DNA of 30,600 bases from a virus, in IMG/VR virus record IMGVR_UViG_3300032116_000918, positions 1-30,600 of that record; one strand, given 5' to 3'. The position numbers and the translations under genes were made by a program. The notes beneath the pieces are model-generated. The model saw nothing but the letters and a program-made list of their open reading frames with translations, searched no databases and had not been told where the DNA came from. This document shows positions 1 through 30,600 of the stretch, one piece after another; the first letter of the stretch is position 1, and each line of letters opens with the position of its first letter.

Positions 1-199
1 ACTTAGCGTTCTCTGCTGCCTTACCCCAAATACTTCCGTCCAAGTATGTGGTGTTGGCGTCAACCCATTCACCTGTTGCTTCATCTTTTCTTCTTTGATT
101 AGCAGCAATTCTGTAATTCATTACAGTGTCATTGTTGACTTGTTTAACTTGCACGTCTTCTGTTAGACGTCCATTAACTACTATAAATGGTAATGCCAT
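1..199 (-). CDS. ssb: Single-stranded DNA binding protein, C-terminus cut by the window edge
   Basis: SSB proteins coat single-stranded DNA during replication and recombination. The 66 visible residues read as the start of an SSB OB-fold: MALPFIVVNGRLTEDVQ at the N-terminus, then NYRIAANQRR, TGEWVDANTTYLDG and WGKAAENAK, matching the family pattern of a 'GRLT' strand, an 'R.A.N.R' strand, 'TGEW.D..T' and 'WG..AEN'. The ATG is preceded by GGAGATA on the minus strand (seen). It lies 20 nt downstream of the helicase-like gene, so it closes the replication module visible here. The rest of the protein, including any acidic tail, is outside the window. The assignment rests on motif recognition by eye; it is too short to rule out a divergent OB-fold protein, but the match is characteristic. 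Confidence 0.88.
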   Translation of the reverse strand, partial: MALPFIVVNGRLTEDVQVKQVNNDTVMNYRIAANQRRKDEATGEWVDANTTYLDGSIWGKAAENAK

Positions 200-219
200 T
201 ATCTTATCTCCGCTTTTCT

Positions 220-1014
220 TTAGTCGTTTGTATGTACATCTTTTAACTGCATAGATGATGGGTCAAATGACAACATTACAAATGAGCCACCTGATGCATC
301 AGCCTTGCCGTACCTGTTCTTCACAGGTGCAACACACAGATATGTACTGTCACCAATTATCTCTTGCCCAATTGTAAGAATCAATGCAGGTATCTGATTG
401 ACCATACCTTGGACTGCTGACCTTGGTTGACATGGTGTGCCTATGAATCCTTCTTTTGTGTGATGCAAAACAAGGATGCAGGCGTTTGTATCTCTAGCAA
501 GGTACTTCAATTCTTTCATTGCTGAACGCATGCCAGAGAACTCTTCGTGTCCATCCATTGCAACATCCATCAAGTTGTCAACAACTATTAGTTCAGGTGG
601 TTGACCCCATTTGGTTTCAAACGCCATCACTAACTCGTCAATGTCATTCAATGTTGGTGTTGCATCAAATCCCCAGTGTAAGTTTTCAAACTGTTTCATA
701 ACTTGGTCTACTCTTTGGTCATTGCTTTTAATCATTTGTTCTGCATGATTCTGAGTAACACCTGTTGCCATAGATAACAGTCTCATACCCATTGTATGAG
801 CATTAGTATCAGCAGATATGTATAAAGTTGGTACTTTAGTTTGTACTGCTAACGCTAATGCGATACTGGATTTACCTGCACCTGGGGTTCCAGCAATCAG
901 ATTTAATTCTGCTCGTCGCAAAATAATATCTGCTTGTTGGAAGGAACGGAAATGCTGAGGGAGTGGTTCTCCCCCAACATCTTTACCGTTTATTGCACGA
1001 AGTAATGTACGCAT
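220..1014 (-). CDS. DnaB/RecA-like P-loop ATPase (probable replicative helicase core)
   Basis: 264 aa with the RecA fold motifs of hexameric DnaB-type helicases. Walker A is GTPGAGKSS (residues 42-50). Walker B ends in ELIVVDN (141-147). An LVLHHTKEG strand (181-189) follows, and VKNRYGKADASGG (231-243) resembles the arginine-finger/hairpin segment of DnaB ('KNR.G..G'). Full DnaB is about 450 aa with an N-terminal primase-binding domain. Here only about 40 residues precede Walker A, so this is a minimal ATPase core, as in many phage DnaB-like genes. The ATG shares one base with the TAA of the preceding gene (TAATG), implying coupled translation, and an SSB gene follows. A RecA/RadA-like recombinase is the main alternative. 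Confidence 0.82.
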   Translation of the reverse strand: MRTLLRAINGKDVGGEPLPQHFRSFQQADIILRRAELNLIAGTPGAGKSSIALALAVQTKVPTLYISADTNAHTMGMRLLSMATGVTQNHAEQMIKSNDQRVDQVMKQFENLHWGFDATPTLNDIDELVMAFETKWGQPPELIVVDNLMDVAMDGHEEFSGMRSAMKELKYLARDTNACILVLHHTKEGFIGTPCQPRSAVQGMVNQIPALILTIGQEIIGDSTYLCVAPVKNRYGKADASGGSFVMLSFDPSSMQLKDVHTND

Positions 1015-1469
1015 TACTTCGCTAACTTATCAGGTACGAATGCTTCCCATTCTGGTGTACCTTTTCTAAGTGAGATACTCTTACACTTATCCAATGCACC
1101 TTTAGGTGCAGGACACATATAAGATTTGTATATTTCACCTGCTTGGAATTTAGATACTCCTTGCATTGCTGTCATACGACCATGCAAACAAGTCTTAAAT
1201 GGACCTGTTGATGTTTCACTTATGACAGTTCCACCCAACGCTGCAGCAACATTTGCTACTGCATGTTGATTTTGAAACACAGGTTGTGGTGCACTTGGTG
1301 CTTTACCAATACCTGCTGCTTCAGCAAATGCTTCTAAAGTTCCGACGAAGGTTTCAGAAGTAACTGCTGCTGTAATTAATGTTTCAACTTCCTCTGTACT
1401 ATCACCACGGAATAGTGGAATAGTTCCATTAGGTAGTTTGAAACTTACCTGTATTTTAGATTCGGACAT
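1014..1469 (-). CDS. Unknown 151-aa protein with C-terminal Cys/His cluster
   Basis: I do not recognise a named family. The N-terminal 60 residues look like a small beta/alpha domain (IQVSFKLPNGTIPLFRGD), followed by an Ala/Pro-rich linker. The C-terminal part has CLHGRM (C94, H96), YMCPAPKG (C119) and DKCKSI (C129), a spacing that could bind zinc. It overlaps both neighbours by one base (TAATG at each end), between a Cas4-like nuclease and a DnaB-like ATPase, so a role as a DNA-binding accessory in replication or recombination is a reasonable inference. Nothing in the sequence proves it. Confidence 0.75.
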   Translation of the reverse strand: MSESKIQVSFKLPNGTIPLFRGDSTEEVETLITAAVTSETFVGTLEAFAEAAGIGKAPSAPQPVFQNQHAVANVAAALGGTVISETSTGPFKTCLHGRMTAMQGVSKFQAGEIYKSYMCPAPKGALDKCKSISLRKGTPEWEAFVPDKLAK

Positions 1470-2095
1470 TATCCTAGTCCTTCCTTTTTCTCATACCAAT
1501 CGCAACTGTTTTTATATCCGCATAGATTACAATGACTAAAGTTTGGAACAAATATTTTATTCTTCCTTGCTTTGTCAAAGTCACCTACTAGTTTAGTTAA
1601 CCTCTCTACTGTGTAAAAGTCAAGGCTAACTGGTGGAGTAACATCTTTCTTGCGTGCCATCCAATAGGCACCAAGTGTAGGTCTTACTCCGTGTAGTACT
1701 TCTATGCCTACTGCATAGAATCCTAGTTGTAAAGTACTGGTCGGTGTCCTAGCACCAGTCTTCACATCAACTACTATTAACTCACCTGTCGGTGTCACCA
1801 TAACCCTATCTAATGTCATCTTAACTTTGACACCATCTAGTTCTATGTTCATAGTTAATTCAATTGCTGGCTCACCACTTGGCAGTGTCCATACATCCCA
1901 CTGCTCACGTTCTCTCCAGTCAATCCAGTTCTTAAACATTTCAATACCATTTGAGTACCACCATGCTTTATCTTCTGGTCGACGTGGGTTTGCCGACCTG
2001 AATGGTTGGGCAAACCCATCGTCTCCCAATCTTTGACGGAACTCAATCTCAGTATCATCCCAAGCGGAACGCCAATAACTTTCTATCTCATTCAT
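1469..2095 (-). CDS. Cas4/RecB-like PD-(D/E)XK nuclease, C-terminal part of a split gene
   Basis: 208 aa from ATG 2095. It carries the nuclease core: AIELTMN (E79), LDRV (D96), LIVVDVKTG (D110, K112) and LQLGFYAVG (Q123), i.e. the D...(D/E)xK...Q pattern of RecB/Cas4 exonucleases. A C-terminal C189-x2-C192-x5-C198 would supply three ligands of a Cas4-type 4Fe-4S cluster. The N-terminal helix, the GxxxH motif and the first cysteine are missing here and sit on the upstream ORF (2092-2295). The two ORFs overlap by ATGA and together make 275 aa, the usual size of the intact phage family. A longer reading from TTG 2128 exists but has nothing to recommend it. The product probably processes DNA ends, if the two halves assemble. 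Confidence 0.83.
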   Translation of the reverse strand: MNEIESYWRSAWDDTEIEFRQRLGDDGFAQPFRSANPRRPEDKAWWYSNGIEMFKNWIDWREREQWDVWTLPSGEPAIELTMNIELDGVKVKMTLDRVMVTPTGELIVVDVKTGARTPTSTLQLGFYAVGIEVLHGVRPTLGAYWMARKKDVTPPVSLDFYTVERLTKLVGDFDKARKNKIFVPNFSHCNLCGYKNSCDWYEKKEGLG

Positions 2096-2295
2096 TTGTT
2101 GTTGTCTTTCCACTTGTCTAAGTCCCAAACCTCGGTTGCTCTATGGACAGCAGTGCCACCATACAACCACCATGCTGGGGTTTCTTTTACTTGTTTGATT
2201 CTTGATAAGTAGTACATCCAGCCACAACTTAACCAATCTATGAGGCTGGAATAACTAACATGTTCAGGGACTTGTTCGTCCCCTATATTCACCAT
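2092..2295 (-). CDS. Cas4/RecB-like nuclease, N-terminal part of a split gene
   Basis: 67 aa beginning MVNIGDEQVPEHVSYSSL. It matches the N-terminus of phage Cas4-like exonucleases: the S-Y-S-S-L entry helix, WLSCGWMYYLSR with C24 (first Fe-S ligand in the family), and PAWWLYGGTAVHRATE with the GxxxH motif (H51). It ends in TGA inside an ATGA overlap with the C-terminal part. ATG 2295 is chosen over TTG 2364 because homology starts close to it and TTG 2364 lies inside the preceding gene. No Shine-Dalgarno sequence precedes it; instead a strong hairpin ends 8 nt upstream. Alternatives are a natural or sequencing frameshift, or recoding at the overlap; no classic slippery heptamer is present. 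Confidence 0.72.
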   Translation of the reverse strand: MVNIGDEQVPEHVSYSSLIDWLSCGWMYYLSRIKQVKETPAWWLYGGTAVHRATEVWDLDKWKDNNK

Positions 2296-2303
2296 TAGGT
2301 GGT

Positions 2304-2337
2304 GCAAGCAGGGAGAAAGGAGGAAGCCCCTGCTTGC
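2304..2337 (-). other. 10-bp hairpin with an anti-Shine-Dalgarno-like loop before the split nuclease
   Basis: A perfect inverted repeat, GCAAGCAGGG (2304-2313) and CCCTGCTTGC (2328-2337), encloses a 14-nt loop. On the minus (coding) strand the loop reads GCTTCCTCCTTTCT, which contains CCTCCTTTCT, like the 3' tail of bacterial 16S rRNA. It lies between the stop of the GP88-like gene (2345) and the start of the nuclease N-part (2295). No U-run follows, so a classical terminator is unlikely; an mRNA-processing or translation-control element is possible. Confidence 0.6.
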
Positions 2338-2344
2338 GTGTCGG

Positions 2345-3106
2345 TTACTTCTTTTTGATTGCAAACCTTACGTTTGCTTTGTTTACTGTACATAACCCAC
2401 AAGTGTAGCAGGCACCACCGTCTTTTGATATCAGAGGAATCTGGCGTGTTTGCTCAGGGCAAGCAGCCCCAGGTCTTCCTGTTATATCAATCAACGCATC
2501 CTTTGCTTCATCAAAAGTGTCAGACAAATAGGCTATCTTAACCTTGTGTTTGTTCCACAGTTTTGTTGCCTGCTTCTTGTTGTCATCATCAGCAGAGTAA
2601 TACAAACTAAGATTAGGTATATCTTTTAACAATACTGCAGCATCATACACCCTTGTGTATACCCAGAACTGTATATCTTTGTTATGTTTGATTACTTTAC
2701 GCCATGCTTTAGTGTAATCATCGGAAAAGAAATCACCATCCCAATGAATACGAAAATATTTAGCAGCATTGTACTTGTCGCAATCCCATTTGAAATCATC
2801 AATCATAAACTGAATCATAGATGTTAGTTCATTAACTGATTTGTTTTGTACAGCATCCCAATTGGATAACAATAATTCTCTGGTGCTTTTAAATACTTTC
2901 TCTAACTTACCTGCGTAACATATTTTCTCGCAGACTGATGTCGCACCTGGACATGAAAAAGATTTGCCAGATGGGAGACCAAAAGTATTTGCTACTAATG
3001 GTCTCTTACCATCTGGTTGTGATAATGTGGCAGTTTTCCTGTCGTTGTTGCGTCTCAGTCTGGGTAGACTAGAACTCAACCTCAATACTTTCTTCTGAGT
3101 ACTCAT
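2345..3106 (-). CDS. GP88-like phage protein with cysteine clusters
   Basis: 253 aa from ATG 3106. It resembles the 'gene product 88' family of mycobacteriophages: a signature SCPGATSVCEKICYAGK (C52, C59, C63) near the N-terminus, then RIHWDGDFFSDDYTKAW (120-135) and FWVYTR (147-152). The C-terminus has ACPEQ (C216) and GACYTCGLC (C233, C236, C239). To my knowledge the biochemical role is unestablished; the cysteines suggest a metal or Fe-S site (inference). The gene overlaps the preceding one by 38 nt. The start is uncertain: an upstream in-frame reading from 3172 adds an implausible Leu/Met-rich segment, and no clear Shine-Dalgarno precedes ATG 3106. It sits between a DUF932 operon and the split nuclease. 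Confidence 0.75.
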   Translation of the reverse strand: MSTQKKVLRLSSSLPRLRRNNDRKTATLSQPDGKRPLVANTFGLPSGKSFSCPGATSVCEKICYAGKLEKVFKSTRELLLSNWDAVQNKSVNELTSMIQFMIDDFKWDCDKYNAAKYFRIHWDGDFFSDDYTKAWRKVIKHNKDIQFWVYTRVYDAAVLLKDIPNLSLYYSADDDNKKQATKLWNKHKVKIAYLSDTFDEAKDALIDITGRPGAACPEQTRQIPLISKDGGACYTCGLCTVNKANVRFAIKKK

Positions 3107-3614
3107 CATCAGCATCAGCATCAATAGAATATTCAAGACCACCAACAGCGTTCTTGACTTTCTCTTCTGCATCTTCTACTGATTCTGCTTTAACAGTGAA
3201 TGTGTAAGTAATAGTTACTGTACCTTCGAACTCTTGTTGCAACAGGTCAGCACCTATTTCACCAAGCAACTCGTTGGCTTCATCACGATGAACAGTTATC
3301 TCATCATCGCCACCATCGAACTGGTCTTTGAAAAAGTTATGAACTGCTACTTGTAACTTACTGATATCACCTAGTCTTTTATCTAATCGTTCTGCTTGTT
3401 CTTTTATTGTTGCTTCATACTCATTTATCTTTTGTTGTAAATCATTTAACGGTCCATCAAACGTGACCGTTGCTTTTACTACTTCTTCTTCTGACATTTC
3501 TTGTTCTCCTTTTCTGAGTGTGCCCTGCCCATGACAGGTAGGGCACACGATGTTGATATTATTTATTTTTATATAACCTGCTCCATAACATGCGAAGCAC
3601 CATACTTCTGTCAT
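3069..3614 (-). CDS. Zinc-finger plus coiled-coil/acidic protein with two likely starts
   Basis: The full ORF is 181 aa. Its first 39 residues hold two DnaJ-like repeats, CFACYGAGY (C6, C9) and CPTCHGQGT (C24, C27), i.e. a CxxCxGxG zinc finger. This start is an ATGA overlap with the DUF932 stop. M40 (ATG at 3497) has its own strong site AAAAGGAG, 8 nt upstream, and would give a 142-aa protein: a helical coiled-coil segment (DLQQKINEYEATIKEQAERLDKR), an 'HRDEANELLGEIGADLL' segment, and a beta-rich acidic tail. So one ORF may encode a long zinc-finger form and a short form. Function unknown; the same neighbourhood (DUF932, GP88-like) is typical of actinophage early regions. Confidence 0.78.
   Translation of the reverse strand: MTEVWCFACYGAGYIKINNINIVCPTCHGQGTLRKGEQEMSEEEVVKATVTFDGPLNDLQQKINEYEATIKEQAERLDKRLGDISKLQVAVHNFFKDQFDGGDDEITVHRDEANELLGEIGADLLQQEFEGTVTITYTFTVKAESVEDAEEKVKNAVGGLEYSIDADADDEYSEESIEVEF
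3518..3548 (-). promoter_or_regulatory. 12-bp hairpin inside a gene, just before an internal ribosome site
   Basis: Bases 3518-3529 pair with 3537-3548 (12 pairs, one G-U), leaving a 7-nt loop. On the minus strand the hairpin ends 4 nt before AAAAGGAG, the ribosome site for the internal ATG 3497. It lies within the codons of the second CxxC of the zinc finger. Stem and loop resemble the hairpin before the DUF932 gene (shared CCCT.CC, CATG, GGCAGGGC). Confidence 0.55.
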
Positions 3615-4624
3615 TGCAGAAGCAAGTCCAATGCACGGTCCTTCAACACTTCACCTTCTGCTAACACCACACGTTCAGCACGACGAGTATCACTACCACG
3701 CACTGTTGAATAGTAATCAGCATACTCAGTAACAGAGTTAAACAAACGCCAAGCATTATTGTCTAACATCTGTTGACCTGGTGAATTATGATACAAGTTT
3801 TTAATTGTATCTCTCTTAGTGTCAAGCATTGTAATAACCTTTAACTCATTCTTTTCCAATGGTCGCTTGCCCATAACCTTAGCAATATCTACTGGCACAG
3901 GAAACAACTTAGATAAGAACTCATCAACATCACCATTGGTGACAGTTGTTTTAGTTAACTTGTCTGCTTGTTCTTGTAAGAAACCACCATACTCAAATGA
4001 TAGTTGCATAACATCACGTGCTTCAGCAATAGACTTATTACTATTAGCAGTATGTCTGATGGTGTGTTTGTATTGTGATGCACGACGTGCCATACGCCAA
4101 GTGTTTTGACACACAACACGTACTGCTGTCAATGCAACAGATAAACTAAACGAACCATCATGTGATGTGGTTGCAAAGATATACATATCTGATTTATCTT
4201 TACCACCTACAAGGATACCGTTAGGCATACGCATGGTGATGAATATCTTTTTACCACCATCAATTGAACCAGCAGTTTCATATGATGAACCACTATCAAC
4301 TAATGCATCAAGGAAGTTAAACACTTCTTTGTTTTGAATAGGTGTGTATCTGGTACCCACTACACCTAACGCATCACGTGTATCTTTCAATGGATGCTTA
4401 CGTATGGTGGCGAACTTGTCTTTAACATCAACAATTTCTACACCAGTATCGGTAACAACAACTGATTGAAGTGGATGTAATTCCACTGTCCAATCAAGCA
4501 TTGCTTTTTCAATGGCAGACTGGGCTGTTAGTTCTTCTTCAACTACTTGTCCTAGTCCATGCCATCCTGCTTCACGGTAAGCAACAAACGCTGTCTCACC
4601 ATCTATCTGTTCTAGATTGTGCAC
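3611..4624 (-). CDS. DUF932 / TIGR03299 phage-plasmid-like protein
   Basis: 337 aa, GTG start with AAAAGGAG 4 nt upstream. It has the layout of DUF932 proteins: an N-terminal 'AYREAGWHGLGQ' and 'A..DW.VE' segment, 'KHPLKDTRDALGVVGTRYTPIQNKE' (77-101), 'FL.AL...G..YETAGSIDGGKKIFI', 'VRVVCQNTW' (168-176), and a helical C-terminal half. Family members are common in phages and conjugative plasmids, and the molecular role is unknown. The gene heads a new transcription unit: a structured 130-nt leader separates it from the small-gene cluster, and its stop overlaps the next gene by ATGA. Length matches the family (about 320-350 aa). Confidence 0.88.
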   Translation of the reverse strand: MHNLEQIDGETAFVAYREAGWHGLGQVVEEELTAQSAIEKAMLDWTVELHPLQSVVVTDTGVEIVDVKDKFATIRKHPLKDTRDALGVVGTRYTPIQNKEVFNFLDALVDSGSSYETAGSIDGGKKIFITMRMPNGILVGGKDKSDMYIFATTSHDGSFSLSVALTAVRVVCQNTWRMARRASQYKHTIRHTANSNKSIAEARDVMQLSFEYGGFLQEQADKLTKTTVTNGDVDEFLSKLFPVPVDIAKVMGKRPLEKNELKVITMLDTKRDTIKNLYHNSPGQQMLDNNAWRLFNSVTEYADYYSTVRGSDTRRAERVVLAEGEVLKDRALDLLLQ

Positions 4625-4649
4625 TTATCTCCTTTTCTTAATTGGTAAA

Positions 4650-4736
4650 GCCCTGCCTAGCATGAACTAGGCAGGGCGTGTTGCTGGCATTGCTAGTATG
4701 GTTTCCCTAACACACAGGGGAAATGATTGTGTGTTA
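4650..4736 (-). promoter_or_regulatory. Structured leader of the DUF932 gene with alternative hairpins
   Basis: In minus-strand order there are three pairings. TAACACACA (4736-4728) can pair with TGTGTGTTA (4716-4708). TTTCCC (4723-4718), in that loop, can pair with GGGAAA (4707-4702). A terminator-like perfect 11-bp hairpin follows: 4677-4667 with 4660-4650, loop of 6. The first two pairings interleave with no linker between the 3' strands, so they look mutually exclusive. The last hairpin is followed by TTTACC, a poor U-run, then the ribosome site of the GTG start. This resembles an attenuator or riboregulator leader; the function is inferred. Confidence 0.5.
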
Positions 4737-4751
4737 TTGCCTTAGATACCA

Positions 4752-4967
4752 TCAACTCTTATTTTCTTCTTCCCATTCAGTAACCCAACCATAATTAGTA
4801 GGTGGCTCAGGCGTTTCTTCATCTTCATGACTCCAGTATTTATGAGAACATTCAACACACATACCTAGTTCTTCTTTATGTATGTCGGTGTTAATTAAAA
4901 TTCCACAGTCATTACAAGGTGTTGTGTCTTCTTTGTAACCATACAAACTACGCCAAGTTATTGTCAT
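4752..4967 (-). CDS. Small zinc-ribbon protein
   Basis: 71 aa, ATG with AAGGAG 7 nt upstream. Two CxxC pairs, C18-x2-C21 and C37-x2-C40, with 15 residues between them, form a likely single-zinc ribbon, followed by an acidic tail (EDEETPEPP, EWEEEN). It overlaps the preceding gene by 20 nt and is the last gene of the small-gene cluster before the structured leader. No family recognised; a nucleic-acid or protein-binding accessory of the phage early region is the usual guess, not shown here. Confidence 0.75.
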   Translation of the reverse strand: MTITWRSLYGYKEDTTPCNDCGILINTDIHKEELGMCVECSHKYWSHEDEETPEPPTNYGWVTEWEEENKS

Positions 4968-5211
4968 GACTCAACTCCTTATCGTATTCAGATGATTGCC
5001 ATCTATTGTCTGGGTCATTGCAACTACATAACTCATTGCCACAATCATCACAACAATAGCCTCCTAATTCCTCACATGAGAATACTAAAGTGACATTAAG
5101 AATAGAACCATTACATTTCTTACACAAAGAATCATGCATATCAACAGCCACCCAATCATGACTGTTCAGATTCTTACGCGCAGTATCAATGTCGACAGCA
5201 AGTTTACTCAT
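4948..5211 (-). CDS. Small cysteine-rich protein
   Basis: 87 aa with eight cysteines: C30-x2-C33, C46, C53, C54, C57, C62 and C64. Enough for two zinc sites (for example C30/C33 with C54/C57, or a compact CCxxC...CxC cluster). The N-terminal 25 residues are helical and acidic/basic mixed. The ATG overlaps the TGA of the preceding gene (ATGA) and AAGGTG lies upstream. Function unknown; one of several CxxC micro-proteins in series here. Confidence 0.73.
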   Translation of the reverse strand: MSKLAVDIDTARKNLNSHDWVAVDMHDSLCKKCNGSILNVTLVFSCEELGGYCCDDCGNELCSCNDPDNRWQSSEYDKELSHDNNLA

Positions 5212-5432
5212 GCTTGCACACCTTGTTGTTTAAGTACTTCACGTAGTCTTTTGTTTTCAGCAGCCAACATTACATAATGATTAGTATTACTTGTTGGTTG
5301 CAACCCATGTTCACGTAACAAGTCCCAATAAACTTCTTGATACTCATCAATGTGCCTGTTCTTAATTGTCTGTGCTGCCTTGGTTGCAAGACTGCATCTT
5401 AACCTAGCAATTTTCTTAGCATCAGTAATCAT
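5208..5432 (-). CDS. Small helical protein, unknown function
   Basis: 74 aa, basic N-terminal half (DAKKIARLRCSLATKAAQTIKNRH) and a C-terminal helix NYxxxLAAENKRLREVLKQ-like with leucines spaced as in a short coiled coil. It overlaps both neighbours by ATGA. No zinc motif and no recognised domain. Size and position suggest a host-takeover or regulatory micro-protein, but that is only an inference from context. Confidence 0.68.
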   Translation of the reverse strand: MITDAKKIARLRCSLATKAAQTIKNRHIDEYQEVYWDLLREHGLQPTSNTNHYVMLAAENKRLREVLKQQGVQA

Positions 5433-5653
5433 TTACCCACATACCTTTTCTGCAATTTATGTTTAACAACAATCCATTCATCATCAGATAAAGTACGGAA
5501 CACATCCGATGCTGACAACAACAACTCGCATGCGTCCTCTTTACCCCACCTATAATCGTTGTCCCTTGTTCTAATGTTATCAACTACATTGCAGAAAAAA
5601 TGTGAAGCAATTGCAGTGTAATCAACTTTCAGTTCTATAAATGTACTATCCAT
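5429..5653 (-). CDS. Small acidic helical protein, unknown function
   Basis: 74 aa (MDSTFIELKVDYTAIASHFF...). ATG 5653 is chosen because GGGAGGA lies 6 nt upstream. An upstream in-frame ATG (5689) would add 12 residues that are really the out-of-frame end of the preceding 40-aa gene. The body has DNIRTRDNDYRWGKEDACELLLSASDVFRTL and ends KHKLQKRYVGK. It overlaps the preceding gene by 8 nt and the next by ATGA. No family recognised. Confidence 0.7.
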   Translation of the reverse strand: MDSTFIELKVDYTAIASHFFCNVVDNIRTRDNDYRWGKEDACELLLSASDVFRTLSDDEWIVVKHKLQKRYVGK

Positions 5654-5768
5654 TGTTGTCCTCCCACCATTGGATTTCAGCCATGCCACAGTCGTAACAC
5701 AGCACTACTTCTTGATGTCCATCTGAAACAGTTTCAGCATCACACCTTGTACAATACGCAGCCTTCAT
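5646..5768 (-). CDS. 40-aa zinc-ribbon micro-protein
   Basis: A short ORF that reads MKAAYCTRCDAETVSDGHQE, then VVLCYDCGMAEIQWWEDNNG. It has two CxxC pairs, C6-x2-C9 and C24-x2-C27, with a 14-residue spacer, a textbook minimal zinc ribbon. Its ATG overlaps the TGA of the preceding gene (TGATG), and the end overlaps the next gene by 8 nt. The fit into the overlap chain and the clean CxxC pairs support it as a real gene despite its size. Confidence 0.72.
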   Translation of the reverse strand: MKAAYCTRCDAETVSDGHQEVVLCYDCGMAEIQWWEDNNG

Positions 5769-5971
5769 CAATCATTCCAATCCTTGATATCATCCACATA
5801 ATCATAGACAGGACTATTGATAGAGAACTCATCACCAATCTGCCAACTAAAAGGTGATTGCATAATCACATAGGTAGCAATGTACTTGGTGCCGTCCCAA
5901 TACTGAGACTTGTAATTGGCACGCACACCACCACCCATATCAAGACCCTCTTTAAACTTATGTTGCATCAT
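5768..5971 (-). CDS. Small protein, unknown function
   Basis: 67 aa (MMQHKFKEGLDMGGGVRANY...), rich in aromatic residues (YKSQYWDGTKYIATYV) with an acidic end (YDYVDDIKDWND), probably a small beta-rich fold. The ATG overlaps the preceding TGA (ATGATG), with GAGGTG 5 nt upstream. No family recognised. It sits mid-way in the chain of overlapping micro-genes. Confidence 0.68.
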   Translation of the reverse strand: MMQHKFKEGLDMGGGVRANYKSQYWDGTKYIATYVIMQSPFSWQIGDEFSINSPVYDYVDDIKDWND

Positions 5972-6207
5972 GCATCCACCTCCGAAACAATCTTGCCGTC
6001 ATCGTCCAAGGTTCTCAGTATCCTTGGTGGTTCTTCACCACATGGATAGAATGAAGCCTTATGTGTAGTTCTACAATCACATTCCACGCACCTAATCTCA
6101 TTATCATTAGGAGCAAAATGGTGCGTAAAATAATTCAACATAGCCTGAGCCTGTTGCTCTGGTGTATCCATAGGAAATGGTTTAGGCACATTGATAGTGT
6201 GACTCAT
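5968..6207 (-). CDS. Small protein with a CxxCxC motif
   Basis: 79 aa. The N-terminal half is an amphipathic segment (MDTPEQQAQAMLNYFTHHF). The C-terminal half has C40-x2-C43-x-C45, H49 and C56 (RCVECDCRTTH...YPCGEE), which could hold one zinc, then an acidic tail. The start overlaps the preceding stop by ATGA, and the end overlaps the next gene by ATGA. Unknown function. Confidence 0.7.
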   Translation of the reverse strand: MSHTINVPKPFPMDTPEQQAQAMLNYFTHHFAPNDNEIRCVECDCRTTHKASFYPCGEEPPRILRTLDDDGKIVSEVDA

Positions 6208-6473
6208 CGTGCTGCATCCATTTCTGCTGCACCAATCTCACGCCACTCCTCCTGCTTGATGATGGCAATCTCATCCATGCGTGCGTTAATAAGATTAAGC
6301 ACACGAACTAGTTGTAGTCCAGCAATTCCTAGACATGCATCAATATCATTTGGACCATAATCAGTATCCAAATCGTTATTCCAAATAGGAGTTGCATCCA
6401 TAATCTCAGACATTGTCTGCACATTATTACGAATCCTACCTAGTAACAAATACTCTTTATCTAAACTCACCAT
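6204..6473 (-). CDS. Small helical acidic protein, unknown function
   Basis: 89 aa from ATG 6473. AAAGGAG lies only 3 nt before that ATG, so GTG 6470 (6-nt spacing) may be the real start. The TTG 6494 that begins the open frame lies inside a hairpin and is unlikely. The protein reads as helices (DKEYLLLGRIRNNVQTMSEIMD, AGLQLVRVLNLINARMDEIAII) with an acidic middle. It begins a sub-cluster: a 13-bp hairpin separates it from the gene before. Function unknown. Confidence 0.68.
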   Translation of the reverse strand: MVSLDKEYLLLGRIRNNVQTMSEIMDATPIWNNDLDTDYGPNDIDACLGIAGLQLVRVLNLINARMDEIAIIKQEEWREIGAAEMDAAR

Positions 6474-6490
6474 ATTCTCCTTTGTGTTAG

Positions 6491-6526
6491 GCAAGCCTTG
6501 CTATCACAGTGTGTAGCAAGGCTTGC
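6491..6526 (-). terminator. 13-bp perfect hairpin between small genes
   Basis: GCAAGCCTTGCTA (6491-6503) and TAGCAAGGCTTGC (6514-6526) form a perfect 13-bp stem with a 10-nt loop. It is 12 nt past the stop of the 122-aa gene and directly before AAAGGAG of the next. No U-run follows on the minus strand, so it may be a partial terminator, an mRNA-end stabiliser or a processing site rather than a canonical terminator. Confidence 0.55.
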
Positions 6527-6537
6527 TATGACCATTG

Positions 6538-6906
6538 CTACTTGCAATAGTCACAATCCTTTAACTGCTTTGCTATATACAAATAACAACTTGGACATAG
6601 CCTTAGATTCTTCACATCGTCAAGGCTATCCAAGTCGTCTGACATACCCATCATCGTCGGACTATCTTCCAGTCTGTAACCTGCATAATACTTATCAGAT
6701 GCCAGAACACGACTGTCAAAACTGTTCGTCTCCACGAACTGTTTCTCAACACACACCCAACGCATAAGGAATGTGTCATACATCCACTTACTGTTGTCCT
6801 CCACACTGGTAGCGATGACCTCTTCAAGGTCAGTCTCTATCTCATGCATGGACTGGCTATCCTCATAATCCAACTGAGCCATAGCAATACCACTCTTATT
6901 ACTCAT
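6538..6906 (-). CDS. Small acidic protein with C-terminal zinc ribbon
   Basis: 122 aa, ATG with AAGGAGG and near-ideal spacing, also ATGA-coupled to the preceding gene. The first 100 residues are acidic with no recognisable domain (DYEDSQSMHEIETDLEEV, DDLDSLDDVKN). The end has C104-x2-C107 (CPSC) and C118-x2-C121 (CDYC), a rubredoxin-like zinc ribbon closing the protein. Function unknown. Confidence 0.75.
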   Translation of the reverse strand: MSNKSGIAMAQLDYEDSQSMHEIETDLEEVIATSVEDNSKWMYDTFLMRWVCVEKQFVETNSFDSRVLASDKYYAGYRLEDSPTMMGMSDDLDSLDDVKNLRLCPSCYLYIAKQLKDCDYCK

Positions 6907-7049
6907 TTCTTTCCTCCTTGTTTACACGCATACAACCACCCTTGAATCCAGTAGTTGTTGTCCAACATCCTCCATGGGTGTAGGATTCCACACCTATCAC
7001 ACATAAAGGACTCATCGTTGTCAGTACACATAACATCTTGTACCCACAT
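6903..7049 (-). CDS. 48-aa cysteine-containing micro-protein
   Basis: Reads MWVQDVMCTDNDESFMCDRC, then GILHPWRMLDNNYWIQGWLY and ACKQGGKK. C17-x2-C20 with C8 and C42 could bind a metal; the middle is Trp-rich. It starts at TGATG with the preceding gene and ends at ATGA with the next, and its last codons contain the next gene's ribosome site (AAGGAGG). The overlap chain is the main support. Confidence 0.65.
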   Translation of the reverse strand: MWVQDVMCTDNDESFMCDRCGILHPWRMLDNNYWIQGWLYACKQGGKK

Positions 7050-7159
7050 CAGTACCACCTACTAATCTCATCAGCAATAACCATTAACCCTACAAACAAC
7101 ATAGACCAGGCAAACCATCTGTAATTATTACGAACTACATGTCGATGTCTACGCAACAT
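7049..7159 (-). CDS. 36-aa single-pass membrane micro-protein
   Basis: The peptide starts MLRRHRHVVRNNYR, strongly basic, followed by WFAWSMLFVGLMVIA (15-29), hydrophobic enough for one short membrane helix, and ends DEISRWY. Basic residues first suggest N-in orientation. A very good ribosome site, AGGAGG, sits 6 nt upstream of ATG 7159. It is the first gene of the overlapping micro-gene chain, preceded by tandem hairpins. Role unknown; small membrane proteins of phage early regions often affect the host envelope (inference). Confidence 0.62.
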   Translation of the reverse strand: MLRRHRHVVRNNYRWFAWSMLFVGLMVIADEISRWY

Positions 7160-7180
7160 CTGTAACCTCCTATATCTAAT

Positions 7181-7243
7181 ACAGACTGGATGTCAGTCTG
7201 TTTGTTAGTGCTCCTACCAAAATGCAACTGTGTTAGACAGTTG
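7181..7243 (-). promoter_or_regulatory. Two tandem small hairpins in the leader of the micro-gene chain
   Basis: ACAGACTG (7181-7188) pairs with CAGTCTGT (7194-7201), loop of 5. CAACTGT (7225-7231) pairs with ACAGTTG (7237-7243), loop of 5. The first ends 8 nt before AGGAGG of the 36-aa gene on the minus strand. No clear promoter hexamers were seen between the terminator hairpins and this point, so the unit may be read through from upstream. Confidence 0.45.
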
Positions 7244-7257
7244 TATCGACCTGCTGA

Positions 7258-7311
7258 GGCTAGCCGTATTTCTACGGCTAGCCGTAAGCAAACCTCCTTA
7301 GAGGTTTGCTT
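7258..7311 (-). terminator. Tandem strong hairpins at the end of the 123-aa gene
   Basis: Hairpin one: AAGCAAACCTC (7286-7296) with GAGGTTTGCTT (7301-7311), 11 bp and a 4-nt loop, overlapping the stop codon of the 123-aa gene. Hairpin two: GGCTAGCCGTA (7258-7268) with TACGGCTAGCC (7273-7283), 11 bp; on the minus strand its loop is GAAA, a stable GNRA tetraloop. No long U-run follows. Tandem placement right after a stop suggests termination or 3'-end protection. Confidence 0.65.
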
Positions 7312-7669
7312 CAGCAAAGTCGATAACAAACTGGTCTAACCAGTTGCCACCTTTTTGGATAGGAGCACGCTTGCTGTGATATCCAGTCACATGAAAGACT
7401 GGGCTGTGTGCTTGAGTCTTGCGGTTTCGTTTAGCGTCTTCTTCTGTGTTGAAGAGAACATCACCGCCTGTTGCTTCAGGGTTGCTGTCGGAATCAGCAA
7501 CTTTAAAAGTTGCTCCGACAGCACCCCATGCAACGAATGCTCCAGACCATTGGAACTTATCGTTGTCGTCGCGAACTGTCATCCAGCCGCGTGTGCCAAG
7601 ATACTTACCGCTTTTGGTGATATCTTTTAGATTGCTTACTTGCACGCTCGTGTATTCTGTGCCTTGCAT
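7298..7669 (-). CDS. Unknown 123-aa protein, first gene of the leftward arm
   Basis: The protein looks beta-rich: YTSVQVSNLKDI, GWMTVRDDNDKFQWSGAFVAWG, ATFKVADSD, HSPVFHVTGYHSKR and WLDQFVIDFAEANL. No motif recognised. ATG 7669 has an excellent ribosome site AAAGGAGG, but that site lies in the base of a roughly 230-nt hairpin (7675-7906), so translation may be controlled. As the first gene after the divergent control region and isolated by tandem terminator-like hairpins, it is probably expressed early and strongly. Function unknown. Confidence 0.75.
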   Translation of the reverse strand: MQGTEYTSVQVSNLKDITKSGKYLGTRGWMTVRDDNDKFQWSGAFVAWGAVGATFKVADSDSNPEATGGDVLFNTEEDAKRNRKTQAHSPVFHVTGYHSKRAPIQKGGNWLDQFVIDFAEANL

Positions 7670-7674
7670 GGTTC

Positions 7675-7906
7675 CTCCTTTGTAGAGAGCGTTCTTTCAC
7701 CATGTTTACGCTAGCCAGCCACGCGAAACACCCATTGCGTGTGTGGGCTCGGTTTTCCGTGTGATTTATAGCACACCGCTCCTTTTGGTGTGGTATAAAT
7801 CATGCGAGAAAACCGTGGTGCCGACACACCAATGGCAGCCTCTGTACGGCTGGTGTGTTTCTCGTGAGCATGGCTAGCGTGGTGAAGAACGCTCTCTAAC
7901 AAAGAG
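7675..7906. repeat. Giant imperfect inverted repeat / long hairpin
   Basis: Left and right halves are complementary along almost their whole length. Hand pairing gives helices 7683-7696/7885-7898 (14 bp), 7698-7701/7881-7884, 7708-7717/7871-7880 (10 bp), 7725-7731/7855-7861, 7734-7737/7830-7833, 7739-7744/7824-7829, 7750-7757/7808-7815 (8 bp), 7762-7770/7794-7802 (9 bp) and 7772-7777/7787-7792. The terminal loop is 9 nt. A side hairpin CAGCC/GGCTG sits at 7836-7852. The total is about 78 pairs with small bulges. The base extends through 7678-7682/7900-7904 into the ribosome site of the gene at 7669. No direct repeats flank it, so a mobile MITE is not favoured. Confidence 0.8.
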
Positions 7907-8313
7907 AGGGACCGTTCTCATGCAAGGCAACAGATACCGAGCGTGCAGTGCTAGTAAGCATCTAAAAGATGCTCTATCACCAAAACGGTTCTCGTATCTG
8001 GCACCGTGGCTCACCACGATGACATCGCGACGGCGACAAGTCCAATGGGCTATTCGTTGCGTGGGGATACACTGAAGCCCCACAGGCGTCTCATCAACAC
8101 GAAGAGACGCAAACGAAACAAGCACACAGACACTGTCTGAGTGACTGTTATAACACAGCAAAACAAACAGACACAGACAGACAGATGTCGCCGTCTAGTC
8201 AGTGCAGACTGAAGTCCAAGACAGGAGTGGTCAGATGTGACACAGGTACGTCGCAGGCAGTCTGCAACGGACCCCAGAGTGTTTAATCTGGACCACAACG
8301 TATATATGAATCA
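7675..8313. ncRNA. Candidate large structured non-coding RNA or long structured leader
   Basis: About 640 nt without a credible protein gene. Counted 60-base blocks here reach 52-58% G+C, against 32% in one right-flank block and about 40% in a sampled coding block. Besides the giant hairpin there are several more helices. 7931-7941/7991-8000 is a 10-bp helix with one bulge, enclosing 7957-7963/7967-7973. 8061-8066/8078-8083 and 8086-8092/8104-8110 are local hairpins. GACGGCGACA (8029-8038) pairs perfectly with TGTCGCCGTC (8186-8195), enclosing those two hairpins. GCAGACTG (8204-8211) pairs with CAGTCTGC (8258-8265). The strand is undecided. Leftward transcription would make it the leader of the 123-aa gene (TATACT at about 8319-8324 could be a -10). 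Rightward, a 7-T run at 8322-8328 could end it. Size and context recall the large ornate phage RNAs GOLLD and ROOL, but no family match is claimed. Confidence 0.55.
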
Positions 8314-8430
8314 CCCAGTATATTTTTTTGTTACGGTGGCATAGTCTGTTTTTGTTGTTTTTTGGTTTGTTTTATAACGTTTTGGTGTATTGTTGTCCGC
8401 TTTTGTATTTTGGACGGATTAGTATATAGT
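8314..8430. promoter_or_regulatory. T/G-rich, strand-asymmetric control segment
   Basis: The plus strand here is almost devoid of A and C over long stretches (for example 8342-8395: runs of T with G), and it starts right at the end of the G+C-rich structured region. It lies between the divergent arms, so both sets of promoters should be in or near it. Candidate -10 boxes are TATACT on the minus strand (8319-8324) and TATAGT on the plus strand (8425-8430); neither has a convincing -35. An unstructured leader or an easily melted origin-like segment are alternatives. I see no gene. Confidence 0.4.
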
Positions 8431-8523
8431 GAGGGGATAAATATTTTATCCCCTCTGTTACTGTAAAACAGATGTTTAAAGCCTTTAATGGGCTTTAAAC
8501 ATACTGTTCTGTAACTGTTACAG
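8431..8523 (+). promoter_or_regulatory. Two hairpins and an operator-like dyad before the terminase gene
   Basis: GAGGGGATAAA (8431-8441) pairs with TTTATCCCCTC (8445-8455), 11 bp with a 3-nt loop. ATGTTTAAAGCC (8472-8483) pairs with GGCTTTAAACAT (8491-8502), 12 bp with a 7-nt loop, and the stem extends imperfectly outward to about 8462/8513. CTGTAACTGTTACAG (8509-8523) is a perfect odd dyad, the form of a repressor operator, and it overlaps the outer stem. Related half-sites (CTGTTAC, TGTAAAACAG) occur at 8455-8471. This is probably the control region of the late rightward operon (inference). Confidence 0.5.
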
Positions 8524-8558
8524 TGTGCAGTATTTTAGAGTTACGGATAGGTGTAGGT

Positions 8559-10433
8559 ATGGGGTTCCAGAAGGGTAAGGAGCACCAGAACGCTGTTGAT
8601 TCTGTGGAGGCTAAGAGGTTAGTTCTTCAGTATGTTTCTGAGGGTGTTGGGGTTCAGCAGGCTATTGGGCTTGTAGGGCGTCAACCTGTTACCCTACGCC
8701 AATGGATGTCTCGTGACCCTGGGTTTGCCCGCAAACTTGAGGAAGCCAAGGAGTCTGGGGCTTCTAAAGATTTATCTGGTGATAAGTATCAGATTGAGTT
8801 TTCTGAGTTTTCTAAAAAATTTTTGAACAGTTCTATTTTTCCTCACCAACAGAATTGGGTTGATGTGTTGGAGGGGCGTGAGCCTTCTTGGCTTCACCCT
8901 AGCATGGTTTATGAACCTGCTGACCCTACAAGGTTGTTAATTAATGTGCCACCTGAGCATGCTAAGTCTACTACCATTACTGTGAATTATTCTACTTATA
9001 AGATTTGTAAGGACCCTGACAATACTCGTATTATTGTTATTTCTAAAACCCTGACTAAGGCTCAGGAGTTTGTGTATTCTATTAAGCAACGTTTGACGCA
9101 TCCGATGTGGGCTAAGTTGCAGGCAACCTATGCTCCTCCTGGTGGGTGGCGTGAGGATGCTGATTCTTGGAAAGCCAACGCTATTACCCTTTCTCGTACT
9201 TCTACTGAGAAGGACCCTACTGTTCAGGCTTTGGGTATTGGTGGTCAAGTGTATGGTGCTCGTGCTAACTTGATTATTTTGGATGATTGTGTGACTGGGG
9301 CTAACGCCCATGAGTGGGCTAAACAGTTAGAGTGGATTCAGAAAGAAGTTGTTACTCGTCTTGACGACGAGGGTGTTTTGTTAATTGTTGGTACTAGGTT
9401 TGCTGCCACAGATTTGTATAGGGAGATTCGTAACCCTAAGCATTGGTCTAATGGTAAATCTCCTTTCACTTATTTTTCTATGCCAGCAGTTTTAGAAACT
9501 TCGGAGGACCCAAAGGATTGGGTTACTTTGTGGGCTAAGACTGACCAGAAGTCAGGTACTAAGAAAGAACCTGATGAGAATGGTTTGTATTCTAAGTGGG
9601 ACGGTCCAGCCCTGTATCGTAGGCGTGGTGAGGTTACTCCTAGTACTTGGGCGTTGGTTTACCAGCAGCAAGATATTCAAGAGGATTCTATTTTCAAACC
9701 TTTTTGTGTGCAGGCTTCTACTAATGGTATGAGGCGCACAGGTCCTGTTAACCATAAACTTCCTGGGCATCCTAAAGATGGTGACTTTTACACCATCATG
9801 GGTATTGACCCTGCTATGACTGGTAAGACTGCTGCTGTTATGTTGGCGTATGACCGTAGAACACATATGCGTTATGTGTTGGATGTTTATAACATGGTTG
9901 ACCCTAATCCTCAAAAGGTTCGTGCTTTGATGGAGGATTGGGTTAACAAGTATCATCCGCAGGAAATGCGTGTTGAGATTAACGCACACCAGAAAGCGTA
10001 TGCGTTAGATGAAGAATTAAACCAGTGGTTAACGAACAGGGGTATTCAGTTCCGTTCACATTTTACTGGTAAAAATAAATGGGATGTTGATTTTGGTGTA
10101 GCCTCTATGGCTGCTTTGTTTGGTAGTGAACGTGATGGTAAACACCAAGATGATAATTTGATTGAACTTCCTTCTGCTGAAGGAAATGAGCATGTTAAGG
10201 CTTTAGTAAATCAATTACTTACCTGGTCTCCAGGTGTAAAGAAATCACAAGCAACTGACTGTGTGATGGCTTTATGGTTTTGTGAAATTAGAGTTAAAGA
10301 GTTAATCCAACAATCTGGGTTTGCTCAATCACATACGTATAACAGATATGCAACAAAGGCTGGTATACGTAATAGAGGAACAGTTAATCTAGATGACCTT
10401 GCTGCAGCACAATATGCTGAAGCATACTTATAG
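8559..10433 (+). CDS. terL: Terminase large subunit (DNA packaging ATPase/nuclease)
   Basis: 624 aa from ATG 8559, preceded by AGGTG-type purines; GTG 8523 is in frame but overlaps the operator-like dyad. It packages the genome into the prohead. N-terminal residues form a helix-turn-helix-like segment (VLQYVSEGVGVQQAIGLVGRQPVTLRQW). The ATPase domain has a variant Walker A VPPEHAKST (about 130-138), Walker B LIILDD (about 238-243) and coupling motif VGTRFAATDLY (about 277-287). The RNase-H-like nuclease begins at MGIDPAMTGKTA (about 414-425). The HTH at the front may replace or recall a small-terminase function; no separate small subunit is seen. Early codons are G/T-rich, later ones A-rich. 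It ends in a stop that overlaps the portal's TAGGAG. Confidence 0.93.
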   Translation: MGFQKGKEHQNAVDSVEAKRLVLQYVSEGVGVQQAIGLVGRQPVTLRQWMSRDPGFARKLEEAKESGASKDLSGDKYQIEFSEFSKKFLNSSIFPHQQNWVDVLEGREPSWLHPSMVYEPADPTRLLINVPPEHAKSTTITVNYSTYKICKDPDNTRIIVISKTLTKAQEFVYSIKQRLTHPMWAKLQATYAPPGGWREDADSWKANAITLSRTSTEKDPTVQALGIGGQVYGARANLIILDDCVTGANAHEWAKQLEWIQKEVVTRLDDEGVLLIVGTRFAATDLYREIRNPKHWSNGKSPFTYFSMPAVLETSEDPKDWVTLWAKTDQKSGTKKEPDENGLYSKWDGPALYRRRGEVTPSTWALVYQQQDIQEDSIFKPFCVQASTNGMRRTGPVNHKLPGHPKDGDFYTIMGIDPAMTGKTAAVMLAYDRRTHMRYVLDVYNMVDPNPQKVRALMEDWVNKYHPQEMRVEINAHQKAYALDEELNQWLTNRGIQFRSHFTGKNKWDVDFGVASMAALFGSERDGKHQDDNLIELPSAEGNEHVKALVNQLLTWSPGVKKSQATDCVMALWFCEIRVKELIQQSGFAQSHTYNRYATKAGIRNRGTVNLDDLAAAQYAEAYL

Positions 10434-10441
10434 GAGTTTGA

Positions 10442-12169
10442 ATGGCACTTGATGTGCAACAGATAGCAGATAAGGTTGAGGCGTTAAAGCGTCGCAGCCA
10501 AGACCGTGATGTGCGTATGGCAAATGTTTTGTCTGTGCGTCGTGGTGAAATCTCTAACGTTTACCCAGATTTTTTCCCTGAAGGTATGCCTTCACCAATG
10601 ATTGCTAACTTCATTGATGTTGCTGCTAGGGATTTAGCGGAAGTACTTGCACCGCTTCCTTCTATTAATTGCAGTACCACTAATACAACTTCTGACCGTG
10701 CTAAAGCACAGGCAGAGAAACGCAGCATGATTGCGAACTATTATGTTCAATCTTCACGTCTGCAGACACAGATGTATACAGGGGCTGATTGGTTTCTTAC
10801 ATATGGCTTTTTGCCAATCGTAATAGAATTAGATGTTAAAGATAATCAGCCCCGCATCCGTGTCGATAACCCTCTGGGTGCATATCCTGAGTTTGACCGT
10901 TTTGGTCGTATAACTTCTTATGCTCGTAGGTATGTTAAAACTATTGCTGAGTTAGTTGCAGAGTTCCCTGAGTACGAGAATCAAATCATTGGACCTATGG
11001 GTCGTGATATGACTGATATGTATTCGTTACTTGAAATGGTTCGTTATGAAGATGATGACCAAATTCTTTTGTATCTTCCTGAAAGAACTAATCTTGTTTT
11101 AAAACGCACACCTAATCCTCTTGGTGAGATTATGGTACGTGTTGCACGTCGCCCAAGTATTGATGAAGAACCACGTGGACAATTTGATGATGTTGTGTGG
11201 GTTCAATTAGCGCGTGCACGTTTCTCTTTACTTGCACTTGAAGCAGCAGAGAAATCTGTTCAGGCTCCGTTGGCATTGCCTAATGATGTTCAAGAATTAG
11301 CGTTCGGTCCCGACGCAGTTTTGAGAAGTCAAAACCCTCAACTAATTAGAAGAGTCGGATTAGAATTACCAAACGCAGCATTCACTGAACAAGCAGTGTT
11401 GCAACAGGAAATGCGTTTGGGCGCACGTTACCCAGAAGGTCGCACAGGCAATATTGATGCCAGCATCATTACTGGACAAGGCGTCCAAGCGTTACTTGGT
11501 GCTTTTGATTCACAAATTAAAGCAGGACAACAAGTACTTGCACAAACATTTGAAGATGTTATTTCTCTTTGTTTACGTGCTGATGAAAAGATTTTCCCAT
11601 TCGATAAGAATGTTCGTGGTTTAAATGATGGTGCACCATATGAACTTAAATACAATCCTGCTAAAGACATTAAAGGTGATTACACTGTAGAAGTTCGCTA
11701 CGGTTTAATGGCAGGTCTTGACCCAAGTCGTGCATTAATTTTCTCATTACAAGCCCTTGGTGGTGACTTGGTTTCACGCGAATTTGTTATGAGTGAACTA
11801 CCATGGTCAGTTAATGTTTCCAAAGAACAAGAACGTATTGATATACAAAAGATGCGTGATAATTTGAATCGTGCAGTTAATGCTGCTGCTGGTGCAATCC
11901 CTGAAATGATTGCAACAGGACAAGATGTTTCAACTCTTTTAGGTAAATTTGCTGACATTATTGAAAAACGTCGTGATGGTATAGCAATTGAAAATGCTGT
12001 TAAAGAAGCATTTAAACCAGAAGAGTTAGAAGAACCTACTCCAGCAGAGGCTGCCCTTCCTTCACAGCAGGTTGCAGCACAACCGTCCCCTCCAAGTGCT
12101 CCCTCTGGTGGTCCTGCTGGAGCCCCTGTAGATATTGCTGCTTTGATGGCACAAATGGCAGGTCAATAA
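10442..12169 (+). CDS. Portal protein
   Basis: 575 aa, directly after the terminase with TAGGAG 7 nt before ATG. The portal ring is the vertex through which DNA enters and leaves the capsid. Support: position and size, a helical N-terminus (VEALKRRSQDRDVRMANVLSVRRGE), the 'YPEFDRFGRITSYARR' region, 'RTNLVLKRTPNPLGEIMVRVARRP', a long central helix region, and a Pro/Ala/Gln-rich flexible C-terminus (PSQQVAAQPSPPSAPSGGPAGAP). It looks like the portals of podovirus-like actinophages rather than HK97/SPP1 types, but I recognise it mainly by context. It is followed without a gap by the next ORF (TAA then ATG). Confidence 0.82.
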   Translation: MALDVQQIADKVEALKRRSQDRDVRMANVLSVRRGEISNVYPDFFPEGMPSPMIANFIDVAARDLAEVLAPLPSINCSTTNTTSDRAKAQAEKRSMIANYYVQSSRLQTQMYTGADWFLTYGFLPIVIELDVKDNQPRIRVDNPLGAYPEFDRFGRITSYARRYVKTIAELVAEFPEYENQIIGPMGRDMTDMYSLLEMVRYEDDDQILLYLPERTNLVLKRTPNPLGEIMVRVARRPSIDEEPRGQFDDVVWVQLARARFSLLALEAAEKSVQAPLALPNDVQELAFGPDAVLRSQNPQLIRRVGLELPNAAFTEQAVLQQEMRLGARYPEGRTGNIDASIITGQGVQALLGAFDSQIKAGQQVLAQTFEDVISLCLRADEKIFPFDKNVRGLNDGAPYELKYNPAKDIKGDYTVEVRYGLMAGLDPSRALIFSLQALGGDLVSREFVMSELPWSVNVSKEQERIDIQKMRDNLNRAVNAAAGAIPEMIATGQDVSTLLGKFADIIEKRRDGIAIENAVKEAFKPEELEEPTPAEAALPSQQVAAQPSPPSAPSGGPAGAPVDIAALMAQMAGQ

Positions 12170-12586
12170 ATGGCTGAACAAGTATCAGGTGTTGGCAGAA
12201 ATTCTAAAAGAACAGATTTAAATCCTTCCCAACAACCAGTTAGATATATGTCTGGTGGGACTTATGGTGAAGGTCAAGAACTTTTAGGTTTACAACAAGG
12301 TGCATCAATGGTAGGTCAAACACCTCAAGCACCTCAACCATCAATGGGTGCTATGCAAGCACTTGCTTCAGCAAGACCTGTTGTTCCTTTAACAGCAGTA
12401 ACTCAAAGACCTAATGAACCTTTAACCGCAGGTGTTGATTTTGGTGCAGGTCCAGGAAGTGATGTTTTAAACTTGCCTCGCCCACAACAAAGAACATTAA
12501 AATCTGTTGTTGAAGAATTAATACCTTTTGATGAAACAGGCGAAATATCTGCAATTTATAATTTCTTACTTGACAGAGGTAATTAG
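12170..12586 (+). CDS. Small disordered protein between portal and giant virion protein
   Basis: 138 aa, rich in Gln, Pro, Gly and Ser through residue 115 (PSQQPVRYMSGGTYGEGQELLG, QTPQAPQPSMGAMQALASARP), so mostly disordered. A short ordered C-terminus, RTLKSVVEELIPFDETGEISAIYNFLLDRG, may be a docking helix. It starts right after the portal stop and its own TAG overlaps the GTG start of the next gene. Probably a virion or assembly accessory; no family recognised. Confidence 0.75.
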   Translation: MAEQVSGVGRNSKRTDLNPSQQPVRYMSGGTYGEGQELLGLQQGASMVGQTPQAPQPSMGAMQALASARPVVPLTAVTQRPNEPLTAGVDFGAGPGSDVLNLPRPQQRTLKSVVEELIPFDETGEISAIYNFLLDRGN

Positions 12587-15500
12587 TGGCAACTTCATGG
12601 AGCGAATTAGTACCTGTTACTAATCCTGAACTTGCTGTTGCTGGATACAAAGCAGGTTTACAAGGAACTGATTTAAAACAAATCAGAACTTGGGATAAGT
12701 TATATGCAAAGCATCGTGAACTACTTGACATTAAAGATGACAAAGTAGCCTTCGATACTTACAACAAACTTGACCCTGTTATTCAACAGATGCTTACAGA
12801 TAATTTTCAAGCAAATTATATGTCTCGTCCACAAGATTGGACTGCTGGGGACCTTATTGCTGATGCTTTAAAGTTAGCACAAAGCCCATTCAAGGCAGGG
12901 TTCAAAGCATTAGAAACCTACAGCCGTGCAATCTCTTTACCTTATCTTGCTGTTAAAGGAAAAATGCAAGGTGATGATACTTCTAATCTTTGGAAAATTT
13001 GGCGTGACGATTGGGACGGCACCAAAATATTTGACAAAGGTGCAACAACAACTCTTGATGAAGCATACGGTAAAGGCATTAGTGTTTTAGCCAAAGGCAT
13101 TGTTTCAGGTATGACACCTGGTGAAGTAATTGAAGACCATGGTGGGATAGACCCTGAGTTAGAATTTGCTTTAAACTTTATGTCAGAAAACCCTGCACAG
13201 TTTCAAGATATTATTTCAGACTATAAAAGAACACAAGCCTCTGTTGGTCGTGATATTGCACGTGGTTTATTTGGTGGACCTACACCAGGTATGCAAACTG
13301 CTGCAGAGAAATCTTTTGACAGAGCATCAGGTGTGTTCGATGCAACCTATCAAATACTTGCTGACCCATTAACATATGCCACTTTAGGTTTTGGTCCTGC
13401 ATTAAAAGCAGGTGCTAAGTTGGCAAAGATTTATGATGAAATGGGTGGGGGTTCTTTAGGTGTCAAAGCAGTTTTTGAAAATAAAAGATTTGGTAAACAA
13501 GTTGTAAGATACTGGAACAATATTGGTCCACTATTAGATGACCTTGGTCGTGCAACATCTAACGCTGAAAAAGCAAACATTCGTGATGAGATTGCTTTAA
13601 AGTTTCCAGAGTATAACAATCCAGCAATCCTTGATGAATTAGTTAAAGGCGGAGTTAAAGACGCTGAAACTGCTAAAAGTTTCTTTTCAATAACAGAACA
13701 TGCTGGTAAATTAATTAATGGTAGAACTGATTCAATGCAGTACTATCGCAGTAACCAAGTAGCAACTGCTAATCGCATATCTATTGTTAATCGCACAGCA
13801 CGTTCAATGGTTAACTCAATCTTTAACACACCAACAAATGCTGCAAAAACCGATATTGCTTTAAGTAAAATTGCTGAAGGTTATATTCAAACTGGTGAAG
13901 ATATAACCCAAGCAGCACAAGTGTTAAAAAATTTACGTGAAATTAACCCTGCTTTCATTGAAGCAGAAAAAACATTGAACACAGTTAAAGGTAAGATTTC
14001 TAGATTTGCTTCACGTCACCCATTAGATAAACCAATCTATGTTACCGACGATATGGTTTTAGAATCAATAACAACCTTTAACGAGTTATCTAGAATTGTT
14101 TTACCTAAAAATCTTGCTGGTGCTCTATCACAAAAGTTTATTGATTCTAATCAAGCAGAACGTATTGCCTTATTACGTGGACTAATGACAGATGTTTTAA
14201 CAGCATCAGGTCTTGGTGCTACACCTAAAGGTGTAAATCTTATAAATACTATTCTTGACCAAAAGTTTATTGGTTCTATTTCTAACAAAATTGAAGTTAG
14301 TCCAGATTTTGTGCCAACAGGAACTAATCTTGGTAAAGTTAGAGTAGAAAATGGTAGAACTTTCTTAATTAAAGAAGGTCCAACCCAACCAAATGGTTAC
14401 TCAAACACTATTGGTAACCTTGATTGGCGTGGAATCAGCGACCTTGTTTCACAAACAATTGTCAACCAAGACCCTAAATACATTTTAAGAAACCTTTCAC
14501 CAATTGTTAACGGCAAATTTGCTACTGAGTTTACAAATGTATGGAGTGTATTAACTCTTTTCCCTAAACTTGGTGTAAGAGCAACAGTTGACGAATTATT
14601 TTTCTTTGTTAACTATGCACCTAAAGAAGCATTATATAACTTTTTCTCACTTAAAGGTCTTGCTGGTGCAAAGATTCGTAGTGCAGCCACAAGAAGTGGT
14701 GCTGGTGTTTCACTAACTGCAGAGAAATTACAAAAAATTCCTGAGTTACTTGGGGAAACAGAAACAGTTGATATCTTTAATAAGTTTTTTGCTGACGTAA
14801 GTCTTACAAAAAATGAACAAATGCTTGGTGCTCGTAGGGAAATAGCAGAACTAGCATTAGAACGTTTCTCAGGTATCAGCGCAAGAACATTAACACCTGA
14901 CCAGAAAAAAGATTTAATCAATTTCTTAACCTATGACCCACGATTTGGTGACGCAATTACCTCTGGTGTAGCAGGAAACATGCTAGGTATTAGAAGTAAG
15001 ATTAATAGTTCAGTAACTATGTCTGCTTCTAAGTTAACTGAAGCATTTAATAATGAAGGCTACACTCAAATTGCTGACTATATTAAACAGGCAGAGAATT
15101 TAAGTAATAATCAAAAACAATTCCTACATTATTATTTCTTTCACACTAAAGGTGCACGTAACTCTTTTAAAGATGCGTTTGATTTAGACATAGAAGACCC
15201 AATTGAATACGCAATGCGTAACAATGGGTTAAAAACATCACAAGATGTAGACAATGCTGTTGATGAAATGATGTCAGCGATGGGATTAGTTTATACTGGT
15301 CCATCAAGAACGCTACAATTCATACCAAATTCTGCATCTGACCCTGTAGTTCTTAATAGAAGCATACTTAAAGGTGGCAAGTTAACACCTAAGCAAGCAA
15401 AGAAACAAAAGGCTTTAGAGAAGTATTTATATGCTGACGTTGAATCAGCATACTCAGGTGGCACATCACCATTCTCAGTATTACGTGACCGTTTAGAAAC

Positions 15501-17631
15501 AATGATGCTAGATTTGCGTCAAACTATTCACGGAACAGCAGACTTTAGTTCAGTTAATGATAACATTGTTAATGAGTTAAGTCAAAGAGCAGTAGAAAAA
15601 GGTGGAAGTTTTAGCCGTACTATTGCTAGTATGACGTTTGATGAATTTAAAGCATTAACTGCTAAGAACATTATGGATGTTGAAGGTGTTTATGCACCTG
15701 TTGATTTTGTTGGTGACACAGTTGAATCTTTATGGACTCGTGTTGGTAACAAGATGTTTGAATTTATGGACCAACAAGTTACATCCATATATAGAACACC
15801 AGCCTTCTTTTCACTATATCTAGCAAACATGGACCGTTTTAGAAGGAATGGTCACTATTCAGGTTACTTAAATGAAGTAGTTAATAACTATAAAAAACTA
15901 GGTTATGAACAAAGAACTGCTGAAAGATTTGCAACAGATGTTGTAAATAGATTCTTTACTGAAGAAGCAGCCAAAGATGCTGCTAACTTAGTAATGAAAT
16001 ATGCAGATAACCCACAGATTCGTAGCCAACTAGCATTCAGTTTAAGAAATGGTGCACGTTTTTACCGTGCTACAGAAGATTTTATGCGTCGTGTTTATAG
16101 AATGAAAGACGTTTCATTAAGAACAATAATGCGTATGCGTCTTTCTGCTTTAGGTTTAGAAGCATCAGGTATAGTTCATGAGGATGCACAAGGACAAAAG
16201 TATGTTCTTATGCCAATGGATGACATGATGTTTCAGGTAATTGATAAGCCAATTAGAACATTAACTGGTGGTCAAAGCGGATACAGCCAACCATTGTTTG
16301 GTGATTTCACTATTCGTTTATCACAAATTAACCCATCATTTGGTCCTGATGCTGCAATGCCAACATTGTCTGGTCCTATCGCTGGTGCCAACGTTGTTAT
16401 CTTTAAGGCTATTGCTGGTAGGTTTGGTGAATCAGGTCGTATACTTTCAGATAAAGTAGATAACGTTTTACTTGGTGATATTGGTGATAACATCACATTA
16501 CGTAAAGCAATTCTTCCTGTATCTGTAGATAGAATTTTAAAAATTGTTGATGCTAATGAAAAAGATAAACAAGAATTAACTGCTATTCATCAAGCAATTG
16601 CTTACGATGCAGCACATGGTAGAGGTTTACCAGCAGATGCTACACCAGAAGAACAATATGAATATATTAAAAACATTCGTATTGCTGCACATAACGTAAT
16701 TATTATGCGTAATGCTTTTGGTTTAATTCCTGTACCATTCTCACCTACATTAAAAGAATCTAAAGATGTACCTAAGTTTTTAAAAGAAGTAGGTATCACA
16801 AGTGTTCGTCAAGAGTTCTTTGATATTTATGAGAATGTTTTAAAGGCACCTAACCCAAGAATAGATGACCCATTTGAAGAAGCATTGGCTATCTATATTG
16901 GTAAGAACCCAGGTAAACTTGTATACACAGTTTCTCGTGCAGAAAAAGACAGAGATATTGCATTCAGAAAAACTGATGAAGTTAAAGACTGGTATATAAA
17001 GAACACAGATTTAATTGAAAAGTATGGTGAAGTTGCATTCTTAGCAGCACCATCTATTGGTGATTTTAGTGCATCTGCTTACGCATGGTTTGAAGCAGCA
17101 GGTATGATTAAGAATAAAGATTTACAAACATATTTGAATGATGTAAGAACTGCTGAAGATAAACAACTTTATTTTGATTTAGAAGAACGTGCAGGGGAAG
17201 CGTTAAATAAAACATTTGACCCTACAGCACGTAAGCAAATCACTGAGAGTTTAAAGAACTATCGTGATATTTTAAAGATTCAAAATCCTTTACTTCGTGC
17301 ACAACTTGAATCAGGTGATTATGGTACTGCTAAAGAAGAAGCAATGCTTAACTCTTTACAGTTCTTAGTTGCTGACCCTAATGTTAAAATGGATGCGAAG
17401 ACTAGAGATAAGTTAACTAAAGCAGTTGAGATTCTAAGTGCTACTTCAGCCAAGTTGCAATACGCAGGATATGAAGAAACTTTTGGTGTTAAGTTTAAAC
17501 GTGAAGTTAGAGACTTGGCTATCAGAGATTTAGAAACTTTAGGAAGATTAGATTCTTCTGTTGCTCAAGCAAACAAAGCAATTTTTATTCCAATACTTAA
17601 AAACTATAGCAGAGATACTAGGTTGAACTAA
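12586..17631 (+). CDS. Giant 1681-aa virion protein (probable internal/ejection protein)
   Basis: 1681 aa, GTG start overlapping the preceding TAG. Mostly predicted helical with no catalytic motif I recognise. The N-terminus (MATSWSELVPVTNPELAVAGYKAGLQG) is followed by a region rich in Ala/Gly helices (about 90-130 and 180-290). The remainder is long helices with many Lys/Asp/Asn. It lies between the portal and a lytic transglycosylase/LysM pair, as do the large internal virion proteins of podoviruses (compare T7 gp15/gp16, a role known for those proteins), so an ejection or core protein is the best inference. It does not look like a tape measure: no long coiled-coil repeat and no transmembrane cluster is evident by eye. 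Confidence 0.75.
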   Translation: MATSWSELVPVTNPELAVAGYKAGLQGTDLKQIRTWDKLYAKHRELLDIKDDKVAFDTYNKLDPVIQQMLTDNFQANYMSRPQDWTAGDLIADALKLAQSPFKAGFKALETYSRAISLPYLAVKGKMQGDDTSNLWKIWRDDWDGTKIFDKGATTTLDEAYGKGISVLAKGIVSGMTPGEVIEDHGGIDPELEFALNFMSENPAQFQDIISDYKRTQASVGRDIARGLFGGPTPGMQTAAEKSFDRASGVFDATYQILADPLTYATLGFGPALKAGAKLAKIYDEMGGGSLGVKAVFENKRFGKQVVRYWNNIGPLLDDLGRATSNAEKANIRDEIALKFPEYNNPAILDELVKGGVKDAETAKSFFSITEHAGKLINGRTDSMQYYRSNQVATANRISIVNRTARSMVNSIFNTPTNAAKTDIALSKIAEGYIQTGEDITQAAQVLKNLREINPAFIEAEKTLNTVKGKISRFASRHPLDKPIYVTDDMVLESITTFNELSRIVLPKNLAGALSQKFIDSNQAERIALLRGLMTDVLTASGLGATPKGVNLINTILDQKFIGSISNKIEVSPDFVPTGTNLGKVRVENGRTFLIKEGPTQPNGYSNTIGNLDWRGISDLVSQTIVNQDPKYILRNLSPIVNGKFATEFTNVWSVLTLFPKLGVRATVDELFFFVNYAPKEALYNFFSLKGLAGAKIRSAATRSGAGVSLTAEKLQKIPELLGETETVDIFNKFFADVSLTKNEQMLGARREIAELALERFSGISARTLTPDQKKDLINFLTYDPRFGDAITSGVAGNMLGIRSKINSSVTMSASKLTEAFNNEGYTQIADYIKQAENLSNNQKQFLHYYFFHTKGARNSFKDAFDLDIEDPIEYAMRNNGLKTSQDVDNAVDEMMSAMGLVYTGPSRTLQFIPNSASDPVVLNRSILKGGKLTPKQAKKQKALEKYLYADVESAYSGGTSPFSVLRDRLETMMLDLRQTIHGTADFSSVNDNIVNELSQRAVEKGGSFSRTIASMTFDEFKALTAKNIMDVEGVYAPVDFVGDTVESLWTRVGNKMFEFMDQQVTSIYRTPAFFSLYLANMDRFRRNGHYSGYLNEVVNNYKKLGYEQRTAERFATDVVNRFFTEEAAKDAANLVMKYADNPQIRSQLAFSLRNGARFYRATEDFMRRVYRMKDVSLRTIMRMRLSALGLEASGIVHEDAQGQKYVLMPMDDMMFQVIDKPIRTLTGGQSGYSQPLFGDFTIRLSQINPSFGPDAAMPTLSGPIAGANVVIFKAIAGRFGESGRILSDKVDNVLLGDIGDNITLRKAILPVSVDRILKIVDANEKDKQELTAIHQAIAYDAAHGRGLPADATPEEQYEYIKNIRIAAHNVIIMRNAFGLIPVPFSPTLKESKDVPKFLKEVGITSVRQEFFDIYENVLKAPNPRIDDPFEEALAIYIGKNPGKLVYTVSRAEKDRDIAFRKTDEVKDWYIKNTDLIEKYGEVAFLAAPSIGDFSASAYAWFEAAGMIKNKDLQTYLNDVRTAEDKQLYFDLEERAGEALNKTFDPTARKQITESLKNYRDILKIQNPLLRAQLESGDYGTAKEEAMLNSLQFLVADPNVKMDAKTRDKLTKAVEILSATSAKLQYAGYEETFGVKFKREVRDLAIRDLETLGRLDSSVAQANKAIFIPILKNYSRDTRLN

Positions 17632-18794
17632 TGGCAAAACTTAAATGGGACGAAGAGAAACAAGCATTTAGATATCAAATACTTTCTACTAGACCAGTTC
17701 CAGGTGGAAATGTTGTTTACATTTCTATGGAAGAATTACCTGCTGGGGTTAAAATAGAATCACGTAATGGTGAACCTATTAGTGTTGAGGTTGATGATGC
17801 TTATCTTAAAGTTAAACTTCCTAATCTTAAAAGACTTAAAGATTTAGAAACTGCTGAAGGTGCTACAGAGTTTTTAACTGTTGAAGAATTAAATGCAAAG
17901 AAAGAACAAGCATTAACTGGGCAAGCAGATACTACACCTTTTGGTGAAGATGAAAGCAGAGTTTTAAATAAATCTTTCCTTGCACAAAGTCCTAACTTTT
18001 CCAGAACTGCAGAAGGTGTTGGTTATATTGCACCTGATGCTCTTCCTGGAACAACAGCATCAATGGTTTATATTAGACCAGGACAAGATGCTCGCGGTGC
18101 AATGTCTCCTGATTCTGTTGATGTTATATCAGCAGAGGTTGCTTTAGAGCAAGCATTAGAGAATGCTAGAAAACAACCAGGTGGTATTTCTGCATTGAAA
18201 CAAAAACTTGTTTCATCAGGATTTTACGGTGGAGAACTAACAGCCTTAGCACCTTACAGTCTTTCAGTTAAAGATATGGAAGATGATTACTTTGTTACTG
18301 CTTTAGCATCAGCATTACGTTCGCAATCAATACTTAACTATGGTTATGCTAAACAAGGTAGAGCATTAATTGATTTTGATTCTTGGTTACAAGAAAGTGA
18401 AGCAGCATACTCTTCTATTCTTAGTGATAAGACTATTAATCTTCCTAACCCTAAAGATGCTAGACAAGTATTTATTGAAAACTATCAAAGATACACTGGA
18501 ACAAATCCAGATGAGAATATTATTGCAGCATTCGTAGCATCTGCTAATGCTTACGCAAATGCTAACCCAGATATAATTACACCTGTTGTTCAAACTGGTG
18601 CAAGAGTTGTTCAACCAGGATTTAATGCACAACAACTAGATGAGTTTGCTCAAGAATATATTCTTCAAACACCTCAAGCCCAAGAGTATGGGATGGGGCA
18701 AGGTGGTATTGATATGTTCAGTGGCGCAATTGATGGTTTATTAACTGAATTACAAACAAGCATAAGCCAAAACCGTAATGTTGGATTACAATAA
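17631..18794 (+). CDS. Unknown 387-aa virion-associated protein
   Basis: It starts by TAATG overlap with the giant protein. The first 65 residues look like a small beta domain (FRYQILSTRPVPGGNVVYISMEELPAGVKI). Then come a Gly/Ala-rich stretch, a helical region around LEQALENARKQPGGISALKQKLVSSGFYGGELT, and a helical C-terminus (PGFNAQQLDEFAQEYILQTPQAQEYGMG). The 'ALKQKLVSSGFY' segment followed by 'FVTALASALRSQS' and 'FIENYQRYTGTNP' is repeated as a style in phages with multi-protein injection complexes, but no named family is claimed. Immediately followed by the transglycosylase. Confidence 0.72.
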   Translation: MAKLKWDEEKQAFRYQILSTRPVPGGNVVYISMEELPAGVKIESRNGEPISVEVDDAYLKVKLPNLKRLKDLETAEGATEFLTVEELNAKKEQALTGQADTTPFGEDESRVLNKSFLAQSPNFSRTAEGVGYIAPDALPGTTASMVYIRPGQDARGAMSPDSVDVISAEVALEQALENARKQPGGISALKQKLVSSGFYGGELTALAPYSLSVKDMEDDYFVTALASALRSQSILNYGYAKQGRALIDFDSWLQESEAAYSSILSDKTINLPNPKDARQVFIENYQRYTGTNPDENIIAAFVASANAYANANPDIITPVVQTGARVVQPGFNAQQLDEFAQEYILQTPQAQEYGMGQGGIDMFSGAIDGLLTELQTSISQNRNVGLQ

Positions 18795-20066
18795 ATGGCT
18801 TACACACAAGAACAGATTGCACAGTATTTAAGGAATGCTGGTTTTCCAGAAAGTGCAATACCTACAATGCTTCGCATTGCACAGTTAGAATCTAATAATA
18901 ACCCTAATGCTTTTAATCCTGATGAATCAACAGGAGATTTATCTTATGGTTTATTTCAAATCAATATGCTGGGGAAGATGGGACCTGAGCGTAGGAAATG
19001 GTTTGGGATTAAATCAAATGAAGAATTGTATGACCCACAAAAAAATGCTGATGCAGCATTTAAATTGTGGAACAGTCGTGAAAGAAGTAAAGGTAAAGGA
19101 CAAGGTTTTACCCACTGGTCCGCCTATAATAATCAACTTGCAGGGAACCCAAATTTGAGAACACAAAATATAGAAGGCGCAGGAATGGAAGCATCAGGCG
19201 TTGTAGGAAATCCAACTGGTCAAGCATCAATAACTAATGACATTATTGCTAGAGCATTAATAGTTGACCCAGAACTTGCTGCTATTTATAAAAAGTATTT
19301 AGGTAAACAAGGACCTGAAGTAGAGGCTGCTTTACAAACAGATTTAAGAAACTCTAAGTGGTGGAAAAGAACTGGTGAGGCAGCCAGGGCTGCAATGCTT
19401 ACAAGTTTAAAGAAAGACCAACCATCTTATAATGAACTTAAATCACAAAAAATTAATATTATTAAAAGAGCCAGCACTAAACTTGGTGGTAATTTAGATG
19501 CTAATGCTGTTGATAATTTAGCAACTAAAAGTCTTTTACTTGGTTGGACTGATGAACAAATTGAAACTGCTATATTAGATTCTGTTAAGTTTAGTCCTGA
19601 TTATATTAAAGGTCAAGCAGGGGAAATTTCTGGAAGACTTTATAATGGTATTAAAAGACTTGGGTTTACTGTTGATACTGCAGGACCAGAGTTTAAAAAT
19701 TATGTTACCGATGTTATTAAAGGTTTTCGTAGTGAAGCAGATATTCTTGGAAGTTTTAGAAATATGGCTTCACAAATGTATCCACAGTATGCTGAAAGAT
19801 TTAAAGCAGGTGCAAGTCTTTATGATATTGCTGAACCGTTAATGTATCAGGTTGCCCAATCTTTGGGTGTTCAGTTTAATGATGAGTTACTTAATGACCC
19901 AATTGTTCAAGATGGTTTGCAAAGAAACTTAACTGCTTTTGATGTTAAGAAAGAAGCAAGAAAAGATAAACGTTGGCAGTATGGTGAAGAGGGTTGGGAA
20001 ACTATTGTTACAGCATTTAATAGTTTTGCTAATACCGCAGGTTTCCAAGGGGGTATCTTAGCGTAA
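18795..20066 (+). CDS. Virion lytic transglycosylase (SLT/lysozyme-like)
   Basis: 423 aa. The first 125 residues form a lysozyme-fold transglycosylase that would cut peptidoglycan during DNA entry. Catalytic glutamate E32 is in IAQLESNNNPNAFNPDES, followed by SYGLFQINMLG (50-60), the conserved 'YGLFQIN' of SLT enzymes, then YDPQKNADAAFKLW and FTHWSAYNN (about 106-114), the usual third motif. The remaining 300 residues are helical with no assigned fold and may anchor it in the virion. Start ATG follows the preceding stop without a gap. A free endolysin is less likely given its size and position among structural genes. Confidence 0.85.
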   Translation: MAYTQEQIAQYLRNAGFPESAIPTMLRIAQLESNNNPNAFNPDESTGDLSYGLFQINMLGKMGPERRKWFGIKSNEELYDPQKNADAAFKLWNSRERSKGKGQGFTHWSAYNNQLAGNPNLRTQNIEGAGMEASGVVGNPTGQASITNDIIARALIVDPELAAIYKKYLGKQGPEVEAALQTDLRNSKWWKRTGEAARAAMLTSLKKDQPSYNELKSQKINIIKRASTKLGGNLDANAVDNLATKSLLLGWTDEQIETAILDSVKFSPDYIKGQAGEISGRLYNGIKRLGFTVDTAGPEFKNYVTDVIKGFRSEADILGSFRNMASQMYPQYAERFKAGASLYDIAEPLMYQVAQSLGVQFNDELLNDPIVQDGLQRNLTAFDVKKEARKDKRWQYGEEGWETIVTAFNSFANTAGFQGGILA

Positions 20067-21229
20067 TGGCAAAAGTAGATTCCAAAGGTAAAGTCACTGT
20101 TGAAAAAGGTGATACTCCTTCTAAGATTGCTCAAGATTTAGGTATTTCTGTTGCTCAAGTTAATGCAGCAATTAAAGCAAATCCCACACTTGCTGCTAGA
20201 CAACAAGCAGGCGGCACTGTTTTATTTTCTGGAACAACATTTAAAGTTCCTGGGCTTGGTGCTGCTCCTACTACTACTACTACTACACCTACTACAACTC
20301 CTGTAGTTGATGTTCAAGCACAAATAGATGCTGCTTTAAAAGCGCAAGCAACTGCAGCACAGGCTGCTAGAACTGCTGAGAATCGTGCAAGTGCTTATGA
20401 TTTTATTAGAAGCAGAGCAGAAGAACTAGGTATTGGTGTTGCTATTGCTGATAGGATTATTGATTTAGTTGCAGATAAAGGTTTGTCTCTTCAAGCAATT
20501 GATTTAGAAATTCAAACCACACCAGAATACAAAGCACGTTTTGCTGGTATAGAAAAATATAAACAAAACTTTGCATCAGATATTGCAGCAGGTAAGAAAG
20601 CAGCACAGCCTACACCTGCAGAATATATTGCTTACGAAAAGCAAGCACAGAATGTTCTTAACAGATTTGGTTTAGCAGACCTTGCTAATCAAGAAACATA
20701 TGCTGATTTAATTGGTGGGGATGTTTCTATTACTGAAGTAACTGAAAGAATTACTGATGTGTATGACAGAATACAGAATGCTGATGATGTGTTGAAAACA
20801 CAACTATCAACTTATTTCCCAACTTATGGTACTTCAGATTTTGCTAGAGCATTGTTAACTGGTAAGACACCACAAGATATGGCTTCTCAATTGAAGAGAC
20901 GTTTAACTACTGCTGAGATTGCTTCTGAAGCAACTAGGGCAGGTTTGATGACTAATGCTGAAAGAGCACAACAACTTGAACAGATGGGTGTAAGTAGAAA
21001 TCTTGCTCGTGCAGGTTTCTCTAAGATTGCTGAACAGCAACCAGTGCTTGAAAAACTTGGTAACATTTATGGTGAGCAGGTTTCTCAAGAAGAATTAGAA
21101 GCAGAACAGTTCCAAGGTTTGGCTTCTGCTAGACGTAAAAGACTTGAAGCAACGGAACGTGCGTCATTTACTGGACGTGCTGGTACATCACAAGTATCGC
21201 TAACACAAGGTACTGCTGGAGCGATATAA
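20066..21229 (+). CDS. LysM-domain virion protein
   Basis: 387 aa, start by TAATG overlap. Residues 10-63 read as one LysM peptidoglycan-binding domain: VTVEKGDTPSKIAQDLGISVAQVNA and a terminal TVLFSGTTFKVPG. A Thr/Pro linker (TTTTTTPTTTPVV) follows, then about 300 helical residues with Gln/Ala-rich segments. It probably positions the preceding transglycosylase at the cell wall, or is another internal/ejection protein (inference from adjacency). It ends the first structural block; a 120-nt gap follows. Confidence 0.8.
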   Translation: MAKVDSKGKVTVEKGDTPSKIAQDLGISVAQVNAAIKANPTLAARQQAGGTVLFSGTTFKVPGLGAAPTTTTTTPTTTPVVDVQAQIDAALKAQATAAQAARTAENRASAYDFIRSRAEELGIGVAIADRIIDLVADKGLSLQAIDLEIQTTPEYKARFAGIEKYKQNFASDIAAGKKAAQPTPAEYIAYEKQAQNVLNRFGLADLANQETYADLIGGDVSITEVTERITDVYDRIQNADDVLKTQLSTYFPTYGTSDFARALLTGKTPQDMASQLKRRLTTAEIASEATRAGLMTNAERAQQLEQMGVSRNLARAGFSKIAEQQPVLEKLGNIYGEQVSQEELEAEQFQGLASARRKRLEATERASFTGRAGTSQVSLTQGTAGAI

Positions 21230-21350
21230 CAATAGACCACACACAGACCGACCAGCCCTGTGGTGAGTTAAAAGACTGGGAGCAAGAGCCATTTATATTC
21301 CCCCAAATATGGATGTGGCTTGCGAAACTACAACGATGGGAGATATTGCG
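21230..21350 (+). other. Short intergenic segment before the scaffold gene
   Basis: 121 nt with no gene. A weak hairpin, CATTTATATT (21290-21299) with AATATGGATG (21306-21315), includes two G-U pairs and lies 35 nt before the scaffold start. A 6-bp ACCACA/TGTGGT pair occurs near 21236-21264. An internal promoter or mRNA processing site ahead of the highly expressed capsid genes is possible; no convincing promoter hexamers seen. Confidence 0.35.
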
Positions 21351-21809
21351 ATGAGCAATGTATATCAGGACTTCGACGATGAAGAGTTAGAGTCCGAAGA
21401 AACTGGTGGCGATTTAGTTTCACAACTAAGAAAAGCCACTAAAAAGAAAGACAAACAATTGAAAGAGTTAATGGATGAATTAAATTCCATTAAGTCTTCT
21501 CAAAGGACTAATTCTATCAAGTCAGTCCTAGCGGAAAGAAATCTTAATCCTAAGATTGCGAACTTTATTCCAGCAGATTTAGATGCTTCTCCTGAAGCAA
21601 TAGATAACTGGATTACAGAGAATGCAGAAGTGTTTGGGCTGCAGGTACAAAAGCAGGAGGTTACTCCTGACATTGCTACTTTGCGTCAGATAGATGCTAT
21701 TGCTGCTAACTCTCAAGTTCCTGTTGGTGGGGTTGACGATTTCCTACGCATCGACCAAGCAACAAGTGCCGAAGAAATCATTAACATGATTAATGGAGCA
21801 CAATCGTAA
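21351..21809 (+). CDS. Probable capsid scaffolding protein
   Basis: 152 aa from ATG 21351 (GGGAGA 8 nt upstream; an in-frame ATG at 21309 lacks one). Acidic N-terminus (QDFDDEELESEETGGD), then a charged helix with Lys/Glu repeats (LRKATKKKDKQLKELMDELNSI) and a C-terminal helix (TSAEEIINMINGAQS). Acidic, helical, of this size, and immediately 5' of the major capsid gene is what scaffolds look like. No protease motif is seen. The role is inferred from composition and position. Confidence 0.75.
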   Translation: MSNVYQDFDDEELESEETGGDLVSQLRKATKKKDKQLKELMDELNSIKSSQRTNSIKSVLAERNLNPKIANFIPADLDASPEAIDNWITENAEVFGLQVQKQEVTPDIATLRQIDAIAANSQVPVGGVDDFLRIDQATSAEEIINMINGAQS

Positions 21810-21837
21810 TAACTACTAACTAAGGAAATAAACCGAA

Positions 21838-22863
21838 ATGCCAAATGCATATACCGCGTTATCTGGCGGCGTTGCAACAACTAACGGTGGTCTTGGTGGC
21901 GGTCAATACACAAGTGCTGATAACGTAGGAACCTTTACACCATCCAATGGTGCAGGTCTCGTACAAAAAGCATATGACCGTCTCGTTGAGTTCGCACTAC
22001 GTTCTCAACCATTACTCCGCTCAGTTGCTGACAAACGTCCAGCACGCCAATCAATGCCTGGTTCATCCATTGTATTCCAAATTTACAATGACATGTCTAA
22101 GGCTACAACTGCCCTATCAGAGCAAGTTGACCCAGATTCAGTAGCGATTGGTGCACCAACTGCTGTAACCGTAACTCTTAACGAATACGGTAACGCAGTT
22201 CTCACCACACGTAAACTGCAACTGTTCTCACTTGCAGATGTTGACCCAGCAATTGCAAACATTGTTGCATTCAACATGGCAGATTCCATTGACGAAATTG
22301 TTCAAACAGAACTTCGTGGTGGAACAAACGTAATTTACGCAAGCAACGCTTCAGGCGTACGTGCAACAGCAACAACAAACGTTACTGGCGCACACACCTT
22401 GAAAGCAGCAGACATCCGTCTTGCTATTGCTAAATTGCGTGCAGGAAAAGCAGTTGCTCGTAAAGGCAGCCTATACTGGTGTGCAATACACCCAGAAGTT
22501 TCACACGACCTTCGTGCTGAAACAGGTTCTGCTTCATGGAGATTACCTCACGAATACCAATCAAATGAAAACATTTGGGCAGGCGAAATTGGTACATTCG
22601 AAGGTGCATACTTCATCGAATCACCACGCTTGTACAACGCCACCGATGGTGGTTCAAGTGCACGTGTGTTCCGTACATTACTTGCTGGTCAACAAGCACT
22701 TGCTGAAGCAGTTGCTGAAGAACCACACGTAGTGATTGGAAACGTTACTGACAAATTGATGCGCTTGCGCCCAATTGGTTGGTACGGAGTATTAGGCTTC
22801 AAACGCTATCGCGAAGAAGCACTATACCGCATCGAATCCTCATCCAGCATCAACGCTGCATAG
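21838..22863 (+). CDS. Major capsid protein (N4-gp56-like, HK97 fold)
   Basis: 341 aa, forming the icosahedral shell. Features of the N4-gp56 family: an N-terminal arm (AYTALSGGVATTNGG), 'LVEFALRSQPLLRSVADKRPARQSMPGSSIVFQIYNDMSKATTALSEQVDPD' with the expected order, then 'VTLNEYGNAVLTTRKLQ', 'LYWCAIHPEVSHDLRAETG', 'EIGTFEGAYFIESPRLY' and 'VTDKLMRLRPIGWYGVLGFKRYRE' near the C-terminus. AAGGA precedes the ATG by 10-12 nt. Codons are enriched in C-ending forms compared with neighbours, as expected for a highly expressed gene. A strong hairpin follows the stop. Confidence 0.9.
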   Translation: MPNAYTALSGGVATTNGGLGGGQYTSADNVGTFTPSNGAGLVQKAYDRLVEFALRSQPLLRSVADKRPARQSMPGSSIVFQIYNDMSKATTALSEQVDPDSVAIGAPTAVTVTLNEYGNAVLTTRKLQLFSLADVDPAIANIVAFNMADSIDEIVQTELRGGTNVIYASNASGVRATATTNVTGAHTLKAADIRLAIAKLRAGKAVARKGSLYWCAIHPEVSHDLRAETGSASWRLPHEYQSNENIWAGEIGTFEGAYFIESPRLYNATDGGSSARVFRTLLAGQQALAEAVAEEPHVVIGNVTDKLMRLRPIGWYGVLGFKRYREEALYRIESSSSINAA

Positions 22864-22878
22864 GTTCACTTAATGCAA

Positions 22879-22904
22879 GTAGCCCCTGGGCAACTGGGGG
22901 CTAC
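22879..22904 (+). terminator. Hairpin after the capsid gene
   Basis: GTAGCCCC (22879-22886) with GGGGCTAC (22897-22904): 8 bp, 10-nt loop, 15 nt after the capsid stop. No U-run follows, and the next ribosome site, TAGGAG, begins about 9 nt later. A partial terminator or a 3'-end stabiliser of capsid mRNA is likely. Confidence 0.6.
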
Positions 22905-22924
22905 AACACTAATAGGAGTTTAAA

Positions 22925-23182
22925 TTGCCAATATTTTTTCCACCCACAGTTGAAGAAGGACCAGCAGGTTTTGGTTTATTCTATCGTTACAAGTTGACTC
23001 GTGGTATTAGTGTTTTAAAAATTGGTTCTACTTATAAAAAGTTTAGAGTTCCTACTACTACTCAAATTGAAGCAGCATCTGAATACTATGCAGGAGGACA
23101 TGAGTATGAAGTTACAGAAAATCAAAAGACTGCACTCATTGCTGCTGGCATCGGCATTACTGAAAGTAATTTCCAAGGATGA
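22925..23182 (+). CDS. Small post-capsid protein, actinophage-type
   Basis: 85 aa, TTG start with TAGGAG 6-7 nt upstream. Reads FFPPTVEEGPAGFGLFYRYKLTRGISVLKIGSTYKKFRVPTTTQIEAASEYYAGGHEYEV and ends with a helix. The 'RG.SVLK.G..Y....P....I..A...Y.GG.EYEV' layout recurs just after capsid genes in actinobacteriophages; function unestablished, probably structural or head-completion. Its TGA overlaps the next ATG (ATGA). Confidence 0.76.
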   Translation: MPIFFPPTVEEGPAGFGLFYRYKLTRGISVLKIGSTYKKFRVPTTTQIEAASEYYAGGHEYEVTENQKTALIAAGIGITESNFQG

Positions 23183-23472
23183 TAGAGAACATTCTGGTCG
23201 CAGGTGCGACTGCATCAGCGATTGCTTCTGTATTTTTTGTGATTGCCCCAACAGTTCGAAAGACTCGTTCTATGATGGATTGGTTGGAAAAGTTTCGCCG
23301 CGATTGGGAAGGCGAGCCTGGTGGTCCAGGTAGAGACCCTGTTCCAGGTGTGATGGAAAGACTTAACAGACTTGACGGTGAGTTAAGTAATAATGGTGGC
23401 ACTTCTTTGAAGGATGCTATTTATAGAATTGAAAAATATTTGGGGACATCAAATGAGTTTACACAGAATTAG
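23179..23472 (+). CDS. Small membrane protein (holin-like position)
   Basis: 97 aa. Residues 5-25 (ILVAGATASAIASVFFVIAPTV) form one transmembrane helix, followed by a basic stretch (RKTRSMMDWLEKFRRDW) and a cytosolic part with GVMERLNRLDGELSNNGGTSLKDAIYRIE. The 'R.G..ERL..ID.EL..NGG.SLKD' tail is characteristic of a membrane-protein family of actinophages (DUF2746-like). A holin or membrane accessory is possible; one helix makes a classical holin unproven. ATGA-coupled to the preceding gene. Confidence 0.73.
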   Translation: MIENILVAGATASAIASVFFVIAPTVRKTRSMMDWLEKFRRDWEGEPGGPGRDPVPGVMERLNRLDGELSNNGGTSLKDAIYRIEKYLGTSNEFTQN

Positions 23473-23704
23473 AACCCATCCTGAATATGTTGATGGATGT
23501 TTTGGTTGTAAGGCTTCAACAATGAATTTAAATCCAGGTGAGGCTTCCACAAGGCTAACAATGTCAGCCAAGAAGTGGGATAATGAACTTGCGTTGTATC
23601 GTTCGGCTAGGGCTCAGGGTATTCAACCTGATACTACTAAGACGAAAGATATACGTAGGGCAATAGATATATCAAATAAAACAGGAATAGCATACGGAGC
23701 ATAA
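23453..23704 (+). CDS. Conserved actinophage protein with CxxC (GCFGCKAS)
   Basis: 83 aa from ATG 23453 with GGGGA 7 nt upstream, overlapping the membrane-protein gene by 20 nt; an in-frame ATG at 23414 only adds residues from the overlap. It reads HPEYVDGCFGCKASTMNLNPGEA, then KKWDNELALYRSARAQGIQPDTTKTKDIRRAIDISNKTGIAYGA. The 'C.GCKA' start and 'ARAQGIQPxTT' end are a recurring phage family of unknown role. One Cys pair only, so metal binding would need a partner. Confidence 0.76.
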   Translation: MSLHRIRTHPEYVDGCFGCKASTMNLNPGEASTRLTMSAKKWDNELALYRSARAQGIQPDTTKTKDIRRAIDISNKTGIAYGA

Positions 23705-23705
23705 T

Positions 23706-23816
23706 ATGATGTACGGAAAAAAAATGCCTAAGGGCAAGAAGATGATGGATATGAAGAAAGCCGATATGAAGAAAAAGAATATGGCTAAGATGAAAAAAAT
23801 GGGTAAGAAAAAATAA
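23706..23816 (+). CDS. 36-aa lysine/methionine-rich micro-protein
   Basis: Reads MMYGKKMPKGKKMMDMKKAD, then MKKKNMAKMKKMGKKK. About 15 lysines and 10 methionines in 36 residues; highly basic, no fold expected. Placed exactly between the preceding stop and the TAATG start of the next small gene, which is the main evidence for it. Possibly a DNA-condensing or nucleic-acid-binding virion peptide (inference). Confidence 0.6.
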   Translation: MMYGKKMPKGKKMMDMKKADMKKKNMAKMKKMGKKK

Positions 23817-23992
23817 TGAAGGCTAAAAAAGGTATGGGTTTTAAGGCTGCCCAAAAAGGTATTGCTAAGAAACAAGGTGTGAGTATGAAATCTGCTGGCG
23901 CAATTCTTGCTGCTGGTGCACGTAAGGCTTCACCTGCTGCTAAAAAAGCAAACCCTAATTTAAAGAAAGTTAAAGGAAAGAAGAAAAAATAA
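23816..23992 (+). CDS. 58-aa basic alanine/lysine-rich protein
   Basis: Reads MKAKKGMGFKAAQKGIAKKQ, then GVSMKSAGAILAAGARKASP, ending AAKKANPNLKKVKGKKKK. Composition resembles histone-like tails: Lys/Ala/Gly. The ATG overlaps the preceding TAA and its TAA overlaps the next ATG. Middle segment SMKSAGAILAAGARKAS could form one helix. Probably binds DNA or the capsid interior (inference only). Confidence 0.62.
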   Translation: MKAKKGMGFKAAQKGIAKKQGVSMKSAGAILAAGARKASPAAKKANPNLKKVKGKKKK

Positions 23993-24150
23993 TGTGTGCA
24001 ACTTGTGGATGTAATTATACTAAGTACAATCATGGTACTCAGGGAATGCAAGTTCCTATGATGCCTAATGGTATTAATCCTATGCCGTTACAAAATGGTG
24101 TGCCTAAGTCTCCTGCATCAAAAGCAACACCTAAGAAACCAAAGAAGTAA
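23992..24150 (+). CDS. 52-aa protein with N-terminal CxxCxC
   Basis: Begins MCATCGCNYTKYNHG (C2, C5, C7, H14), a compact metal-binding candidate, then a Met/Pro/Gly-rich stretch (QGMQVPMMPNGINPMPLQNG) and a basic end (SKATPKKPKK). Overlaps the preceding stop (TAATG). It shares the Lys/Pro-rich tail style with its neighbours. Function unknown. Confidence 0.62.
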   Translation: MCATCGCNYTKYNHGTQGMQVPMMPNGINPMPLQNGVPKSPASKATPKKPKK

Positions 24151-24152
24151 TT

Positions 24153-24416
24153 ATGAAGCCAAAGGACTCACGTTTAAAACGTGCTGGAGTCTCTGGCTAT
24201 AACAAGCCAAAGCGGACCCCTAGCCATCCTACTAAGTCACACGTTGTTGTTGCTAAGTCTGGTTCACAGGTTAAGACAATCCGCTTTGGACAACAAGGTG
24301 TTACTGGGGACAGGAAACCTACAGCACGTCAAAAATCTTTTAAAGCACGTCACGCAAAAAATATTGCTAAAGGTAAGATGAGTGCCGCATATTGGGCAGA
24401 CAAGGTTAAGTGGTGA
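24153..24416 (+). CDS. Basic 87-aa protein resembling DUF6321-type phage proteins
   Basis: Reads GVSGYNKPKRTPSHPTKSHVVVAK, KTIRFGQQGVTG, KSFKARHAKNIAKGKMSAAYWADKVKW. This 'GYNKPKRTPSHPTKSHVV.A..G..VK.IRFGQQG......R..FKARH.KNI.KGK.S.AYWA..VKW' pattern recurs in phages and some large DNA viruses, and I recall it as DUF6321; no function is known to me. Strongly basic, in the Lys-rich cassette. Its TGA overlaps the GTG start of the next gene (GTGA). Confidence 0.78.
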   Translation: MKPKDSRLKRAGVSGYNKPKRTPSHPTKSHVVVAKSGSQVKTIRFGQQGVTGDRKPTARQKSFKARHAKNIAKGKMSAAYWADKVKW

Positions 24417-24571
24417 AACAAAAAGCGTTTTGGGATAAGAAGAACCCTAAGAAAACTTCTAAGAAATTAACACCTGCTCAGATTAAAAGTGCTAAGGCTC
24501 GTGCTAAGGCTGCAGGAAGAAAATACCCTAACCTGGTTGATAATGCTGCTGTGGCAAGAAAGAAGAAATAA
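24413..24571 (+). CDS. 52-aa basic protein with 'RKYPNLVDNAAVA' end
   Basis: GTG start at GTGA with the preceding stop. Reads MKQKAFWDKKNPKKTSKKLT, then PAQIKSAKARAKAAGRKYPN and LVDNAAVARKKK. The 'KSAKARAKAAGR.YPN.VDN..A' segment looks like a small helix-turn-helix-like basic module that recurs beside DUF6321-type genes. About one third Lys/Arg. TAATG overlap with the next gene. Unknown function; DNA binding is a reasonable guess. Confidence 0.65.
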   Translation: MKQKAFWDKKNPKKTSKKLTPAQIKSAKARAKAAGRKYPNLVDNAAVARKKK

Positions 24572-24918
24572 TGGCTGGTAGATACAATATGGTCTGTGAC
24601 CAGGGTGCTACCTTCAGTTTAACTTTCACAATTAAAACTGATGGTGTTGCTTGGAATTTAGTTGGCAACTATACAGCCAAAATGCAGGTTCGTTCTTTTC
24701 TTAATGCTAATACTGTTCTTATTGAATTAACTACTGCTAATAGTAGAATATCTTTCTCAGCAGGTGGTACTGTAACTTTATCTTTAACAGCAGCAAACAC
24801 TACAGATTTACCTACTGGTCGTCATACTTATGATTTAGAATTAACTCAAACCTCTAACAGTGTTGTCACTAGGGTTCTTGAAGGAAAATTTGTTGTCAGA
24901 GGAGAGGTCACTCGCTAA
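24571..24918 (+). CDS. Beta-rich tail/fibre-attachment protein
   Basis: 115 aa. Reads 'NMVCDQGATFSLTFTIKTDGVAWNLVGNYTAKMQVRSF', 'ISFSAGGTVTLSLTAANTTDLPTGRHTYDLELTQ' and 'RVLEGKFVVRGEVTR'. This alternation and the ending 'G.F.V..EVTR' are common in a phage protein family found just before fibre genes, probably a small Ig-like or baseplate/fibre adaptor domain. It overlaps the previous gene (TAATG) and is followed without a gap by the collagen-like gene. The precise partner is not known. Confidence 0.72.
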   Translation: MAGRYNMVCDQGATFSLTFTIKTDGVAWNLVGNYTAKMQVRSFLNANTVLIELTTANSRISFSAGGTVTLSLTAANTTDLPTGRHTYDLELTQTSNSVVTRVLEGKFVVRGEVTR

Positions 24919-25968
<1,050 letters not shown>

Positions 25969-26136
25969 ATGGCTGGTTTGTTAAAATATTATGATAGTAA
26001 TTCTTCTACTTGGGTTCCTATTCTTGCAGGTCCTACAGGACCATCAGGTCCCACAGGAAGTACTGGACCTACAGGCTCTACTGGCACACAAGGTAACCCA
26101 GAGTTTAGTCACACTTTACTATTAGGCGGAATGTAA
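25969..26136 (+). CDS. 55-aa mini collagen-like protein
   Basis: Reads MAGLLKYYDSNSSTWVPILA, then [20 protein letters not shown] and QGNPEFSHTLLLGGM. A short head, about seven G-X-Y units and the same C-terminal style (LLLGGM) as the larger fibre protein (PMLFGGM). Directly follows it (TAA then ATG). A genuine short fibre component or a remnant left by repeat contraction; the intact head and tail favour a real gene. Confidence 0.72.
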   Translation: MAGLLKYYDSNSSTWVPILAGPTGPSGPTGSTGPTGSTGTQGNPEFSHTLLLGGM

Positions 26137-26158
26137 CAAAAAACATATTGGGGGCGAT

Positions 26159-27220
26159 ATGAAAATAGCAGTGTACGCAATTGCTTTAAATGAAGAAAAA
26201 CACGTTATGCGCTGGTTGGAAGCAACTAAAGATGCTGACGTAAGACTGGTTGCTGATACTGGTTCAACAGATAAAACAGTTCAGATGCTACAAGGGGCAC
26301 CTAATGTTATCGTTCATCAAATATCGGTTCAACCGTTTAGGTTTGATGATGCGCGTAACGCTGCTCTTGCTTTGTTACCTGCTGATGTTGATATGTGTCT
26401 TTCCTTGGATATGGATGAGATTCCGCAAGATGGATTCTTTGATGTTGTAAGACAGAAATGGACACCTGATGTTAACCGTATTTGGTTAACTTGGGAAACA
26501 GGATATGAATGGCAAAACAATAATCGTTTCCATTCAAGGCACGGTTACCGTTGGGTTAAACCTTGCCACGAGGTCACAGAATATTATGGTGACTTTTTTG
26601 GTGGCGAAGAGAAAAGTATTACTTTAAATTTAACTGTTAAACATAGACCTGATGATTCTAAATCAAGGTCACAGTATCTTCCTATGTTGAAGATGGCTGT
26701 TGCTGAAACACCTAACGATGCAAGAATGTGGGCTTACCTTACTAGGGAATATTATTTCCACCAAAAGTGGAGAGAAACTATTGAGTCTGCTGAAGAGATG
26801 CTTAAAGCAGGTGGCTGGTATATAGAACGTTCTGCTTCTTGTAGGGCTGCAGGTGAAGCCTTTATGCATCTTAATAATAAAGAAATGGCTAGGGACTGGT
26901 TTGTTAAAAGTGTTAAGGAAGCACCCGACCAACTTGAGGCTTGGTTCTCTTTAGCCCAGTTTAATTACCAAGTACAAAACTGGCAAGGATGCTGGGACTC
27001 AGCAATAAAGGTTAATACTTTAACTAAGGAAAAACATTATCTTATTATTGATGATGTTTGGAATTGGAAATGTTTTGATTTACTAGCCATCGCTGGTTGG
27101 TATCTTGGTAAAAAAGATGAAGCAATTGAATATGCACAAAAAGCAATACAAGCAAATCCTAGTGAACAAAGATTGATAGATAATTTAGAATGGATGCAAA
27201 AGAATAATGCCAACGTTTAA
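26159..27220 (+). CDS. Family 2 glycosyltransferase with C-terminal TPR-like repeats
   Basis: 353 aa. GT-A domain: KIAVYAIALNEEKHVMRWLE, VADTGSTDKTV (32-41, nucleotide-sugar binding) and the DxD metal motif D84-M-D86 in LSLDMDEIP. After about residue 190 the chain turns into helical pairs (ESAEEMLKAGGWY, ARDWFVKSVKEAPDQLEAWFSLAQ, EAIEYAQKAIQANPSEQ) typical of TPRs. It transfers a sugar from an activated donor; the acceptor is unknown. GGGGG lies about 5 nt before the ATG. Sitting between fibre and tail genes, it may decorate virion proteins, or modify DNA or host glycans. Its end overlaps the next gene by 14 nt. Confidence 0.85.
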   Translation: MKIAVYAIALNEEKHVMRWLEATKDADVRLVADTGSTDKTVQMLQGAPNVIVHQISVQPFRFDDARNAALALLPADVDMCLSLDMDEIPQDGFFDVVRQKWTPDVNRIWLTWETGYEWQNNNRFHSRHGYRWVKPCHEVTEYYGDFFGGEEKSITLNLTVKHRPDDSKSRSQYLPMLKMAVAETPNDARMWAYLTREYYFHQKWRETIESAEEMLKAGGWYIERSASCRAAGEAFMHLNNKEMARDWFVKSVKEAPDQLEAWFSLAQFNYQVQNWQGCWDSAIKVNTLTKEKHYLIIDDVWNWKCFDLLAIAGWYLGKKDEAIEYAQKAIQANPSEQRLIDNLEWMQKNNANV

Positions 27221-28100
27221 AGAACTGGTTGATGAGGTAGCGTTAAACCTTCAAGGTTTTACTTTACGTCAAGACAGGTCAACACATTTAACTGCTAATG
27301 TGACCTCAACTGCTACAAGTATGACTCTTTCATCAGCAGATAATGTTGCTAAAGGTATTATCCAAATTGATGATGAACTTATTTGGGTTGACTCATACAA
27401 TAAAACAACAGGTGTTATAACTATTCCACCTTATGGTAGAGGATATTTGGGTACAACAAAGTCTTCCCACACTTCTGGCACACAGGTTATTATTAAACCA
27501 ACTTATCCTAGAAATAATATTAAGAAAGCAATTAACGATACTGTTCGTGCTGTTGGTGATACTTTGTTTGGTACTGGCACATACACTTTTGATTACACAC
27601 CTGCGCAAATAACTTATGCTTTACCTGATGATGTTGAAAGAGTTTTGGCTGTTTCTTGGCAATCAATTGGACCAACTGAGGAATGGTATCCTGTTAGGTC
27701 TTGGCGTATTGACCCAATGGCTAACACCACAGAATTTAATTCAAACATTTCTTTATCAATTTATGACACCATTGTTCCAGGAAGAACAGTGCAAGTGTTT
27801 TACACAACTAACCCTGATACTTTTGAAATAGACCAAGACGATTATGAGGATGTTACTGGGTTGCCTTTGTCTTGTAAAGATGTGATTGTTTACGGTGCAG
27901 CATATCGTATGGCTTCAATGATTGACCCTGGTCGTTTAACTTTGACAGCACCAGAGGCTGATATTCAATCAAATAAAATTCCTCTTAATGCTGGTACTAA
28001 TGCTGCAAGATATTTGCTTGCCTTGTACACACAAAGACTTGATGAAGAGTCAAGGAAGTTAAGAGACCGTTACCCAATTCGTGTTCACTACACAAGATAA
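27207..28100 (+). CDS. Probable tail/head-tail adaptor protein
   Basis: 297 aa. N-terminal segment FKELVDEVALNLQGF, then a beta-rich part with 'IIQIDDELIWVDSYNKTTGVITIPPYGRGYLGTT' and 'TQVIIKPTYPRNNIKKAINDTVRAVGDTLFG', a pattern of phage proteins that couple a small Ig-like 'GRG..GT...H..G' module to a connector helix ('P..PR..I..AIND'). The C-terminal half has 'YGAAYRMASMIDPGR' and ends with a helix rich in Arg/Lys. Likely an adaptor or tail-tube-like component of a short tail (inference); no closer name is claimed. Confidence 0.72.
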   Translation: MPTFKELVDEVALNLQGFTLRQDRSTHLTANVTSTATSMTLSSADNVAKGIIQIDDELIWVDSYNKTTGVITIPPYGRGYLGTTKSSHTSGTQVIIKPTYPRNNIKKAINDTVRAVGDTLFGTGTYTFDYTPAQITYALPDDVERVLAVSWQSIGPTEEWYPVRSWRIDPMANTTEFNSNISLSIYDTIVPGRTVQVFYTTNPDTFEIDQDDYEDVTGLPLSCKDVIVYGAAYRMASMIDPGRLTLTAPEADIQSNKIPLNAGTNAARYLLALYTQRLDEESRKLRDRYPIRVHYTR

Positions 28101-28113
28101 GGAAATAAACTAG

Positions 28114-28611
28114 ATGGCAGCAAGGAATTATACATCTACATTAGATGCTAAATCATTGGCTTTAACAATGAACGCATCTGTTACTACTATGCAGTTAAAC
28201 AATTTAACTGGTATTCCATCGTATCCTTTTACAATGGTCATTGAACCTGATACTGCCAACGAAGAAATTGTTACTGTTACTGGTTTATCTTCTGGTACAA
28301 CAGTAACTGTTGCTCGTGCTCAAGATGGCACTATTGGGGTAAGTCACGATTCTGGTTCTGAAGTTCGTCATATGATTACTGCTCGCGATTTACAGGAGCC
28401 ACAGAATCATATTGCTGCTTCTACTGGAGTTCACGGTGTTACTGGTGCTGTGGTTGGTACAACTGATACACAGACTTTAACAAACAAAACTATTAGTGGT
28501 GGTTCGGTAACTGGTGCAACTGTTACTAATACTACTATTGATTATGATAATAATACAATCACCAATTTCCCTGGTGACCAAGTTTCATCCCTAATGTTAA
28601 TGGGAGGATAA
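28114..28611 (+). CDS. Tail fibre/spike-associated protein
   Basis: 165 aa, with AAGGA about 10 nt before ATG. Beta-rich 'PFTMVIEPDTANEEIVTVTGLSSGTTVTVARAQDGT', then 'HSAGS.VRHMITARDLQEPQNHIAASTGVHGVTGAVVGTTDTQTLTNKTISGG' style text, which is very common at the ends of actinophage minor tail or fibre proteins. Ends SSLMLMGG, similar to the C-termini of the two collagen-like proteins upstream. Probably binds other fibre parts. Confidence 0.76.
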   Translation: MAARNYTSTLDAKSLALTMNASVTTMQLNNLTGIPSYPFTMVIEPDTANEEIVTVTGLSSGTTVTVARAQDGTIGVSHDSGSEVRHMITARDLQEPQNHIAASTGVHGVTGAVVGTTDTQTLTNKTISGGSVTGATVTNTTIDYDNNTITNFPGDQVSSLMLMGG

Positions 28612-28619
28612 GGAAAAAA

Positions 28620-28952
28620 ATGGCAACAGTATACAAAGTGCTAGGGCAATCTGCTCCTAGTGCAACAACAGCAACAAACGCATACACAGTACCTTCTTTA
28701 AAATACGCAGTAGTTTCAACTATTACTGTAGCAAATCGTGGTACTGCTTCTGCAACATATCGTATTTCCATTAGACCTAATGGGGATGCTCAGGCTAATC
28801 AGCATTATATTGCTTATGATGCTTCGGTTCCTGGTAACGATACTATCGCTTTAACACTTGGATTAACTGCTGATGCAGCAGACGTATTTACTGTCTATGC
28901 TTCAAATGCAGATTTGTCTTTTGGTGTTTTTGGAAGCGAGATAGACGCATAA
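28620..28952 (+). CDS. Small beta-rich virion protein
   Basis: 110 aa. Reads 'YKVLGQSAPSATTATNAYTVPSLKYAVVSTITVANRGTASATYRISIRP' and 'YDASVPGNDTIALTLGLTADAADVFTVYAS', a beta-sandwich pattern common in small tail/head decoration proteins of phages. GGA and A-rich sequence precede the ATG. Placed between fibre proteins, so a decoration or fibre accessory is likely; no family name claimed. Confidence 0.7.
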   Translation: MATVYKVLGQSAPSATTATNAYTVPSLKYAVVSTITVANRGTASATYRISIRPNGDAQANQHYIAYDASVPGNDTIALTLGLTADAADVFTVYASNADLSFGVFGSEIDA

Positions 28953-28954
28953 TT

Positions 28955-29848
28955 ATGGCAATCAGACGATTTTTATCTTCAAATATTACAGACGGCATTA
29001 AGTATAATAGGTCGTCTGATGCTGTACCTGCTACTGGTGGGACTATTACTTATAAGAATGGTTACTATATTCATACTTTTTTAAGTGATGGTACTTTTAA
29101 GGCTAACAAAAATTTAAATGTTGAGTACCTTGTTGTTGCAGGTGGTGGTGGTTCAGGTCGTGGCACTGGTGGCACAGGTGGTAATGGTGGTGGTGGTGCA
29201 GGTGGACTTCGTTGTACAACTACTGCAACTGGTGGTGGTGGAAGTTTAGAAACACCTTTATCTTTAACTGCTGGAAATTCTTACACAGTAACTATTGGCG
29301 CAGGTGGTGCAGGTCAATCAGGTTCTACTGGTAAAGGCGCAAATGGTGCTAACTCTGTTTTTTCAACTATTACTTCTACTGGTGGTGGTGGTGGTGCTGC
29401 TGGAACAAGTGGTTTTAATGTGGGAGTTTTAGGTGGTGCAGGTGGTGGTGGTGCAGGTGGTGCTAATGGTGGTTCGGGAACGGCTAATCAAGGTTTTGCA
29501 GGTGGTTCAGCAAGTGGTCAAACTGGTGGTGCAGGTGGTGGTGGTGCTGGCGTTGCTGGTAGTAATGCTGCTAGTGGACAAGGTGGTAATGGCGGTAATG
29601 GTGTAGCAACAACTATTTCTGGTTCATCTACTTTTTATGCTGGTGGTGGTGGCGGTGCAGATAACAGCAACACTCCTGGTGGTACAGGTGGTTCTGGCGG
29701 TGGTGGTGCAGGTTGTGTAAATGGTGAATCAACTTCTGGAACTCCTGGAACTATTAATACTGGTGGTGGTGCTGGTGCATCTGGATATTTGAGTGTTAAT
29801 GGTGTCGCTGGTGGTTCTGGAATAGTTATAGTGAGGTATTTAGCATAA
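28955..29848 (+). CDS. Glycine-rich fibre/adhesin-like protein, copy 1
   Basis: 297 aa. Head of about 55 residues (FLSSNITDGIKYN..., GTITYKNGYYIHTFLSDGTF), then YLVVAGGGGSG and a long Gly-rich body (about 62-280; GGTGGNGGGGAGG, TSTGGGGGAAGTSG) and a C-terminal SGIVIVRYLA strand. The 'YLVVAGGGG...TVTIGAGG...GSGIVIVRY' frame is the glycine-rich domain of phage tail and adhesin proteins, where Gly loops form polyglycine-II-like bundles that can bind receptors (a known architecture in T-even adhesins; the fold here is inferred). A paralogue follows. Confidence 0.82.
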   Translation: MAIRRFLSSNITDGIKYNRSSDAVPATGGTITYKNGYYIHTFLSDGTFKANKNLNVEYLVVAGGGGSGRGTGGTGGNGGGGAGGLRCTTTATGGGGSLETPLSLTAGNSYTVTIGAGGAGQSGSTGKGANGANSVFSTITSTGGGGGAAGTSGFNVGVLGGAGGGGAGGANGGSGTANQGFAGGSASGQTGGAGGGGAGVAGSNAASGQGGNGGNGVATTISGSSTFYAGGGGGADNSNTPGGTGGSGGGGAGCVNGESTSGTPGTINTGGGAGASGYLSVNGVAGGSGIVIVRYLA

Positions 29849-29868
29849 TGAAAAGAGAAACAAACTAA
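29848..29868 (+). CDS. Possible 6-codon linker ORF (MKRETN)
   Basis: ATG overlaps the TAA of copy 1 and its own TAA overlaps the ATG of copy 2 (TAATG at both ends). It could pass ribosomes from one glycine-rich gene to the next, as no strong ribosome site precedes copy 2. A chance arrangement is quite possible. Confidence 0.25.
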   Translation: MKRETN

Positions 29869-30600
29869 TGGCTTTTAGACGACTCGGTGGCTCAACCCTT
29901 ACTGGTAAAAAATATAATTCAACAGCAGTTGATGCACAATACTTTTCTGTAACAGGTGGCACATTAAATAATTTAGGTAAATCCAGAGTTTACACTTTTA
30001 CTTCTGATGGAACTTTAGCAATTACTGCGGCAACTAAGGCAACAGGTTTTGCTCGTTATGCTGACAGTGCAAGAAATATTGATTACCTTGTTGTTGCAGG
30101 TGGCGCAGCAGGTGGTGGTCGTTATTATGCTGGTGGTGGTGGTTCAGGTGGGGCAAGATGCACAGTTGATGCAACAGGTGGTGGTGGAGCACTTGAAACA
30201 TCTTTACCTTTTAATGCACAAAGTTTTACAGTAACAATTGGTGGTGGTGGTGCTGGTGTAGCACAAAACACAAGAGGAACTAATGGTACAAATTCTGTTT
30301 TTGGTTCTATAACTTCCACTGGCGGCGGTGGTGGCGGTTCTTTTAGTACCCCCAGTTCAGGTAGCGCAGGTGGTTCTGGCGGTGGCAGTAGTTATAAAGC
30401 AGGTGCAGCAGGTGCTGGTACTGCTAACCAAGGTTTTGCTGGTGGAGTAGGTCAAGAAGTTACTCGCTCAACTGGTGGTGGCGGTGGTGGTGCGGGGGCT
30501 GTTGGCGCTAACGGAAACACAACTAGTGGCGGTGCTGGTGGTGCTGGTATAACCACAACTATTTCTGGAACATCAACAACTTATGCTGGTGGCGGTGGCG
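29868..30600 (+). CDS. Glycine-rich fibre/adhesin-like protein, copy 2, cut at the right edge
   Basis: 244 codons are visible with no stop. The head MAFRRLGGSTLTGKKYNSTA is followed by VYTFTSDGTLAIT, then YLVVAGGAAGGG and a Gly-rich body, similar in order to copy 1 (RRF/RRL start, TF.SDGT, YLVVAGG, CT..ATGGGG.LET.L, TVTIG.GGAG, NSVF..ITSTGGGGG, ANQGFAGG). So the two genes are paralogues, probably parts or alternates of one receptor-binding apparatus. Weak ribosome site (AGAG) only. Confidence 0.8.
   Translation, partial: MAFRRLGGSTLTGKKYNSTAVDAQYFSVTGGTLNNLGKSRVYTFTSDGTLAITAATKATGFARYADSARNIDYLVVAGGAAGGGRYYAGGGGSGGARCTVDATGGGGALETSLPFNAQSFTVTIGGGGAGVAQNTRGTNGTNSVFGSITSTGGGGGGSFSTPSSGSAGGSGGGSSYKAGAAGAGTANQGFAGGVGQEVTRSTGGGGGGAGAVGANGNTTSGGAGGAGITTTISGTSTTYAGGGG

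Follow-up and report, generated by a model that had tools for sequence, protein, structure and literature searches.

The region at 7675-8313 was found to be a reshaped, inverted and non-coding copy of the neighbouring phage gene, which probably encodes a single-strand DNA-binding (SSB) protein, and in related phages each copy matches its own gene. Gene and copy evolve together in a way for which we found no description in a phage, although the papers searched cover only an open-access library. The region lies in a 30.6-kb virus record, here called the window (the whole stretch of DNA that was analysed), and is the non-coding half of a quasi-palindrome of about 1 kb.

A quasi-palindrome beside the terminase gene

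A preliminary description, made from the sequence alone, had pointed to 7675-8313 as a G+C-rich, non-coding and densely structured region, and this observation was confirmed. In 200-nt windows the G+C content was 0.47-0.53 over 7600-8300, in comparison to 0.32 at 8300-8500 and about 0.37-0.45 in most of the flanking coding DNA. The 52-58% given earlier is a little high at this window size, and the neighbouring gene itself has 0.46-0.52, which explains the G+C of the copy. No conserved protein frame was found: ORFs of 63-95 aa exist mechanically, but the copy is broken in frame by dozens of indels. The helices listed earlier can all be read in the sequence, namely the perfect 10-bp pair 8029-8038/8186-8195 (GACGGCGACA/TGTCGCCGTC), the hairpins 8061-8083 and 8086-8110, the 8-bp pair 8204-8211/8258-8265 and the bulged pair 7931-8000. 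Folding of 7675-8313 gave -287 kcal/mol, with a z of -11.6 against 20 dinucleotide shuffles. However, most of these helices are private to the allele of the window, and the 8-bp distal pair loses one pair without compensation in two loci of relatives, L012 and L085 (L numbers denote such loci). The preliminary description had also missed that the strongest structure is the nested inverted repeat at 7675-7906, and that the whole block is an inverted copy of the gene at 7298-7669.

These inverted repeats led to the main finding. When the left side was reverse-complemented, the right side aligned to it over about 600 nt, from an axis near 7783 outwards through the whole 5' region and most of the coding sequence of the minus-strand gene. 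The alignment score was 283 in comparison to 53±8 for shuffles. In a scan of the window this was the only long quasi-palindrome, with a score of 252, whereas the next sites scored 60 and 48 and the median was 27. The parts of the locus are as follows.

7298-7669, minus strand: coding arm, a gene of 123 aa (P0001) for a probable SSB-like OB-fold protein, the first gene of the leftward arm.
7675-7906, no strand: axis of the quasi-palindrome, with nested inverted repeats (arms 7753-7777/7787-7811, 7708-7734/7854-7880 and 7675-7696/7885-7906) centred at about 7783 and including the ribosome-binding region of the gene; the axis hairpin (T)GATTTAYACCACRCC ... GCTRTAAATC is present in all three allele classes described below.
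7919-8161, plus strand: non-coding arm, the inverted and indel-edited copy of the gene, beginning with the counterpart of its ATG (7920); the strict alignment ends at 8162 and weaker similarity continues to about 8260; 300 matches, 22 mismatches and 41 indels, including the axis.
8176-8313, no strand: outer conserved block next to the copy, with a GTCCGTTGCAGACTGCCTGCGACG-type hairpin on the minus strand, the right-hand boundary of the exchanged cassette; 84-100% identical to all relatives, while 7126-8150 is 15-80% identical; in L006 and L012 its inner part pairs with the 3' flank of the gene.
8320-8520, no strand: A+T-rich intergenic part with the palindromes GAGGGGATAAATATTTTATCCCCTC and ATGTTTAAAGCC..GGCTTTAAACAT, a leftward promoter-like site at 8467-8440 (TTTACA-16-AATATT, no better than chance) and the likely terminase promoter region.

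The window encodes terminase (8523-10433), a portal protein, a DnaB-like helicase and other phage genes. No Pfam, PHROG or NCBIfam match was found for P0001. An AF2 model of low confidence (mean pLDDT 54.7) has the beta-beta-beta-alpha-beta-beta order of an OB fold, and in a Foldseek search its top PDB hits were nearly all SSBs, the best of them bacterial (E 0.014, probability 0.99). Some of the top viral hits are also named SSB. SSB-like is therefore a probable and not a proven identity. Very stable hairpins lie 3' of this gene at 7160-7360 (z about -13), and the 3' hairpin differs in sequence between the allele classes. The leftward arm also encodes a Cas4-like exonuclease (1469-2128; weak NCBIfam match below the cut-off) and a DUF932 / TIGR03299 protein (3611-4624), and the structural arm has a 1681-aa ORF (12586-17631) without PHROG or NCBIfam match and with only sub-threshold Pfam matches.

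Relatives and co-evolution of gene and copy

Searches with terminase, with the gene and with a DNA pattern gave ten further contigs of the same clade in IMG/VR that reach the site (loci L002, L003, L006, L008, L010, L012, L013, L014, L016 and L090). All of them have the gene and an inverted copy between it and terminase, with palindrome scores of 136-463 in comparison to about 30 for shuffles. As the same arrangement was found in eleven contigs from many metagenomes, with three different gene versions, an assembly artefact was rejected. In phage reference genomes no DNA match to the region and no protein match to the gene were found, and a collection of genome contigs gave no relative of the gene. 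More distant relatives (terminase about 60-87% identical) have a structured intergenic region but no such copy, and palindrome scores at the other terminase-bearing loci were all below 60. In four distant relatives (L019, L023, L028 and L034) long, G+C-raised and hairpin-rich leaders were also seen 300-600 nt upstream of terminase, before the first leftward gene, although these genes are unrelated to P0001 and not copied. Upstream of terminase in these four loci, with terminase only 78-83% identical, the motif TATATACTAATCCGTCCAAAATACAAAAGCGGAC, found at 8380-8460 in the window, is kept next to a hairpin of changing sequence (GAGGGG..CCCCTC and variants), and is probably the terminase promoter with a 5' hairpin. 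Repeated TGTTATAA / GTTACCAAA units, possible binding sites, were found about 170-250 nt upstream of terminase in the same four.

Three allele classes were distinguished: the window (W), L002/L003 and L006/L012/L090. Homologues of the gene are 69-72% identical in L002/L003 and 51-54% identical in the L006/L012/L090 class. In L002/L003 the copy consists of segments of about 9 nt identical to their gene with about 5 nt dropped between them, whereas in L006/L012/L090 it spans the whole coding region and beyond, with mostly 1-2 nt indels. Between classes the genes are homologous but saturated at synonymous sites or with dS above 1.7, while the dS of the neighbouring terminase genes is 0.085-0.31. 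The divergent stretch, 7126-8150, coincides with the quasi-palindrome and is flanked by DNA that is 79-100% identical, so gene and copy form a hypervariable cassette that is exchanged between phages as a unit.

Copies of different classes could not be aligned with each other (scores 20-34, with a background of 23 and a maximum of 38), yet each copy aligned with its own gene (88-298; W copy with W gene 182, L002 92, L006 271, L012 298 and L090 280). Between classes, the copies match well only the genes of their own class. The axis hairpin is shared by all classes, so its inner part is old, whereas the outer copy may have been either continuously corrected or re-made in each class. Within the L006/L012/L090 class the copies form their own clade, so there the process is piecemeal. 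Of 15 gene differences at paired sites between L006 and L012, 10 are mirrored in the copy, and of 14 between L012 and L090, 13 are mirrored. Over 437 gene:copy pairs, 92.5% of cells pair, and 14 pairs have changes on both sides in comparison to 7.5 in shuffles; this number was reached by 0 of 500 shuffles, and only 0-2 such pairs were seen when the arms were slid.

Folding of the copy

The copy is not simply decaying. In L006 there are 65 indel events but 34 mismatches. To determine whether the edits are random, the same number and sizes of edits were placed at random on the gene sequence, which was then folded. The real copies folded better, with z of -2.5 to -6.2 in W, L003, L006, L012 and L090, and a weaker effect (-1.3/-1.7) in the short L002 alignment. 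With G+C matched, the z values for the opposite and gene-sense strand were -2.4/-1.9 in W, -1.7/-2.8 in L003, -2.4/-4.4 in L006, -2.6/-4.8 in L012 and -4.5/-5.9 in L090. The indels thus build local hairpins, and the effect is stronger on the gene-sense strand in four of five alleles, whereas in the window's own allele the opposite strand folds slightly better. The hairpins themselves are replaced between L006 and L012, with different sequences paired in the same place, and compensatory changes were almost absent: 3 of 112 pairs in the local helices had changes on both sides and many were broken.

The predicted rod formed by gene and copy has an energy of -445 to -605 kcal/mol (z -13 to -57) but shows no consistent strand preference. 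If pairing between gene and copy were selected in RNA, G-U pairs on one strand should dominate the imperfect sites. This was not the case, as we counted 10 gene-sense, 5 opposite and 17 transversions, so an RNA rod under direct base-pair selection is not supported. This points to upkeep at the DNA level, although the better local folding of the gene-sense strand in four of five alleles favours an RNA role in addition. A pattern scan for promoters found 2 promoter-like sites against 1.9 expected, which decides nothing.

No Rfam family matched at gathering score in the window or in L002, L003, L006, L012 and L090, and only sub-threshold chance hits were obtained, mainly to eukaryotic miRNA and snRNA/snoRNA models. 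ARAGORN found no tRNA in the window; tRNA genes are a frequent but not an obligatory neighbour of GOLLD and ROOL (PMC12286853). The interpretation offered by the preliminary description was partly supported. It had proposed a large RNA of the GOLLD or ROOL type, a new class, or a regulated leader. That the region is densely structured and non-coding is right, and relatives keep this property, but a stand-alone large RNA is not supported, nor is a new class with conserved helices. What is conserved is complementarity to the adjacent gene. The leader is the option we keep, on the strand opposite to terminase.

Interpretation and comparison with known systems

Our preferred reading, to which we give a probability of about 0.4, is a gene/anti-gene quasi-palindrome whose non-coding arm is the folded leader of the gene's own leftward transcript. 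The analysis itself establishes that the region is an inverted duplicate of the adjacent SSB-like gene with its 5' and, in one class, 3' flanks, that in ten relatives the arm matches its own gene although the genes have diverged to saturation between classes, that gene changes are mostly mirrored, and that the many small one-sided indels improve the local hairpins of the copy. The mechanism and the function are inferred from sequence. We consider it somewhat more likely than not that the arms are kept alike by template switching between them, or by short gene conversion, during replication, while indels that break the palindrome are retained because a perfect 1-kb palindrome would be unstable. 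Template switching is documented to homogenise inverted-repeat arms and to make and mend hairpins (PMC8604942, PMC8794818). More tentatively, a transcript starting near the terminase end would run leftwards through the copy, the axis and the gene. The copy would fold into local hairpins as it is made, and once the gene is transcribed the two could pair into a bulged rod that covers the ribosome-binding site and coding region. In this view the pair would act as a self-complementary leader that limits or times synthesis of the SSB-like protein, possibly relieved or enforced by that protein itself. The absence of G-U enrichment, of a consistent strand preference of the rod, of a leftward promoter better than chance and of covariation in most local stems speaks against this view, and template switching by itself might explain both arm similarity and local hairpins without any function.

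The main rival, only somewhat less likely, is a mutational palindrome without a function, in which an old inverted duplication is kept alike only by template switching or gene conversion, local template switches also perfect small hairpins in the free non-coding arm, and palindrome-breaking indels are retained because perfect palindromes are unstable. The lack of G-U enrichment and of rod strand preference fits this reading, as do adjacent double changes including transversions (alignment columns 488/657 and 489/656), which are expected of one template switch, and published precedents (PMC8604942, PMC8794818; discussed for mitochondrial palindromes in PMC6649704). On the other hand, about 600-900 non-coding nucleotides are retained in every member of the clade that reaches the site, across gene divergence beyond synonymous saturation, and a strand-blind mutation process does not predict better folding on the gene-sense strand in four of five alleles.

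A functional DNA element, such as a replication start, packaging or recombination site whose hairpins are recognised as DNA or single-stranded DNA, with the SSB-like protein as a possible partner, is unlikely. The position between divergent gene blocks and directly upstream of terminase, the strand-symmetric structure, the conserved A+T-rich palindromic neighbourhood and the exchange of the block as a unit are in line with it. However, relatives with 60-83% identical terminase lack any long quasi-palindrome at this place, and there is no reason why such a site should copy an entire gene. An independent large non-coding RNA acting in trans and merely derived from the gene is less likely still: the region, and the copy arm in all alleles, fold strongly, but there was no Rfam match, no helices are conserved between alleles, and complementarity to the neighbouring gene is what is conserved. 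DGR-like variation was considered and set aside because the differences are mostly indels rather than adenine changes. A plain decaying pseudogene fits the broken frame of the copy but is contradicted by own-gene matching, mirrored changes, the excess of indels over mismatches in L006 and the folding of the edited copies.

It remains possible, though less likely than not, that the locus is a new kind of phage control element: a protein gene permanently coupled to its own inverted, re-edited antisense copy, in which one nucleic acid must fold locally by itself and also pair with the whole coding sequence, and the pair is exchanged between phages and renewed as one unit. If the coupling is functional, it is a full-length gene/anti-gene switch in a tailed phage, and a place where RNA or DNA structure and protein coding are seen constraining each other over hundreds of bases. 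If it is purely mutational, it is a clean natural record of template switching over arms of about 500 nt, with a coding arm as internal control. Either way it is a warning that strong folding and compensatory changes, the usual signs of a structured RNA, can come from an inverted copy of the neighbouring gene.

The ornate RNAs GOLLD, ROOL and OLE (PMC12286853) also comprise several hundred nucleotides of densely structured non-coding sequence, and GOLLD and ROOL occur in phages, but here there is no covariance-model match, no tRNA nearby and no conservation of helices, and the sequence is complementary to the adjacent gene. Obelisks (PMC13096302, PMC11922315) and delta-like agents (PMC8256844) are rod-like RNAs of about 1 kb, in which a protein-coding side is paired along its length with the other side through many short helices and bulges. 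Those are circular RNA replicons with their own proteins, whereas the present locus is an integral part of a tailed-phage DNA genome with an SSB-like protein and no sign of ribozyme or circularity. A replicon of the Obelisk type, a circular RNA genome encoding Oblin, is not expected, as the locus is fixed beside terminase in eleven phage contigs and the rod shape is the only shared trait. Autoregulated mRNAs of single-strand-binding proteins, such as T4 gene 32, likewise have a structurally special region, but gene 32 is not known to have an inverted full-length copy of itself, and regulation is only inferred for the present locus. The coding palindromes of nematomorph mitochondria (PMC6649704) are long inverted repeats that overlap protein-coding sequence and are kept alike by an unexplained process. 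There both arms encode conserved protein and the repeats are perfect (up to 142 bp per arm), whereas here one arm is non-coding, imperfect and bulged, in a dsDNA phage. The locus behaves like the long quasi-palindromes with concerted arm evolution known from other genomes. In inverted repeats homogenised by template switching (e.g. PMC8604942, PMC8794818, PMC7202029) the arms are also kept alike, changes appear in both arms, sometimes as adjacent multi-base changes, and hairpins are created and mended. However, those cases concern short repeats or RNA genes, whereas here the arms are about 500 nt, one is a whole protein gene, and the other is non-coding and riddled with one-sided indels that build its own hairpins.
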